A stretch of DNA of 64,000 nt from Gammaproteobacteria bacterium (lineage in GTDB: Bacteria; Pseudomonadota; Gammaproteobacteria; Pseudomonadales; JAUIET01): the NCBI GenBank assembly GCA_030431775.1, contig JAUIHW010000002.1, positions 195,087 through 259,086 of the forward strand. Direction: 5' to 3'. Each line of letters opens with the position of its first letter. Within the stretch, counting starts at the first letter, position 1. This document shows positions 1 to 64,000 of this stretch, in pieces. Both the position numbers and the translations under genes were made by a program. The notes under the pieces are model-generated. The model was not told the origin of the DNA, did no database searches, and saw nothing but the letters and a program-made list of their open reading frames with translations.

Positions 1-86
1 GAACTGCGATGTGATAACATCAAGAGACGCGAGAACTTGCAGTTTCCGTCCATAGAATCACTGCCCGCTGTCTTACACAGAGTTTA

Positions 87-1553
87 TTAAGTCAGTTTGA
101 CTGCGTTACGGGCATCTTCCTCTGACGGGTCACCAAAGCCGAGCATGGATTTGGTTTCCAGATACTCTTCAAGTCCGTGCACACCCCACTCCCGTCCGTT
201 ACCTGACTGCTTGTAGCCACCGAGCGGTGCCATCGGGTCCAGATCCGGGCCATTAATGAAAACACTGCCGGCACGCAACTGTTCAGCGATGCTGCGAGCG
301 CGACATTTATTAGCCGACGTCACGTAAGCCGCCAAGCCATAATCTGTATCGTTGGCAATGCGAATGGCGTCATCTTCGTCCTCATAGGGAATAATACAAA
401 GAACCGGTCCAAAGATCTCTTCTCTTGCGATGGTCATGTCGTTGTCGACATCGGAAAAAATAGTCGGTCTGACGAAGTAGCCCGTCTGTAGCCCATCCGG
501 TTTCCCGGGACCGCCTGTGACCACGGTAGCACCTTCCTCGATCCCTGTTTTGATAAGTTTTTGAACCTTGTCGAATTGCGCTTTATTCGCAACGGGTCCA
601 AGATTGACATCTTCACGACCTGGATCACCGACCACATAGCCTTGCATGATTTTCTTGGCAATCGTATTCACTTCAGACAGCTTGGTTTTCGGTACCAACA
701 GACGAGTCGGGGCTGCACAAGACTGCCCACTGTTTACCATCATATTGCCGATGGCGCCTGCCACTTCTGTAGAAAAATCGACGTCTTCGACTAGAATATT
801 CGGCGACTTGCCTCCCAACTCCTGTGAGACCCTCTTAATCGTCGCCGCTGAGCTGATAGCTACTTCCCTACCCGCGCGGGTACTGCCGGTAAAGGACACC
901 ATATCAACCTGCGGATGTGCGCAGATCGCCTGTCCAACTACCGATCCGGTTCCATGAACTAGATTGAATACTCCCGGCGGAACACCAGCCGTATCCATCA
1001 CTTCTGCAAGCAGTGTTGCCGCAACAGGAGTCAGCTCACTTGGCTTGAGCACCATCGTGCAACCAGCTGCCAAAGCCGGAAACACCTTGCATGCAACCTG
1101 GTTGATCGGCCAGTTCCACGGTGTGATCAGGCCGCAAACACCGATGGGCTCCCGCCGAATTCGAGTTGGACCTTTGTCCTGTTCGAACTGGTAGTCCTGA
1201 AGTACTTTGATGTACGTTTGCAGATGAACAATGCCGGTTGCCGCCTGAAGCTGCTTCGACAAACTTATCGGTGAACCCATCTCTGTGGTAATTGCTATAG
1301 AGATTTCGTCGTAGCGCCCCATGTAGGCTTCTTCTATGTTCTGCAGGAGTTCGATACGATATTCACGTGTTGTACTCGCAAAAGAGTTGAAAGCTTCATG
1401 GGCTGCTCGTACCGCAGCATCGACGTCATCTGCACTACCGAGCGAAACAATTGCAGCCGCGTCCTCGGTGGCCGGATTGATCACGGTCATCTCTTCTGCT
1501 GTTCCTGGATCGACCCACTGACCGTTTATGTAGAACTGTTTGCATTCATACAT
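87..1553 (-). CDS. NAD(P)-dependent aldehyde dehydrogenase
   Basis: A full-length, 488-residue member of the aldehyde dehydrogenase superfamily, which oxidises an aldehyde to its acid in the cytoplasm. The family landmarks are visible: the oxyanion asparagine in PWNWP (N147), the cofactor-binding FTGST loop (about 221-225), the general base in QELGGKSPN (E245) and the catalytic cysteine in NSGQSC (C279). The ATG is preceded by an AGGA Shine-Dalgarno sequence. It lies downstream of the sulfotransferase on the same strand, 325 bases away, so it probably has its own promoter. The natural substrate cannot be read from sequence; betaine-aldehyde-like or aromatic aldehydes are both possible. Confidence 0.93.
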   Translation of the reverse strand: MYECKQFYINGQWVDPGTAEEMTVINPATEDAAAIVSLGSADDVDAAVRAAHEAFNSFASTTREYRIELLQNIEEAYMGRYDEISIAITTEMGSPISLSKQLQAATGIVHLQTYIKVLQDYQFEQDKGPTRIRREPIGVCGLITPWNWPINQVACKVFPALAAGCTMVLKPSELTPVAATLLAEVMDTAGVPPGVFNLVHGTGSVVGQAICAHPQVDMVSFTGSTRAGREVAISSAATIKRVSQELGGKSPNILVEDVDFSTEVAGAIGNMMVNSGQSCAAPTRLLVPKTKLSEVNTIAKKIMQGYVVGDPGREDVNLGPVANKAQFDKVQKLIKTGIEEGATVVTGGPGKPDGLQTGYFVRPTIFSDVDNDMTIAREEIFGPVLCIIPYEDEDDAIRIANDTDYGLAAYVTSANKCRARSIAEQLRAGSVFINGPDLDPMAPLGGYKQSGNGREWGVHGLEEYLETKSMLGFGDPSEEDARNAVKLT

Positions 1554-1878
1554 TGCAGTTTTCCTAGCTCTTGAAGGCGCAGTTTTGCGAACTGAGTTAA
1601 GTCGTATTTACTAGCGCAAAATAATAACCAAGCCCACCGAACTGACGAAAGTAGAGCAGCTCGCTGACCGCCACAATTCTATCTGCAACGCCAACTCTGC
1701 ATGCTGCTACAACGCTCATGTGGTGGTGAAGCAGAATAAACACCTTTTTGGCTCAGGTCCAGCAGCACTAATTCAAACCGCGCCTTGCTGGCTGGTTGCG
1801 CGCTCCGTGTGGTGGCCATCGTGACATCAAACAGCCTGAGCCGCTAGATATTAGGCGCTCATGGCCATCTCGGCTTGC
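1554..1878. other. Non-coding gap of 325 bases
   Basis: This gap separates the sulfotransferase stop from the aldehyde dehydrogenase start. No RNA gene or clear terminator is visible. On the minus strand two frames contain short stretches (VLLDLS, then HHHMSVV and VADRIVAV) that faintly resemble the end of an ABC-transporter ATPase broken by a frameshift and a deletion. That resemblance is too weak to annotate as a pseudogene. Confidence 0.4.
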
Positions 1879-3153
1879 TTAGCTTTCACTCGGGACCCCA
1901 AAATAAGCTTGATAACGAGCAAAAGCCTTACGCTCCTCACCGGCCACCTCTGCGCCACCGGCTTGAGTTTTATATTCGTGCTTGCCAAACAGGTCTTTCG
2001 GTTTGCTGTCGAGCAGGGCCTGAATGTTTTTGGCATCTTCAGGGTTCAGTGTAAGGCCAATATCATGATAAGCATTTTGGATAGTGTTCAGTGGGTTAGC
2101 ACAAAACTCCTGATACACGACGTTGGCATATTGCCCCGCCGGTATCGTACCGTTTTCCATCCAGCCAATAATTCGGTCCCACATCTTGACCCGGCTCTTG
2201 ACCATCATTACCTCATCCAGCATATTGCCGCTCCATGGGTCGTCGGTTCGCCACCAGTAAATCGTGCCCTGTACACTGACCACAGAGTCTGTAGTAGTCA
2301 CCTGGTCTCGATGCATAAAAATGAGTTTTGCGTCCGGATAGGTTTCCAACAATTGCGGTAGCACTGGCATGTGCGTCGGCCCTTTTAGCAACCAGTGTGG
2401 CTTCCGGTACTTCCATTGCAGCAACTTCAAAATGCGTTTATGCCACTGAAAGGTCTCGGTGATGTCCTGCTTCCTGAAATACTCCACATAGGAAGGAATC
2501 TGAAACGCGCAGTAATACACCTCTGACAAAAAGGTTAAGTAAAGAAATTCGATACACTCCACCGGCATGTCGGCAGACTGGGCATGCATGGTGTTCCACT
2601 CCGGCGCAATGCGCGCCGGCAGCGTAATGAGTTTTTCAGCTCGATCGATTCGGGGATCACTGAAATAAGTGTGTTCTTCCGGAGGCGGGCAGGGGAACAT
2701 CGCCTCCCAGTGCTTGACCACCCGAAACTGCGCATCTTTAGATAGTGCTTCGTGGAAAATACTGGTTCCAGAACGCCCAGCGCCGACAATGAACACCGGC
2801 TCAGTGATCAGTTCATCTTTAATCTCCGGATGCCGCTTGTACCACTCGGTAATTTGTAATCGCGCTTCGAGATAGCGAATAAGATCAGAACGGGTAAGAA
2901 TCCGGCCGCAAAAATTCAGCTTTGCTTCTTCTTCAATAGCCTTAATCAACACCTGAAAATGCTTACGCCAGTTATCATCACCAAAGTCCGTAAGGCCAGT
3001 GTTTTTCCTAGCTTCTTCCAGTAGGGAATATTCGTCGAGCGGCACAATGCTTTTAATGTCCAGGTGTTCACCTTCCGCATTGAGCCTGGCAACCCATTCA
3101 GGCCGAGGGGCGGGTGTCCAGGTGCTGCGACGGTCGAAGGATCTATTGGTCAT
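1879..3153 (-). CDS. Sulfotransferase family protein
   Basis: Encodes a 424-residue sulfotransferase-fold protein that would transfer a sulfuryl group from PAPS to an acceptor. The 5'-phosphosulfate-binding loop is clear near the centre of the first half (VFIVGAGRSGTSIFHEAL), and a later IFMHRDQ stretch fits the 3'-phosphate-binding region. The open frame runs 37 codons further upstream to 3264, but the methionine at 3153 (MTNRSFDRR) is preferred because the upstream extension is low-complexity and poorly protein-like; neither start has a strong ribosome site. The acceptor is unknown. Related proteins are common in marine gammaproteobacteria as uncharacterised Sulfotransfer_3-type enzymes. 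Confidence 0.85.
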   Translation of the reverse strand: MTNRSFDRRSTWTPAPRPEWVARLNAEGEHLDIKSIVPLDEYSLLEEARKNTGLTDFGDDNWRKHFQVLIKAIEEEAKLNFCGRILTRSDLIRYLEARLQITEWYKRHPEIKDELITEPVFIVGAGRSGTSIFHEALSKDAQFRVVKHWEAMFPCPPPEEHTYFSDPRIDRAEKLITLPARIAPEWNTMHAQSADMPVECIEFLYLTFLSEVYYCAFQIPSYVEYFRKQDITETFQWHKRILKLLQWKYRKPHWLLKGPTHMPVLPQLLETYPDAKLIFMHRDQVTTTDSVVSVQGTIYWWRTDDPWSGNMLDEVMMVKSRVKMWDRIIGWMENGTIPAGQYANVVYQEFCANPLNTIQNAYHDIGLTLNPEDAKNIQALLDSKPKDLFGKHEYKTQAGGAEVAGEERKAFARYQAYFGVPSES

Positions 3154-3410
3154 AATGAAAGCATGCGCTACAAGCTGGGAAAATGCATCCGCCGCAACAT
3201 GACGTGTTGGTAGGCCAGCCGACGAAACACTCAAAAACAACGGCTCGCAGCGCTTAGCATGCACAGCACGGCACTGCCTTGCCGTAATCCAGACATCAAT
3301 AGTGGCGGGGCATCGCCAGCCTGTCAGTGGGTTTATTGTTCCTCGTACCCTCCCAGGCTCTGTTGCCCGCGGTAAGTCCCCGAAGCTTTTGTCATTATAA
3401 TTTTACATCT

Positions 3411-3429
3411 ATTATTGATAATCATTATC
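3411..3429 (+). promoter_or_regulatory. Fur box upstream of the siderophore receptor
   Basis: These 19 bases match the classical Fur consensus (GATAATGATAATCATTATC) at 16 positions, with the last 13 identical. The site lies 53 bases before the receptor start, in the promoter region, so iron-replete Fur should repress the gene. Confidence 0.85.
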
Positions 3430-3482
3430 ATTACGCTTATTATTAGCGCAACATTCTCGGTTTAATATTAGGACCACACACG

Positions 3483-5603
3483 ATGACGGTTTATTCCTTA
3501 AAAGCACGCTACCTGGTTTCTGCCCTGCTCGCGGCCTCAGGGCCTCTTGCCAGCGCGCAAAGCTCTGAATCAGAAGCCTTCGAGGAGGTTATAGTCCAAG
3601 GGCGCCACCTGTATTCGGACCAGGTCAATGCATTAAAAACCCCCACCCCCATTCTTGACGTGCCGCAGAGCCTGTCCATTATTACCGCCGAGCATATGGT
3701 GGAGCGTGGGTTCACCAGTATTGCTGACATCATCAATTACACGCCTGGCGTGAACACCTCACAGGGCGAAGGCCACCGCGACGCCGTGGTGTTTCGCGGC
3801 GTGCGCTCTACCGCCGACTTTTTTATCGACGGCGTACGCGATGATGTCCAGTACTACCGCCCGCTGTACAACCTGGAGCAGGTGGAAATTCTGCGCGGCC
3901 CCAATGCACTGCTGTTTGGCCGGGGCGGCACTGGCGGCATACTGAACCGGGTGACCAAAAAAGGCGTCATCGGCGAAAGCTTTACCCGCTACCAGGCGGG
4001 CGCGGATACCTTCGGTGAGTTTGGCCTTCAGGTGGACAGCAACTTTGCCATCAATGACAGCACGGCCTTTCGAATCAACGCCTTTTATGAAGGCCTGGAC
4101 AACCACCGCGATTTTTACGACGGTGACCGAAGCGGTATTAACCCAACAGTTCAATTCGCGCTGAGCCCGGCCACCACGCTGAATCTCTCGTATGAATACG
4201 TGGATCATGAGCGTTTTATCGACCGCGGCATTCCAACCGGGTCGGACGGTCGGCCGGTGGAAGCCTTCGAAGACATCGTGTTTGGAGACCCGGACATCAA
4301 CACCAACAAACTGGAAGCGCACCTGCTTCGTGCAAAACTTCAGCACAGTTTTTCAGGCAATCTGAAAGCCAATATCAGCGCTTTCTACGGTGACTACGAC
4401 AAGCTGTATCAGAATTTCTACGCGTCCTCTTATGACCAGGCCGCTGCGCCGAACGAAGTCACGCTGGATGGCTACATAGACACAACTCGACGTGAAAACC
4501 TGGTGCTGTCGGGCAACCTGATCGGTGAATTCGCCACCGGAAAGATCAATCACACAGTGATTGCCGGTGCGGAGTTCATCGACACCTCGTCGGACCAGGA
4601 TCGATTCAATTCCTTCTGGGATACTACCTCCGACGACAATGAAATTTTCACTATCGCTCGCCCACTTACGCTGAACAGTGGCATTGGCGTGAATGCGGCG
4701 GGCGTTGCGACCAGCAATAATTTCTCGACTGATTTGAACGATGATACCCGGGTAGACGTTGACGTACTGTCACTTTATATCCAGGATGAAATCGAAATCT
4801 CAGAGCACCTTGACCTGATTGTTGGGGCACGCTTCGATCAGTTCGAAATTGACGTTTTCAACGTGCCGGCCAATGAAAATCGAAGCCGTCAGGATGACGA
4901 AATATCTCCGCGTTTCGGCCTGGTGTACAAACCGCAGGAAAACACCTCTTTATACGCCAGTTACAGCGAGTCCTTCCTGCCACGCAGTGGCGAGCAGTTC
5001 GCCAACATCAATGGCAACAACAACCAGTTGGACCCCGACACCTTCACCAACCTTGAAGCCGGGGTGAAATGGGACATTAGCCAGCGCTTGAGCATGACCG
5101 CTGCTGTTTTCGAGATTGAGCAAAGCTCACCCCAGGTTGCCGACAATGACCCTGCCACGCTGGATGTGGTCGACTCCGAAATCGACGGTTTTGAAGTGCA
5201 ACTGCAAGGCCAGGTCACTGATAAGTGGTACCTAACCGCCAGCTACAGCTATCTGGATGGCGAACAGGTCGACCGTTCCGGTCCAACCGGCTTGCGCCCG
5301 CGCGAACTACCGGAAAATATGTTCTCAGTATGGAACGCTTACCAGGTGACCCCACAATGGGGAGTTGGTGTCGGGTTAACCTATCAGGACGAAAGCTTCA
5401 TTGATAACAGCAACAACGCTATTCTGCCCAGCTATACCCGAGTGGATGCCGCGGCTTATTACGATGTGTCTGAGAAGCTGCGTTTACAGCTCAATATCGA
5501 AAACCTGAATGATGAGCTGTATTTCCCGAACGCGCACAGCACTCACCAGGTAAGCGTGGGTGCGCCATTGAGTGCGCGATTGACGGTTAGTGGGCAATTC
5601 TGA
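3483..5603 (+). CDS. TonB-dependent siderophore receptor
   Basis: A 706-residue outer-membrane receptor that would import a ferric siderophore using TonB-ExbBD energy. It has a signal peptide ending near ASAQ (about residue 26), a TonB-box-like EEVIVQG segment, a plug domain (about 55-165, including GVRSTADFFIDGVRD and RGPNALLFGRGGTGGILNRV), and a long beta barrel ending in the typical aromatic residue (SGQF). Length and plug motifs match the FhuA/FecA-type siderophore receptor family. An AGGA ribosome site precedes the ATG and a strong Fur box lies upstream. No siderophore biosynthesis genes are nearby, so the siderophore may be foreign. Confidence 0.93.
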   Translation: MTVYSLKARYLVSALLAASGPLASAQSSESEAFEEVIVQGRHLYSDQVNALKTPTPILDVPQSLSIITAEHMVERGFTSIADIINYTPGVNTSQGEGHRDAVVFRGVRSTADFFIDGVRDDVQYYRPLYNLEQVEILRGPNALLFGRGGTGGILNRVTKKGVIGESFTRYQAGADTFGEFGLQVDSNFAINDSTAFRINAFYEGLDNHRDFYDGDRSGINPTVQFALSPATTLNLSYEYVDHERFIDRGIPTGSDGRPVEAFEDIVFGDPDINTNKLEAHLLRAKLQHSFSGNLKANISAFYGDYDKLYQNFYASSYDQAAAPNEVTLDGYIDTTRRENLVLSGNLIGEFATGKINHTVIAGAEFIDTSSDQDRFNSFWDTTSDDNEIFTIARPLTLNSGIGVNAAGVATSNNFSTDLNDDTRVDVDVLSLYIQDEIEISEHLDLIVGARFDQFEIDVFNVPANENRSRQDDEISPRFGLVYKPQENTSLYASYSESFLPRSGEQFANINGNNNQLDPDTFTNLEAGVKWDISQRLSMTAAVFEIEQSSPQVADNDPATLDVVDSEIDGFEVQLQGQVTDKWYLTASYSYLDGEQVDRSGPTGLRPRELPENMFSVWNAYQVTPQWGVGVGLTYQDESFIDNSNNAILPSYTRVDAAAYYDVSEKLRLQLNIENLNDELYFPNAHSTHQVSVGAPLSARLTVSGQF

Positions 5604-5636
5604 CGAGCTTTCAAGGCGCTTGTCGTCGAAGGCCTC

Positions 5637-6092
5637 TTAAGCCTCACTCAAGGGCAGCTGCGTCTGGTGCTTAATCGTCTCCATGACAAAACTACTGCTG
5701 ACGTCAAACAGATCCGCCTGAATCAGCTGCTGGTACAGTCGGTCGTAGCCCTTCATGTCGCTGACTACCGCTTTGATCAGGTAATCCAGGTCGCCGCTCA
5801 TACGGTACACCTCCATGACTTGGGGTATGCCGTCGAGAACGTCACAGAGTTGTTTATACCAGGCAGCGTTGTGCTGATTGGTTCGAATGGAGATAAACGC
5901 AGTCAGGCCGAGGTTCAGCTTGTCAGCGTCCAATAGCGCAACGCGCGCCACGATTACGCCCTCGCTTTCCAGCTGCTGAATGCGCCGCCAACAGGCCGTT
6001 TTAGATAAGCCGATCTGCTCGGCGATGGTGCCTACCGATAAGGACACATCGTTCTGCATCAATTCCAGTATGGCTTTATCAAATCTATCCAT
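5637..6092 (-). CDS. Lrp/AsnC family transcriptional regulator
   Basis: A 151-residue regulator with the standard layout: an N-terminal helix-turn-helix (about 20-40, IAEQIGLSKTACWRRIQQLE) and a C-terminal ligand-binding and oligomerisation domain (about 65-145). Such proteins sense amino acids and control nearby transport or catabolism genes. It is transcribed divergently from a class V aminotransferase, which is therefore its most likely target. A paired repeat in the shared promoter region looks like its operator. The effector is not known. Confidence 0.92.
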   Translation of the reverse strand: MDRFDKAILELMQNDVSLSVGTIAEQIGLSKTACWRRIQQLESEGVIVARVALLDADKLNLGLTAFISIRTNQHNAAWYKQLCDVLDGIPQVMEVYRMSGDLDYLIKAVVSDMKGYDRLYQQLIQADLFDVSSSFVMETIKHQTQLPLSEA

Positions 6093-6111
6093 TGGGGCTT
6101 GTTACGTGACC

Positions 6112-6157
6112 GAACAAATGTTCTAACATTATAATTAAAACCGTAAAAATGTTCTAA
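6112..6157. promoter_or_regulatory. Candidate Lrp-type operator: spaced repeats
   Basis: The 11-mer AAATGTTCTAA occurs twice (6116-6126 and 6147-6157), 31 bases apart or about three helical turns, in the promoter between the divergent Lrp regulator and the aminotransferase. The first copy is part of a near-palindrome, GAACAAATGTTC (6113-6124). Spacing on one DNA face suits an Lrp octamer. Assignment to this regulator is inferred. Confidence 0.55.
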
Positions 6158-6245
6158 TAAAAGTTTATTTATGTGTCAAATAGAGACAATGTTTCGGCAT
6201 CCGGCCACTACACTTGTTCTTCAATTGACAGCCCCTGAAGAAAAC

Positions 6246-7919
6246 ATGACTTCATTGGAAAGCAAGCTGGCCAGCATCCGTGACGACGTGATCGGTGATA
6301 ACTGCCCCATACCCACCCCTTTTGGGGAGAAGCCGCTGGTCTACGCAGACTACACAGCATCTGGCCGCAGCCTGAAGAGCATTGAGCACTATATTCAGCA
6401 GGAAGTTATGCCCTGGTACGCCAATACGCACTCAGAATCTTCATTCACCGGGCGCCAAACCACTCAGCTGCGCGAAGAAGCCCGCCGCATCATCCACAAC
6501 GCCGTGAATGGCAGTGACGAGGACCTGGTCATCTTCTGTGGGTCAGGTGCCACAGCGGCCATTCATAAGCTGATCGATATTCTAAATCTGCGACTTCCAG
6601 CTGACCTAAGCGGCCGATACCAGCTACACAAGCGCATTCCTGAAGCAGAGCGGCCGGTAGTTTTTATCGGGCCTTACGAGCACCATTCCAACGAACTGCC
6701 CTGGCGCGAGTCCATTGCAGATCTGGTGTGCGTGCCGCTTACCGATTGCGGCCAGATTGATCTCCAGGCGCTGGAACTGCAGCTCACGCGCTACCGGGAT
6801 CGGCCACTGAAGATTGGCAGCTTTTCGGCCGCATCAAACGTGACCGGGTTGAAGTCTGACACAGCGGCCATCAGCCAGCTGCTGCACCGCCATGGCGCCT
6901 TGTCCTTCTGGGATTACGCGGCAGCGGCTCCTTATACCCCTATCAACATGGGCGACGGCAAGGCCGGTTCCAATACCGTTAGCAAAGATGCTGTATTCAT
7001 TTCTCCGCATAAATTTATCGGCGGGCCGGGCACACCGGGAATACTGGTGGTAAAGAAGCATCTGCTTAAGAACTCAGTGCCAGCTGTACCCGGCGGCGGC
7101 ACTGTGTCATTTGTGACCCCCGACGAGCATCGCTATATTAGCGACGACGAGCGTCGTGAAGAAGGCGGCACACCGGCCATCATTGAATCAATCCGAGCGG
7201 GTCTGGTGTTCAAGCTGCAACAGGATGTCGGGCTGGAAAACATTGCAGCGCGTGAACACGGCTTTGTCCGTCGGGCAATCGAGCGTTGGCAGCAAAACTC
7301 GAACATTGAAATACTCGGTTGCTCGGACAAGCCGCGTTTGTCGATTGTCTCATTGCAAATTCGCAGTCATGGGAAGTACCTGCACTACGGCTTTGTGGTG
7401 GCCCTGTTAAACGACTTGTTTGGCATCCAGTCCCGTGGTGGTTGTTCCTGCGCGGGGCCTTACGGACACCAGCTGCTGGGCATCGATAAACAGACCAGCA
7501 AGGAAATAGAACAGGCGGTCAACGAAGGTCAGATGATTGTTCGACCAGGCTGGGTGCGCCTGAATTTCAACTACTTTATCGACCAGGACTGCTTCAACTA
7601 TATTCTTGATGCTGTCGATCTTATTGCCCGCTATGGCGAGCGCTTGCTGCCTTACTATCAATTTGATGAAGCATCAGCAATTTGGCGTTTTCACGGCAAA
7701 GAAGTGGTCTTGCCCAGCAGCCTGGACAACTACTCTTTGGCTAAAAACAGCACTCCGACACCCAGAGCACCCATCTCTGACTACCAGCGCTGCCTTGCGC
7801 TGGCGGAAGAGGAATTGCGAAAAATACGGCAAGATCAGCCGCGTTATGATGTGCGGCTGGAGGGGCGCTATGCGCATTTACAATGGTTCACTCTGCCCCA
7901 GGACGTAAGAGCCGCCTAA
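6246..7919 (+). CDS. Class V PLP aminotransferase (cysteine desulfurase-like)
   Basis: About 557 residues of a fold-type I, class V PLP enzyme, related to cysteine desulfurases and selenocysteine lyases but with a C-terminal extension. The PLP lysine is in SPHKFIGGPGTPG (K256 from this start), the PLP-contacting aspartate is in SFWDYAAAAPY (D223), and a cysteine-rich RGGCSCAGPYGH lies where desulfurases carry the active cysteine. The start at 6246 is chosen over 6171 because GAAGA precedes it and the extra 25 residues look non-native. It sits alone, divergent from an Lrp regulator, away from the SUF operon that has its own SufS, so it is more likely an amino-acid-degrading lyase or desulfurase than a cluster-assembly enzyme. 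Confidence 0.85.
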   Translation: MTSLESKLASIRDDVIGDNCPIPTPFGEKPLVYADYTASGRSLKSIEHYIQQEVMPWYANTHSESSFTGRQTTQLREEARRIIHNAVNGSDEDLVIFCGSGATAAIHKLIDILNLRLPADLSGRYQLHKRIPEAERPVVFIGPYEHHSNELPWRESIADLVCVPLTDCGQIDLQALELQLTRYRDRPLKIGSFSAASNVTGLKSDTAAISQLLHRHGALSFWDYAAAAPYTPINMGDGKAGSNTVSKDAVFISPHKFIGGPGTPGILVVKKHLLKNSVPAVPGGGTVSFVTPDEHRYISDDERREEGGTPAIIESIRAGLVFKLQQDVGLENIAAREHGFVRRAIERWQQNSNIEILGCSDKPRLSIVSLQIRSHGKYLHYGFVVALLNDLFGIQSRGGCSCAGPYGHQLLGIDKQTSKEIEQAVNEGQMIVRPGWVRLNFNYFIDQDCFNYILDAVDLIARYGERLLPYYQFDEASAIWRFHGKEVVLPSSLDNYSLAKNSTPTPRAPISDYQRCLALAEEELRKIRQDQPRYDVRLEGRYAHLQWFTLPQDVRAA

Positions 7920-7994
7920 GCGGTCTCTCTGGTTAGACAGGTGCCCGAAGCGCACAGAATTCGGCTGCCATTGATTAGCAAATCACGCAGTGCA

Positions 7995-8912
7995 TTATTG
8001 CCGGCCAATATACCCCGGGAAAATCACCACTTCCCCATCCGGGTTTTTCAGCTGGGTAAAAATATCCTTGGCCACAACCGCCGGGTCTTCCCAGTTGGCA
8101 GCCCGGTCAACATCTGGATTCGCCAGTGGCCCGGTGGAATGTTTGCTGATACGGGTTTTCATGCCGGCCGGTGCGGCGACAATCACCCGAATACCATCGT
8201 CTGCCACTTCACGCGCAACGGCCTGGAACAGGCCCAACAGCGCGTGTTTACTCGCCCCATAATGCCCAAGCCCCGGCGGTGAAGGGCGCACGCCGAGAAT
8301 AGATGCCACATTGACGATCACCCCACTGCCCTGCTGGCGCATTATCGGAATGGCCTGTTGTGCCAGGTGGGCATAGGCCCAGTAATTCACTTCAAACAAA
8401 TGGTGTGCATCCACCAGGTCCATTTGCTCGAGCGTCGCCAGGTAGGAGTAGCCGGCGTTATTGAACAGATAGTCAATCCGGCCGTAGGTTTCAAGCGCCT
8501 GATGGATAATGGCCGCACGCTGCCTGGCAATAGCCAGGTCCGCCTCAATAAAGATGGCCGGCACCTGGCGTTGTTTCAGCGTTTCCAGCAATTGCAATGA
8601 AGGCGCCGGGCGCATATCAACCAGCACCAGGCGCATGCCTTCATCAGCAGCCCGCAAAGCCAACTGCTTGCCCAATCCGTAGCTACTGCCGGTAATGACC
8701 GCGACTGGCCGGGTCTCGCTGTAGGCAGGAAACGCCAGGGCCTGAAACAACAGAATAAACGCCACCCACAAATGCAAAGGGCGCCCGATTGAGCGCCCTT
8801 TGTGTTTCTCATAGCCCTGCTTCTGGGCTTTCTTGCGGTCTGTATGAGTTTTCGCAACATTGTACTTTCCGGCATGCCGCGCAACCGGGTTGCGGCGTTT
8901 TCGGCTGTTCAT
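7995..8912 (-). CDS. Fusion of a small basic protein to an SDR oxidoreductase
   Basis: Reads as one 305-residue frame. Residues 1 to about 41 are a highly basic segment (MNSRKRRNPVARHAG then DRKKAQKQGYEKHKG) that resembles free-standing proteins of about 45 residues in gammaproteobacteria. Next come a hydrophobic segment like a signal peptide (WVAFILLFQALAFPAYSE) and a classical short-chain dehydrogenase with a TGSSYGLGKQ cofactor loop, an NNAGY motif and the YGASK active site. The start is fixed by AGGAG eight bases upstream and a TATAAT box 51 bases upstream; the longer frame to 8963 begins inside that box. The junction is a perfect terminator-like hairpin, so two genes may be translated separately, with the SDR starting at a TTG (near 8777). 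Confidence 0.7.
   Translation of the reverse strand: MNSRKRRNPVARHAGKYNVAKTHTDRKKAQKQGYEKHKGRSIGRPLHLWVAFILLFQALAFPAYSETRPVAVITGSSYGLGKQLALRAADEGMRLVLVDMRPAPSLQLLETLKQRQVPAIFIEADLAIARQRAAIIHQALETYGRIDYLFNNAGYSYLATLEQMDLVDAHHLFEVNYWAYAHLAQQAIPIMRQQGSGVIVNVASILGVRPSPPGLGHYGASKHALLGLFQAVAREVADDGIRVIVAAPAGMKTRISKHSTGPLANPDVDRAANWEDPAVVAKDIFTQLKNPDGEVVIFPGYIGRQ
8775..8802 (-). terminator. Hairpin inside the fusion frame, terminator-like
   Basis: Perfect 10-base arms (CAAAGGGCGC and GCGCCCTTTG) surround an 8-base loop. On the minus strand the hairpin lies exactly where a small basic protein would be expected to end. There is no long T run beyond the stem-internal TTT, so termination strength is uncertain. 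It is read through in frame as the codons joining the two parts of the fusion. Confidence 0.5.
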
Positions 8913-8962
8913 CACTACTTCTCCTGAAATGACACGCTGCCGCATGCGCGAGCAGCCAGGCA

Positions 8963-8968
8963 ATTATA
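8963..8968 (-). promoter_or_regulatory. Consensus -10 box upstream of the basic-protein/SDR gene
   Basis: A perfect TATAAT on the minus strand lies about 50 bases before the chosen ATG (8912). A CTGAAA-type -35 candidate sits 18-19 bases further upstream. It supports separate transcription of this gene from the methanethiol-oxidation operon that ends just before it. Confidence 0.5.
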
Positions 8969-9021
8969 GCGCCTTCAAGCCGATTTTTTCAGACATGTGA
9001 GCAGATGCAGCAAAAAGCCAG

Positions 9022-10275
9022 TCACTGCGGGCTCGCCGTGGTATCACCGACTGGTGCGGCAAAAGCGTCGCCAACGAGTTGCGCAACATTGCCACCCGTC
9101 AGTGCTACAAGAAAGGCCCGCAAGGCAGCTTGCTCACTCTCCACGAGGCCTAACGGCCGAATTAAAGGGCTCAGCAATTCATGCTGAACGCCGCCTCGGT
9201 TATAAAAATCGATCACCGCTTGCAGCGACAAAAATTCTCCGTTGTGCATGTACGGAGCCGTCAGCGCAACATTGCGAAGACCGGGAGTGCGGTATTTCCA
9301 GCGGTCTGCCGGCTGCAGGCTGACTTCGTAGCGGCCCAGATCATTTTCTTTGGCCTCGCCCACCGTGCTCACCAGCTTTTGGTCAACCGCCACCTGCACT
9401 CCGGGTGCCAACTGTACAGTCACTGTCGCCGGTGTTTTTTGCATTGACTCCTGATACCCGACCCCCGTGTTATGTAACTGGTGATCGGTGAACAGTGCGT
9501 ATTGTGCGCCAATGAGGTGGCAACTGCTGCAGGCCGCCTTGCCGGTAAACAAGCGAAAGCCAAGCTTCTCCTGTGCATTTAAAGCAGCCTGATCTCCAGC
9601 AAAATACCATCGGTCAAAGCGAGAATTGGCCGCAATCAGGCTTTGTTGATACTGCGCCAGCGCAAGCCCAGTATTAAGAATATTCGCCGGTTCGCCAAAG
9701 GCTTGCTGAAAAAGCTCTCGATAGTGCGGATCGGCGTGCAGCTGGTCCAGCACATAGCCCACCGAGGGGTTGTTCATTTCGTTCGCCGCAAGCAACGGCG
9801 ACCATATCTGCTGGGCCAGCTCCCGTTCACGCGCGTCCCAGAACAGTCGTTGGTTGAACGCAACATTCAGCAGCGTTGGCGCATTGCGTTTAACACCACG
9901 GCCTTCAAAACCGATGGGGCGTTTCAGTTCATTGCTGGTAAATCCCTGCTCCGGTATATGGCACATGGCACATGACATGGTTCGATTGCGCGACAGTCGG
10001 CGGTCGAAAAACAACTTACGACCAAGCTGGATTGCCCCGGCATTGGGCGCGGCAACCTGGAAATCGGCCAGCGGGGGTAAACCAAGGTGTTCTGCGCGCG
10101 CGTTTGCTGCCAGATCAATGGCGCTGCCGCGCCGCCTGGCCAGGCTTAACGAATCCGTCTGGTAATCCGCACGGCGATATCCCGTTTTGTCGTCGCCCGG
10201 GGCAAGCCGAATCGACAGCGGCGGCTCCGCCAGGACCAGGCTTGCGCCCAGCAAAAAGCAGCACGCAAGGCGCAT
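9022..10275 (-). CDS. MauG/cytochrome c peroxidase-like di-haem protein
   Basis: A 417-residue exported protein with two haem c attachment sites, CAMCH (C102-H106) and CSSCH (C249-H253), in the arrangement of the bacterial di-haem peroxidase/MauG family. The signal peptide covers about the first 16 residues (LLGASLVLA). MauG enzymes perform oxidative post-translational maturation, and related peroxidases remove H2O2. Its ATG lies two bases after the stop of the SCO gene, and both follow mtoX, an order known from methanethiol oxidase loci. It may mature MtoX or remove the H2O2 that MtoX makes; the sequence does not decide between these. Confidence 0.85.
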   Translation of the reverse strand: MRLACCFLLGASLVLAEPPLSIRLAPGDDKTGYRRADYQTDSLSLARRRGSAIDLAANARAEHLGLPPLADFQVAAPNAGAIQLGRKLFFDRRLSRNRTMSCAMCHIPEQGFTSNELKRPIGFEGRGVKRNAPTLLNVAFNQRLFWDARERELAQQIWSPLLAANEMNNPSVGYVLDQLHADPHYRELFQQAFGEPANILNTGLALAQYQQSLIAANSRFDRWYFAGDQAALNAQEKLGFRLFTGKAACSSCHLIGAQYALFTDHQLHNTGVGYQESMQKTPATVTVQLAPGVQVAVDQKLVSTVGEAKENDLGRYEVSLQPADRWKYRTPGLRNVALTAPYMHNGEFLSLQAVIDFYNRGGVQHELLSPLIRPLGLVESEQAALRAFLVALTGGNVAQLVGDAFAAPVGDTTASPQ

Positions 10276-10277
10276 TG

Positions 10278-11000
10278 CTATTGTGCAGCGACCGCCGGGC
10301 TCGCCGCAGCGTCACCTTCCAGCAGCAGGGTTTTCACATCGTTCACCAGAATATCCGGATGCAGGAAAGACAGGCTGTAAATATTGCGAATTTGCGCCTG
10401 AGTGTCGATCAGGTACACGCGAAGAATATGCGAAAATTTCCCCTGACCGTCCTTTCCGCTGACATCCGCCACTACGTATTGCTGGTAGGCATCAAGCACC
10501 GGCTGAATTTGCTCATCCGACTCACTGGTCAGGAAGTGCCAATTCAGCGTCGCCTTGCCCATGATCGAACGGGCGTACTCAGCCATCGCCTGCGGTGTGT
10601 CATTGCGCGGGTCGAAACTGATGGTAATCAGGCGCAGCCGCTGGGCCAGCTGCGGCTGTTTCTGCAAGCGATTGGCAACCGTGCGCAATACCATGGTAGA
10701 CAATGGGCAGCCATTCACATCATCACAGGTGCGGTATATGAACCCCAGCAGAGTAATGTGGTCTTGTAGCAGCTCGGACAACTCAACACGCTTCCCGCTG
10801 GAATTCAGCAGCGTGCCGCCGGCTGCTTTCTCCAGCGCCGGCAGTTTATAGCTACCGGCCGGTGGCGCGTCAAATGACAGCTTGCCCCAGCCCGGCGCCA
10901 GATACACCTCCTGGCGATCAGCTTTCTCGGCCGCCAGCAACGGCGCTGAAAACAGCAGCCCACCGAGTAAGGCAAGCCCTATGGCACCGCGTGGTTTCAT
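10278..11000 (-). CDS. SCO1/SenC-like copper chaperone of the mtoX operon
   Basis: A 240-residue thioredoxin-fold protein of the SCO/SenC family with an N-terminal signal peptide (cleavage near LLAAEK, about residue 23). SCO proteins deliver copper, usually through a CxxxC pair and a distal histidine. Here the pair is spaced differently (C92 DDVNG C98, a Cx5C motif), while the histidine is present in KFSHILRVYLID (H191). It overlaps the end of mtoX by an ATGA junction, so it is translationally coupled to it. The likely job is loading or maintaining copper in the periplasmic methanethiol oxidase. Confidence 0.87.
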   Translation of the reverse strand: MKPRGAIGLALLGGLLFSAPLLAAEKADRQEVYLAPGWGKLSFDAPPAGSYKLPALEKAAGGTLLNSSGKRVELSELLQDHITLLGFIYRTCDDVNGCPLSTMVLRTVANRLQKQPQLAQRLRLITISFDPRNDTPQAMAEYARSIMGKATLNWHFLTSESDEQIQPVLDAYQQYVVADVSGKDGQGKFSHILRVYLIDTQAQIRNIYSLSFLHPDILVNDVKTLLLEGDAAASPAVAAQ

Positions 11001-12346
11001 TCTCCAGCCGCGATATCCCTGGCCGCATATGGGCGCTGCAGGCCATACAACCCATAGGCGCCAAAACGCATCTGATGCGCACTGCCGAGTTTCTCGGCTT
11101 TAAAATCCACTGCGAACTCCAGGTTTAGCTCCTTACCGTCCCAGGTGTAGGCCTTGAAAAACTGTTCGTCCTGATCGCCCTTCTTATCCCAATTGTCCAA
11201 TAGCGACGATGTGAAATATGCGCGCTTGCCGTCCCAGCTTTGTGAAATCATATTCAGCTGCGCGCCAATTACTTTCTCATACACCTGCTTGGGTGCAAAA
11301 GGGTCAGTAATATCAAAGTAGCGGGTTTTGCCATCCATAAAGGTCTGCACCCAAAGGCCACTGTCATCCGAGGTAATAGAGATATCCACCGGCAGCGGCA
11401 CCTTGGACGGGTCCCCGATATCAGCCACGGCCTTGGCCTGCCAAACCCCATTGGCATCTTCATACAGCAACCAGATTTTTGAGGTCAGCGCCGTGGTGGT
11501 GAAGCAGTAGTTATGGTTCGGTTGCCAGGCGCAGCGAATTTCCAGTGGCGCGCCCGGCATATCAAACACTTTCTTTGGCTTGCGGGTGTGCAGATCCCAC
11601 AGTACCGCCGTATTGCCGAAGCGCTTCATGGCTTCTTCGTCGGCCAGCATGGTTCCAAAATCCATCATGTAGTTTGACCAGCCGGTGAAGCTGGAGGTAA
11701 ACATGGCATTGCGCCGCGGCAGTACCCGTACGTCATAGCCGTAACCGTCAGCATACTTGCCGGATTTCTCCGCGCCATTCAGGCTGTCATCCGTGGGGTG
11801 CCAGTGCGTCGCTATGTACTCTCCTTTATTGGAATACTCCACCATCGCTGTGCGCCCGCCATGGTCTTTATTATTGGACAGACCGGTAATCATCATCCGC
11901 CCGGCCAGGGCATAAAAAGTGTGAGGCCCAACGACGCCGCCACTCTTGGCCACAAAATCGTCGATGGTTTTGTGCAACTTCGGTTTGGCCGGATCGCTGT
12001 GCACATCGAAGATAAAAATCTTACTGGTGTCCAGGCCACCGGCCCAAAGATAGCGCCGATCATCACTGAACCCGGAGTGGTGTGCCTCATTACGCCCACC
12101 AACCGACAGCGTGTGAACAACCTGGCCATAATTCGGCGAGGCCGGATTTACGTCAATCGTTACCAGCTTATCCTGCTCGTCGCCCAGCCCTTCTTCACCC
12201 AGGGTCCATACATACACAAAGTCTTCCTGGCCAACAATTTTGGCCATGTATGGGGACATACAAGTCTCATCGGCCTGTACCGCAAAGCCCGCCAGCAATA
12301 GCAGCACAGTCGCCAATTTGTAAAATGGAAGATATGGCTTATCCAT
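10997..12346 (-). CDS. mtoX: Methanethiol oxidase (selenium-binding protein SBP56 family)
   Basis: A 449-residue member of the SBP56/SELENBP1 family, matching the bacterial methanethiol oxidase MtoX. MtoX oxidises methanethiol to formaldehyde, H2S and H2O2 in the periplasm and is reported to contain copper. Seen here: a signal peptide (LLLLAGFAVQA, about residues 14-25), then family segments such as NEAHHSGF, PKLHKTI, GPHTFYAL, PLEIRC and SAHQMRFG, and full family length. The start has AGGAG eight bases upstream. It heads an operon with the SCO and MauG-like genes, the accessory pair described beside mtoX in Hyphomicrobium. The host is therefore predicted to use methanethiol from DMS or DMSP turnover. 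Confidence 0.9.
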   Translation of the reverse strand: MDKPYLPFYKLATVLLLLAGFAVQADETCMSPYMAKIVGQEDFVYVWTLGEEGLGDEQDKLVTIDVNPASPNYGQVVHTLSVGGRNEAHHSGFSDDRRYLWAGGLDTSKIFIFDVHSDPAKPKLHKTIDDFVAKSGGVVGPHTFYALAGRMMITGLSNNKDHGGRTAMVEYSNKGEYIATHWHPTDDSLNGAEKSGKYADGYGYDVRVLPRRNAMFTSSFTGWSNYMMDFGTMLADEEAMKRFGNTAVLWDLHTRKPKKVFDMPGAPLEIRCAWQPNHNYCFTTTALTSKIWLLYEDANGVWQAKAVADIGDPSKVPLPVDISITSDDSGLWVQTFMDGKTRYFDITDPFAPKQVYEKVIGAQLNMISQSWDGKRAYFTSSLLDNWDKKGDQDEQFFKAYTWDGKELNLEFAVDFKAEKLGSAHQMRFGAYGLYGLQRPYAARDIAAGE

Positions 12347-12553
12347 TGGACTATCTCCTGTTAAGCACGCTTTATTGTCAGCCTTAGAGTGCGCTGAAGC
12401 AGCGAGAGAGTCAAGCGGCCCGCACCCTGGCTCCCCAAGAGCTGAATAGGCAAACCGGTTCCAAACGGCCGATGTAACACTGGTTTACAAACGGTTTTGC
12501 ATTGGCTGACTAGGCTGAAAAACAACCGATACAATAAGTCTGGGGAATGTGAG

Positions 12554-12718
12554 ATGACTGAAGACCAAATTGAATTTGAACGTTTTATCAGAAATATCGA
12601 CTTGCCGGATATCACCCTGCTGTTACAGGTGATCACTATGCTGGATTCCGACTCACCCTATGATGAGCGCTGGGCAGCCGAGCGCTTTGGGCCCGGAAGC
12701 CCAGGCCCCCGGGCATAG
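12554..12718 (+). CDS. Small acidic hypothetical protein (54 aa)
   Basis: A short frame that starts MTEDQIEFERFIRN and ends GSPGPRA. It is acidic, has a plausible helical core (LPDITLLLQVITML) and is preceded by GGGGA eight bases before the ATG. It is divergent from mtoX, about 200 bases away. I do not recognise it. It could be a real small protein or chance coding; protein-like composition and the ribosome site favour the former. Confidence 0.4.
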   Translation: MTEDQIEFERFIRNIDLPDITLLLQVITMLDSDSPYDERWAAERFGPGSPGPRA

Positions 12719-12733
12719 CAGGCTGGAAAAGCT

Positions 12734-12777
12734 CTAGGGCAGCTCTGAAAAATACCCGATACCTCTGGCTTCCCTAG
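12734..12777. repeat. 36-bp remnant of the CTAG-flanked repeat family
   Basis: Bases 12732-12773 are identical to 28983-29024, the left end of the MITE-like element described there. The 36 non-CTAG bases are bracketed by CTAG on both sides (12734-12737 and 12774-12777). The right CTAG contains the stop codon of the TonB receptor on the minus strand. It lacks the opposite inverted end, so it looks like an internal-deletion derivative. Confidence 0.75.
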
Positions 12778-15035
12778 AAGCCCATTCGCAGTCGAATGCC
12801 GGCGAATCGCTGAGCATTCCGCGGCAGAAACTGAAAGATCGCCGTGCTGCCCCCGTACAAGCCGCCAAGATCTGCAATGCTAGAGGCGTAATCCTCGTCA
12901 AACAGGTTTTGCACAAACAGGGTTATCTTATAGCGCCCGCTGTCGCGTTCAACAATACCGGCATTCAGGTTGAAGGTTGAGTAGCTGTCCTGCCGGGTCA
13001 GTGGGTTTTGCAATAAGTCAAAGATCACTTTGTCCTGCCAGTTGTAGTTTGCATTGATGAAGCCATCAAACGGTAAAGAGCCCATAGGGATGCGATAATC
13101 AGCGTTGAGACTGAATTTCAGATCCGGCGAGTTGTTAAGGTCTTTACCGGCAAGGTCCTGGCCAAACACTCCGGAACCCGGCGCCAATTCAACACATCCC
13201 TGCTCCAGAGTTTGGCCGGGGTAGCAGTTAGCGTCCGGGAATTCATCCACTGTGGCATCCACCCAGGCTGCATTCGCTGACAGGGTTAGCTGGTCACCCA
13301 ACAGGGCTGTGGCTTCCAGCTCAATGCCACGGGTTTCCAGGGTACCCACGTTCAACACCCCAATCACCAATTCAGTGCCACGAAGTTCGGTATTCTGAGC
13401 CTGATAGTCATCGTACTCAGTTAAAAAGCCAATCGCGCTCAGCTGCAGACGGCGGTCCAGCAAGGTTGTTTTTATACCGGCCTCATAGGCAATCGATGAT
13501 TCGTTGCCCACCGGATTGTCGATGCGGTCCTGATTGAAGCCGGAAGAAATGTCGTAAGCCTGCCCCTTGTGCCCACTGCTTACGCTGGCAAACAGCATGG
13601 TTTCTTCACTGGGGTAATACTGCAACGCAATTTTGCCTGGAATAGCATCTTCATCGTCGTCGCCTGCAAAGCGGGAACCCGCTACATTGTCAACGTATTC
13701 AACTTCAATGTCTTCCTGGTTGTATCGTAAGCCAACATTCAGATGCAATTGCTCGGAGAACTTCCAGGTTAGCTGGCCAAACAATGCATAGCTGGTTGTC
13801 GAAGAACTGCCGGCCCAGTCGGATACAATCAAGGGCCGCTGAAAGGTTCGGTCGGTTTCAGCATCTGCGTAGTACAAGCCCACCAGGTACTCAAAAGAGT
13901 CCGACGCAGGAGAGCTGAGACGGAGTTCCTGCGATACAAAGCTTGTTTCTGTCGTGCTAAGGGAATGCAGGCCACCCGACAAGAAGCCTCCGGTAAATGC
14001 AGCCTGAATATCAAATGGTGAAAAGTCCACGTCTTCGGAGTTCTCATAGTCCCAGCGGTTATAGCCCGTAATCGACGTTAAGGTATGCTCTCCAAGCCCC
14101 CAGTTCAGGCGCAGACTGAAGCCGGTGTCTTCCACTTCTGCCGGTGCATCATTGTCTCTTTCTGCCGCGTTGTTTGACTCGCTCGCAAGATTAAATGTCA
14201 ATGGGTTGGTCACTGAGATTGGCACTGCGCCAAATAAGGCCGCAGCCGGGTCTATTTGTCGAAAAGACAATGCGCAGCAATTGCTGTCCTCCTGGGAATA
14301 GAAAGCCGTAAAAGTAAGTTCAGTGTTTTCATTAATATCCCATTGCACCTTGCCCCGCACGCCCGACGTTTCCACCAGGTTCGTTAATTCGCCGGTGAAC
14401 AGATTGTCAGCATAGCCTTCATGGTCGCTGTGAAATGCCGACAGGCGAAAACCGACCGACTCAGATAACGGCCCTGACAATGAGCCAACAATCTTTTCCT
14501 GATCGTCATCGGTGGCTGACACTTCAACATAGCCGGTGAGTTCGTCGCTGGGTGCCTTGGTGGTTACACTGATCACCCCGGCCGAAGCATTCTTGCCAAA
14601 CAGCGTGGATTGCGGCCCACGCAGCACCTCAACCCTCTCTATGTCAACCAGGTTGCTCCACGCCTGACCCGACTGCACCTGAGCAATTTCATCGATAATG
14701 ACGGCAACACTGGGCTCAACCCCAATAGAAAACACATTGGTTCCAATACCACGAATGCGCAGGCCGGTATTCTGCCGCTGGTTACCGGTCGAAAAGGTCA
14801 GCGACGGGGAAAGCCTGGCAATATCCGTGACCTGCTCGATATTCATTTCCGCCAGCGCCTCTCCAGTGATCGCGCTGACCGCTATTGGGATATCCTGCAG
14901 GCTTTGAGCCCTCTTTTGAGCGGTCACTATCACTTCTTCAAGCTGCCTGGACTGGCCAAAGGCTTGTATGGATACAGTGGTAAGAGTTACGACGATTGCG
15001 CCCGCCAAAAACCTGATGCGGCCATTTGCTAACAT
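12774..15035 (-). CDS. TonB-dependent receptor
   Basis: A 753-residue outer-membrane receptor of the large family typical of oligotrophic marine Proteobacteria. It has a signal peptide (about 1-27, ending IQAFGQ), a clear TonB box (LEEVIVTAQKR), the plug-domain segments IPIAVSAITGEAL and RGPQSTLFGKNASAG, and a barrel ending in phenylalanine (RLRMGF). The frame extends to 15083, but 15035 has AAGGAT eight bases upstream and begins the signal peptide. It lies upstream of mtoX on the same strand, but 427 bases and a repeat remnant separate them. The substrate is unknown; no iron box was noticed. Confidence 0.92.
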   Translation of the reverse strand: MLANGRIRFLAGAIVVTLTTVSIQAFGQSRQLEEVIVTAQKRAQSLQDIPIAVSAITGEALAEMNIEQVTDIARLSPSLTFSTGNQRQNTGLRIRGIGTNVFSIGVEPSVAVIIDEIAQVQSGQAWSNLVDIERVEVLRGPQSTLFGKNASAGVISVTTKAPSDELTGYVEVSATDDDQEKIVGSLSGPLSESVGFRLSAFHSDHEGYADNLFTGELTNLVETSGVRGKVQWDINENTELTFTAFYSQEDSNCCALSFRQIDPAAALFGAVPISVTNPLTFNLASESNNAAERDNDAPAEVEDTGFSLRLNWGLGEHTLTSITGYNRWDYENSEDVDFSPFDIQAAFTGGFLSGGLHSLSTTETSFVSQELRLSSPASDSFEYLVGLYYADAETDRTFQRPLIVSDWAGSSSTTSYALFGQLTWKFSEQLHLNVGLRYNQEDIEVEYVDNVAGSRFAGDDDEDAIPGKIALQYYPSEETMLFASVSSGHKGQAYDISSGFNQDRIDNPVGNESSIAYEAGIKTTLLDRRLQLSAIGFLTEYDDYQAQNTELRGTELVIGVLNVGTLETRGIELEATALLGDQLTLSANAAWVDATVDEFPDANCYPGQTLEQGCVELAPGSGVFGQDLAGKDLNNSPDLKFSLNADYRIPMGSLPFDGFINANYNWQDKVIFDLLQNPLTRQDSYSTFNLNAGIVERDSGRYKITLFVQNLFDEDYASSIADLGGLYGGSTAIFQFLPRNAQRFAGIRLRMGF

Positions 15036-15199
15036 GATGCAGATCCTTAACTGTGTGTTATTAGTTATTGAGGACTGGCGCACTTTAGACCAAAAGCAAA
15101 CCGGCTGTAAAGACTTGCTGGCTTGCTTATAGAAGCTCTCGCCAGGGCCGCTAGCGCCCGCTCAAGCCACCACGCCATGGTTTGCAGATTGACTGAACG

Positions 15200-16165
15200 T
15201 CAGGACTTAACATATTGGTCATAATACTCTGCGTAACTGTCAAAGGTGAATGTCAACGCTTCCTCACAGATTGACCCTTTGCCGATCAGCTCAAAGGCGT
15301 GAAAGCAGCCTTCATACAACTTGTATGCCACTGCAATATCTGCCTGCCGCAGTGCAGCAACGTAAGCCTCGGTTTCCTGATAAAACGGTTCCAACGAGCC
15401 CACAAAAGTAATCGTTGGCGGAAACCCGCGGTAATCCTGGTTTCTGGCCGGTGCGGCATAGGCCGGTATGTCTTCACCCTGCGCGCGCAGGTCAGCCAGG
15501 TAAGCCCCCCAACCGATGGCATTCAGCTGGGTATCCCACACCGGTGATTCAATGTAACGATCTGCATCATCGGGTTGCTGGTCATCGATCATCGGGTAGA
15601 TAGGCATTTGAAAGGCAATGTCCACATCCTGTGTGTCACGGGCCTTGAGGGTCACCGCAGCGGTCAATCCACCGCCCGCGCTGTGGCCGGCAACGATATA
15701 GCGCCTCTCCAGAATACCCAGCACGCCGGCATTATTTTTCAGCCACAGCAAGGTGTCGTAGCAGTCATTGAATCCAGCAGGGAAAGGCTGGGTATATGCT
15801 TTACGGTAATCCGGCGCAACAACCACGCAGGGGCGGGTCGCGATAAAGCGCTCAATGACATCGCCACCAGTTTCCGGACTACCCATGATATAACCGCCGC
15901 CATGGATATACAGCATTGCCGGCAAATCGCCCGTAATATCCTTGGGCCGATAGATACGGGTGCGAATTTGATAGTTACCGTCACTGCTGGGAACAAACAC
16001 TTCCTCACAGTCGACACTTGCCAGCTTTTTGCCCTGCATCAGCAGTTTATCCAGGCGATTCGCCAATTTGATCACGGGCTTACGTTTAAGTAACGTTGCC
16101 ATCCATTGGCCTGCGGTGAAGCTTTTCTGTAGGTCCGGGTGCAGCATGCCCTTAGTCACTTTCAT
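15200..16165 (-). CDS. Alpha/beta hydrolase (hormone-sensitive-lipase type)
   Basis: A 321-residue esterase of the HSL (family IV) group. The oxyanion-hole motif HGGGYIMGS, the nucleophile elbow GHSAGG and the catalytic histidine in GCFHAFEL are all present, with an aspartate or glutamate between them in the usual place (ITFVGSLEP region). No signal peptide is evident, so it should act in the cytoplasm on short-chain esters or lactones. Its start overlaps the stop of the methyltransferase upstream (TGATG), so the two genes form an operon. The substrate is unknown. Confidence 0.9.
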   Translation of the reverse strand: MKVTKGMLHPDLQKSFTAGQWMATLLKRKPVIKLANRLDKLLMQGKKLASVDCEEVFVPSSDGNYQIRTRIYRPKDITGDLPAMLYIHGGGYIMGSPETGGDVIERFIATRPCVVVAPDYRKAYTQPFPAGFNDCYDTLLWLKNNAGVLGILERRYIVAGHSAGGGLTAAVTLKARDTQDVDIAFQMPIYPMIDDQQPDDADRYIESPVWDTQLNAIGWGAYLADLRAQGEDIPAYAAPARNQDYRGFPPTITFVGSLEPFYQETEAYVAALRQADIAVAYKLYEGCFHAFELIGKGSICEEALTFTFDSYAEYYDQYVKS

Positions 16166-16989
16166 CAGCCGTTCCTCGCAGTGACCAACCAGGAAGCCGC
16201 TTGCAGACTGATGCCGTACTCACCTTCCAGCGGCTGTAATGCGGCTCGCAAACGTGCGCTGACAGCCGCTTGGGTTTCCTCGGAGAGCTCCCGGATTGCT
16301 CGCGATAGCGGGCCAATTCGGGTGACAAAATTTGCAGCCTGTTCAAGGTTGTTGCCAATTTTCATGGCCCAGGGCAAGGGGTCGATCGACACATCCTGCC
16401 AGCCAGCATGCTGCAGAATTGTCTGCAAACGCTCGGCGTCGGCGAACGCGAAAGGGCCCGGCGCAGTCGGGTCCATCGGCTCACTGTCCGGCAGCAGATC
16501 TTCAACAGTAGCCATTGGCAGAGTAACCCATGGATTAACCTTAGGACTTTGCCAACACACGAAGCACAGGCGACCATCAGCTCTTGAGGCTCGTCTAATA
16601 TTGCTAAAAGCCGCTCCCGGGTCGCTGAAAAACATCACGCCGAAGCGCGACAGAATGAGATTAAACTCCGGCTCAAAGCCATGCGTTGAAGCATCCGCCA
16701 GCAAAAACTCCACATCGGTTCCTTGAGGCGCCCGGCCGCGCGCGTGGTTAAGCATGGGCTGAGAAATATCCACACCGCGAACCTGCAGCCCGGCACTTGC
16801 CAATGCCAGGCTGGTGTCGCCGCAACCACAGCCAATATCCAATGCCACCTCACCAGGCTGCGCCGCCGCTTTTTGCAACAATGCAGCGGTGACCGGCTGC
16901 AAGGTTGCGTCCATTACCTGCTGCTGCATCACCCAGGTCTCGCCTGCTTCACCGTTCCAGTAATCTATTTGCTCTGCGTTGTTTTGCAT
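16165..16989 (-). CDS. SAM-dependent class I methyltransferase
   Basis: A 274-residue Rossmann-fold methyltransferase. Motif I is VALDIGCGCGDTS (about 48-60), followed by VRGVDISQPML, whose acidic residue contacts the SAM ribose, and LILSRFGVMFF for motif III. The start has GAGG seven bases upstream. It is coupled to the esterase downstream. The overall shape is UbiE/MenG-like but no acceptor can be inferred. Confidence 0.88.
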   Translation of the reverse strand: MQNNAEQIDYWNGEAGETWVMQQQVMDATLQPVTAALLQKAAAQPGEVALDIGCGCGDTSLALASAGLQVRGVDISQPMLNHARGRAPQGTDVEFLLADASTHGFEPEFNLILSRFGVMFFSDPGAAFSNIRRASRADGRLCFVCWQSPKVNPWVTLPMATVEDLLPDSEPMDPTAPGPFAFADAERLQTILQHAGWQDVSIDPLPWAMKIGNNLEQAANFVTRIGPLSRAIRELSEETQAAVSARLRAALQPLEGEYGISLQAASWLVTARNG

Positions 16990-17126
16990 TGTTTGCCTCT
17001 TGTTCTATGTCGCTTTGAGCTCTGTACCCCAAACCGCGGCGTTGCCAACACCTAAAGTACACACCTATGCGCGCATTGTGCCATGTTCGGAACTGGGGTG
17101 GGAACGGGCTTGCGTGCCCAGGCAAT

Positions 17127-17927
17127 CTACGACACCAACACCACAGGACCGGTAATTTCATCCAAGGTATTGCGGGCTTGCGGATTGGCCACCAGTTTAC
17201 TGTTTCTGGCCAGAATCAGTAGTGATTGTGGCTCTTCGCGTAGCAGCCGTGGGAGTTGTTGGCGCCGTTTTAGCTGAACGCTCTCGTTCAGTACATGGTC
17301 GGCTGAGGCTGCATGAATCAACGCTTCGGCCTGTTGTCGTAGCGCCGCGAAGCGTTTATCGGTCGCGGCGGGGATGATCAGCTTCAGTGCGCTGTGGTTA
17401 GCGCCGCACAACTGCAAGCCGAATTGCAAGGCCTTCTCGGCATCGGCTGAGCCATCAAAATAGAGCCACACCGGCGCCGCGGCAGCCACCAAAGCAGCGC
17501 GTGAGCCGGACCCTTGCAACCGTCGATAGCCTTGACGGTATAAAAAAGCAATATTGGCCTTTAGTGCAGCCGCCAGCGCTTCGGATAAATACTGACCCCG
17601 AACAGTTGTAGCCGCCACCGATACACTGTGCTGCCGCGCCAGATCCGCCAGCATCGCTTGGGCGCGCTGGGTTTGACGGCGCATAGCGCGGTCTATCTGA
17701 CCTCTTTCAATTCGCCTGGCAACCCCGGAATAACGATCTACCTCTGTGGCAAACGGCAGCTCGGCCAGGCGTACCAAATTATGGTCTTCCACCAGCAAAG
17801 CCTGCACCTGAAGGTCAAGTCGTCGGGCTGTTGCCAAAGCCTGCTCAAAAAGGGGCTGTAGCGGTGCTGCGGTATCCACCACAATCAGCACACTGGCCTG
17901 ACTGGCTGTTTTATCCTGGCTGTTCAT
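17127..17927 (-). CDS. Universal-stress-like hypothetical protein
   Basis: About 266 residues with no assignable catalytic motif. The N-terminal half (ASVLIVVDTAAPLQPLFEQA) and second half (VWLYFDGSADAEKALQF) each look like a nucleotide-binding alpha/beta repeat, as in tandem UspA-type proteins, but glycine-rich ATP loops are not clear. The methionine at 17927 is preferred; one six residues upstream (17945) also exists. It overlaps the end of the Lon-like protease gene, suggesting co-transcription and a stress-related role. Confidence 0.6.
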   Translation of the reverse strand: MNSQDKTASQASVLIVVDTAAPLQPLFEQALATARRLDLQVQALLVEDHNLVRLAELPFATEVDRYSGVARRIERGQIDRAMRRQTQRAQAMLADLARQHSVSVAATTVRGQYLSEALAAALKANIAFLYRQGYRRLQGSGSRAALVAAAAPVWLYFDGSADAEKALQFGLQLCGANHSALKLIIPAATDKRFAALRQQAEALIHAASADHVLNESVQLKRRQQLPRLLREEPQSLLILARNSKLVANPQARNTLDEITGPVVLVS

Positions 17928-20343
17928 TGGACTGCACCCTGTCATTGCCCTGCACCCTACTGGCGAAACGTGCTCTAGCCTCCGCCAACTCGCGCAGCCT
18001 TGCCTGAACCCGCCCGTTCACACTGTCAGCCGGGTACAGATTGTTCGCATCCGGCTGTCCGGCTTCGATCCCAGTCAGTAATTCCAAGGCTTCATCGACG
18101 TGCTCGACGGCAAACACCTTGAACAAGCCTTGCTCAGCATGTTGAACCACATCGTCACGCAGCATCAAATGCCGTACGTTGGCTGCCGGAATGATGACGG
18201 CCTGCCCGTTCACCTCACCGCGGGCACGGCACACGTCAAAGAAACCTTCAATCTTTTCATTCACCCCACCAATTGCCTGCATTTGCCCCCGTTGGTTCAC
18301 CGAGCCGGTCATTGCGAAGCGCTGCTGAATCGGCACCTGCGACAACACCGATAACAGCGCACACAGCTCTGCCATGGAGGCACTGTCGCCTTCCACACCG
18401 CCGTAGGACTGCTCAAACACCAAGCTGGCTGAAATTGACAGAGGGTGGTCCTGCGCGTATCGCGCGCCCAGAAAACTCGACAGGATCAGCACACCTTTTG
18501 AGTGGATCGGCCCCCCAAGCTCGGTTTCGCGCTCAATATCAACCACATTACCCGAGCCCAGCCTAACCGTAGCGGTAATTCGCGCTGGCTGGCCGAAGCT
18601 GAGAGTGCCGAGCTGCAATACCGACAAGCCATTCACCTGGCCTATGCACTCGCCATCGGTGTCAATCAACACAACCCCATTGGCAAATTGTTCATGCATG
18701 CGTTCGCGAATTCGATCCGCCCGGAACTGTTGCTGGTCTATGGCCTGCTGTACGTCGCTGGCTGTTACTGTCTGGCGGGCATTGCTGGCTGCCCAGTGAC
18801 TGGATTCGCGCACCAGCTCCCCGATGTTGCGCATGCGAGTGGTGATTTTTTCTGCGTCCCCTGCTATACGGGAGGTCTGGTCTATCACCCTGGCCAAGCC
18901 GGACACATCGAATGGCAACAGGTTTTCCTTTCTGATGAGCTTTTCGATCGTATTGATCAGCATGGCACGATTGGCGTCATTGCGCTCTACATCATCATCA
19001 AAGTCTGCTGTGACTTTGAACAAGTCTGGAAATTCTGGATCATAGGCGCTCAACAAATAATACAATCGACGATCACCAACCAGTACGACTTTTATATCCA
19101 GAGGTGCTGCCTGCGGTTCCAGGCTAACCGTGCTGATCAGACCAAAGCGACTTTCCAGCGACTCAATGCGCAATTCGTTTTCCTGCAAGGCTCGTTTCAG
19201 GCTGTCATAGGCAAGCGGCTGCATCAATAACTGGCGTGCGTCCAGCAACAGGTAGCCGCCATTCGCACGATGCAAGGCTCCGGCTTTGATCAGCGTGAAG
19301 TTGGTCGTCAGCGTGCCCATTTGCGCCGTGTGCTCTATGCAGCCGATCAGGTTGCCATGGGTCGGCAGGCTTTCATGAACGACCGGGGCACAGGTCTTAC
19401 CAGTCTGATCCACCAGCACATTAACTGCAAAGCGCTGCAATGACTGGCGGCCCCCGTTCTGCAACTGTAACAACGGGTTGCTATCACCAGTCGGTCGAAA
19501 ATCGTCAAAATTGTCGATGACATCACGCTCAACTTCATCAAGGTACTGCCGCACACTGTCACAGGCTTGGTATTTATCCTTCAGCGAACTGACCGAGTTG
19601 TTCACGGCGATGCGCGCAGTCTCGCTATTAAGCTGCTTAACCTGGTCACGCAACTCTTTGTGCCACTGCGGGAATTGCCGCAAGGTCTTTTTTAGTTTTT
19701 CCTGCAGCGCTCCTATCGATTCCTGTATGTCGTTCTGTTCTTTTTCCGGCAGCCGGTTATAGTCCTCCGGCGAGATCACCTCTCCTTTCTTATTCAAAGG
19801 TGCAAAACCGTAGCCTCCCGGCGTTTGCATCATACCGATGCCGCGCTGCTGCGCTTCTTTGCCCAATCCCTCCAACGCGTCGGCTTGCCGGCTACCGATT
19901 TCATGCTCCAGCTCGCCGAGCTTGGCCTGATAGTCTTCGGAGTCAAAGGCTGCTGGGATAATACTGCGCAGGTCCTCGATCAGCTGGTCCACATTCTGCT
20001 TGAACTGTAGGCCCTGGCCTGGTGCCAGACTCAGCAGCACCGGCTGTTCCGGCTTCTGGAAATTATTTACGTAGCAGAGATCGTTCGGTGTCGGTTTGGC
20101 TTCGGCATCGCGAACAACCATCTGTCGTACGGCGTCCAACATTCCGCTGCCGCTTTGCCCCAACGCGAATATATTGTAGCCGTGGCCAGGCATGGCCATA
20201 CCAAACTGCAACCCGGCCGCTGCACGCTGGTGGCAATCAATAAAGCTGACCTGCTCATCCACCTGCGTGTTGATAGATGCAATAAGCGCTTGATCTGTGC
20301 GGGTATAAAGTCTGTTGCTGTCCAATGCGTCGATAGGGCTCAT
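17911..20343 (-). CDS. LonC-type Lon-family protease with degenerate ATPase motifs
   Basis: An 810-residue protein with an AAA-like N-terminal module, a long helical insert (about 140-280) and a C-terminal S16 Lon protease domain. The Ser-Lys dyad is visible: serine in VEGDSAS (about 656) and lysine in GGVNEKIEGF (about 697). The expected Walker A reads GQSGSGMLDAV, with methionine in place of the key lysine, and the Walker B region reads GGYLLLDAR, without the catalytic glutamate. Proteolysis may therefore be ATP-independent or use nucleotide unusually, as in LonC-type enzymes. The gene probably shares a transcript with the stress-like ORF downstream. Confidence 0.87.
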   Translation of the reverse strand: MSPIDALDSNRLYTRTDQALIASINTQVDEQVSFIDCHQRAAAGLQFGMAMPGHGYNIFALGQSGSGMLDAVRQMVVRDAEAKPTPNDLCYVNNFQKPEQPVLLSLAPGQGLQFKQNVDQLIEDLRSIIPAAFDSEDYQAKLGELEHEIGSRQADALEGLGKEAQQRGIGMMQTPGGYGFAPLNKKGEVISPEDYNRLPEKEQNDIQESIGALQEKLKKTLRQFPQWHKELRDQVKQLNSETARIAVNNSVSSLKDKYQACDSVRQYLDEVERDVIDNFDDFRPTGDSNPLLQLQNGGRQSLQRFAVNVLVDQTGKTCAPVVHESLPTHGNLIGCIEHTAQMGTLTTNFTLIKAGALHRANGGYLLLDARQLLMQPLAYDSLKRALQENELRIESLESRFGLISTVSLEPQAAPLDIKVVLVGDRRLYYLLSAYDPEFPDLFKVTADFDDDVERNDANRAMLINTIEKLIRKENLLPFDVSGLARVIDQTSRIAGDAEKITTRMRNIGELVRESSHWAASNARQTVTASDVQQAIDQQQFRADRIRERMHEQFANGVVLIDTDGECIGQVNGLSVLQLGTLSFGQPARITATVRLGSGNVVDIERETELGGPIHSKGVLILSSFLGARYAQDHPLSISASLVFEQSYGGVEGDSASMAELCALLSVLSQVPIQQRFAMTGSVNQRGQMQAIGGVNEKIEGFFDVCRARGEVNGQAVIIPAANVRHLMLRDDVVQHAEQGLFKVFAVEHVDEALELLTGIEAGQPDANNLYPADSVNGRVQARLRELAEARARFASRVQGNDRVQSNEQPG

Positions 20344-20493
20344 GCATCAATTCCAGCCTGCCATTGATGACCGTATTGTGCTGGTATATGTGACGCCGCA
20401 GATTGATCAGCGTCAATAGCCGGTTTGAGTGTTGGCTAATCCGCTTGCCGCTCATGCGCTTCACGATTATCATCGCGCCGCCAAGCGCTGCTA

Positions 20494-20518
20494 ATACTTG
20501 ACTAAATTACTAGGTTAT
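20494..20518 (+). promoter_or_regulatory. IscR type 1 binding site at the suf promoter
   Basis: The 25 bases follow the IscR type 1 consensus closely in the first half (ATA, C, TT, GACT, then an A/T core) and loosely in the second (ACTAGGTTAT). A TTGACT hexamer inside it (20498-20503) can serve as the -35 element. This predicts autorepression of iscR and the suf genes by [2Fe-2S]-IscR when clusters are sufficient. Confidence 0.7.
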
Positions 20519-20555
20519 GCGATTCTGTTGCTACAGTTTCAGCAAGAAGTAATCC

Positions 20556-21038
20556 GTGCGCTTAACCACCCGAGGCCGCTATGCGGTCACAGCAATGCTT
20601 GACCTGGCCGTGAACAGCGCCAACGGGCCAGCGCGTTTGGCCGCCATTTCGGAGCGTCAGGATATTTCTCTGTCCTATCTCGAGCAACTGTTCGGACAGC
20701 TGCGTCGCCAAGGCCTTGTGCGCAGCCAGCGTGGGCCCGGAGGTGGGTATTTGCTGGGGCGGGAAGCGGCCGCTATCAGCATTGCAGAAGTTATTGCCGC
20801 GGTGAACGAAGACACCGATGCCACGCGGTGCGGCGGGGCGGGAGATTGTCACCATGGCGGCACCTGCATTACGCATCACCTGTGGATGGACCTTAGCGAT
20901 CAGATTCGAAGCTTTCTGGGTGATATATCCCTGGCCAACCTGGTGGAACGCCAGGAAGTGCAGGCCATTGCCCGCCAGCAGCTGACGGCCAGCCAATCAT
21001 CTGGTGATGAGAACCGTATTGTCGCCAGTAACGTATAA
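20556..21038 (+). CDS. iscR: Fe-S cluster regulator IscR (Rrf2 family)
   Basis: A 160-residue winged-helix regulator that binds a [2Fe-2S] cluster and tunes cluster-assembly genes. The cluster ligands fall at C92, C98, C104 and H107 ([16 protein letters not shown]), the same positions as in E. coli IscR. The start is GTG with AAGAAG upstream. It heads the suf operon rather than an isc operon, which occurs in several proteobacterial lineages where SUF is the housekeeping system. A type 1 site overlaps its promoter. Confidence 0.95.
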
Positions 21039-21065
21039 ACCCGGCACCCGGAGCCAGTAAGCAGC

Positions 21066-22505
21066 ATGTCACAGGAACAGATCAACGAAGCAATTGCGAA
21101 AGAGTACGCGGCCGGTTTTGTCACGCAAATCGAGTCAGATACCCTACCGCCTGGTTTGGATGAAGACGTTATTCGCTTTATTTCCGGGCGCAAGAACGAG
21201 CCGGAATGGTTGCTGGAATGGCGTCTGGAAGCCTATCGCAGCTGGTGCGAAATGGCGGAGCCCGAATGGGCTCATGTGCACTACCCGGAAATTGATTTCA
21301 ATACGATTTCCTATTTTTCCTCGCCGAAAAGCATGGAAGACCGGCCCAAGAGCCTGGATGAGGTAGACCCGGAGCTGCTGGAGACCTACGAAAAGCTGGG
21401 CATTCCGCTGCACGAACAGGAAATGCTTGCCGGTGTGGCGGTGGATGCGGTATTCGATTCCGTGTCAGTGGCAACCACGTTTCGCGAAAAGCTGGCCGAG
21501 GCCGGGGTTATCTTCTGCTCGATATCCGAAGCCGTGCACGAGTACCCGGACTTAGTGCGCAAGCACCTGGGCAGCGTGGTGCCGCGCAAAGACAACTTTT
21601 ATGCGGCACTCAACAGTGCGGTTTTCAGCGATGGGTCCTTCGTGTACATCCCAAAAGGCGTGCGCTGTCCGATGGAACTATCCACCTACTTCCGAATAAA
21701 TGAAGCGAATACCGGGCAGTTCGAACGCACGCTGATCGTCGCCGATGAAGGCAGTCACGTCAGTTACCTGGAAGGCTGTACTGCGCCCATGCGCGATGAA
21801 AACCAGGTGCATGCGGCCGTCGTGGAACTGGTGGCACTGGATAATGCCGAGATCAAATACTCCACCGTACAAAACTGGTATCCCGGCGACGCCGAGGGCA
21901 AGGGCGGCATCTACAACTTCGTCACCAAGCGCGGGGTCGCGCACACCAACGCAAAAATCAGCTGGACCCAGGTGGAAACCGGTTCCGCTGTCACCTGGAA
22001 GTACCCCAGCTGTATATTGCGTGGCGACAACAGCGTTGGCGAGTTCTACTCGGTGGCACTGACCAATAACTTTCAGCAGGCCGACACCGGCACTAAGATG
22101 ATCCACCTGGGTAAGAACACCCGTTCAACAATCATCTCCAAGGGCATTTCAGCCGGTAAAAGCTCGAATGCTTATCGAGGCCTGGTGCGTATGAGCCCAA
22201 AGGCCACCGGCGCACGCAATTACACCCAGTGCGACTCGCTGCTGATTGGCGACCGCTGTGCGGCGCACACTTTTCCCTATATTGAAAGTCGCAACCCATC
22301 GGCGGTTATCGAACACGAGGCCACCACCTCCAAGGTCAGCGACGACCAGCTTTATTTGTGCCTGCAACGCGGGCTGGATGCGGAAAAAGCCGTGTCCATG
22401 ATTGTGAACGGCTTCTGTAAGGAAGTGTTCAAAGAATTGCCGATGGAATTCGCCGTGGAAGCCGGTAAATTACTGGAAGTCAGCCTGGAAGGCTCGGTTG
22501 GCTAA
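21066..22505 (+). CDS. sufB: Fe-S cluster scaffold subunit SufB
   Basis: A 479-residue SufB, the scaffold half of the SufBC2D complex on which the nascent cluster is built. The beta-helix core carries family segments such as [19 protein letters not shown] and the conserved cysteine and histidine region [17 protein letters not shown] followed by [10 protein letters not shown]. Length is normal for the family. It begins 27 bases after iscR and is followed directly by sufC. Confidence 0.97.
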
Positions 22506-22518
22506 GCCTGGAGAAGTT

Positions 22519-23268
22519 ATGTTATCGATTAAAGACCTGCACGCCAGTGTAGACGGCAAAACCATTCTGAATGGGCTGAGCCTGACGGTAAACCCCGGCG
22601 AAGTACACGCCATTATGGGACCTAATGGGTCTGGTAAAAGTACCCTGGGGCATGTGTTGGCCGGCCGGCCGGGCTATGAAGCAATTTCCGGCTCGGTGGA
22701 GTTTCTCGGCCAGAACCTGCTGGAACTGGAAACCGAGGAACGCGCGCACCTGGGCCTGTTTCTGGCCTTTCAGTACCCGGTGGAAATTCCTGGCGTCAGC
22801 AATATGGAGTTTCTGAAGGCCAGCGTGGATGCCGCGCGCAAAGAGCGGGGTGAGCCGGCACTGGATGCCGTCACGTTTATGAAAATGGCCCGCGAAGCCA
22901 GCAAAATAGTGGATTTGGATCCAGCTTTTCTGAAACGTGGCGTGAACGAAGGATTCTCCGGCGGCGAGAAGAAACGCAACGAATTAATGCAGATGATGCT
23001 GCTGGAACCGAAGCTGGCGATCATGGATGAAACCGACAGCGGCCTGGACATCGACGCCCTGCAGGTAGTTGCCAATGGGGTCAATAGCATGCGAAACAAA
23101 GACCGCTCCTTTATTCTGGTGACGCATTACCAGCGCCTGCTTAATTTCATTGAGCCGGACTTTGTGCATGTGTTATCCGGCGGTAAGATTGTCCGCTCTG
23201 GCGACAAGAGCCTGGCACTTGAGCTGGAAGAGCGCGGCTATGCCTGGGTGGCGGATGAGGTTGCCTGA
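22519..23268 (+). CDS. sufC: Fe-S assembly ATPase SufC
   Basis: An ABC-type ATPase of about 249 residues that drives conformational change of the SufBD scaffold. It has Walker A (GPNGSGKST), the signature FSGGEKKR, Walker B ending in LAIMDETDSGLD and the H-loop (LVTHYQRLL). The ATG at 22519 is chosen because GGAGAAG lies just upstream; the longer frame would need a TTG within the sufB end. Its stop overlaps the sufD start. Confidence 0.97.
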   Translation: MLSIKDLHASVDGKTILNGLSLTVNPGEVHAIMGPNGSGKSTLGHVLAGRPGYEAISGSVEFLGQNLLELETEERAHLGLFLAFQYPVEIPGVSNMEFLKASVDAARKERGEPALDAVTFMKMAREASKIVDLDPAFLKRGVNEGFSGGEKKRNELMQMMLLEPKLAIMDETDSGLDIDALQVVANGVNSMRNKDRSFILVTHYQRLLNFIEPDFVHVLSGGKIVRSGDKSLALELEERGYAWVADEVA

Positions 23269-24557
23269 TGGGTGAGTTTCTGCAACACAGCCTGGATACT
23301 GCCGCCAAGCAGGCACCAGCCTGGCTTAGCGACGTGCTCAGCAATGGTCGTAGACGCTGGGAAGCCAGCCGCTGGCCGGACCGCAAAACCGAGCAATGGA
23401 AATACACTTCCTTGCAGGCGCTGCAACAGGAATATCACGCTGCAGATACCAGTGCGCAGCTGCCTGACGATATGACCTTGCCGCAATTAGCCGGCAATCG
23501 CCTGGTCTTCGTAGACGGCAACTACAGTGCTGAGCTCAGTCACTGCGACAGCCATATAGATGTCGTGCGCTTCCAGGACGCGAGCGCCGAGCAGGCTGAA
23601 CGAATTCGTGAACACCTGGGCACAGCGCTGAATGGCGAGCAGCATATATTTGCCGCCCTGAACGATGCCGCCCTGCAGGACGGGCTGCTGCTGGATATTC
23701 CCGCCGATACAATCATTGACGAACCACTGCAACTGGTCTGGTTTAGCAGCCAATGCTCTGCTGCTTTCAACATCAATCAACGCACTTTGGTGCTGGCCGG
23801 CAAGCACTCCCGGGCCGAAATAATTGAGCAATTCATTAGTGCCGATGGTAGCCAGGCCTTTACAAACGGTATTACTGAGCTGATTCTCGCTGATAATGCG
23901 GCACTGGCTTATCTGCGTCTGCATGAGGAGCGCCGACAGGCAACCCACATTGGCGGGGTGCACGCCCTGTTGGCGCGCGATAGCCGCTTAGATGCCTTCC
24001 ATATGGCGCTCGGCAGCGACCTGAAGCGCCTCGACCTGGTGGTGCAATACGTTGGCCCGGGCGCACACTGCGACTTGAATGGCATTTACCTTCCTCGCGG
24101 CAAAGAGCACATCGACTACCACACTTGCATTGAGCACGCCGTAGCGCACTGCAGCACCGACGAAGCCTTCCGCGGCATCATCAGCGATGAGGCCACCGCG
24201 GTTTTCAATGGCCGTATTCACATTCATGAGAACGCACAGAAGACCCGCGCCGAGCTGAGCAACAAGAACCTGCTAACCAGTGACCAGGCTACGGTGAACA
24301 GCAAGCCCGAACTGGAAATTTACGCCGACGATGTACAGTGTGCCCACGGCGCTACCGTGGCCCAACTGGATGAAACCAGCCTACACTACCTGCGTACCCG
24401 TGGCGTACCCAAAGATGAGGCGGAAGTCATGCTGAGCTTCGGCTTTATTAATGAGTTGGTTGACAATATTGGCAATGAAAGTGTGCGCAATTACCTGCGC
24501 CCGCTGCTGGCGCAGCAGTTCAGCGCCGACCCGGATTTAACTAGGCACCTGGTATGA
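23268..24557 (+). CDS. sufD: Fe-S assembly scaffold subunit SufD
   Basis: A 429-residue partner of SufB. The N-terminal helical part is divergent, and the C-terminal beta-helix has the conserved VFNGRIHIHENAQKT and SKPELEIYADDVQCAHGATV segments, including the histidine needed for iron acquisition in this family. The ATG overlaps the sufC stop, and its own end overlaps sufS by four bases, indicating tight translational coupling. Confidence 0.95.
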   Translation: MGEFLQHSLDTAAKQAPAWLSDVLSNGRRRWEASRWPDRKTEQWKYTSLQALQQEYHAADTSAQLPDDMTLPQLAGNRLVFVDGNYSAELSHCDSHIDVVRFQDASAEQAERIREHLGTALNGEQHIFAALNDAALQDGLLLDIPADTIIDEPLQLVWFSSQCSAAFNINQRTLVLAGKHSRAEIIEQFISADGSQAFTNGITELILADNAALAYLRLHEERRQATHIGGVHALLARDSRLDAFHMALGSDLKRLDLVVQYVGPGAHCDLNGIYLPRGKEHIDYHTCIEHAVAHCSTDEAFRGIISDEATAVFNGRIHIHENAQKTRAELSNKNLLTSDQATVNSKPELEIYADDVQCAHGATVAQLDETSLHYLRTRGVPKDEAEVMLSFGFINELVDNIGNESVRNYLRPLLAQQFSADPDLTRHLV

Positions 24558-25801
24558 AGCCAGCGACTGCCAATAAAGCGCCAGTGTTCGACGCTGCCGA
24601 GATCCGGGCAGACTTCCCGATTTTGCAGCAGCAGGTCAATGGCCAGCCGTTAGTTTACCTTGACAACGCCGCCACCACCCAGAAACCACAGTGCGTGATC
24701 GATGCGATCGGCAACTACTATTCCCGTGATAACTCCAATGTGCATCGCGGTGCGCACGCCCTCGCAGATCGGGCCACGCAGGCGTTTGAAGGCGCCCGCA
24801 GAACTCTGGCCGATTTTATCAATAGCCCCAAAGCGGAGCAGTTGGTCTGGACCAGTGGCACCACCGAAGGCATCAACTTGGTAGCCTACAGCTGGGGGCG
24901 CAGCAATCTGCAGGCTGGTGACAAAGTACTGGTGCCCACACTCGAGCACCACGCTGATATCGTTCCCTGGCAGTTGGTTGCCGCCGAACGCAACGCACAA
25001 CTGGTTCCCATTCCCATTCTCGACAGTGGTGATATTGATCTTGACGCCTTCGACCAACTGCTCGATGAACGGGTTCGACTGGTGGCGCTCAACCACGTAT
25101 CGAATGCCCTGGGCACGGTCAACCCGATTGAAACCGTGATTAAGCGCGCCCATGCCGCCGGTGCGCTGGTGTTGATCGACGCGGCTCAGGCCGTTGCGCA
25201 TTGGCCAGTGGACGTGCAGGCCCTGGGTTGCGACTTTTATGTCTTCTCAGCCCACAAAGTGTTCGGGCCGACCGGAATCGGCGCGCTGTGGGGCCGTGAA
25301 GAAATACTCGACGCTATGCCACCTTTCCTCGGCGGTGGTGAAATGATCGACCGGGTCAGCTTCGACGGCACTACGTTTAACACCCTGCCCTTTAAGTTTG
25401 AAGCTGGCACCCCACATATAGCGGGTGCGATTGGATTTGCGGCCGCAATCAACTATCTGAACGGGCTGGATCGGGCGGCCGCCGCTGAACACGAACATGC
25501 CTTGTTGCAGACCACGCTACAACGCGCCGCAGAAGTTCCCGGCCTGCGTCGCATCGGCCAGCCGCAACAGGCCGCCGGAATTTTCAGCTTTGTGATTGAT
25601 GGCATACATGCAGCCGATTTGGGCATGCTGCTGGACCAGCAAGGTGTGGCTGTGCGCACCGGCCATCATTGCGCGCAGCCCCTGATGGCCCACTATGGAA
25701 TCGAAGGTACGGTGCGGGCGTCCTATTCCATCTATAATACGATGGAAGACGTGGAGAGCCTGTTTACCGCCATCGACAAGGCCGTTCAACTGCTCAGCTA
25801 G
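24554..25801 (+). CDS. sufS: Cysteine desulfurase SufS
   Basis: A 415-residue type II cysteine desulfurase that releases sulfur from cysteine as an enzyme persulfide and passes it to SufE. The PLP lysine is in FSAHKVFGPTG, the PLP-contacting aspartate in LIDAAQAVAHWP, and the active cysteine in RTGHHCAQPLM. The short loop around that cysteine marks the SufS rather than the IscS type. Its partner SufE is encoded at the end of the operon. Confidence 0.96.
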   Translation: MKPATANKAPVFDAAEIRADFPILQQQVNGQPLVYLDNAATTQKPQCVIDAIGNYYSRDNSNVHRGAHALADRATQAFEGARRTLADFINSPKAEQLVWTSGTTEGINLVAYSWGRSNLQAGDKVLVPTLEHHADIVPWQLVAAERNAQLVPIPILDSGDIDLDAFDQLLDERVRLVALNHVSNALGTVNPIETVIKRAHAAGALVLIDAAQAVAHWPVDVQALGCDFYVFSAHKVFGPTGIGALWGREEILDAMPPFLGGGEMIDRVSFDGTTFNTLPFKFEAGTPHIAGAIGFAAAINYLNGLDRAAAAEHEHALLQTTLQRAAEVPGLRRIGQPQQAAGIFSFVIDGIHAADLGMLLDQQGVAVRTGHHCAQPLMAHYGIEGTVRASYSIYNTMEDVESLFTAIDKAVQLLS

Positions 25802-25811
25802 AGGTGAAGTG

Positions 25812-26168
25812 ATGACCGTAGAAACCTTTGATATTAACGAGCAACTGGTGTCGGTCACCCCGGCCGCTGCGGAGCATTTTCGCAGCAGCCTGGATGGCTC
25901 GACCAAAGACAGCGTGCGCATCAGCGTACAGGAAAGTGGCTGCACCGGTTTCAAGTACGTCGTTGAGGAGGTGGAAACATCCCAGGAAGGCGACATTGTC
26001 ATTGCGCTGGACAACGGCGTGCACCTATTTCTGGACCGTGAGGCCGTTAATTTCCTGCGCGGCTCGGAAATCGACTACGCTCGTGAAGGCATTAACCGTA
26101 CCCTGGTGTTCAAAAATCCTAATGTTACTGCTGAATGTGGCTGTGGCGAAAGCTTCAGCATCAACTAG
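25812..26168 (+). CDS. sufA: A-type Fe-S carrier (SufA/IscA family)
   Basis: A 118-residue carrier that moves clusters from the scaffold to targets. The three ligand cysteines are C44 (ESGCTGF), C109 and C111 (ECGCGESF). The start at 25812 directly follows a GAGGTGAAG ribosome site; a longer frame from 25695 would run antisense-like through the end of sufS and is rejected. The position between sufS and sufT is typical of this operon type. Confidence 0.94.
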   Translation: MTVETFDINEQLVSVTPAAAEHFRSSLDGSTKDSVRISVQESGCTGFKYVVEEVETSQEGDIVIALDNGVHLFLDREAVNFLRGSEIDYAREGINRTLVFKNPNVTAECGCGESFSIN

Positions 26169-26180
26169 GCGGCACTGCGA

Positions 26181-26723
26181 ATGAGTGCACAAGAACGAGC
26201 GCTGATCACCACCACGCGCGATTGCCCGGGTCGCCTGGTGCCGGTTGGCGACCCGGTGACTATTCCAGCCCACACTTTCGTAACTTTAACGCAATCGTTA
26301 GGCGGTAACTACACCGTAGTTTACAACGGTAATATGGTTCGGGTAGACGGCACTGACGCCGACGCCCTGGGATTCGAGCCTACCCGTCTGGAATTCGACG
26401 TCCCAAGCAATGGCGAAATCAGTGAAACCCAGGTCTGGGAAGCTCTGCACACCGTGTACGACCCGGAGATTCCCGTTGATCTGGTTAACCTCGGCCTGAT
26501 CTACTCGGTTGACATCGATCAGGACACCAAGAAAGTCGCCATTGCCATGACCCTGACAGCACCCGGTTGCGGCATGGGCCCGGTTCTGGTGGGCGATGTG
26601 GAGTACCGGGTGGCCCAGGTACCGCATGTTCGTGAGGTTGCTGTGGAACTGGTATTCGACCCGCCCTGGAGCCGGGAGATGATGTCGGAGGAAGCACAGC
26701 TCGAAACCGGGATGTTCTTCTGA
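26181..26723 (+). CDS. sufT: Fe-S assembly protein SufT (MIP18/DUF59 family)
   Basis: A 180-residue protein with an N-terminal part specific to SufT and a C-terminal MIP18-like domain (DPEIPVDLVNLGLIYSVDI, then LTAPGCGMGPVLVGDVE with the conserved cysteine). SufT homologues help mature Fe-S proteins under high demand. It starts 13 bases after the carrier gene and abuts sufE, so it is a full member of the operon. Confidence 0.94.
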   Translation: MSAQERALITTTRDCPGRLVPVGDPVTIPAHTFVTLTQSLGGNYTVVYNGNMVRVDGTDADALGFEPTRLEFDVPSNGEISETQVWEALHTVYDPEIPVDLVNLGLIYSVDIDQDTKKVAIAMTLTAPGCGMGPVLVGDVEYRVAQVPHVREVAVELVFDPPWSREMMSEEAQLETGMFF

Positions 26724-27155
26724 ATGTCAGACGATAACCCTTTTGGCCACAGCATCACGGCCGAGGACATTATTGACACCCTCGGCTTTTTCGACACCTG
26801 GGAAGAACGCTACAAGTACATTATTGACCTCGGCAAGGAACTTCCACCCATGCCGGACGCGTTGCACACCGAAGATCGTCTGATTCGTGGCTGTCAGAGC
26901 AAGGTTTGGATAGAACCTGCATTCAACGGCAACAAGCTGGAATTCCTGATGGACAGTGATGCCTTTATCGTGAAAGGCCTGCTCGGCGTGGTACTGGCAG
27001 CCTATAACAATCAGACCGCGCAGCACATTCTCGACTTCGACATCGAAGCCTATTTTGCTGAACTGGATTTACTCCAGCATCTATCCTCCGCTCGCGGTAA
27101 TGGCTTAAAAGCCATGGTCGCCCGCATTCAGGCGATTGCTGCAGACGCAGCTTAA
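26724..27155 (+). CDS. sufE: Sulfur acceptor SufE
   Basis: A 143-residue sulfur-transfer protein that accepts persulfide from SufS and hands it to SufB. The active cysteine is C57 in LIRGCQSKVWI, and the LGKELPPMPDALHTE segment is typical of the family. Its ATG follows the sufT stop with no gap. It is the last gene of the iscR-suf operon. Confidence 0.95.
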   Translation: MSDDNPFGHSITAEDIIDTLGFFDTWEERYKYIIDLGKELPPMPDALHTEDRLIRGCQSKVWIEPAFNGNKLEFLMDSDAFIVKGLLGVVLAAYNNQTAQHILDFDIEAYFAELDLLQHLSSARGNGLKAMVARIQAIAADAA

Positions 27156-27215
27156 AAACGGCTTTATCCCGTGCGATAATATCGCCAGAATCTAATCTAC
27201 AATGGAGCCCCAATA

Positions 27216-28988
27216 ATGTACGACCTCAAAATTGAAGGCGGTTTGGTTTATGACGGTAGCGGCGGAGAACCATTTAGAGCCAATGTTGCTGTGCAGAACG
27301 GGCGTATTGTCGAACTTGGCGATTGCAACGGCGCCGCGCACCAGACAATCAATGCCGACGGGGCGATTGTAACCCCGGGCTTTGTCGATGTGCACACCCA
27401 TTACGATGGCCAGATCAGCTGGGATGAAGAACTGAAACCCTCAGTCAATCATGGAGTGACCACCGCCGTCATGGGTAATTGCGGCGTGGGCTTCTCACCC
27501 TGCCGGGAGGAAGACCGCGACAAGCTGATTCGTCTGATGGAAGGCGTTGAGGATATACCGGGCACTGCGTTACACGAAGGAATCCAGTGGGGCTGGGAGA
27601 GTTTTCCGGAGTATATGGACGCTATCGACGCCATTCCCCACACCATTGATTTTGCCGCCCTGATCCCGCACGACCCGGTTCGGGTGTTCGCGATGGGCGA
27701 CCGCGCGGTGTTTGACGAGGTGGCCAGCGAGGCTGATATTGAGCGCATGCGCAACCTGGTGCGCGAAGGGCTGGAAGCCGGAGCCATTGGATTCAGCACC
27801 GGGCGCAGTGACCTGCACAAGTCCGCCGACGGCGACTGGACGCCGGCCAGCGAGGCGGGCAAGGCGGAACTGGCCGGCATTGCCAGCGCGTTTCAAGGCC
27901 TGGATTATGGGGTACTGCAGGCGGTTAACGACTTTGACATGGTGCGCCCCGAGGATAACTTCAACTACGAATTCGAGCTGATGGAGGCCTATTTTCGCGC
28001 CGCGCCTGGTCACAAGGCCTCGATGTCACTGATGCAACGGGATTTCGCTCCCGATGACTGGCGCAAGATTATGCAGCGCGTAGAGGGCTTGAATCAGCAA
28101 GGCCTGGACATTCGCCTGCAGGTGGCACCCAGAGCCATTGGGGTATTCCTCGGCCTGGACTGCACCTTCCACCCGTTGATGGCCTTTCCCAGTTATCTGG
28201 CAATAAAAGACCAACCGTTGGCTGACCGGGTGGCCATCATGCGGGACCCGGCATTCAAGCAGAAAATGCTGGCCGAGCAGCCGGTGAAGTTATCCGGCCC
28301 AGGTTCATCCATTCCCCCCATCACCGACTTACTGATTGAGCAATACGACTCACTGGCAGAGAAACACTTTCAGCTCGCGCGCAATGGGGTCGTGGATTAC
28401 GAACAGGGTAAGGAAGATTCCGTCGCGGCCATGGCCGCTGCGGAAGGCGTAAGCGTGTGGGAAAAAACCTACGACATCCTATTGCAGCAAGACGGCAAGG
28501 CCTTATTGTACTTCCCGATTTACAACTACACCGACATGAATTACGACAACGTGTACACCATGCTACAGCATCCGGCCGCTATTCCCGGTTTATCCGACGG
28601 AGGCGCGCACGTTGGTACCATTTGTGATGCCAGCTTTCCAACCTACCTGCTCAGCCACTGGACCCGTGACCGCGTACGTCAGAAGAAGCCTGGCATTGAA
28701 CTCAGTCGAGCCATTCAAATGCTTACCGCCGACGGTGCCGATTACCTGGGCATGCATGACCGTGGGCGGCTGGCACCTGGCCTGAAAGCCGACATCAATG
28801 TCATCGACTATGAGAAACTGGCGCTGGGTATTCCGGAAATGATCCAAGACCTGCCGGCCGGCGGTCAGCGCCTGTTACAAGGCGTGACTGGCTATCGCGC
28901 GACTTTCGTGTCCGGCAAACAAGTGGTCGACCAGGATACCGTAACCGCGGCTCGGCCTGGACGCCTGGTGCGTATGAACCGTCTCTAG
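27216..28988 (+). CDS. N-acyl-D-amino-acid deacylase-type amidohydrolase
   Basis: A 590-residue amidohydrolase of the D-aminoacylase/dihydroorotase-like group. The metal motif is DVHTHYDGQ after a TPGFVDVH strand. Further on come [24 protein letters not shown] and the late SDGGAHVG aspartate. The start has GGAG nine bases upstream. Many marine and soil relatives are uncharacterised and may act on N-acylated or cyclic amides rather than D-amino acids. Its stop codon lies inside the CTAG that forms the left flank of the MITE. Confidence 0.88.
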
Positions 28989-29255
28989 GGCAGCTCTGAA
29001 AAATACCCGATACCTCTGGCTTCCAGGCGAATCCAGAGTTGAGGCGCGAGTTGGAAGGCTTACTGGTGGTAAGTCGAGAACTTGCAACGAAAAGGCTGGG
29101 TTCGCCTGGAAGCCCCGAAGGGCGCGGCCTGTAGCGTGCCGTGACTTCGTTGCGCGCCTTGCCAAGGACAACCAGCCTTGGCCTGCGGCACGCGCCTAGC
29201 CACGCTACGCTACAGGTTGCGCAGAGGCATTGGGTATTTTTCAGAGCTGCCCTAG
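28985..29255. mobile_element. MITE-like element flanked by duplicated CTAG
   Basis: A 263-bp non-coding element (28989-29251) with 30-bp terminal inverted repeats (28989-29018 and 29222-29251) matching at 28 positions and beginning GGCAGCTCTGAAAAATACCC. It is flanked by CTAG on both sides. Inside are further inverted repeats: GGCTTCCAGGCGAA (29019-29032) against 29101-29114, and CCTGTAGCGT against ACGCTACAGG near the right end. There is no transposase, so it must be mobilised in trans. CTAG target duplication is, from memory, typical of the IS427 group of IS5 elements. It separates two convergent genes whose TAG stops are the flanking CTAG copies. Confidence 0.85.
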
Positions 29256-30403
29256 TTGGCGCTTGCGGATACGCTGGCCGCTCCCGTGGTCAGAAGCCTG
29301 CGCCGCTGGTAAACCAGCCAATAGATTGCGGCGTAGATGCCCACAACGACCAGTCCAAACCATTCAATTTGCATCGGGGTGTACTGATACAGCCAAACCA
29401 ATGCGGCAAGCAGCAACCAGTTTGCAGCGATGTAAGAAAAAGTGCCCAGGCGGTCCATGGTAATGCCGACATTGCGGGTGTAGAGCCGGATCAGTGAGTC
29501 CAGCGAGTTGATTACGAACACCACGCCGACAAACACCATGGCGAACCGCCAGAAATCATTCATAACAATGCCGTTATTAAAATAGTAATACAGCACGGTA
29601 AACCACAGCGCCATCGGGATGGCCGGCACAATCAACAAGGCCGTTAACAACTGCCAGGTCTTGATACCACCCACAAAGCGCGATACAAACTGGCCGATCA
29701 TGATGCTCCAGGTAAACCACCAGTACAAATAGAACTGATGATAATCGCTGATGGGTGTGACGAAGCGATGCAGGTGTTCAAAAAAGCCACGCAGACTCGT
29801 GGCCGTGTCCAGCAGACCACCCAGCCCCATGCCTGAGCGAAACCAAAGCCCAGCAATCAATGCGAAGAACAGCCAGGTCGATGCCACGCTCAGTAACTTC
29901 ACGTAGCGAATATGGGTACTGGAGACAGCAGCCAGAAGAATGACCACGCCAAGCAGCGCGATGCGCATTGGCAAACTAATCCCTGGCACATAGTCCGGCA
30001 GAAAAAAGAAAAACAAATACGCAGTAAAACCACAGGTTCCAAGAATGACCAAGTCGTTTACCCACTTAATCATGGGGATCTCAAACAGCTTGAGCTTCGG
30101 CTCCAGCACACAAAAATAAAAGGTGGTCAGAAAGTAAAAACCCCAGCCCAACACGCACCAAAAGCCAAATTCCAGAGCCAGTGGATTGGTAAAGGCGTAG
30201 ACTGCTTCTGTCGCAAATAGCTTGTAGTCGACCAGTGGAAACATAATCAAGCCGACGTCCAGGCCGGAAGTAAACAAGATAGCCAGAAAGGTGTAAATGC
30301 CCACCGGCAGTTCACCCTGGCAGCGAATATTTCGCCAAAAGGTGGCAAGCAGAAAAATGGTGACCAGAATGACAGCCACGGCAACAGTGAGTATTTCAGC
30401 CAT
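29252..30403 (-). CDS. Short BCCT-like transporter
   Basis: An integral membrane protein of 383 residues with about ten hydrophobic helices. The segment YHQFYLYWWFTWSIMIGQFVS matches the signature helix of betaine/choline/carnitine transporters (BCCT). Usual BCCT members have over 500 residues and twelve helices, so this is a short or divergent form. The methionine at 30403 starts the first helix; the open frame to 30568 adds an arginine- and histidine-rich, non-membrane segment that lies antisense to the dehydrogenase remnant and is rejected. Taurine, betaine or choline are candidate substrates. No clear ribosome site is visible. Confidence 0.65.
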   Translation of the reverse strand: MAEILTVAVAVILVTIFLLATFWRNIRCQGELPVGIYTFLAILFTSGLDVGLIMFPLVDYKLFATEAVYAFTNPLALEFGFWCVLGWGFYFLTTFYFCVLEPKLKLFEIPMIKWVNDLVILGTCGFTAYLFFFFLPDYVPGISLPMRIALLGVVILLAAVSSTHIRYVKLLSVASTWLFFALIAGLWFRSGMGLGGLLDTATSLRGFFEHLHRFVTPISDYHQFYLYWWFTWSIMIGQFVSRFVGGIKTWQLLTALLIVPAIPMALWFTVLYYYFNNGIVMNDFWRFAMVFVGVVFVINSLDSLIRLYTRNVGITMDRLGTFSYIAANWLLLAALVWLYQYTPMQIEWFGLVVVGIYAAIYWLVYQRRRLLTTGAASVSASAN

Positions 30404-30439
30404 GTGGGCAGGTGTTGTTGTTCTTGTGATCGGCCATTT

Positions 30440-31368
30440 AAACACAAGGCAAGCAGGTTTTTCTGCAGGGCATGCACGACGGCGTGATCGCTGTTGGTGG
30501 CGGTAGCGGTATGGATGGTGGCAAAGCCATCGCATTGACAGCCAATAATTGTATTGACTTGTGGGCATTCGAATATGAAAGCCCGCCTCCCGATGTGAGT
30601 GGGCAAACGCCCTTCCCGCCTCTGATCACCATTCCAACCACAGCCGGTACGGGCGCTGAAACCGAAGGCACCGCCATGATCACTGAAACGGGGCGCATGC
30701 TGAAGCTCTGTATCTGGCACCCGCAATTTCGCCCCCGAGCAGCGCTGCTGGACCCGGCATTGTGTACCGGCCTGCCGAAACACCTGACGGCATGGACCGG
30801 GCTGGATGCCCTGATACACGCGCTCGAAGCGTATTGTGTACCCGGCTTCCACCCAATGTGTGATGGAATTGCACTGCAAGGCCTTCAATTAATAAGCGCC
30901 TGGCTTATCCCCGCGACTCAGCGGCCGGACCACCTGGAAGCGCGTGGCGGCATGTTGGCTGGTTCCTGCCTGGCTGGTGTCGCCTTTCTGAAGGGCCTGG
31001 GGTTGGTGCATGCCATCAGCCATATGGTAGGTGCCGAGTACGATACCCACCATGGCCTGACGAATGCGATTGTCCTTCCCGCAGTATTGCGCTTCAACCG
31101 GGACACAATTGTTGGCAAAGTACCGGCCATCAACCGAGCGATGGGAATCCAGGGCGACTCATTCGAGGACCTGTACCAATTTGTCTGCGGCTTACTGGAC
31201 CGCCTGCAAATTCCCCGGTCGCTGGCGGAAATTGGCGTTGCCACCGAATCGGCCGGGCAAATAGCCACCAAAGCAGCATTGGACAGCGCGGCAGCAACCA
31301 ACCCGCGACAAGCCAGCCCTGAGGAGTTGCACACGCTTGTCCTCGACGCGATCATCCAGGGACGCTAA
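30440..31368 (+). pseudogene. N-terminally truncated iron-containing alcohol dehydrogenase
   Basis: Family-like sequence starts in frame just after a stop (30439-30441) and runs to the normal C-terminus. It includes HDGVIAVGGGSGMDGGKA, TIPTTAGTGAE and the metal-site region ALIHALEAY, LVHAISH and HHGLTNAIVLP. The first methionine (30472) gives 298 residues against about 385 in the family. The missing 80 or so N-terminal residues form much of the NAD-binding fold, so the product is probably inactive. The break point adjoins the BCCT-like gene, suggesting a deletion or rearrangement. A short active form is possible but less likely. Confidence 0.75.
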
Positions 31369-31415
31369 GATTGCGGCCTCCTGAAGAATAAGCAAGAACA
31401 CGTAAGGGACACGAA

Positions 31416-32873
31416 GTGGACGAAATGATCAATGCGGCTGTGCAGCCGCTAACCACGCTGGTTTCCAGCATTATATTTTTCAAAATATCGGTATTCGGCG
31501 CCCAGCTGCCGCTGGTGGTGCTATGGCTGGTAGGCGGGGCGCTGTTTTTCACCTTCTACTTCGGCTTCATCAATGTGCGTGGCTTCGGCCACGCTGTACG
31601 CCTGGTACGAGGCGACTATGCGGACCCGAACCATAAAGGGGAGGTTTCTCACTTCCAGGCGCTGTCCACCGCCGTGTCCGGAACCGTAGGCGTTGGCAAC
31701 ATTGCCGGGGTGGCAGTCGCGATCTCTATGGGCGGCCCGGGTGCCACCTTCTGGATGATTCTGGCAGGACTGCTGGGAATGTCGACCAAGTTTGTCGAAT
31801 GTGCGCTGGGTACGCATTATCGCCGCGAAAACCCGGATGGCACGGTGTCCGGCGGGCCCATGTACTATCTGGAGCGCGGTCTCGCCGAGCGCGGCATGGC
31901 TGGCTTTGGCAAAGGCATGGCCCGTTTTTATGCGCTTGGTATCGTAATTGGCTGTATGGGCATCGGCAATATGTTCCAGTCCAACCAGGCCTATGTGCAG
32001 TTTGTGAACGTTACCGGCGGCATGGACGGTAGCTGGTTCAGCGACAAAGGCTGGCTGTTCGGTATTCTTATCGCCGGCACCGTGGCAGCGGTCATCATCG
32101 GCGGTATCAAGAGTATCGCGCGGGTCGCAGAAAAGATTGTACCGTTCATGGCCGGCTTGTACTGCACCAGCGCTCTGATCATTATCGGCATGAATTACGA
32201 GGCGATTCCGTTTGCCTTTGAGGCCATCATCAGCGGGGCTTTCAGTGCGGATGGCGTTGCCGGTGGCGCACTGGGCGTGATGATTATTGGTTTTCAGCGA
32301 GCGGTTTTCTCCAATGAGGCGGGTATCGGCTCAGCCTCGATTGCACACTCTGCGGTGCGCACCAATGAACCCATCACTGAGGGCTATGTTGCCCTGTTAG
32401 AACCCTTTATCGATACGGTTGTTATCTGCACAATCACCGCGTTGGTCATCGTAACCACTTTCTATTATGACCCGAACTTCACCGAAGGGCTGGACGGTAT
32501 TGCAATGACCTCGGCTGCATTCGAGCGCAATATAAGCTGGTCACCCTACCTGATCGCCGTTGCCGGCATTCTCTTTGCATTCTCCACCATGCTGGCCTGG
32601 TCGTACTATGGGCTGAAAGGCTGGACCTATCTGGTCGGTGAAGGGCGCGGTGCTGATCTGGGATTTAAGGCAGTATTCTGCCTGTTCATTGTACTTGGCG
32701 CATCCATTCAACTGGGCGCGGTACTGGATTTCTCTGATGCGCTGGTATTTGTCATCTGCGTGCCCAATATTCTCGGCCTGTACTTTCTGGCACCCAGTCT
32801 GAAAGCACGCCTGAAGGAGTATGAGCAAAAACTGGCTTCGGGTGAAATCAGCAGCAGGCGTCAAGGCCGCTAA
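31416..32873 (+). CDS. AGCS family sodium:amino acid symporter
   Basis: A 485-residue alanine/glycine:cation symporter with family hallmarks: ALSTAVSGTVGVGNIAGVAVAI early on, MGGPGATFWM, and GFQRAVFSNEAGIGSASIAHS in the middle. About ten to eleven membrane helices are evident. The start is GTG at 31416, preceded by AAGGGA; an ATG nine bases later is an alternative. It ends antiparallel to the ferredoxin reductase gene, with their stop codons overlapping in CTAA. Alanine, glycine or taurine-like amino acids are possible substrates. Confidence 0.93.
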   Translation: MDEMINAAVQPLTTLVSSIIFFKISVFGAQLPLVVLWLVGGALFFTFYFGFINVRGFGHAVRLVRGDYADPNHKGEVSHFQALSTAVSGTVGVGNIAGVAVAISMGGPGATFWMILAGLLGMSTKFVECALGTHYRRENPDGTVSGGPMYYLERGLAERGMAGFGKGMARFYALGIVIGCMGIGNMFQSNQAYVQFVNVTGGMDGSWFSDKGWLFGILIAGTVAAVIIGGIKSIARVAEKIVPFMAGLYCTSALIIIGMNYEAIPFAFEAIISGAFSADGVAGGALGVMIIGFQRAVFSNEAGIGSASIAHSAVRTNEPITEGYVALLEPFIDTVVICTITALVIVTTFYYDPNFTEGLDGIAMTSAAFERNISWSPYLIAVAGILFAFSTMLAWSYYGLKGWTYLVGEGRGADLGFKAVFCLFIVLGASIQLGAVLDFSDALVFVICVPNILGLYFLAPSLKARLKEYEQKLASGEISSRRQGR

Positions 32874-33718
32874 CCCACAAAGGCCCTTTCAACCACATAG
32901 CTTCCCGGGGCTGAGTTATGCCCTTCGTGGAGACCATGCTCCTGCAGCAGAGCTTCCATTTCCTTGTTAAAGGACAGTGAGCCGCATAACATCACTCGGT
33001 CGTGCTCAGGGTCAAAACGATTATTGTTAAGCGCCAGGTCTTCGGCAAATTCGCCGCCACGAATTCGATCGGTGATTCTTCCTGGCGTTTTGAACTCACC
33101 TCGAGTGACAGTCGGATAATAAGTAAAGCGGTCTTTCAACATTTCGCCAAAAATTTCGTCATCGTGAATTTCTGTTTCCAGGAATTCACGGTAGGCGAGC
33201 TCCTGCTCTTCGCGCACAGTGTGCGTGACGATTATCTCGCTAAATCGTTCGTGGGTGTCCGGGTCACGCAGTACCGACAGAAAAGGTGCGAGTCCGGTCC
33301 CCGTTCCGATCATAAACAGGCGCTTGCCAGGCGCCAACGCATCCACAATCAATGTACCAACCGGTTTCTTGCTGATAAATATATGATCGCCCACTTCAAT
33401 ATGCTGTAGCCGTGACGTCAGCGGCCCGTCGGGCACTTTCACCGAAAAAAACTCCAGATGTTCCTCCCAGTTCGGGCTTGCGATTGAATAGGCACGCATC
33501 AGCGGTTTGGAGTCGTTCTGCAGGCCTATCATCACGAACTCACCCGAACGAAACCGAAAGCTCTGCGGCCGCTCGCTGCGAAAGCTAAACAGCCCCTCAC
33601 TCCAGTGGTGAACCCAGGTTACCCGTTCAAGGAAAAGATTTTTCGCTTCAGCCATGCTGGCCATATCTGCCAAAGGGCCTGACCTTTCCATGCTCATCGA
33701 GGGTTTGCTTGCTGACAT
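32870..33718 (-). CDS. fpr: Ferredoxin--NADP reductase
   Basis: A FAD-dependent reductase of the bacterial Fpr type that exchanges electrons between NADPH and ferredoxin or flavodoxin. FAD-binding RAYSIASPN, the NADP-binding GTGTGLAPFLSVLRD and the C-terminal CGSLSFNKEM region are present, with the protein ending in VERAFVG. From 33718 it has 282 residues. Family members are usually about 258, and internal methionines at 33664 and 33655 would give a standard length, so the true start is uncertain. A pair of 18-base direct repeats sits just upstream. Confidence 0.93.
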   Translation of the reverse strand: MSASKPSMSMERSGPLADMASMAEAKNLFLERVTWVHHWSEGLFSFRSERPQSFRFRSGEFVMIGLQNDSKPLMRAYSIASPNWEEHLEFFSVKVPDGPLTSRLQHIEVGDHIFISKKPVGTLIVDALAPGKRLFMIGTGTGLAPFLSVLRDPDTHERFSEIIVTHTVREEQELAYREFLETEIHDDEIFGEMLKDRFTYYPTVTRGEFKTPGRITDRIRGGEFAEDLALNNNRFDPEHDRVMLCGSLSFNKEMEALLQEHGLHEGHNSAPGSYVVERAFVG

Positions 33719-33743
33719 GCTGTGATGCTCTTGATAATCAATA

Positions 33744-33782
33744 ATTATTTTAAGCTTAAAACATATTATTTTAAACTTAAAG
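33744..33782. promoter_or_regulatory. Paired 18-base repeats upstream of fpr
   Basis: Two near-identical 18-mers (33744-33761 and 33765-33782) start 21 bases apart, two turns of the helix. Each contains a palindrome-like core; the first is the perfect TTTTAAGCTTAAAA (33748-33761). They lie 26-64 bases before the 33718 start, in the expected promoter region of fpr. A redox or oxidative-stress regulator is a plausible binder but none is identified. Confidence 0.55.
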
Positions 33783-33828
33783 GAATTATTGCTTATAAGC
33801 AAATTTGGCTTGGTTATATACAGGCCCG

Positions 33829-34107
33829 CTATCCCAGATGCTCATCCAGAATACGATTCAGCTGTTGCTCAATTTTCGGCCCAAATGCGCGGGTCATCAT
33901 GGTCAGCCTGATAGCGATGTCCAGCGCATCCTCACCGGTTTCCACGACGGCGCTCATACCACTGCGGTGTGAGTACCGAAAGGTGTTGCGATCTTTTTTG
34001 ACCGCTCCACCGTAATGATCCACGAGGCGGTCCAGCAGCTCTTCAGCGAGCTGCTCGCACTCACCATGTCCGAGGTTATGCGAACGGCTGATTTTTATAT
34101 GACTCAT
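33829..34107 (-). CDS. Polyhydroxyalkanoic acid system family protein
   Basis: A 92-residue protein of the PHA_gran_rgn family, small proteins often found in PHA-storing bacteria. The N-terminal MSHIKISRSHNLG and the C-terminal region ending in EQQLNRILDEHL fit. The start has a strong AAGGAG site. No PHA synthase is in the window. It precedes fpr on the same strand but the intervening repeats suggest that fpr has its own promoter. Confidence 0.8.
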   Translation of the reverse strand: MSHIKISRSHNLGHGECEQLAEELLDRLVDHYGGAVKKDRNTFRYSHRSGMSAVVETGEDALDIAIRLTMMTRAFGPKIEQQLNRILDEHLG

Positions 34108-34287
34108 GATAAACTCCTTCTGTGCTCCAACGCACGAACGCAGTGCAGTTGCGCACCCACGCTGGCCTGTGCTGACTCAACTGCCCCCTGCGCACGATGG
34201 TATTATGCGCCGCTGCGCTGGCTTTGTCCTCCCGGTAAGCATTACCGGTCGTGTCCAGCCCGATTCTTGACTGAGTGATCTCATCCT

Positions 34288-35409
34288 ATGTTCCGTTCTG
34301 TCTCGCGAGTAATGTTACTGCTACTGTCACTGCTGGTGGCGTTGACCGGTTGCGCCACCGATGAGGGTTCAGATACAGAGCAACGTACCCAGACAGGCCT
34401 CGCAAGGACAGCGGTTCCGGTGTCTGTCGCAGTGGCTGAGCAACGTTCTTTAGCCGAGGCCATTCGGCTTACCGGCACATTGCAAGCCTTTAAAAAATCC
34501 ACAGTTGCCGCTGAAGTAAGCGGACAGGTTGTACAACGCCTGGTCGAGCCAGGGCAAAAGGTCAACAAGGGGGACCCTCTGATTGAGGCTGACGCCACCT
34601 TGCTGCGCCAGCGCCAGCGGGAGTTGCAGGCCAATGTAGCAGCACGCGATGTGGCCCTGGCGTCAGCCAAGGCGGAATTGAAACGCGGCCGCGACCTGAT
34701 CAAAAAATCCTTTATCAGCCAGGACCAGCTCGAAGACCTGGAGTTCTCGGAGCAACGCGCGGTCGCGGAGCGACAAGCGGCCCGCGCAGCGCTGGCATCG
34801 GCCACTGAGTCCCTGCGCGATGTGGTCGTACGGGCGCCGTTCAGCGGCCGAATTGAGCGGGTTCATGTCCAACAAGGGGATTTCATCAACCCTGGCCAGC
34901 CAGTGGCCATGCTGGCTGACTTCTCGAAAATGCGCGTTATAGCCGGTGTCACGGCGCAACAAGCACAACGCGTCGGCGAGGGAGATCTGGCCCACCTGAT
35001 TGTTCAGGGCGGTGGCGGGCAGGCCCTGGATGGTACGGTACAAAGTATCGGGCGTATTGCTGACCCGACGACTGGCAGTTACCCGCTGGAAATCTGGCTG
35101 GAGGGAGAACAGCTGAGCACCCTGCGCGATGGCATGGTGGCAAACATCAGCGTAGCCGACAATGCAACAGCCAACGTGCTGGCCATTCCGTCGGTAGCAC
35201 TGTTTCAGCGTGCTTCGGATTATTATGTGTATCGCCTGATCGACACCGCGGAGGGCGGGCCGCGTGCGCAGATGCAGCGCCTGGAGCCCGGCCTTCGCGT
35301 AGGCAATTACACCCAGGTGTTAGCTGGGCTGCAAGTTGGAGACAAGGTGGTGGTCGACGGACAGTTCGCCTTGCAGGACGGCGCCAGCGTAATTGTCGTT
35401 GAGAATTAG
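34288..35409 (+). CDS. RND efflux periplasmic adaptor (lipoprotein)
   Basis: A 373-residue membrane-fusion protein bridging an RND pump and an outer-membrane channel. It has a lipoprotein signal (LLVALTGC, lipidated cysteine about residue 22), a barrel-sandwich hybrid domain (VAAEVSGQVVQRLVEPGQKVNKGDPL, and later VVRAPFSGRIERVHVQQGDFI) and a coiled hairpin between them. The pump gene starts 11 bases downstream. No outer-membrane channel gene is adjacent, so a TolC-type partner must be elsewhere. Confidence 0.93.
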   Translation: MFRSVSRVMLLLLSLLVALTGCATDEGSDTEQRTQTGLARTAVPVSVAVAEQRSLAEAIRLTGTLQAFKKSTVAAEVSGQVVQRLVEPGQKVNKGDPLIEADATLLRQRQRELQANVAARDVALASAKAELKRGRDLIKKSFISQDQLEDLEFSEQRAVAERQAARAALASATESLRDVVVRAPFSGRIERVHVQQGDFINPGQPVAMLADFSKMRVIAGVTAQQAQRVGEGDLAHLIVQGGGGQALDGTVQSIGRIADPTTGSYPLEIWLEGEQLSTLRDGMVANISVADNATANVLAIPSVALFQRASDYYVYRLIDTAEGGPRAQMQRLEPGLRVGNYTQVLAGLQVGDKVVVDGQFALQDGASVIVVEN

Positions 35410-35420
35410 CCAGACAACTC

Positions 35421-38400
35421 ATGCAGCGAATTCTTGTTTTTTTTATCGAGCGCCATTTGCTGGTAAATGTGATTGCCTTTGCGATGGTGGGCCTCGGTCT
35501 GATCGCCGCCAGCAATCTCAAGCGAGAGTTTCTACCCAGCTTCGACACGCCGATTTTATGGGTGTCTGCGCGCCTGCCCGGGGCCTCGGTCATGGATGTG
35601 GAAACCAAGGTCACGATTCCCATCGAAGAAGCACTGGACGGCGTTGAAGGCATCGATGACTACCACACAGTAATTTCAGATAACAGCTCGTTCACCACCG
35701 TCGATCTGTACGATGACTTCGACAGTGCGGCGATCAAGGAAGCCGAACAGGATGTCAGGGATGCGGTGGACGCAATTAATGACTTCCCTCCGGAAATGGA
35801 AGATGAGCCCAGCATTGTGCACCTGAACCCGGCCAGAGGAGTGGTGATTGAGCTGGCGCTCACCGGCCCGATGAGCCTGCTGATCGATATTGCCGAAGAT
35901 CTGGAAGATCGTATCGAGCAATTGGACACCGTTTCGGATGTGGACATTATCGGCCTGCCGGAACCCGAGGTTAGGGTACTGGTGGATCCGACCAAAGCGA
36001 AGGCTCACAACATCAGCCTCGATGCTATCGTCCAGGCCATCAATGCCCGCAATATATCCAGCACTGGTGGTTTTCTGGAACGTGCTGATGCCCAGCAGCA
36101 GGTCGTTATGTGGAGTCGCTACAACGAGCCTGAGGAAGTCGCGGATACCATACTCAAAGCCAGCGTGAACGGCGGAGTACTTAGGGTACGCGATATTGCC
36201 CGTATAGAATCCGGTCGTAAAGACAATAATCTGCGCGTTCACAACAGTGCGCAGCGCGGCCTGACATTGGCAATCAGTAAGCGTGAGCAGGCGGATATCA
36301 TTGACACCACAACTCAGGCGAAAGCGGTGATGGAAGATATCACCTTGCCAGACGGTGTTGAATACAGGTTTGTTGCTGACGAATCTTATATCATCAGCAA
36401 CCGGCTTAACCTGCTGGCTAACAATGGCCTGATGGGGATTGTACTGGTTAGCTGCGTGCTGGTGTACTTTGTACGCCTGCAACCGGCCATCTGGATTCTT
36501 GTTGGCATTCCCATCGTGTTTCTCGGTTCGATTGCGCTGTTCGGTCAGTCCGGCATGTCGTTGAATATGATGTCCATGAGCGCGTTTATCATAGTGCTCG
36601 GTATGATTGTTGACGACGCGGTAGTTGTCTCCGAACGCATTGCCCTTAAGCAGGCACAGGGCCTGCCCGGCAGGCAGGCCGCGCTGGAAGGCACACGCGA
36701 AATGATGCCAGCGGTAACAGCGGCCACCTTAACGACTGTGCTGGCTTTTTCGCCGATGTTATCGATTGGCGGTCTACCGGGGAAAATCACCTGGCAAGTG
36801 CCAGCGGTGGTTGTGATTGCCTTGCTGGTGTCGGTGCTGGAATCATTTTTTATCCTGCCCGCACACATGTCCACTGTGCGCGTGGGTTCCGAATTGCAGA
36901 AAAGGCCCTGGTTACGGCGTCTGGAAGAGCTTTATTCCAATGCGCTCGGCTGGGTGATGCAACACAGACTGATTGTGATCGGCATCAGCGTTGCCGTGTT
37001 TGTGATCATTATGGCCGTTATTCGCCCGATGATACCCTTCATACTCTTCCCGCAAGACGACGCTGACCGGCTATACATCAAACTCAGCAAACCATTGGGA
37101 ACACCGCTGGAACAAACCGAGGCCTCAGTGCGGGTAATTCAACAGCAGATCATGCGCATTGCCGACGATGAACTTGATCTGGTCAGTGCGCGCATCGGTC
37201 ATCAGAATACCAGCTCCTCGGACAAAGACATTGGTGAAGCCAGCCATGAAGCACTGGTCATCATTCAGTTTAAAAAAGCCGGGCGTGAATTTACCAATGC
37301 CGAATGGATACAGATTTTTCAGCGCAAGCTGCGCTTACCAGCCGGTGTTCGCGCGGTTTATCAATCAGATTACTTTGGCCCCCCCACCGACCAGCCCGTT
37401 ACCGTTCATGTGTTATCGAACGACGATGATCTGCGGCGCACGGCAGCGTTTGAGATTGCGGCCTATCTGCGCGAAACACCCGGTGTCATTGAAATCGACG
37501 TGGACGAGCGACCAGGCGCTCCACAGATTGATCTGCAGTTGGACTACGACAAACTTGCGATGCGCGGTCTGGATGCCGCAACCGTTGGCCGCACCCTGAA
37601 TATCGCGTTTTACGGGGTTGAAGCAAGTGAGCACCGTGACCTGGATGACATTACCAAACTACGGGTGCAATTTGAGCCGGCCGCGCGAGGCGATCTGGAC
37701 GGATTGCTTGATATACCGGTGGCAAATCGCAATGGCCAGTTGATACCGATTCGCGATATCGTCACGCCAGTTGAAAAACCGGCTCTGACTCGAATTTACC
37801 ATCGTAACGGTGAACGTTCCGCTACAATTCGGGCAAGCTTTACCCCGGAGAGCGGGCTGACGGCACTGCCCTTCTCCCAGCAACTGAAACGCGACGTATT
37901 TAGCCGCTTTGAAGGTCAGAGCGGCCTGACGCTGCAAATGGGCGGGGAAGCCGTTGAAACAGAAACCACAGCCGGTGGCATTGCTACTGCCGCAATCATC
38001 GCAGTTGCAGGGATCGCGCTGGTCGTTTGGCTAATGCTGGGCTCCTTGTTGGAGGCACTGTTTATTTTAAGCGTTATTCCATTTGCAATCGCCGGCGTGA
38101 TCTTCACCTTCTTTCTGCACGGGCAGCAATTGTCGATGTTTGCCATGCTGGGTGCCATTGGCCTGACCGGCGTGGTTGTCAATGGTGCGATTGTGATGGT
38201 CGATGCTGTACACCGGCGCTTGCACGCTAACAACATCAAACGTGGGGACGATGAAGAAGACAGAATCATCATAGAAACCGTGGTCGAGCGCTTACGCCCT
38301 ATCCTCGTTACCACATTAACCACTCTGGGCGGCGTCTTGCCAACCGCCTACGGACTCGGTGGTTACGACCCGATGATTAGCCCAATGTCGCTCGCGATTG

Positions 38401-38519
38401 GCTGGGGCCTGGTATTCTCCACCTTTGTCACGCTGTTTGTTGTGCCAGTGCTGTACTCTGTGGCCAGAGATTTCAGCCATCTGGAAGCCCGGCTATTCGA
38501 CCGCTTTCACCGGCATTGA
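35421..38519 (+). CDS. RND efflux transporter permease
   Basis: A full-length 1032-residue inner-membrane proton antiporter of the AcrB/HAE family. The twelve-helix architecture is visible, with two large periplasmic domains (about 40-320 and 560-850). The proton-relay helix reads LGMIVDDAVVVSERIAL, with the two adjacent aspartates. The second half has the corresponding IGLTGVVVNGAIVMVDAV. The subgroup is similar to marine MexK/OqxB-like pumps rather than heavy-metal CusA, as no methionine pairs for metal are obvious. The drug or lipid substrate is unknown. Confidence 0.94.
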   Translation: MQRILVFFIERHLLVNVIAFAMVGLGLIAASNLKREFLPSFDTPILWVSARLPGASVMDVETKVTIPIEEALDGVEGIDDYHTVISDNSSFTTVDLYDDFDSAAIKEAEQDVRDAVDAINDFPPEMEDEPSIVHLNPARGVVIELALTGPMSLLIDIAEDLEDRIEQLDTVSDVDIIGLPEPEVRVLVDPTKAKAHNISLDAIVQAINARNISSTGGFLERADAQQQVVMWSRYNEPEEVADTILKASVNGGVLRVRDIARIESGRKDNNLRVHNSAQRGLTLAISKREQADIIDTTTQAKAVMEDITLPDGVEYRFVADESYIISNRLNLLANNGLMGIVLVSCVLVYFVRLQPAIWILVGIPIVFLGSIALFGQSGMSLNMMSMSAFIIVLGMIVDDAVVVSERIALKQAQGLPGRQAALEGTREMMPAVTAATLTTVLAFSPMLSIGGLPGKITWQVPAVVVIALLVSVLESFFILPAHMSTVRVGSELQKRPWLRRLEELYSNALGWVMQHRLIVIGISVAVFVIIMAVIRPMIPFILFPQDDADRLYIKLSKPLGTPLEQTEASVRVIQQQIMRIADDELDLVSARIGHQNTSSSDKDIGEASHEALVIIQFKKAGREFTNAEWIQIFQRKLRLPAGVRAVYQSDYFGPPTDQPVTVHVLSNDDDLRRTAAFEIAAYLRETPGVIEIDVDERPGAPQIDLQLDYDKLAMRGLDAATVGRTLNIAFYGVEASEHRDLDDITKLRVQFEPAARGDLDGLLDIPVANRNGQLIPIRDIVTPVEKPALTRIYHRNGERSATIRASFTPESGLTALPFSQQLKRDVFSRFEGQSGLTLQMGGEAVETETTAGGIATAAIIAVAGIALVVWLMLGSLLEALFILSVIPFAIAGVIFTFFLHGQQLSMFAMLGAIGLTGVVVNGAIVMVDAVHRRLHANNIKRGDDEEDRIIIETVVERLRPILVTTLTTLGGVLPTAYGLGGYDPMISPMSLAIGWGLVFSTFVTLFVVPVLYSVARDFSHLEARLFDRFHRH

Positions 38520-38527
38520 GAGGCGAC

Positions 38528-39256
38528 CTACCAAAGAGATCGCCCACCATCGATCACGTGGTCAGCGCCGGTAATATAGGCGCTCTCGTCTGACGCGAGA
38601 AACACCGCCAGCTGAGACACCTCCTCAGGCTGACCGCTGCGATGCATTGGAATTGCGGCCAATTGATCTTCATCCAGCGTGCCCGACATGCCGGTATTGG
38701 TGATTGCTCCGGGAAGAATCGCGTTTACCCGAATACCCTCGCCTCCGAGATCATAGGCCGCTGTTTTGGTCAGCCCGCGCACCGCCCATTTTGACGCGCC
38801 ATAAATTGCATGCCACGGAATGCCGCGCATACCAGCCAGTGAGGACAGATTGATGATCGAGCCACCACCCGCTTGGCGCATTAAAGGGGCAAGCTTGCTG
38901 ATACCAAGCCAGGCGCCGAACACATTGACTTCCAGCAGTTTTTTAACCTGCTCCGGATCAGCCTCATCCACTTGCCCAATAAAATACAGTCCGGCGTTAT
39001 TGACCAACACATTGGGTATGCCAAAGCGGTCTTTTGTAACGGCGCACACGGCATCCCAGTCGCTAGAGCTGGATACATCCTGCTTTACGAATACGGCTTG
39101 CTCGCCAATCTCGTCGGCCAGAGACTGACCGGCTTCTTGCTGCACATCGGTCAACACAACTTTTGCCCCTTCTGCCGCAAACATCCGTGCGTGCGAGGCA
39201 CCCATACCCTGCGCTGCACCGGTAATGATTGCAATCTTGTTGTCCAGTCGATTCAT
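38528..39256 (-). CDS. Short-chain dehydrogenase/reductase
   Basis: A 242-residue classical SDR with a TGAAQGMG cofactor loop, NNAGLYF, the catalytic serine in INLSSLAG and YGASK. It resembles 3-alpha/20-beta-hydroxysteroid dehydrogenase-type enzymes. The start has GAGGAAGAGG upstream. It is the last gene of the soeABC-sulP-phosphotransacylase run, so a role in sulfonate metabolism (for example reduction of sulfoacetaldehyde to isethionate) is conceivable but unproven. Confidence 0.9.
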   Translation of the reverse strand: MNRLDNKIAIITGAAQGMGASHARMFAAEGAKVVLTDVQQEAGQSLADEIGEQAVFVKQDVSSSSDWDAVCAVTKDRFGIPNVLVNNAGLYFIGQVDEADPEQVKKLLEVNVFGAWLGISKLAPLMRQAGGGSIINLSSLAGMRGIPWHAIYGASKWAVRGLTKTAAYDLGGEGIRVNAILPGAITNTGMSGTLDEDQLAAIPMHRSGQPEEVSQLAVFLASDESAYITGADHVIDGGRSLW

Positions 39257-39266
39257 AGCCTCTTCC

Positions 39267-40193
39267 TCAGGATTTTACGTAGACGGCCGCCAGCGCGATC
39301 GACGCCAGCCGGGCAGCCACCGGGTCGGCGCGGGATGTCAGCGTGATCGGCACTTTGGCACCCAGCACAATACCGGCCGCTGCAGCGCTCATAAAATACA
39401 CCATTTGCTTGAACAGCATATTACCCGCTTCAATGCTGGGTACCACCAGCAATTCGGCGTTGCCGGCTACCGGGCTGTCTATGCCCTTCAGGCGTGCCGC
39501 TTCTTCGGACACCGCATTATCGAAGGCCAGCGGCCCAAACACCTGCGACTCGGGAAATTTCCCCTGCATGGCCCAGCGTGTCAACTCGGCTGCATCCATG
39601 CTGGATGGCATGGCGTCGCTCGCCTGCTCTGTTGCCGACAGTAAGGCCACTTTCGGGCAGCGATTGCCCAGCCGGTGCAGCAGCTCGACCGCATTGTGAA
39701 CAATGTGCTGCTTAACTTCCAGGTTCGGCAGCACGTTAATCGCAGCATCGGTAATACATAGGGCGTCGTCGCTGCCCGGCAGAGTCATATGAAACACATG
39801 ACTCAGGCGCCGCTCAGTGCGCAATCCATGGTCGCGGTGTAACACGGCGCGTAACAGATTGTCAGTGTGTATATCCCCTTTCATCAGCGATGCGACCATA
39901 CCATCGCGCGCCAGGTCGACAGCCAGTTGCGCGGCTTCCTGCTCGTCACCAGCCGCCAGCACCGCATGCTCAGAGATGTCCCAGCCCAGTTCGCCCGCAA
40001 AGCGCTTGATTGCGCTGGCATCGCCAATCAGAACGGGCTCTATCAGACCGTATTGCTCGGCCAGCTGCGCACTTTGCATAGGCAACTCGGCACCGGCATT
40101 GACGATTGCGGTGCGCACTCTTTGGCCTCGCTGGGCCCGAGCTAACAGGCCGGCGGGACACTCAACTGCTTGCTTGCTCAGCATGCTGTGCAT
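39267..40193 (-). CDS. Phosphate acetyl/butyryl transferase
   Basis: A 308-residue phosphotransacylase (PF01515 type) that interconverts acyl phosphate and acyl-CoA. The segment MKGDIHTDNLLRAVLHRDHGLRTERRLSHVF and the late VVPSIEAGNMLFKQMVYF are characteristic of the Ptb-like branch. The start at 40193 is set by AAGGAG six bases upstream; the longer frame is antisense-like. It overlaps the end of the sulP gene. In sulfoacetaldehyde-degrading bacteria a phosphotransacetylase removes the acetyl phosphate made by Xsc, and this gene, linked to sulfite oxidation, could be that enzyme. This is inference. Confidence 0.88.
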   Translation of the reverse strand: MHSMLSKQAVECPAGLLARAQRGQRVRTAIVNAGAELPMQSAQLAEQYGLIEPVLIGDASAIKRFAGELGWDISEHAVLAAGDEQEAAQLAVDLARDGMVASLMKGDIHTDNLLRAVLHRDHGLRTERRLSHVFHMTLPGSDDALCITDAAINVLPNLEVKQHIVHNAVELLHRLGNRCPKVALLSATEQASDAMPSSMDAAELTRWAMQGKFPESQVFGPLAFDNAVSEEAARLKGIDSPVAGNAELLVVPSIEAGNMLFKQMVYFMSAAAAGIVLGAKVPITLTSRADPVAARLASIALAAVYVKS

Positions 40194-41949
40194 CGACTTC
40201 TCCTTCGTCAGGCGGTGGCGGGCATTCCTTGAAGATACGTTTGTCGCAGCGAGCGCATATCGACTGATCCAAGGTGGGCACAACGCAGGCGATTGCCTCG
40301 CCCTTGTTGGCAAACACATTACTCTGACCGACCTCGTCGAGTACACCGAAGCGGCGGAACTTGTCGCTGATTTGTCGTCGCCTTAACGTTAGGTACAGTT
40401 TACCACCGCGCTGCCTGCGTCGCCGGGTCTCTTCGATCAACAACTGAGCGCCCGGCATATCAATATCAGCAAGGCTCTTGATCAGCAACAGCAGGTTTTT
40501 CTGCTCCGGGTGCTCGCTTTCCAGTTTACGCAACTGGCGTCTTACGTGGTCCAGCGAACCGAAGTACAGCTGGCCGTCCAACCTGCCAAAAGCCAGCTGC
40601 GGGCATTCATCCAACTCGAACGCACGCGCATTGCGAAAGTAGCGACGTTCTGTGGTTGGGTCCGGTGCGACCATGGCCAGATACGCAGTCGCTGAACGGC
40701 GCAAGTACAGACTCAAGGAGACGATCACACCAATAATAATGGAGAACTCCAGACCAACCAGCAGACTGGCAACGAACGTGATGGTCATGACCGCACTCGA
40801 ACCACGGCTGGTCGTCAGTATGTGCTTGATGTGATCCAGTGCTATCAGGCGGATCGCAACCAAGAGTATTACCCCGCCAACAGCAGGAACTGGAATAAGC
40901 TGAATCCAGCGGCCAAGCACCAGCACAATCAGCAGAAGGAACAAGGATGCGAAAATGGCCGCCAATGGGGTGCGGGCGCCCGCATCGAAGTTGGCCGCCG
41001 AGCGGGTGAATGAACCAGAGCCCATGTACGCTGAAAAAAAACTGCCGACCATATTTGAGACACCCTGGCCAACAAATTCCTGATTCACGTTCACGTCCTG
41101 ATTGGACCTCAGTGCCAGACTACGGGCAATGGCGGTGGCTTCCAGCAAGCCCACCAGCGCCACCGCAAAAGCGGCCGGGGCAAGCAGACGAATATCGTCC
41201 AGGCTTAGCGTGGGCACAGCCAGCGCGGGCAGGCTCAACGGAATACTCGGCACTGTCACTACCTGGCCGTCAGCCTCTGGCATGAAAATCAGCATGACGG
41301 TTCCTGCAGCCAGGGCCAACAGATAGTTTGGCCATTTCGGCGCCCATAACAAACAAGCCAACGCTACCAAAAAGCTCACCAGGCCTATACTCCCGGCGAG
41401 CCAATTGGCTTCACGCAGATGAGTCCCTATTTCCCAGGCTGCCCCTATTGCAGTTTCGCTGCCGCGGGTTTCTATCCCGAGCACATTGGGAATTTGGCTG
41501 ACAAAAATAATCACAGCCGCACCCGTGATAAAGCCAAGCATAACTGAAGGAGACACGAAGCTGGCTATACTGCCCATGCGCAACAGGCCCAGCGCAAACT
41601 GAAATACACCAGCCATCAGCGTCAGTGTAATGGCCGCCTGCACGTACGCTGCCGACCCGGGCGAGTAAGAGGCTGACAGACTGGCAAACACCAGCACGGA
41701 TATTGCCGTGGTGGGCCCGGAAATCATATGCCGCGAAGAACCGAACAGCGCAGCAAAGATTGGGGTGATAATCGCCGTGTAAAAACCGTGTTCTACCGGC
41801 ATTCCTGCAATGGCTGCAAAGGCAATGGACTGCGGAAGTACCAGAACAGCGGCCGTCAGCGCCGCCCACAAATCGGCACGCAAAGTAACCCTACTGACAT
41901 CATGCAACCAGCTTAATGCGGGAAACAGTCGAAGATCAGGGGTGATCAA
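40162..41949 (-). CDS. SulP family anion transporter with STAS domain
   Basis: A 595-residue SLC26/SulP transporter: about ten to twelve membrane helices (LPQSIAFAAIAGMPVEHGFY is the signature N-terminal helix region) and a cytoplasmic STAS domain (about 440-540). The start is a TTG at 41949, as an in-frame stop lies just upstream and GGTGA precedes it. A short cysteine-containing tail (CARCDKRIFKECPPPP) follows the STAS domain. It begins 21 bases after soeC, so it may export the sulfate made from sulfite, or import anions; direction cannot be told from sequence. Confidence 0.9.
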   Translation of the reverse strand: MITPDLRLFPALSWLHDVSRVTLRADLWAALTAAVLVLPQSIAFAAIAGMPVEHGFYTAIITPIFAALFGSSRHMISGPTTAISVLVFASLSASYSPGSAAYVQAAITLTLMAGVFQFALGLLRMGSIASFVSPSVMLGFITGAAVIIFVSQIPNVLGIETRGSETAIGAAWEIGTHLREANWLAGSIGLVSFLVALACLLWAPKWPNYLLALAAGTVMLIFMPEADGQVVTVPSIPLSLPALAVPTLSLDDIRLLAPAAFAVALVGLLEATAIARSLALRSNQDVNVNQEFVGQGVSNMVGSFFSAYMGSGSFTRSAANFDAGARTPLAAIFASLFLLLIVLVLGRWIQLIPVPAVGGVILLVAIRLIALDHIKHILTTSRGSSAVMTITFVASLLVGLEFSIIIGVIVSLSLYLRRSATAYLAMVAPDPTTERRYFRNARAFELDECPQLAFGRLDGQLYFGSLDHVRRQLRKLESEHPEQKNLLLLIKSLADIDMPGAQLLIEETRRRRQRGGKLYLTLRRRQISDKFRRFGVLDEVGQSNVFANKGEAIACVVPTLDQSICARCDKRIFKECPPPPDEGEVDAQHAEQASS

Positions 41950-41970
41950 AACCAGTCACCATGACCATCT

Positions 41971-42909
41971 TCAAGCGCCATAATAATGACGAATGACGTG
42001 CCGCGCCTCAACAAAGAACAGCCAGCGCTCCAGCAATAGACCCAGGTAGGCAGACACCACAGCCAGCAATGCCAGAGGCAGCCCACCGCCCGCGAGATTC
42101 ATCTGCGCAAACAACAACAAAGCGGGCATTGCAAAGGCCATTAACAACACCAGGCGTCGCGCCAGGGTTTTGGTTTTCGGCCCAACCTCGTAAATGAACT
42201 CCTTCTGCAGAAAGTTGGGAGCCGAGTGTCCAGTGTCCAGCAGCCGCACACGCGCTTCAGTAAAGCTGGTAGCAGTATTAATATTTGAGCGGGAAGGTTT
42301 GCCAACAAAAGCGAAGTAATACCATTTGAATACGGCCGCCAGCACACTGAGTGCAACCGTGCCCCAAAGCCAGCCTTTTGCCACTGCCTGACCCGCCGAG
42401 GTCAGCGCAAGATTAAACAATAGCAAGCCACTGAGTACAGCGAAAATCAGGAAGCCTGCCGGAACAAGCCGGGTATGCCACTGCGGAATGGTCTTTAGAC
42501 TGGCATAAATCATTGCCGTGCATAGCAACAGCAAGCCGGCGATGACAATGCACAATACTCCGGTCAATAACACGACCGGTGACGTTTGCCAGGAGTTACG
42601 CCAGAGCACAAAAATGTAGATCAACGCAAGCGGATAGTACAACAAGGCAAGTACTCCTTCGCGCGAAAGCCACGACGTTCGAAATCGGCTGAAAGCACGC
42701 CAGGCGTTCTTCGGATTGGCCAGGTGGAATGTAGACGCCAGCAAACCGACTGTCATTAAAAGCAGAGCAACAGCGAAGCTCAACCAGTACGCCTGCGGTG
42801 CGGCAAACGGGTTGCCTCCGAACAGTTGGGCCATCACCAGTATGATCATAAAGCCGTAACCGAATCCGGAAGTGACAGTAAACAGCAGAACAGAGAACGC
42901 AGGGTGCAT
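41971..42909 (-). CDS. soeC: DmsC-like membrane anchor of the sulfite dehydrogenase
   Basis: A 312-residue integral membrane protein with about eight helices, of the DmsC anchor family. It links the molybdenum and Fe-S subunits to the quinone pool. It begins six bases after the Fe-S subunit gene. The DmsA/DmsB/DmsC-type trio without a Tat signal on the catalytic subunit is the pattern of cytoplasm-facing SoeABC. Confidence 0.8.
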   Translation of the reverse strand: MHPAFSVLLFTVTSGFGYGFMIILVMAQLFGGNPFAAPQAYWLSFAVALLLMTVGLLASTFHLANPKNAWRAFSRFRTSWLSREGVLALLYYPLALIYIFVLWRNSWQTSPVVLLTGVLCIVIAGLLLLCTAMIYASLKTIPQWHTRLVPAGFLIFAVLSGLLLFNLALTSAGQAVAKGWLWGTVALSVLAAVFKWYYFAFVGKPSRSNINTATSFTEARVRLLDTGHSAPNFLQKEFIYEVGPKTKTLARRLVLLMAFAMPALLLFAQMNLAGGGLPLALLAVVSAYLGLLLERWLFFVEARHVIRHYYGA

Positions 42910-42914
42910 AGGGC

Positions 42915-43607
42915 TTACCGGGCAATCATTTTGTTGATCCAGCCCTTCACTGTAAAGGGCTGCTCTTCCTCCACCGCATGCACCGACACCTCCACCGGCT
43001 GTCTCGGTGGCAGATATTGATTGGTGGGTGCATAGCCCAGCTCCGGCATCAAGTCTTGCCCGTCGCGCGCTCGCACCGCCTGACTGACCTCAGAATTCGG
43101 GTCATCAAAATCCCCGAACAGGCGGGAACTGGTCGGACAGGTCAGCACACAGGCCGGCTTGCGTTCAGCCTCCGGCAGGTTTTCGTCATATATACGGTCA
43201 ACGCAGAGCGTGCACTTTTTCATGACACCCTGCACCGGGTCCAGTTCGCGCGCCCCATAAGGGCAGGCCCAGGCGCATAGGTTGCAGCCCATACACTTGT
43301 CTTGGTCAACCAGTACGATGCCGTCTTCGTCGCGCTTGTACGACGCGCCGGTCGGACACACGGTTACACAATCGGCCTTCTCACAATGCAGGCAGGACAT
43401 TGGGAAGTGCACGGTCTTGCTGACTGGCTGCTCTTCGACCTCAAAGGTGCGAATGCGATTCAACCAGGCACCGTCCGGGTCTTTACCGTATGGCGCTGTA
43501 TCCGACAGCGGCCCAATGGTGCCCGAGGTATTCCATTGCTTGCAGGCTGTGGCACAGCCATGGCAGCCGACGCAAGTGTCGAGATCTATAACCAACCCCA
43601 GCCTCAT
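42915..43607 (-). CDS. soeB: Four-cluster ferredoxin subunit of the sulfite dehydrogenase
   Basis: A 230-residue Fe-S protein with four cysteine clusters for [4Fe-4S] centres, beginning with DTCVGCHGCATACKQWN (C12, C15, C18, C22) and continuing with CLHCEKADCVTVCP, CMGCNLCAWACP and CTLCVDR. It passes electrons from the molybdenum subunit to the membrane anchor. Its ATG overlaps the soeA stop (ATGA), indicating coupled translation. Confidence 0.85.
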   Translation of the reverse strand: MRLGLVIDLDTCVGCHGCATACKQWNTSGTIGPLSDTAPYGKDPDGAWLNRIRTFEVEEQPVSKTVHFPMSCLHCEKADCVTVCPTGASYKRDEDGIVLVDQDKCMGCNLCAWACPYGARELDPVQGVMKKCTLCVDRIYDENLPEAERKPACVLTCPTSSRLFGDFDDPNSEVSQAVRARDGQDLMPELGYAPTNQYLPPRQPVEVSVHAVEEEQPFTVKGWINKMIAR

Positions 43608-46519
43608 GACAGACCACCCTTGCGCAGAATGTCCGCATTGGAACGTACCAGGTTGACATTGTCGTGGCTGGAATAACTGATCTCGTCAGCGGCGCGCTGG
43701 GCCAACTGCAATGGTGGTAAAGCAACAAACTCAGGCCAACTGCCCTGCTCGTGGGCGGCAGCTGGCGTAATTGCCACCTTCAGATCATACCAGGCCGCCT
43801 GGCCGGTAATCGGGTCGGAGTTACTTTGCGATGCCTGCTCTGGCAGAGACTGACTGATGAGATGGTTCATCAGGAAACCCTGTGACGATTCGTTCGCGTC
43901 ATCCGACAGTCCCCAGGCACCGGCCTGCTTACCGATGGCATTCCAGGTCCACACGGTGTCGGCTTGCACACCGTCCATGAGCTTGGCCTGCACACGAATT
44001 CGGCCATTGTGCGAGCGCAACCAGACCCAGCTCAGGTCGGCAATCCCCATCGCTTCGGCTTGCGCCCGATTCATGTACAGATAGTTTTGCGCGGTGATCT
44101 GGCGTAACCAGGCATTCTGCGAATCCCAGGAATGGTACATGTGCATGGGCCGCTGATTGATTGCGTAAAATGGATACTCGCCCGCTTCCAGTTGTTGTTG
44201 CTCAAGCGGCGTATAGTAAAACGGCAAGGGGTCAAAATAGGTTGCCAGGCGCTCCGCCTGCGGTGCTAGCGGTGGCTTTGGCCCCGCGTATAAGCCCTCT
44301 CCGGCCAGCCGGAAGGTTTGCAGAGTTTCCGAATAAAGCTCAATCACAATCTGCTCGGTACTGCCAACCCAGCCGGCCCGTTGAGCAAACTCGAGATAGT
44401 CCCGGTTGGCGTGGCGCAGATAACGCATGTTTTCCGGCAACTTATATTCGAAAAAGCACTCATGGTCGATGTACGTTTCCCATTGTTCTGGGTTGGGTTC
44501 GCCTACCAGGTGTTCATCACCATTCTTTCCTCGCCACCCGGCAAGAAACCCTATACCGGGCGCTTTTTCGTAATTGACTATGAAGTCTTTATAATCTTTA
44601 TAGACGCGGCTACCATCTTCATTGATAAATATCGGCAAGCCCAGCCGACCGCCCAGTTCAACCATAACCTCCTGCCAGGCGCGCACGTCTCTGCCAGCGT
44701 CGAGGATCGGCTGGCGAATGGCATCGCAGGCCGCGTGGGGCTCAGATATCGGCCGATCTAACATGGAGATCGTGTCGTAACGCTCCAAATAGGTGGTATC
44801 CGGCAGAACCAGGTCAGAATAGTTTACCGTTTCCGAATGAAAGGCGTCGCAGCTGACAATGAAGGGTATTTTGTATTCGCCATTGTCGTCCTTGGCACGC
44901 AGCATTTCCATGGTTTGTGCGGTGTTCATGCTGGAATTCCAGGCCATGTTGGCCATAAACAGCATCAGAGTATCGATAGGATAAGGGTCGCCTTTGACCG
45001 CATTGTGAATAACCATATGCATCATGCCGTGACTCGCCAGCGGCGCGTCCCAGGAGTAGGCTTTGTCGATACGCAGCGCCTTACCCTGGTCATCAACCAG
45101 CAGATCTTCGGGACATGTTGGGAACCCCAGTGGTGGCGATTCCAGCGCTGTATTGGGCTGATTGGTGCGCGCCGGTTTGATGTGCGGCGGAATATGTTTG
45201 GGGTATGGAGGCTTGGCAAGGTGCCCGCCTGGACAATCGATGCTGCCCAGCAATGCCTGCAACAAATGCAAGGCCCGACAGCTTTGAAAGCCATTGGAAT
45301 GCGCTGACACTCCACGCATGGCGTGCATGGATACCGGACGGCCGATAAAATGATCGTGGGTACGACCGGCCCAATCAGTCCATTCCACGTCAATGCGAAT
45401 GCTTTCCTGAAAGGCAACCTGCGCCATTTCCAGGGCCATGCGTTCAATATCTTCTGCAGCCACACCACAGCGCTCGGCCACCTGCCCGGGGCTGTATTCC
45501 GGTTGCAGGTACTTGTCCAGAATCAAACGCATCGCGGTATGCACCGTTCGACCATCCGGCGTCTGGTATTCACCCACCAGGGCCGGTGATACATCTGGAT
45601 CGTGCGCGCCTGTAAACTGCTCACCGACCATATCCCACACAACCGGGCGGCCGTCTTCACTGCGCAGCAGCAGGCCGTGTTCACTGCTACCCGGCGCGTG
45701 CACCACCAGCTGTGGGGCGTTGGTGTAGCGAACCAGAAACTCCTCATCAATTAAGCGATGTTTGAGCAACACATGCACGAAGGCCAGCGCCAGCAATCCA
45801 TCAGTGCCGGGCTTGATCGACACCCATTCGTCTGCAATGGCCTGGTAGCCGGTGCGCACCGGATTGATGGCCACGAACTTTGCGCCGCGGCGCTTGAGCT
45901 TCTCGAGACCAATTTTGATCGGATTGGAGGCGTGATCTTCCGCCACGCCCCACATCATGAAGTATTTGGTATTGTCCCAGTCCGGTTCACCGAACTCCCA
46001 GAAACTGTGGCCTGTGGTGTACAAGCCTGCGGCGGCCATATTGACTGAACAAAAGCCACCGTGTGCCGCCCAATTGATAGTACCAAACTGGCTGGCCCAC
46101 AGGCCGGTCAGCGCCTGCATTTGATCTCGCCCGGTGAAAAACGCCAGCTTCTTCGGGTCGGTCTCGCGGATTCGCTGCAAACGCTCCGTGAGGATATCCA
46201 AGGCTCGATCCCAGCTGATTTCCTCAAATTCGGCCGCGCCACGCTCACTGCCTGCTTTGCGCAACAGCGGAACACGCAGCTTCGCCGGCGAATTCTGCTT
46301 CATAATGCCGGCATTACCTTTGCCGCACAGCACACCTTTATTCACCGGATGATTGGGGTTGCCCTGGATAAAGCGAACCTGATCGTTTTCGACCGTCACT
46401 TTGATGCCACAACGACAGGCACACATATAGCAGGTGCTGTATTTGACCTCCTGCTGGTCATGATTCTCGAATTGTGGCAGGTCGTCAGAAGCCTTTATGA
46501 CGTGCTCTGTACTGGACAT
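43604..46519 (-). CDS. soeA: Molybdopterin catalytic subunit, probable sulfite dehydrogenase SoeA
   Basis: A 971-residue bis-MGD oxidoreductase of the DMSO reductase superfamily. It has an N-terminal [4Fe-4S] motif at C30, C33, C37 and C65 and no twin-arginine signal, so it works in the cytoplasm. Size, lack of a Tat signal and the partners (four-cluster ferredoxin, DmsC-like anchor) match SoeABC, which oxidises sulfite to sulfate and feeds the quinone pool in Allochromatium and Ruegeria. The neighbouring sulP and the xsc/tpa genes, which generate sulfite, support this. A polysulfide- or thiosulfate-reductase-like role is the main alternative. Confidence 0.78.
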   Translation of the reverse strand: MSSTEHVIKASDDLPQFENHDQQEVKYSTCYMCACRCGIKVTVENDQVRFIQGNPNHPVNKGVLCGKGNAGIMKQNSPAKLRVPLLRKAGSERGAAEFEEISWDRALDILTERLQRIRETDPKKLAFFTGRDQMQALTGLWASQFGTINWAAHGGFCSVNMAAAGLYTTGHSFWEFGEPDWDNTKYFMMWGVAEDHASNPIKIGLEKLKRRGAKFVAINPVRTGYQAIADEWVSIKPGTDGLLALAFVHVLLKHRLIDEEFLVRYTNAPQLVVHAPGSSEHGLLLRSEDGRPVVWDMVGEQFTGAHDPDVSPALVGEYQTPDGRTVHTAMRLILDKYLQPEYSPGQVAERCGVAAEDIERMALEMAQVAFQESIRIDVEWTDWAGRTHDHFIGRPVSMHAMRGVSAHSNGFQSCRALHLLQALLGSIDCPGGHLAKPPYPKHIPPHIKPARTNQPNTALESPPLGFPTCPEDLLVDDQGKALRIDKAYSWDAPLASHGMMHMVIHNAVKGDPYPIDTLMLFMANMAWNSSMNTAQTMEMLRAKDDNGEYKIPFIVSCDAFHSETVNYSDLVLPDTTYLERYDTISMLDRPISEPHAACDAIRQPILDAGRDVRAWQEVMVELGGRLGLPIFINEDGSRVYKDYKDFIVNYEKAPGIGFLAGWRGKNGDEHLVGEPNPEQWETYIDHECFFEYKLPENMRYLRHANRDYLEFAQRAGWVGSTEQIVIELYSETLQTFRLAGEGLYAGPKPPLAPQAERLATYFDPLPFYYTPLEQQQLEAGEYPFYAINQRPMHMYHSWDSQNAWLRQITAQNYLYMNRAQAEAMGIADLSWVWLRSHNGRIRVQAKLMDGVQADTVWTWNAIGKQAGAWGLSDDANESSQGFLMNHLISQSLPEQASQSNSDPITGQAAWYDLKVAITPAAAHEQGSWPEFVALPPLQLAQRAADEISYSSHDNVNLVRSNADILRKGGLS

Positions 46520-46647
46520 GGCGGATCCCGAAATGGCCGCTATAGAACTGTCTGCGGACGATTATTCTCAAAAATTCTAAGCTAATTTCTAAAAGTTATT
46601 ATAACGAATCCGTCAACGACTCGCGACAGTCTTCTATTTTTCCATAT

Positions 46648-46663
46648 TTCTATTATTATAGAA
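46648..46663. promoter_or_regulatory. Perfect palindrome at the arsR start
   Basis: TTCTATTATTATAGAA (6-base arms, 4-base centre) ends two bases before the arsR ATG. It contains a TATTAT hexamer that could be a -10 box, in which case the mRNA would be leaderless, as no Shine-Dalgarno sequence exists. Binding by ArsR would then block transcription directly. Identity of the binding protein is inferred. Confidence 0.5.
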
Positions 46664-46665
46664 TT

Positions 46666-47022
46666 ATGGAATTAAAAGACCAAACAAGATCCCTCGAGGG
46701 CTTCGTCACGACCTTGACTGCTCTGGCCCAGGAAACCCGCCTGGCGGTCTTCCGCGAGCTGGCGCAAGCACATTCTTCACCCCCTCACAGCGGCGGCCTC
46801 GCCGCCGGCAACCTTGCCGCTCGCCTGGGGGTTGCTGCGTCCACTTTGTCATTCCATCTCAAAGAGATGCACCGAGCCGGCCTGGTTGATTCGCGCAAGC
46901 AAGGCCGCTCGATTATCTACACCGCTAATTTTGAGCGCATGGAAGCGCTGTTGAATTATTTAACCGAAGACTGCTGTGGTGGTACTCGCACCCCCGCAGC
47001 AACAAACAGGAGAACCCGATGA
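46666..47022 (+). CDS. arsR: ArsR family transcriptional repressor
   Basis: A 118-residue winged-helix repressor (ALAQETRLAVFREL; recognition region LGVAASTLSFHLKEMHRAG) with a terminal vicinal cysteine pair (EDCCGG), as in ArsR proteins that sense trivalent arsenic through C-terminal cysteines. It is divergent from soeA and overlaps the arsI-like gene by ATGA. There is no ribosome site before the ATG, which directly follows a palindrome. It probably controls arsI; an effect on soeA cannot be excluded. Confidence 0.87.
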   Translation: MELKDQTRSLEGFVTTLTALAQETRLAVFRELAQAHSSPPHSGGLAAGNLAARLGVAASTLSFHLKEMHRAGLVDSRKQGRSIIYTANFERMEALLNYLTEDCCGGTRTPAATNRRTR

Positions 47023-47432
47023 AACGCCTGCATATCAGTTTTACCACCGCAAACCTGGACCACTCGGTGGCGTTTTATACCCAGTTATTTGCCGCGGAGC
47101 CTAGCGTACTGCAAGCCGACTACGCAAAATGGATGCTGGACGACCCACGCGTCAACTTTGTGGTGGAGACCGGCTCTGGAGCCCCCGGGTTCAGCCATGT
47201 TGGCATTCAGGCTGAGACGGAAGAGGAGCTGGAAGAGCTATTCGACCGTCTGCAAACCGCCGAAGCCCCCTACCTGCCGGAAGGCGTGACCACCTGTTGC
47301 TACCACAAATCCGAAAAGAGCTGGACAGCGGACCCGGACGGCGTGATGTGGGAAGCGTTTCGCACCCTGCACCAGACTGAGCAGCGTGGCGCAAATCTGA
47401 GCGATGAACAGCTCCAACAGTTAAACAAATAG
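47019..47432 (+). CDS. arsI: ArsI/CadI-type C-As lyase (VOC family)
   Basis: A 137-residue vicinal-oxygen-chelate protein. ArsI uses Fe(II) and O2 to cleave the carbon-arsenic bond of trivalent methyl- or aryl-arsenicals. The expected ligands are visible: H5, H60 (FSHVGIQ) and E112 (DPDGVMWE), and the substrate-binding cysteine pair is C93-C94 (TTCCYHKSEK). It is coupled to arsR. No arsenite efflux gene follows directly, so released As(III) would need a pump encoded elsewhere. Confidence 0.85.
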   Translation: MKRLHISFTTANLDHSVAFYTQLFAAEPSVLQADYAKWMLDDPRVNFVVETGSGAPGFSHVGIQAETEEELEELFDRLQTAEAPYLPEGVTTCCYHKSEKSWTADPDGVMWEAFRTLHQTEQRGANLSDEQLQQLNK

Positions 47433-47830
47433 CGTGCTTTATTGGCTTGGTGCAGGACTGAGCTCAATCGCGGGCGGGCGGCTATCTGGTCTGAGCGCGG
47501 GCCCAGTGGAAATTCTTTGCAGTTCCGCGCAAGCTTCCTGTCAGCGCTTAACCGGCGATACCGGAAAAATCGTAGCTCTGCGCCTTTTTCCTGCGCGCAT
47601 CACAGTTCGCCGAAGACTTAACCAAACGAAGGCCCTGCGGCTTGCTGGGGGAAGATTTTGTGGTTTGCTGTGCGGGTGCGCTGTGCATGGCGTTGCTTCT
47701 TAGTGCGTTTTCGAATAACACAGCAACAGTCTACGCCAGGCGTATCAGTTTGTATTGGAATATAAAATGCTATCTATATAGCTACTTGCTATAAAAGCCT
47801 GGCGCTCTGGCAAACAGGGCCACGAACAAA
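47433..47830. other. Intergenic stretch of 398 bases
   Basis: It lies between arsI and a small minus-strand gene. It contains one doubtful 46-codon frame on the minus strand (47548-47688) and an AT-rich segment near 47755-47795. No terminator, RNA gene or repeat was recognised. Confidence 0.4.
47548..47688 (-). CDS. Possible small basic protein (46 aa)
   Basis: A short frame starting MHSAPAQQTTKSS and ending YDFSGIAG, with a basic middle (DARRKKAQ). Composition is protein-like, but the ribosome site (AAGAAG, nine bases upstream) is weak. I do not recognise the sequence. It may equally be non-coding. Confidence 0.3.
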   Translation of the reverse strand: MHSAPAQQTTKSSPSKPQGLRLVKSSANCDARRKKAQSYDFSGIAG

Positions 47831-47965
47831 TCACTGTTGCGCGGGAGTGTCCGGCTCTTGAGGCTGGGACTTGTTCTGTCGCTTTTCGCGCTTGGCGTCA
47901 GCTTTGCGTTTCTTTTCAATCTCGCGCTGACGTTTGGCAAATGAGTGGGTATTTCTAGCCATCAT
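47831..47965 (-). CDS. Small lysine/arginine-rich protein (43-44 aa)
   Basis: A very basic protein beginning MMARNTHSFAKRQREIEKK, with a predicted helix rich in KREK repeats and a glutamine/proline-rich tail. Similar short proteins occur widely in gammaproteobacteria, often beside cold-shock genes as here, and have no firm function. Two adjacent ATG codons (47965 and 47962) follow AGGGCGG, so the first or second residue may be the start. A hairpin terminator separates it from the cold-shock gene upstream. Confidence 0.65.
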   Translation of the reverse strand: MMARNTHSFAKRQREIEKKRKADAKREKRQNKSQPQEPDTPAQQ

Positions 47966-48004
47966 TGGCCGCCCTGCTGAATGAAGAAATGAGAGAGGGT
48001 AAAT

Positions 48005-48030
48005 GCACGAACCGTCGAAACGGTTCGTGC
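48005..48030 (-). terminator. Intrinsic terminator after the cold-shock gene
   Basis: A perfect 10-base stem (GCACGAACCG with CGGTTCGTGC) and a 6-base loop lie 11 bases beyond the cold-shock gene stop. On the minus strand the stem is followed by ATTTACC, so the T tract is short but the fold is strong. Confidence 0.7.
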
Positions 48031-48041
48031 AGGGTGCAGCT

Positions 48042-48245
48042 TTATACAGCCTGCAGGTTGGCCGCAGCGGTTTTGCCACGCTCCGAAACGACATCAAAGC
48101 TGATGCGCTGGCCTTCGTTCAGGCTGCCAAGACCCGATTTTTCGACGGCAGTAATGTGTACAAACACATCTTTCGAGCCATCTTCCGGTTGAATAAAACC
48201 AAACCCTTTGGTGGGGTTAAACCATTTTACAGTTCCAATAGACAT
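48042..48245 (-). CDS. Cold-shock domain protein (CspA family)
   Basis: A 67-residue single cold-shock domain that binds single-stranded nucleic acid and melts RNA structure. Both RNA-binding motifs are intact: KGFGFI (RNP1) and VFVHI (RNP2). The ATG has GGAG nine bases upstream. A 224-base gap to the next gene leaves room for the long structured leader typical of csp mRNAs. A terminator closes the gene. Confidence 0.95.
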   Translation of the reverse strand: MSIGTVKWFNPTKGFGFIQPEDGSKDVFVHITAVEKSGLGSLNEGQRISFDVVSERGKTAAANLQAV

Positions 48246-48469
48246 AACGTCTCCATATTTAACAATGCCGCAGGCTAATCGGCTGCAGCGAACGAAACAA
48301 TCTTGGTGTAGCTATGACTTAGAACGCGTATCCACGGGCGCGGAAAGGTAACTTAGGAAGGCTTAACGTAGATCGATTTCTTAACCATATAGCATTCCGG
48401 GCAATAACTCCAGTATTCTTTTACGATACCGGTTTACAACCTGCATTCGCTCAAGGGGGACAGCTGCAC

Positions 48470-49240
48470 ATGAACATCGATTTCAGCGGCAAGAAAGTGA
48501 TTGTTACTGGAGCAGGTGGTGCCATCGGGCGGGCCAGCGCAGCGCTGTTTGCTCAGCTCAATGCACAAGTGATCGCCGTGGATATTAATGCCGAGTCGGT
48601 CCAGAACACGGTTGACAGTATTGCCTCATCCGGTGGCTCAGCGGTAAGCCTGGTCGCCGATCTGACTGATGCCGACCAGGCGACGGCGATGATTGATTAC
48701 TGCATCAGAGAATACGCAGGCATCGACGTGCTGTTCAATAATGCCGGTGGTTCCTTCCCTACGCCAATGCTCGATATAGATGCTGAAGAATATACCCGAC
48801 TGCGCGCGTTGAACTTCGATGCAGTGTATCACGCCAGCAAGCAGGCACTGGTGCATATGATCGCCAATGGCGGTGGCGTTATTCTAACAACCACCTCGGG
48901 AGCAGGTAGTGCGGCTGTTCCCGGCTTGGCGGTATACGGGTCCGCCAAAGCCGGTGTAAACAGCCTGATGCGCAGCATAGCGATAGAGTTCGGAAAGCAG
49001 GGTATTCGGGCCAATGCGATTGCACCGGCTGCGGCAAGTGCCGGCATGCTCGCCTGGCTGGAAACCCGCCCAGGCGGAGTGGATGCCTACAGTGCCGCCC
49101 AACCCATGGGCCGGCTGGGCCAGCCGAAGGATATTGCCCACGTTGCTGCGTTTCTGGCTTCGGACTATGCCGGTTTTATCAATGGCGTTGTATTGCCGGT
49201 GGATGGTGGTGTCGAGGCGATGCTGGCGGTGCCGGCTTAG
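48470..49240 (+). CDS. Short-chain dehydrogenase/reductase
   Basis: A 256-residue classical SDR with the cofactor loop TGAGGAIGRA, NNAGGSF and the YGSAKAG active site, so it is probably a NAD(P)-dependent alcohol or ketone oxidoreductase. The start has AGGGGGA upstream. Its stop overlaps antiparallel with the cobT stop. No neighbour fixes the substrate. Confidence 0.9.
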   Translation: MNIDFSGKKVIVTGAGGAIGRASAALFAQLNAQVIAVDINAESVQNTVDSIASSGGSAVSLVADLTDADQATAMIDYCIREYAGIDVLFNNAGGSFPTPMLDIDAEEYTRLRALNFDAVYHASKQALVHMIANGGGVILTTTSGAGSAAVPGLAVYGSAKAGVNSLMRSIAIEFGKQGIRANAIAPAAASAGMLAWLETRPGGVDAYSAAQPMGRLGQPKDIAHVAAFLASDYAGFINGVVLPVDGGVEAMLAVPA

Positions 49241-50943
49241 GGTCTGGCCAATCGCGTAAACAATTCGCCCAGCTCTCGCAGGGTCGCAAGGCCTATGCAC
49301 TGCTCGGGATCCAGCATCAGGCTATGGCGATAATAGGCGCTTAAATCCAGCCCTAAACCGAGCGCACACAGCGCCGTGCCCCCGGCTTGCTGGACCGCAT
49401 CAGACACTTCGCTCAGATGAGCGTCCAGGTAATCCTCATCGTTGGCAATTGCCGTGGCTGACTCCATCGGTGAGCCATCCGATATCACCACAATAATACG
49501 CCGCCGTCGGGTGCTGGCGGCGGCCCGCTGCCAAGCCCATTGCAGGGCTTCACCGTCCAGGCCTTCGCGATACAAATCCTGTTTCATTAAACCGGCCAGC
49601 TGTGGCCGCGCCTGTCGCCAGGTTTGGTCCGCTTCCTTGAATACGATATGGCAGCGCTCCGCCACCCGACCGGGCTTGGCCGGCTTCCCCGCGGCCTGCC
49701 ACTGCTTAAAGGGCTTGCCTCCGTTCCAGCTGCGCGTAGTGAAGCCAAGCACTTCGCAATCGGCACCGGCTTGTGACAAGGCCCGACTCAGCACATCGGC
49801 CAGCGTTGCCAACCATAGACTGTGCGGCTTCATGGAACCGGAGCAGTCGATCAGAATGCTGACATAGCTGTTGACAGCCGCGAACCAGTGCTCGCGCCGA
49901 TACACAGCGTCCTGTAAGGGATTGCTGATTACTTGAGTCATTAATGCCGGGTCCAAATAGCCAAGGTCCTCGCCTGATTGCCATCGCCCATACCGCGGGC
50001 CTGCCAGGGCGTCTCTCATTATTTGGGCAACGCGACCTGGATTGATACTGGAACGTTTCACTGTCAGGTCAAGTTCCTCACGGAGCTGCAGAAGTTTTTC
50101 CTTGCGCACCAGACGTCGAATGCTCGCCTGGAGATCAAACTCGGTTGAGTAAATTCGGTAGCCAGCAGTGCTTTCACCCTGACCAGCACTGCCGGCTATG
50201 CCGACATTGGCCAGACCGCAATCGGCCGGATCATCGGCGTCAAACAGTGCGATACCGGCTTCCCTCAGACTGCGCAGTTCAGCATCGCTGAGCGCCTCCT
50301 CTTCCGCTGTTAGCTCGCTGTTCTTTACCATAGACTGAACGGTCGCAGCGATGCGTGCAGCAAGCTGCGCGAATGCGGCTTGTTGATCAGTTTGCTGGCG
50401 CAACTTCTGGATATCGGCTCCGCAAGTACTTGCCAGGGCCGCTCGGGTGGCTTCGATCAAGCCGTCGATTTCCTCCGGAACCTCCTCGCGGTGCAACTGT
50501 GTTCGAACCGCTATTACCAACGTGAACAGCAATATACCAACGTGCTTTTCCAACAGGCTTGACTGTTGCACCTGCAGGCACCAACGGCAAAAGCTTGCAT
50601 CCAGATTAACGCGGCTGCCCGACAGGCTGGCGAGTGACTCCAGCCTGAGCTGTTCAAGCAGATCGTAGACACGCCGAGCCAGATGCGCGTCGGGCCGATA
50701 CTCGGCATGAACTTGGCTGTTGTGGTGTTTCAGTTTGAGCGACAGCGCATCCACCAATGCCCGACGGTCAACCGGCAAGCTCGCACTGAGTGCGGGATGA
50801 AAAGCAGGCGCGGCCAGGCGCTGCTGCCTGGTTTGTAACACGTCGGCACGAAAGTGTGCCTCAGGTGCTGCGGCCAGTGCGCGCACGCTGGCCGCGCACA
50901 ATTCACGGCTTAGCGCCGCTTTGTGGGGCGTTTCAGCACTCAT
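49237..50943 (-). CDS. cobT: CobT-like VWA-domain protein
   Basis: A 568-residue homologue of the cobaltochelatase subunit CobT. It has an N-terminal helical region, a short acidic linker (AEEEALSDAE) and a C-terminal von Willebrand A domain with an intact metal-ion site (DCSGS, about 366-370) and the later ISDGSPM. The start is the second of two adjacent ATG codons that overlap the cobS end; the open frame to 51063 lies inside cobS and is rejected. CobT works with CobS and CobN to insert cobalt in aerobic cobalamin synthesis, but neither cobN nor any other cobalamin gene is here. The pair follows xsc, so it may instead serve that enzyme. Confidence 0.88.
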   Translation of the reverse strand: MSAETPHKAALSRELCAASVRALAAAPEAHFRADVLQTRQQRLAAPAFHPALSASLPVDRRALVDALSLKLKHHNSQVHAEYRPDAHLARRVYDLLEQLRLESLASLSGSRVNLDASFCRWCLQVQQSSLLEKHVGILLFTLVIAVRTQLHREEVPEEIDGLIEATRAALASTCGADIQKLRQQTDQQAAFAQLAARIAATVQSMVKNSELTAEEEALSDAELRSLREAGIALFDADDPADCGLANVGIAGSAGQGESTAGYRIYSTEFDLQASIRRLVRKEKLLQLREELDLTVKRSSINPGRVAQIMRDALAGPRYGRWQSGEDLGYLDPALMTQVISNPLQDAVYRREHWFAAVNSYVSILIDCSGSMKPHSLWLATLADVLSRALSQAGADCEVLGFTTRSWNGGKPFKQWQAAGKPAKPGRVAERCHIVFKEADQTWRQARPQLAGLMKQDLYREGLDGEALQWAWQRAAASTRRRRIIVVISDGSPMESATAIANDEDYLDAHLSEVSDAVQQAGGTALCALGLGLDLSAYYRHSLMLDPEQCIGLATLRELGELFTRLARP

Positions 50944-51901
50944 CATCCGCTGCTTGCAGTTCGCGCGCAAAGCAGCGCTGATACAGTTCCGCAAGCAGAG
51001 GCTGCTCGCTGTCGTCGCACTTGTTGAGGAAGGCAAAGCGCAGTGCGCTGTCCAGGCGGCCAAAGATCTGCAGATTTTCAGCCCAGGAAATGACCGTGCG
51101 TGGGGACATCAATGTACTGAGATCGCCGGCCTTGAACGCATTGCGGGTCAGACCCGCAAACTGCACCATCGCCTGAACCGTTTCCCGCCCTTCGGGGGTA
51201 TTCATTTCTGCCACTCTCGCCAGCACTATCCCCTGCTCCGACTCTACTGGAAGATAATTTAATGCGGCAACCACGTTCCAGCGGTCCAGCTGGGCCTGGT
51301 TCATCAGCTGGCTGCCATGGTATAAGCCACTGAGGTTCCCCAGGCCAACCGTGTTGGCAGTGGCTAACAAACGGAACCAGGGGTGGGCACGTAATACTCG
51401 ATTATTATCCAGCAAAGTGAACTGACCATCGCGTTCCAGCAAGCGCTGAATCACAAACATCACTTCGGGCCGGGCTGCATCCAGCTCATCAAACACCAGA
51501 GCAACCGGGCGTTGCAACGCCCAGGGAACAATCCCTTCCTGGAACTCGGTCACCGGCTGGCCGTCACATAGTACAATGGCGTCTTTGCCAACCAGATCAA
51601 AACGGCTGATGTGGCCATCCAGATTGACGCGCACGCATGGCCAGTTCAAGCGTGCGGCAATCTGCTCAATGTGGCTGGATTTGCCAGTGCCGTGCATACC
51701 CTGCACCAGTACCCGGCGGTTGTGTACAAAGCCTGACAAAATCGCCAATGTTGTATCGCGGTCGAAACAGTACGCCGGGTCAATAGCCGGCACGTACTCA
51801 TTGGCGCCGGCAAAAGCCGGCACCCGAAGCTCTGACTCGAAGCCGAATACCTCGGCCACCGAGACCTGCTGTTCGGGCGCTTGCGCCCAGCCATCCAACA
51901 T
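50933..51901 (-). CDS. cobS: CobS-like AAA+ ATPase
   Basis: A 322-residue MoxR-class AAA+ ATPase, very close to cobaltochelatase CobS throughout: EVFGFESELRVPAF at the N-terminus, Walker A GMHGTGKS (68-75), Walker B VALVFDEL (D138, E139), sensor-region ATANTVGLG and SPRTVISWAEN. Its ATG directly follows the xsc TAG stop with no spacer, so translation must be coupled to xsc. Together with CobT it forms an AAA+/VWA chaperone pair, the type of machine that activates or metallates partner enzymes. Confidence 0.9.
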   Translation of the reverse strand: MLDGWAQAPEQQVSVAEVFGFESELRVPAFAGANEYVPAIDPAYCFDRDTTLAILSGFVHNRRVLVQGMHGTGKSSHIEQIAARLNWPCVRVNLDGHISRFDLVGKDAIVLCDGQPVTEFQEGIVPWALQRPVALVFDELDAARPEVMFVIQRLLERDGQFTLLDNNRVLRAHPWFRLLATANTVGLGNLSGLYHGSQLMNQAQLDRWNVVAALNYLPVESEQGIVLARVAEMNTPEGRETVQAMVQFAGLTRNAFKAGDLSTLMSPRTVISWAENLQIFGRLDSALRFAFLNKCDDSEQPLLAELYQRCFARELQAADDEC

Positions 51902-53665
51902 CTACACGTAGTCTTTGTATTTATCCAGGAAGCGTACTGGTTTTTTCAGCGCATCCCGACGGAACGGGTCACCCAGCTCACGAGTACACATCACTTCAAT
52001 GACCGTGGTCTTGCCGCCGTTCATTTGCCAGTCGACCGCCTGCTCCAGTGCTTTGCCGACCTGCTCAAGATCGTCCACCACAATGCCTTCGGCGCCCATG
52101 GCTTTGCCGATATCGGCAAAACTCGGGTTGTCCAGTAAGCCGCCGACAAAGCGACGGCCATAGAATTCCACCTGGTTCTTCTGTTCGGCACCCCACTGGC
52201 GATTGTGAAATACCACGGCGGTTACCGGCAGGTCTTCACGCACCGCCGTCAGCACCTCACCCATACTCATACCCCAGGCACCATCCCCGGCGTAGGCAAT
52301 TGCCGGGCGCTCAGGCGCGGCCGCTTTGGCACCAATCATGGTCGGCAGCGCATAACCACAGTTACCAAAGCTCATCGGCGCAAACAGGCTGCGTGGCCGC
52401 TCAAAGCGCAGGTAGCTGTGTGCCACCGAGTTGATATTGCCAATATCGGTAGACACCATCACATCTTTGGGCATGGCTTTTTCCAGCTCGCGCAGTACCT
52501 GACGCGGGTGCAGCCAGTTACCGTCTTCGTTGGCCTGCTCTTCAATCATGTCCAGGCTGTAGTCGTCTTTCTCGTGGGTCCAGCCGTCCAGCTCCTCTTC
52601 CCAGGTGGCTTTTTCCTGGGCCATTTCGGCCGCGCGTTGCTCTTTGGTGGCGTCGCAGGCAAGCTGTTTATCGGCCAGCCTTGCGGTTAGCGCCAGGGCA
52701 ACCGCTTTAGCATCACCACAAATGCCCACGGAAATCGGCTTCACCAGACCGAGTACTTTGTGGTCGGCATCGATCTGAATAATTTTGGCGTCGGTTGGCC
52801 AGTAGTCCAGACCGTGCTGGGGTAAGGTGCCAAACGGCCCCAACCGCGAACCCACCACCAGCACCACATCGGCCCGGGAAATCAGTTTCATGCCGGCTTT
52901 GGAGCCCTGATAACCCAACGGGCCACACCACTGCGGATGGCTGGCCGGGAAGGAATCATTGTGTTGATAGCTGTTAACCACTGGCGCACCAAGGCGTTCG
53001 GCCAGGGCAATCGTTTCCTGCACCGCGTCAGCCATAATCACACCACCGCCGGACACGATCACCGGGTTCTTGGCTTGCGCCAACAGTTCAACGGCTTCGG
53101 CCAGGCTGTTCTCACCGCCCGCACCGCGATCAAGCCGCTGCGGTTGCGGAATGTTAACGTCAATGTCGCCATAGAAGTGGTCGCGCGGTATGTTCAACTG
53201 GGTTGGGCCAATTTCTGCCATGGCGCGGTCAAAACAGCGTGCCGTCAGTTCCGCCATACGCGCCGGATTGGCCACATGAGCCTGATACTTCACAAACTCC
53301 TGAAACATCGGCAGCTGGTTCGCTTCCTGGAAGCCGCCCAGGCCCATGTTCATGGTGCCCGCCTCTGGCGTGATCATGATCACTGGACTGTGCGCCCAGT
53401 AGGCCGCCGCAATGGCGGTCACACAGTTGCTGATACCCGGGCCATTCTGACCAATGACCACACCGTGCCGACCACTGGCACGGGCATAGCCATCCGCCAT
53501 GTGCGCCGCCCCCTGCTCGTGCACCACTGGAATGAAACGGATGCCGGCTGGCGGGAAGATATCCATTGCATCCATAAACGCCGAGCCCATGATGCCGAAA
53601 ATATCGGTCACCCCATGGGCAACCAGAGTTTCAACAAAGGCCTCACTGGGGGTCATTCTTGGCAT
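51902..53665 (-). CDS. xsc: Sulfoacetaldehyde acetyltransferase
   Basis: A 587-residue ThDP enzyme that converts sulfoacetaldehyde and phosphate to acetyl phosphate and sulfite, the desulfonating step of taurine degradation. The activating glutamate is E50 (VVHEQGAAHMADGYA), and the ThDP/Mg motif runs from GDGAWGMSMGE to FHNRQWGAEQKNQ. Size and the ending CTRELGDPFRRDALKKP fit Xsc rather than acetolactate synthase. The start has AGGAG six bases upstream. tpa and tauR lie within 5 kb, and cobS-cobT follow without a gap. Confidence 0.93.
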   Translation of the reverse strand: MPRMTPSEAFVETLVAHGVTDIFGIMGSAFMDAMDIFPPAGIRFIPVVHEQGAAHMADGYARASGRHGVVIGQNGPGISNCVTAIAAAYWAHSPVIMITPEAGTMNMGLGGFQEANQLPMFQEFVKYQAHVANPARMAELTARCFDRAMAEIGPTQLNIPRDHFYGDIDVNIPQPQRLDRGAGGENSLAEAVELLAQAKNPVIVSGGGVIMADAVQETIALAERLGAPVVNSYQHNDSFPASHPQWCGPLGYQGSKAGMKLISRADVVLVVGSRLGPFGTLPQHGLDYWPTDAKIIQIDADHKVLGLVKPISVGICGDAKAVALALTARLADKQLACDATKEQRAAEMAQEKATWEEELDGWTHEKDDYSLDMIEEQANEDGNWLHPRQVLRELEKAMPKDVMVSTDIGNINSVAHSYLRFERPRSLFAPMSFGNCGYALPTMIGAKAAAPERPAIAYAGDGAWGMSMGEVLTAVREDLPVTAVVFHNRQWGAEQKNQVEFYGRRFVGGLLDNPSFADIGKAMGAEGIVVDDLEQVGKALEQAVDWQMNGGKTTVIEVMCTRELGDPFRRDALKKPVRFLDKYKDYV

Positions 53666-53866
53666 GGCGGTCTCCTGCTCTTGAGTTGGCTTGATTCAGC
53701 CGCGCAGAGTAACCTGCCAACAGGGGCCGAGGCTAGGGCCAGTCGTTGGTATTGCATAGCGCCAGAGGTGGGGCACGTGAATATACCCTGTTGCTGCTCG
53801 ACCGGTAACGGAGAAAAATAGCGCCAGTGCTCCACATCCGCGTGCGGATGAGCGACAATACCGGGC

Positions 53867-55498
53867 ATGGAAAACATCACCTGCTCAGAAGCTATTGTCC
53901 GCACCCTGATTAAACATGGCGTGGAGGCCGTGTTCGGAATCCCGGGTGCGCAGACCTATCACCTGTTTGACGCCCTGCAGCAATACCAGGACCAGATAAA
54001 AACCTACGTAAGCCGCCATGAACAAGGCGCCGCCTATATGGCCTATGGCTATGCCAAATCCACTGGCAAGGTGGGGGCCTATTGCGTGGTACCCGGTCCG
54101 GGTGTGCTGAACACCACCGCTGCCTTATGCACCGCGCACAACGCGCCGGTGCTGTGTATCACCGGGCAGGTTCCCAGCGCTTATTTGGGTGTGGGCCACG
54201 GCATGTTGCACGAGCTACCCGATCAGCTCAGAACCCTGCAGACACTGACTAAATGGGCGATGCGAATCAATCACACTGCAGAAGCCCCAGCCATTGTTGA
54301 AAGCGCATTTAAACATCTGACCAGCGGACGAATACAACCGGTCGCACTGGAAATACCTATGGATGTTCTCGGGCAAGCAGCGGCAGTGGATATGGACTTT
54401 CCCAGTATTCCGGGTGCCGTGATTGAGCCGGATGAAGCCAAGATCAATACGGCTGCCGATATGATTCGCAAAGCCAAGCACCCGATGCTTTATGTCGGCA
54501 GCGGTGCAGTTCACGCCAAAGATGAAATCGCACAACTGGCCAGGCTCATTCAGGCGCCCGTGGTGTCGTTTCGTGGTGGCCGTGGCATCGTCGGTGATGA
54601 TACGCCGTATGGTTTCAACTGCGCGGCCGGCTACAAGTATTACCCCAGGATTGATCTGACCATTGGTATTGGCACCCGCCTGGAACTACCGGCCTTTCGC
54701 TGGCAGGAAGGTATCGCCGACCATGACATGATTCGCATCGACATTGACCCAACTCAGTCCGTACGCCTGCGCGGTGATATTGGCATCGTCTCGGATTCCC
54801 GGCTGGCGGTACAGGCTTTGCTGAATGAATTACAGCAAGGTTATGCGGCGCCTCCGTCACGAGAGGAAGAATTTGCGGCCATCAAAGCGGAAAGCTGGAA
54901 TGAGATTCAGGACATCCAGCCGCAGATGAGTTACCTGAATGTGATGCGCGAGGTATTACCCAGAGACGCATTTTTGGTGGAAGAGATTTCACAGGTCGGT
55001 TTTGCATCCTGGTACGGTTTTCCCGTGTACGAACCGCGCAAACTCGTGACCTGTGGCTATCAGGGCAACCTGGGCCACGGTTTCCAGACAGGAATTGGCG
55101 TCAAAATAGCCAACCCCGACACCCCGGTTGTTTCCATTGCCGGTGATGGCGGGTTTATGTTTGGCGTGCAGGAGCTGGCAACCGCCGTGCAATACAAGGT
55201 TGGCCTGATTACGGTGATTTTCAATAACAATGCCTTTGGTAACGTTCGGCGAGACCAACAGGAATTCTTCGCTGGTCGCGTGTATGGCTCGGAGCTGCAA
55301 AACCCCGACTTCGTCAAACTCGCGCAAAGCTTTGGTGCCAGCGCTTATCGAGCGGAAACGCCAGAGCAACTCAAGCACTGCCTGGAAAACGCTCTGCTGG
55401 ACGCCGAACAAGGCCCGGTGGTTATCGAAGTGCCCTGTGAAACCGGCAGCGAAGCGTCGCCATTTCGCTTTCTGATGCCCGCAAATTACGGCCGATAG
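53867..55498 (+). CDS. ThDP-dependent enzyme, acetolactate synthase-like, role unknown
   Basis: A 543-residue ThDP enzyme of the acetolactate synthase/benzoylformate decarboxylase superfamily. The activating glutamate is E52 (SRHEQGAAYMAYGYAK) and the cofactor motif runs GDGGFMFGVQE to FNNNAFGNVRRDQ. It is not Xsc: the sequence is different and Xsc is encoded next to it. It is divergent from xsc and convergent with tauR, inside the taurine cluster. A decarboxylase or carboligase for a C2-C3 sulfonate or for pyruvate/alanine carbon is possible; the sequence alone does not say. No strong ribosome site is visible. Confidence 0.85.
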   Translation: MENITCSEAIVRTLIKHGVEAVFGIPGAQTYHLFDALQQYQDQIKTYVSRHEQGAAYMAYGYAKSTGKVGAYCVVPGPGVLNTTAALCTAHNAPVLCITGQVPSAYLGVGHGMLHELPDQLRTLQTLTKWAMRINHTAEAPAIVESAFKHLTSGRIQPVALEIPMDVLGQAAAVDMDFPSIPGAVIEPDEAKINTAADMIRKAKHPMLYVGSGAVHAKDEIAQLARLIQAPVVSFRGGRGIVGDDTPYGFNCAAGYKYYPRIDLTIGIGTRLELPAFRWQEGIADHDMIRIDIDPTQSVRLRGDIGIVSDSRLAVQALLNELQQGYAAPPSREEEFAAIKAESWNEIQDIQPQMSYLNVMREVLPRDAFLVEEISQVGFASWYGFPVYEPRKLVTCGYQGNLGHGFQTGIGVKIANPDTPVVSIAGDGGFMFGVQELATAVQYKVGLITVIFNNNAFGNVRRDQQEFFAGRVYGSELQNPDFVKLAQSFGASAYRAETPEQLKHCLENALLDAEQGPVVIEVPCETGSEASPFRFLMPANYGR

Positions 55499-55545
55499 TG
55501 GGGACCCACAGCATACCCGCCTTCGGCAGTGGCATCCGGCCCTGG

Positions 55546-57021
55546 TCACTCATCAAGATTGGTGTATGTTCCCACCAGCTTTGCCAGACGCCGAATACCC
55601 TCTTCGATACGCTCAGCCGGCAATGAGGAGAACCCCAGGCGAAAAAAATTCCGCGGCGGGTTGGTCTGCAAAAAATGCACAGCACCCGGCTCAATAATAA
55701 TGCCCTCGGCCCTGGCCTGCTGACCCAGCAGATCGGCATCCAGCCCGGCCGGGCCTTCTACCCAGATCGACGAGCCGCCAAAGGCTGGTGAGCGGGCGGC
55801 GCCCGGCATCAGTTGCTCAAGCGCCGTTGTCATTACTTCACAGCGCTTGCGATAGGCGCTAACCATCTGCCTAGTCAGTCGATCGTGGTAGCCGCGGGCC
55901 AGAAACAGGCCCACAGCGCGCTGATTATTGCTGGCTGGGTGGCGGATCATCAGGCGGCGTAATGCGCGCAACTCATCGATTAAGGGCTTATCCGCTACCA
56001 CATAACCCATGCGCAGACCTGGCGCGAGGGTTTTTGACAAACTGCCCACATAAATGACCCGGCCGTTATGGTCCAGGCTCTTGAGCGCTGGCGTCGGGTG
56101 CTCGGCAAAATTGATCTCGCTTTCGTAATCGTCCTCGATTACCACAGTGTCGTGCTCAACGGAATGCTGCAGGAGCTGATATCGCCTTTCAATAGGCATG
56201 GTCACCGTGGTCGGTGACTGGTGACTTGGCGTCACATAAACACAGTCGCAGTCATCAAGTTCCGCATTCACTACCAAGCCACCGGCATCCACGGCCAGTG
56301 CTTTCAGATTGCCACGGTTCAACAATGCAATATTACGCACATCGACATAGCCCGGGTTTTCCAAACCGACCGTTGTCGTCTTATTCACCAATAGGCGCAT
56401 CAGCAGGTACAGAGCTTGCTGCGCTCCAACGGTGATCAGAATATTCTCCGGTCGCGCCCCTATGCCACGGCGTGGGAGCAAACGGCTGAGTATCTGCTCA
56501 ACGAGCAAGTCGTCATCACGTTCCAACTGCTCCGTTGCCCACGCTTTGATGGCGGCGATACTCATCGCATCGCGGCAACATTCGCGCCAGTGATTGGTCG
56601 GAAACAATTCATAGTCCGGCTGGCCGTAGGTAAACGGAAAGGGATAGTCCTGCCAATTCCCTGGCTTAACAATATTGCGGTGCGCCGAAGGACGAACCTT
56701 TAATCGCTGTGCCCAATCCGGCTGGCTGACGGGCACTTGTTGTACATCGCCATGAGCCAGATCCTGACCGATAACCTCCGGGTTAACAAAATAACCACTG
56801 CGTTCGCGGCTGAGCAAATAGCCTTCTTCCTGCAAGCGTTCATAAGCGGCCACGACCGTATTGCGGGCGACACCTAATTGCGCCGCCAGTGCGCGACTGG
56901 ACGGCAGAGCCTGATCCGTCGGTAGCTGGCGATTGAGAATGACGTTGACAATTTGCGTCCGAATCTGGGTTTGCAGACTGTCGTCGCTATCGGGTGCCAA
57001 ATGTAATAGTTGTGCAAGCAA
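55546..57021 (-). CDS. tauR: MocR-type GntR regulator, probable TauR
   Basis: A 491-residue MocR regulator: an N-terminal GntR winged helix (about 15-80, PSSRALAAQLGVARNTVVAAYERLQ) fused to a class I aminotransferase-like domain with the PLP lysine in YVGSLSKTLAPGLRMGY. The start is a TTG, as an in-frame stop lies three codons upstream. It is divergent from tpa, the arrangement of TauR, which activates taurine catabolic genes in Rhodobacter when PLP and taurine are bound. Candidate binding repeats lie in the intergenic region. Confidence 0.85.
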   Translation of the reverse strand: MLAQLLHLAPDSDDSLQTQIRTQIVNVILNRQLPTDQALPSSRALAAQLGVARNTVVAAYERLQEEGYLLSRERSGYFVNPEVIGQDLAHGDVQQVPVSQPDWAQRLKVRPSAHRNIVKPGNWQDYPFPFTYGQPDYELFPTNHWRECCRDAMSIAAIKAWATEQLERDDDLLVEQILSRLLPRRGIGARPENILITVGAQQALYLLMRLLVNKTTTVGLENPGYVDVRNIALLNRGNLKALAVDAGGLVVNAELDDCDCVYVTPSHQSPTTVTMPIERRYQLLQHSVEHDTVVIEDDYESEINFAEHPTPALKSLDHNGRVIYVGSLSKTLAPGLRMGYVVADKPLIDELRALRRLMIRHPASNNQRAVGLFLARGYHDRLTRQMVSAYRKRCEVMTTALEQLMPGAARSPAFGGSSIWVEGPAGLDADLLGQQARAEGIIIEPGAVHFLQTNPPRNFFRLGFSSLPAERIEEGIRRLAKLVGTYTNLDE

Positions 57022-57147
57022 TATTGTCTACGTCAACACAGACCGCCAAAGCTCAAGTCTAAAGCAAAGCCGGCAACAGTTGTTACACGGATTTTCACGG
57101 AAAACTCTTGCAAAACGACACGCCCGCTAACGGCCAAGCCTAAGTGG

Positions 57148-57179
57148 ATCTGGACCGTCCTGCTTAGATTATCTGGCCC
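57148..57179 (+). promoter_or_regulatory. Candidate TauR direct repeats
   Basis: ATCTGGACC (57148-57156) and ATCTGGCCC (57171-57179) are direct repeats starting 23 bases apart, 75-106 bases before the tpa start. MocR regulators bind direct repeats, and CTGGAC-type half sites are reported for TauR as I recall. The match is suggestive only. Confidence 0.45.
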
Positions 57180-57253
57180 TATTCGACTCAGCAGACGCAG
57201 CGCTATGATCCATTCTGGTAAAGCACAACATTTCTGCCCGGAGAGTCTCCGTA

Positions 57254-58654
57254 ATGAATCAACACATCGGTAGCCCGCACGATCGCCTGGTCAGCCAGGA
57301 CAAGGCACACGCTTGGCATCATTTGACCCAACACCAGACCTTTGCCGGCAAGGATCCTATGGTGATCACCCGTGGCGAGGGCATGACGGTTTGGGACAGC
57401 CAGGGAAATGCGTATCTGGACGCCACGTCCGGTGGTGTTTGGACGGTCAATGTCGGCTATGGACGCAAGCAGATTGCTGACGCCGTGCACGCGCAGCTGA
57501 TGGAACTGTGCTATTTCACACAGTCTATGGGCAACCCTCCAGCCGCCGAGTTTGCGGCACGTTTGATCGATAAGATGCCGGGCATGAGCCGGGTATATTT
57601 GTCGAATTCCGGCTCCGAGGCGAATGAGAAAGCCTACAAAATGATCCGCCAGATTGCCCACCGAAAATACGGTGGCAAGAAGCACAAAATCCTATACCGG
57701 GAGCGCGATTACCACGGCACAACCATTACGGCACTGAGTTCCAGTGGCCAGTACGAGCGCAAGCATCAGTACGGTCCGTATACTCCCGGATTTGTTGAGG
57801 TACCTCATTGCTGTGAGTACCGCTCACAGTACAGTGGCCTGGATGGCAAACCATTGCGCGGGCGAGAATACGGTGTGCGGGCCGCCCAGGCCATTGAAGA
57901 AGTGATACTACGGGAAGGGCCCGACACAGTCGGCGGCCTGGTGCTGGAACCGATGACCGCCGGCGGCGGCATCATTCTCCCTCCTGAAGGCTATTGGGAA
58001 ACCGTGCAGGCCATCTGCAAGAAATATGATGTGTTATTGCACATTGACGAAGTTGTTTGCGGCCTTGGCCGAACCGGGGAATGGTTTGGCTACCAGCATT
58101 TTGGTGTGCAGCCGGATTTTGTCACTATGGCAAAAGGTGTCGCCAGCGGTTATGCGGCAATCAGTTGCACAGTCACCACGGAGGAAGTGTTCGAACTGTT
58201 TATGGATGAACCCAATCAACGCATGAATTACTTCCGTGACATTTCCACATTCGGTGGCTGTACTTCGGGGCCAACCGCTGCCCTGGAAAACATCAGCATT
58301 ATCGAGCAGGAAAACCTTCTGGAAAACTGCCGTATCCAGGGCGCCCGCCTATTGCAAGGATTGCAGGAATTGCAGAAGCGTCATGAAATAATTGGCGATG
58401 TGCGCGGAAAAGGCTTATTCGCGGGGCTGGAACTGGTCAGCGATCGTGAGCTTAAAACTCCGGTCGCAGAATCCGTGGCGGCTGGCATTGTCACCGACTG
58501 TATGCAGCATGGCCTGCTGATTGGGCGCACCAACCGCAGTTTTGAGGAATTCAATAATACGCTCGCGTTAACGCCTGCCCTGATTTGCAGCAGTGCAGAG
58601 ATTGACCGTATTATTGACACTCTGGATGGTGCTTTGCAACGTAGCTCGTGCTGA
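57254..58654 (+). CDS. tpa: Taurine--pyruvate aminotransferase
   Basis: A 466-residue class III aminotransferase that converts taurine and pyruvate to sulfoacetaldehyde and L-alanine. The PLP lysine is K294 (TMAKGVASGY) and the PLP-contacting aspartate is D265 (HIDEVVCG). Segments such as YLDATSGGVWTVNVGYG and KILYRERDYHGTTI are strongly Tpa-like. Its ribosome site GGAG lies inside a small palindrome (57239-57251), which might modulate translation. With tauR beside it and xsc 4 kb away it completes the first two steps of taurine dissimilation. Confidence 0.92.
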   Translation: MNQHIGSPHDRLVSQDKAHAWHHLTQHQTFAGKDPMVITRGEGMTVWDSQGNAYLDATSGGVWTVNVGYGRKQIADAVHAQLMELCYFTQSMGNPPAAEFAARLIDKMPGMSRVYLSNSGSEANEKAYKMIRQIAHRKYGGKKHKILYRERDYHGTTITALSSSGQYERKHQYGPYTPGFVEVPHCCEYRSQYSGLDGKPLRGREYGVRAAQAIEEVILREGPDTVGGLVLEPMTAGGGIILPPEGYWETVQAICKKYDVLLHIDEVVCGLGRTGEWFGYQHFGVQPDFVTMAKGVASGYAAISCTVTTEEVFELFMDEPNQRMNYFRDISTFGGCTSGPTAALENISIIEQENLLENCRIQGARLLQGLQELQKRHEIIGDVRGKGLFAGLELVSDRELKTPVAESVAAGIVTDCMQHGLLIGRTNRSFEEFNNTLALTPALICSSAEIDRIIDTLDGALQRSSC

Positions 58655-58709
58655 GGAGCCCGCTGTCTGGTATGGTTGCCACAACATCTGGCAGCCGTAT
58701 CGATAGTCA

Positions 58710-60425
58710 ATGAATCTTGAGGCACTGCATCACGCTGTTCCTGTCCCTTACCTGATTGAGATCGTCGCATTTCTGCTGACGGTGGTGATCATTGTGCCGC
58801 TGTTTCGGCGCTTCAATCTCAGCCCGATTCTGGGCTATCTCGCCATCGGTGCGTTGATTGGGCCGCATGCGCTGAAAGTGGTCAACGACGTGACGGAAGT
58901 ACAGCATTTCGCCGAACTCGGCGTTGTGTTCCTGCTGTTTACGATTGGGCTGGAGCTGAGCTTTGATCGCCTGAAGGCCTACACCCGGCTGATTTTTGGT
59001 CTGGGCGCAGCGCAGGTGGTCGTTTGTGCGGCCGCAATTGCTGCGGTCGCTCAAGCCTGGGGCAACGATCTGCAAGCCTCGATCATTATCGGGCTTGGGC
59101 TGGCGCTGTCTTCTACTGCAATGGTCATGCAGCTACTCAGTGAGCGTCAGGAGCGCGCCTGTGATCATGGCCGCGTCAGTTTTGCGGTATTGCTGTTTCA
59201 GGATCTTGCGGTCGTACCCATTCTGATCCTGGTGTCGGTATTCGCAATGGACAGCGGGCAGAGCGTCTGGCTGGCAATCGCCATAGCAATGGGCAAAGCC
59301 TTGGCTGCCGTTGTACTGATAGTTATCGTTGGTCGCGTGGTATTCCGCCGACTGTTCCAGGTAGCATCCAATACGCGCAGTATTGACGTGTTTACGGCCA
59401 TGATGCTATTGACCATACTGGTCACATCCATTGCCACCGGCGTCGCCGGCCTGTCGATGGCACTTGGCGCCTTCCTGGCCGGCCTGTTGCTGGCCGAAAC
59501 CGAGTTTCGCCACCAGGTCGAGAGCGAAATCGAACCCTTCAAAGGCCTGTTGCTGGGCTTGTTCTTCATGGGTGTCGGCATGAACCTGGATTTTGCGCTG
59601 GCCTTCGAGCGCGGTTTCTGGGTCATCCTGTCGGTTTTCGGATTGATTGCGCTTAAAGCAGTGATTACCGCGGCCATTGCGAAACTGTTCAAGATCAGCC
59701 TGGCCGACTCAATACGCTCAGGCATTCTTCTGGCTGAGGCCGGTGAATTCGCATTTGTTATTCTTGGCCAGGCAACGCTGACCTTTGACATCGTGTCACC
59801 TGCAGTAGGACAGTTCATTGTGGTAGTCGCTGGTTTGTCCATGCTACTGACCCCATTGCTCGCCAGCGCCGGGAAAAAAGTCAGTGAATGGTTACCCGAC
59901 GATACTGAGACTAGCAGCCTGCTAAGCGATGAGGCTGAGTCATTGAATGACCATGTGGTCATCAGTGGCTTTGGCCGAGTTGGCGCCGCCGTGGCCAGCA
60001 TATTGCACGAACAATCCGTTCCCTACATCGGCATCGAAAGCAACGTAGCCCGTGTCGAGCAGCTGCGTAAGGAGGGCTTCGACGTCTACGTGGGTGACGC
60101 TCGACGCTTGGAAATGTTGAAGCGGGCCGGACTGGACGCTGCGCGAGCCCTGCTGGTGACCATGAACAACCCCAGCGCTGCGGAACACACGGTGCTGGCG
60201 GCGCACAAGCACTGGCCCGAACTGGAGATCATTGTTCGATCGCATGATCTAAGTCACGCGGAAAGCCTGCTGGAAGCCGGCGCGACGCAGGTAGTACCGG
60301 AAACCCTGGAAGCCAGCCTATTGCTGGCCCGCGAAGTATTGCTGTCGGCCGGGCGCCATCAGGACGACGTACAGGCCGTAATTGATATGATTCGACGCTC
60401 TGGTTACAGCGAGCTACGCTCCTGA
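58710..60425 (+). CDS. Kef-type monovalent cation:proton antiporter
   Basis: A 571-residue CPA2 antiporter with about twelve membrane helices and a cytoplasmic TrkA-N (RCK) domain. The membrane part includes GLGLALSSTAMVMQLL and the FLAGLLLAETEFRHQVESEIEPFKG region; the RCK domain begins VVISGFGRVGAAVASIL and carries a nucleotide-binding glycine motif. It probably moves K+ against H+ and may be gated by NAD(H) or glutathione adducts. It follows tpa by 55 bases and could be read through with it, but no functional link is evident. Confidence 0.92.
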   Translation: MNLEALHHAVPVPYLIEIVAFLLTVVIIVPLFRRFNLSPILGYLAIGALIGPHALKVVNDVTEVQHFAELGVVFLLFTIGLELSFDRLKAYTRLIFGLGAAQVVVCAAAIAAVAQAWGNDLQASIIIGLGLALSSTAMVMQLLSERQERACDHGRVSFAVLLFQDLAVVPILILVSVFAMDSGQSVWLAIAIAMGKALAAVVLIVIVGRVVFRRLFQVASNTRSIDVFTAMMLLTILVTSIATGVAGLSMALGAFLAGLLLAETEFRHQVESEIEPFKGLLLGLFFMGVGMNLDFALAFERGFWVILSVFGLIALKAVITAAIAKLFKISLADSIRSGILLAEAGEFAFVILGQATLTFDIVSPAVGQFIVVVAGLSMLLTPLLASAGKKVSEWLPDDTETSSLLSDEAESLNDHVVISGFGRVGAAVASILHEQSVPYIGIESNVARVEQLRKEGFDVYVGDARRLEMLKRAGLDAARALLVTMNNPSAAEHTVLAAHKHWPELEIIVRSHDLSHAESLLEAGATQVVPETLEASLLLAREVLLSAGRHQDDVQAVIDMIRRSGYSELRS

Positions 60426-60541
60426 TGCACAATCGCAATGGACACCGAGCACCTATTTGAACACAGCTTTGAGCGGAACCAGGCGAATGCGGCCGTCATG
60501 CTATGGCCTGACCAGCTTTTACAGCTCACACCCTTAGGCCC

Positions 60542-61753
60542 ATGACGCCGCAGATTGTACTCACCACACTACTGTTTTTCTCAGGTGGTGTGCTGGCGCT
60601 GATTACAGCCCGCTGGTTGCGCATTCCTACAACCTTGAGTGTACTGCTGTGGGGCATGCTCGCATCGGCTGTTATTCCGCTCACTGGCATCGATACTGGC
60701 ATCCGCTACTACAATTTTCAGACCTTTGTGTTTTTCATCTTGATTCCGCCGTTGGTATTCGAGTCGGCATTAAATATTCGCCTGTCGGTACTGCGGCCCT
60801 TATTGGGTACCATCCTGTTCAGTGCCACCGCCGGCGTGCTGCTTGCAGCCGGTAGCGCGGCTGTTGTGCTGTACTACAGCATCAACCACCCTGACGGCTT
60901 TCCGTGGTTGGCGGCCTTGCTCACCGGCCTGGTGATTTCTGCAACCGATCCGGTGGCCGTCGTGGCCAAACTGCGAGAGTCCGGTGCCGCTGCTGAACTC
61001 GCCACCCTACTGGAAGGCGAAAGTCTGTTTAATGATGCCACCGTAATAGTACTGTTTGGTGTACTGCTCGCCATGGCCGGTAATGCAGCGCAAGCATCCA
61101 TTGTTTCCGGCACGGGCCTGTTTCTCTGGGTACTGACCGGTGGCCTGCTGGTTGGTGCTGTACTTGGTGCGGTGGCAAAATTGCTGTTGGCGCTGCTGCC
61201 TCCGAGTTCCGAAAGTCGCATGCTTCTTGGTTTGACCGTCGCTTACGGCAGTTTTTATGTCGCCGAACACCTGCTACATGTGTCCGGTGTGATGGCCGTG
61301 CTGCTTGCTGCCCTGCTACTGCAGCGCACCTTACTGAGCGATCAATCTTCCCGAGACGAGATCCGTAAGAGCTGGGAGCTGCTGGCATTTATCGGCAATA
61401 TCGTGGTGTTTTTTCTACTGGGCCTGGTAGTCACCTTTGATATGTTTATCGAACAATGGCTGGCGATGCTGTTTGGTATTCTGGCGGCTTTACTGTCACG
61501 GTTGCTCGCCACTGTCTTAGCAGTCAGCGTCGGTAAATACCTGTTTCGAGAACCTATTCCCTGGAACTATACACCGGTTATGCTGTGGGGCGGCTTGCGC
61601 GGTGTGATCACCGTAGCTCTGGTGCTTTCACTGCCACTTGAACTCGAATACTGGTACACGGTGCAGGCGACCGGCTTTGGCGTGGTGTTATTCACGCTCA
61701 GCGTGCAGGCTCTGACTGTGTCTGGGTTATTGCGTGCTTTACGCCTACGGTAG
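60542..61753 (+). CDS. CPA1 family Na+/H+ antiporter
   Basis: A 403-residue integral membrane antiporter of the NhaP/CPA1 group. The ion-binding segment reads ATDPVAVVAKLRESG followed by LLEGESLFNDATVIVLFG, as in NhaP, and a late WGGLRGVITVALVLSLP helix also fits. It exchanges Na+ or K+ for protons. It follows the Kef-type gene on the same strand after 116 bases and ends convergently with the AGCS gene. Confidence 0.92.
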   Translation: MTPQIVLTTLLFFSGGVLALITARWLRIPTTLSVLLWGMLASAVIPLTGIDTGIRYYNFQTFVFFILIPPLVFESALNIRLSVLRPLLGTILFSATAGVLLAAGSAAVVLYYSINHPDGFPWLAALLTGLVISATDPVAVVAKLRESGAAAELATLLEGESLFNDATVIVLFGVLLAMAGNAAQASIVSGTGLFLWVLTGGLLVGAVLGAVAKLLLALLPPSSESRMLLGLTVAYGSFYVAEHLLHVSGVMAVLLAALLLQRTLLSDQSSRDEIRKSWELLAFIGNIVVFFLLGLVVTFDMFIEQWLAMLFGILAALLSRLLATVLAVSVGKYLFREPIPWNYTPVMLWGGLRGVITVALVLSLPLELEYWYTVQATGFGVVLFTLSVQALTVSGLLRALRLR

Positions 61754-61760
61754 GAAAACC

Positions 61761-63590
61761 TTAGTCATTTAACGCGCCCTCACGCAGCAGCGAAAAATAC
61801 TCCCGAGTTTCCTTGATCACAATCGGCAGCAAGATAAGCATTGCAATCAAGTTGGGGATGGTCATCAAGCCGAGGGTCAGGTCGGAAAAATTAATCGCCA
61901 CATCCAGGTTGACCACGCAGCCCACAAAGGTCGCCGCAATGTACAGCCAGAGGTATGGCCGGACCAGACGACGATCAATGTGATGACAAGCCACTTCACC
62001 GTAGTAATTTCCAGCAAGAACAGTGGAGTACGCGAAGAAAAACGCAGCCAGCGGAATGAATACCGTGCCGAATACACCGAAAAAATGGGAGAACGCTGCA
62101 ATGGACAGAACGATGCCATTTGCTGCCTGTACCCGCTCCACCCGGTCGATCTGAAAAACTCCCTGGCCTTTGCCCTTAAACTGTATAGCCGCAACATTTT
62201 GAGCGCTGTCCGCCGCTTTGGGCAGTACCACCAAGGACTGCCACTGATTGAGTTGGAAACGGCCATTCACCATCCAGCCGGCGTCCGACGCCTGATGATT
62301 GACAGCCATTTCTGCGACAAGCTCATCATTGTTGCCCAGCAGTCTAAGCTCAATGTCCTGCTGCTCGGTATACAAAGAAAAGCGGATGGCATCCGCGCCT
62401 GTCTGCGGTAATTTGATCGTCGGAGACTCCCAGGCGTGTGCCTCAGAGATCTGTGCAACCAATGCCTGGTCGCCATCGGTGACCTGCTGCAGAACGGGTT
62501 GGCGAGTGTTTCCAATGGCTTGGTGGCGCCAGGTTGGCTCTGCTACAGCGCTCTGGGGCGTCTCGAAGCTTACCCGCTCGCCCGTGGGGTTTTGATAGGC
62601 CTCGGTGCCGTAAAAGCCGCTGAGCAGGATAACAAAGGCGGTCGCCGCGCAAACCACGATGGTATCGATAAACGGCCCAAGACTGGCGGCAATTCCCTGG
62701 CGTACCGGGTAACGGGTATCCGCTGCAGCGTGCGCAATTGCCGCTGTACCGGTACCGGCCTCGTTGGAGAAAACGGCGCGCCGGATACCAATTAAAATCG
62801 CTGTCCCCAACACCCCACCACTGGCGGAGTCAAAATTAAATGCCTCGCTAACGATGAGACTCAGCACGGCCGGTATCTTGTCCCAATTCATAAAACAGAT
62901 CAGCATTGCTGTGCATACGTAGATCACGCACATGGTCGGCACTAGTCGGGCAGCCACCCGACCGATGCGCTTGATCCCACCCACCAGAACCAGAGCCACC
63001 AACACACTCATAACCACACCGGTGACCCAGACGGGAATATTAAACTGATCCTGCAGGCTCGCCGCTGCCTGATTGGACTGAAACATGTTCCAGGCACCAA
63101 AGCACGCAATAGCAGTGCACCAGGCATAAAACTGCGCAACCGGCTTCCAACGAGGTCCCAGGCTCTGAATGTAGACCATCGGCCCGCCACCGCGTTCGGA
63201 TCCCGGGCCTTCCATCTGATGGCGAAAATAACTTCCCAGAGTGCCTTCGACAAACTTGAGCCCCATACCCAGCAGAGCCATTACCCACATCCAGAATATG
63301 GCGCCCGGCCCACCGAGGGCGATGGCTACGGCTACGCCCGCGATATTTCCAATGCCTGTGGTGCTCGATAACGCTGTCGCCAGGGCCTGAAATGTCGTGA
63401 TTCCGTCACCATCACCTTTGTCATCATACCGACCAAGCAATAAGGCGATCGCGTGAGGAAAGCAGCGGAACTGAATGAACAGTAGCCGCAGGCTGACATA
63501 CAAACCTACCCCAACGCATAAGCCAATAATGATGTAAGACCAAACAAAATTATTAGCCGCAAGTAAATAGCTGTTGAGAGTATCAAGCAC
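61761..63590 (-). CDS. AGCS symporter with a large inserted domain
   Basis: A 609-residue sodium:amino acid symporter, over 100 residues longer than usual. The core is standard: ALATALSSTTGIGNIAGVAVAIALGGPG and the central RRAVFSNEAGTGTAAIAHAA. After the helix ending ILLSGFYG (about 327) an insert of about 150 residues (340-490) appears, rich in beta-type segments and without membrane helices, before the transporter resumes at GIVLSIAAFSHFFG. The start is GTG. The insert might be a sensor or binding domain. The gene lies near the taurine cluster, which has no other obvious importer, but a taurine role is speculation. Confidence 0.88.
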   Translation of the reverse strand: MLDTLNSYLLAANNFVWSYIIIGLCVGVGLYVSLRLLFIQFRCFPHAIALLLGRYDDKGDGDGITTFQALATALSSTTGIGNIAGVAVAIALGGPGAIFWMWVMALLGMGLKFVEGTLGSYFRHQMEGPGSERGGGPMVYIQSLGPRWKPVAQFYAWCTAIACFGAWNMFQSNQAAASLQDQFNIPVWVTGVVMSVLVALVLVGGIKRIGRVAARLVPTMCVIYVCTAMLICFMNWDKIPAVLSLIVSEAFNFDSASGGVLGTAILIGIRRAVFSNEAGTGTAAIAHAAADTRYPVRQGIAASLGPFIDTIVVCAATAFVILLSGFYGTEAYQNPTGERVSFETPQSAVAEPTWRHQAIGNTRQPVLQQVTDGDQALVAQISEAHAWESPTIKLPQTGADAIRFSLYTEQQDIELRLLGNNDELVAEMAVNHQASDAGWMVNGRFQLNQWQSLVVLPKAADSAQNVAAIQFKGKGQGVFQIDRVERVQAANGIVLSIAAFSHFFGVFGTVFIPLAAFFFAYSTVLAGNYYGEVACHHIDRRLVRPYLWLYIAATFVGCVVNLDVAINFSDLTLGLMTIPNLIAMLILLPIVIKETREYFSLLREGALND

Positions 63591-63848
63591 TGGAGAAAGC
63601 CTTGTTTATTGTTGTTGACGCCTGTTGCTGCGCGCAGGCAAGTGGAATCGTATTGTAACCAACATAGGCAGGGTGAGGCTCGATTCACTGCCGCATTAAC
63701 CTTTTTTATCAGGAATCGATTGATGCGACTCACAAGTCTGCGCGCTCATGAGGAACAAAGTGCGACCTGGGTCTCACTGAGCACATCCTCAAACCGAACT
63801 GTACACTTTTTAAGCTAACCTGAGCAGAGGTAACCGGGAGTTTTCGGT

Positions 63849-64000
63849 ATGAACGCCAACCATCTCATCGCTTCACTGATCACCGCAATCTGTATGTCAG
63901 GCAGCTGCCTCGCCGACAGTGACGAATACGCTGACGCCGCGGCGAAGTGGGAAGGGGCCAGCACCCGGGACCTGGTTGATGCCCTCGGCCGACCGGACGA
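63849..64000 (+). CDS. Secreted or envelope protein, truncated by the window end
   Basis: Only the first 50 residues are present. A signal peptide (SLITAICMSGSCLADS) is followed by an alpha-helical acidic stretch and WEGASTRDLVDALGRPD, a pattern seen in small envelope proteins that begin with a tryptophan-glycine repeat. The ATG has GGGAG upstream. No function can be assigned. Confidence 0.6.
   Translation, partial: MNANHLIASLITAICMSGSCLADSDEYADAAAKWEGASTRDLVDALGRPD

Follow-up and report, generated by a model that had tools for sequence, protein, structure and literature searches.

A hairpin within the arfA reading frame is reported to give rise to a non-stop mRNA, through RNase III cleavage in E. 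coli and through transcription termination in Neisseria (PMC8327144). In Bacillus subtilis, the non-stop mRNA of BrfA is described as arising from a terminator inside the coding region, and the protein, reported mainly from the genus Bacillus, as an RF2-dependent backup that is degraded through trans-translation (PMC6881298). Both the ArfA and the BrfA products are said to be destroyed via trans-translation unless this pathway fails (PMC8327144, PMC6881298), and a KH motif is given as common to the two proteins (PMC8012679). ArfT is the backup rescue factor of Francisella tularensis, presented as a gammaproteobacterium without ArfA and ArfB; it has 40 aa and is basic near its C-terminus, and its gene is described as having neither a terminator nor an RNase III site ahead of the stop codon. 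The same report gives KGKGS as the mRNA-channel motif of ArfA (PMC6299226). According to the published view, further release factor-dependent rescue factors probably exist and are not easily detected through sequence similarity (PMC8012679, PMC6881298). The candidate described here, DUF7230, was revealed by gene design and not by sequence. No paper naming DUF7230 or PF23876 was found in the literature library searched, and the literature on rescue factors, judged by titles and abstracts, dealt only with known factors and unrelated matters.

Layout of the DUF7230-SDR reading frame

The locus lies in a stretch of DNA of 64,000 nucleotides that was analysed as a whole and is called the window below. 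Its features are the following:

7995..8912, minus strand: whole open frame, DUF7230 and SDR read as one; 305 aa plus stop, with the ATG at 8912 and the stop ending at 7995
8963..8992, minus strand: sigma-70-like promoter; CTGAAA (8992-8987), 18-nt spacer, TATAAT (8968-8963)
8921..8925, minus strand: Shine-Dalgarno-like AGGAG, 8 nt upstream of the ATG; read from the sequence
8793..8900, minus strand: DUF7230 (PF23876) core, residues 5-40, KRRNPVARHAGKYN...DRKKAQKQGYEKHKGR; Pfam profile match
8775..8802, minus strand: hairpin within the ORF, 12 bp with a loop of 4, from fold and z-score; proposed mRNA end
8718..8777, minus strand: hydrophobic segment resembling a signal peptide or anchor, residues about 46-65, LHLWVAFILLFQALAFPAYS; read from the translation
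8139..8705, minus strand: classical SDR domain (adh_short, PF00106), residues 70-258; profile match

The original prediction took the promoter, the ribosome site and the first 41 codons for a stand-alone basic protein, and this part does match DUF7230 (PF23876), a domain of unknown function that forms a single gene elsewhere. The gathering cut-off of 27 bits is exceeded both by residues 1-41 (48.5 bits) and by the full protein (44.6 bits). The promoter agrees with the consensus at 10 of 12 positions; in shuffles of the 1.2-kb region, a mean of 0.4 such sites is expected. No in-frame stop occurs in the window sequence from the hairpin to the SDR, and the 305-aa frame runs, as predicted, through the signal-peptide-like segment into a complete SDR (adh_short 156.6 bits, profile positions 2-189 of 195). 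Classical SDRs are defined by the motifs TGxxxGxG, NNAG and YxxxK. The 3' half of the frame resembles them in having all of these motifs, which read TGSSYGLG, NNAG and YGASK in the translation, and differs in the hydrophobic segment and the in-frame DUF7230 that precede the SDR. GC3 is alike in the DUF7230 and SDR parts (0.61 versus 0.65). A start of the SDR at a TTG (or GTG) near the hairpin had also been proposed. In-frame non-ATG starts exist there at codons 46, 48, 50 and 55; none has a Shine-Dalgarno-like sequence within the 20 bases upstream, so that this proposal found no support from a ribosome site.

The hairpin within DUF7230 genes

The perfect 10-bp hairpin that had been noticed at the expected gene end was recovered at 8802-8775, directly after the conserved K-H (His37) of DUF7230. 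Its ten perfect pairs can be extended to 12, including one G-U, around a loop of 4, and the structure reaches −22.9 kcal/mol, with a z-score of −3.65 and only one of 200 dinucleotide shuffles as good. The stem is short for RNase III. The T-tail on its 3' side, beginning CATTTG, is weak and poor for a terminator, and the hairpin is absent from the list produced by a consensus terminator scan. Short hairpins, of 11-12 bp, are also known in ArfA loci (L024, L195-L197), and that of P. aeruginosa arfA falls, according to PMC13159725, below the length of known RNase III substrates.

We then asked how DUF7230 genes are built elsewhere, comparing 140 distinct loci, which come mostly from one order and are therefore not independent, with 371 other ORFs from the same DNA. 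The test used an ungapped stem score and demanded that the stem start at least 9 nt ahead of the stop codon. At a score of at least 28, a stem was found in 130 of the 140 DUF7230 loci and in 21 of the 371 control ORFs; at the stricter threshold of 36 the counts were 117 and 7, respectively. In eight of the 11 controls scoring at least 32, by our reading, the ORF overlaps with the very hairpin of a DUF7230 gene. Folding energy as the sole measure was dropped since it separated the two sets poorly (130/140 versus 111/371 at −24 kcal/mol), imperfect folds being common in the GC-richer controls.

The 5' arm starts 28-31 codons past a conserved Asn (5th-95th percentile), a range that includes the window hairpin, which by manual count starts just under 30 codons past it. 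The stop codon follows 39-70 codons past the same residue, and lies within the hairpin in 30 of the 130 hairpin-bearing loci and past it in the other 100. A hairpin without a preceding stop, regarded as an anomaly in the original prediction, does belong to the DUF7230 gene but represents the usual design of the family. Ten loci failed the in-ORF stem test (L002, L010, L011, L012, L015, L016, L017, L018, L092 and L153); in L002 a long outer stem around the stop is missed by the score and visible in the fold, and in L016 the hairpin is located after the stop. Outside the methanotroph order the design occurs in eight of 15 loci, seven of them by score and L002 because its fold shows the stem.

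Selection acts to keep the stem: in an alignment of 60 methanotroph sequences, picked by eye from 106 non-redundant hairpins as the long-stem type, 26 of 27 pairs have changed on both sides and 89.1% of cells pair; the sequences are related, so these counts are not independent events. The covariation score was 0.651; shuffles gave 0.237, and structures slid along the alignment did not exceed 0.163, the latter contrast retaining the relatedness. Among other features of the family, K and H at core positions 26-27 are each present in 117 of 122 sequences, and 20 of 139 ORFs, compared with 2 of 371 controls, end in AA in the manner of degron-like tails. TTTTT follows the stem in 15 of the 130 hairpin-bearing loci. 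Separately, L013, L014, L081 and L094 have compact GC stems with T-runs, of the terminator type rather than the long RNase III type. Where the stop lies past the hairpin, it comes sooner than stops in the other two frames do (median 10.7 versus 14 codons, p 0.0016), and the idea that the stop codon is wholly free of selection was rejected for this reason. Among eight loci searched, no Rfam family covers the hairpin, the single match being a tRNA in L014.

DUF7230 itself is scattered. It was detected in 13 of 369 genomes sampled from the class at E ≤ 0.001 (11 above the cut-off) and in five of 56 closer relatives, counting the window genome, at E ≤ 0.01 (four above the cut-off). In one order, mostly of methanotrophs and taken to be Methylococcales, it is present in 72 of the 121 genomes sampled; 80 loci came from the scan with sequences of this order, mostly from Methylomonas, Methylobacter, Methylovulum, Methylotuvimicrobium and their kin. 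The locus set leaves out the DUF7230-positive genomes G464, G515 and G521, a second match in G495, and L006, which scored 18.7 bits and was not confirmed with our own profile. Two matches per genome were seen only in G512 (L045, L070) and G495 (C12, C56) among the 72 positive genomes.

DUF7230 as a candidate ribosome-rescue factor

When the same hairpin test was applied to ArfA as a positive control, all 21 located genes contained an in-ORF hairpin; in three of the 24 loci tried (L189, L191 and L194) the motif did not locate the gene. L025, a match below the cut-off that has no such stem, was not among these 24. ArfA (PF03889) resembles DUF7230 in being small and basic, with an in-ORF hairpin and a stop within or after it; in extra tails that are hydrophobic or end in -AA, several ArfA genes ending so; in a basic C-terminus ending near K-H; and in its scattered occurrence in Gammaproteobacteria. 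However, KGKGS is absent from DUF7230, which ends in a K/R-rich Y-x-R-x-x-K-H and has a conserved NPVAK...FNKA...DK block instead. By their published descriptions, BrfA shares the internal-hairpin gene design and the KH motif, whereas ArfT shares the short length, the basic region near the C-terminus and a gammaproteobacterial host without ArfA and ArfB, and differs in a gene design without an internal hairpin. The window gene carries the in-ORF hairpin that characterizes the class of tmRNA-controlled rescue factors (ArfA, BrfA). A hairpin inside the ORF at a conserved place, as in ArfA, suggests that DUF7230 is very probably an unrecognised member of this class.

No PF03889 match was found in the window genome or in the eight DUF7230 proteins scanned, and no PDB relative of DUF7230 was found. 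Profile comparison with hhalign gave a single-comparison E of 0.0022 for ArfA versus DUF7230; the reversed profile reaches 0.015, and among 150 column shuffles in each of three modes, 1, 1 and 0 scored as high as the real comparison. The score of 16.4 compares with 13.2 for the reversed profile, and therefore composition explains much of it. As this result is suggestive and not significant, common descent of the two families is not claimed. As a side observation, the short proteins of L016 (G316) and L018 (G410) combine an N-P-[IV]-A-K start as in DUF7230 with a TPRFRxRVV block as in ArfA, and match the ArfA profile in hmmsearch at 5.4e-6 and 7e-5 among 90 sequences. Both genes are without an in-ORF hairpin; they are possible links between the two families.

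The gene content of the genomes was also considered. tmRNA is present in all 12 genomes examined, including that of the window. The window genome encodes only two PF00472 proteins, both of RF1/RF2 size, and no PF00472 gene of ArfB size. Such a gene occurs in one of 11 DUF7230-positive genomes (G016), two of the 11 being less than 90% complete. A relative of the same genus (G001) is without DUF7230 at E ≤ 0.01 and has a PF00472 gene with an open frame of 147 aa; from their size, we read these short PF00472 genes as putative ArfB. ArfA was found in none of the 121 genomes of the methanotroph order. In the class sample, ArfA is present in seven genomes and overlaps with DUF7230 in none, where about 0.25 would be expected; these numbers do not allow a statistical test of whether DUF7230 avoids ArfA.

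We propose the following scenario. The DUF7230 mRNA would normally be ended at the in-frame hairpin, ahead of any stop codon, with intrinsic termination in some lineages and RNase III in others; that the message may end there is strongly supported by the comparison of loci. Ribosomes would then reach a 3' end without a stop, and consequently tmRNA-SmpB would tag the product for destruction as long as trans-translation works. Once trans-translation is saturated, a DUF7230 protein of roughly 40-45 aa would survive, by analogy with ArfA and BrfA, and could serve as a backup rescue factor, its basic K-H tail entering the empty mRNA channel and the protein recruiting a release factor. Both the policing of the non-stop peptide by tmRNA and rescue with a release factor are what we infer from these relatives in design. 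If true, bacteria able to live without trans-translation can be predicted from the distribution of DUF7230, and a 45-aa protein is available for in vitro testing.

Origin of the fusion and competing explanations

Relatives were checked for separate genes and for the position of the stop codon, as had been suggested. DUF7230 is separate elsewhere, and of the 100 loci with the hairpin ahead of the stop, 99 have their stop no more than 31 codons past the hairpin; the window frame reaches one after 259. An uninterrupted ancient fusion, the counter-case to a recent event, was looked for, and the same fusion was found in none of the DUF7230 relatives examined. A search of 56 related genomes with the SDR part gave a best identity of 36% outside the window genome and no SDR orthologue with its own start. 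Judged from the compared sequences, a hairpin ahead of the stop is normal for DUF7230, and the absence of a later stop is the unusual part. The suggestion that a stop was lost, creating a new fusion, is thus retained as to its lineage-specific nature, but the lost stop belongs after the hairpin and not before it. The fusion is probably a local accident, a lineage-specific single stop loss. Such a loss would be tolerated because the stop lies downstream of the usual end of the mRNA; in the window lineage the frame would then happen to join that of the following SDR, and the 305-aa fusion would be made only from read-through transcripts. We consider this whole explanation, from the hairpin-ended non-stop message and the tmRNA-policed rescue factor to the tolerated stop loss and the chance join with the SDR, to be likely. 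The locus would then exemplify the way in which a gene able to dispense with its stop codon runs into its neighbour.

Other readings deserve consideration. The 305-aa protein could be a real, functional fusion in which DUF7230 extends a signal-anchored SDR at its N-terminus and the hairpin is there by chance. The frame is indeed open through 305 codons, the SDR is complete, GC3 is similar in both parts, and since the starts at codons 46-55 are without a Shine-Dalgarno sequence, translation of the SDR may depend on the ATG upstream. However, the hairpin-before-stop locus that comes second in run length past the hairpin reaches 30 codons, the best SDR relative elsewhere is the one at 36% identity, and the hairpin stands exactly at the position typical of the family. 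Moreover, a gap of 20-25 codons would by our estimate stay open with a probability of about 0.3, times 1/3 for the frame of the SDR, and frame continuity is therefore cheap by chance; we regard this fusion as improbable. A somewhat better, although still unlikely, possibility combines both ideas: DUF7230 would be a tmRNA-policed rescue class of separate origin from ArfA or only very remotely related to it, and the window hairpin a two-way switch, with hairpin-ended messages giving the rescue factor and read-through giving a membrane-targeted DUF7230-SDR fusion.

The hairpin might also be an ordinary terminator, DUF7230 having another role (for example as a small nucleic-acid- or ribosome-binding protein) and the missing stop being a coincidence. 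U-tracts after the stem in some members, the seven of 15 non-methanotroph loci without an in-ORF hairpin and the lack of a solved DUF7230 relative would fit. Yet such terminators start after the stop, whereas here the 5' arm lies in the ORF, with constant spacing from the core, in the great majority of loci; the stop is even inside the stem-loop in 30 of them, and ArfA genes give an equal picture. We find this reading just as improbable as the functional fusion. An assembly or sequencing error, by which a stop or the correct frame was lost between hairpin and SDR, seems, by a small step, less probable again: the genome is a draft in 121 contigs and this is the sole hairpin-bearing locus without a nearby stop, but both halves are intact and similar in GC3, and no repeat or ambiguity was noticed at the junction.

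As to the surroundings of the frame, genes for SBP56, SCO1/SenC and a MauG-type di-haem peroxidase lie in a row just upstream of the DUF7230 gene (9022-12346, minus strand), a layout that we take to be that of a methanethiol oxidase (mtoX) cluster, and a class-V aminotransferase gene (6171-7919, plus strand) is convergent with the end of the SDR.
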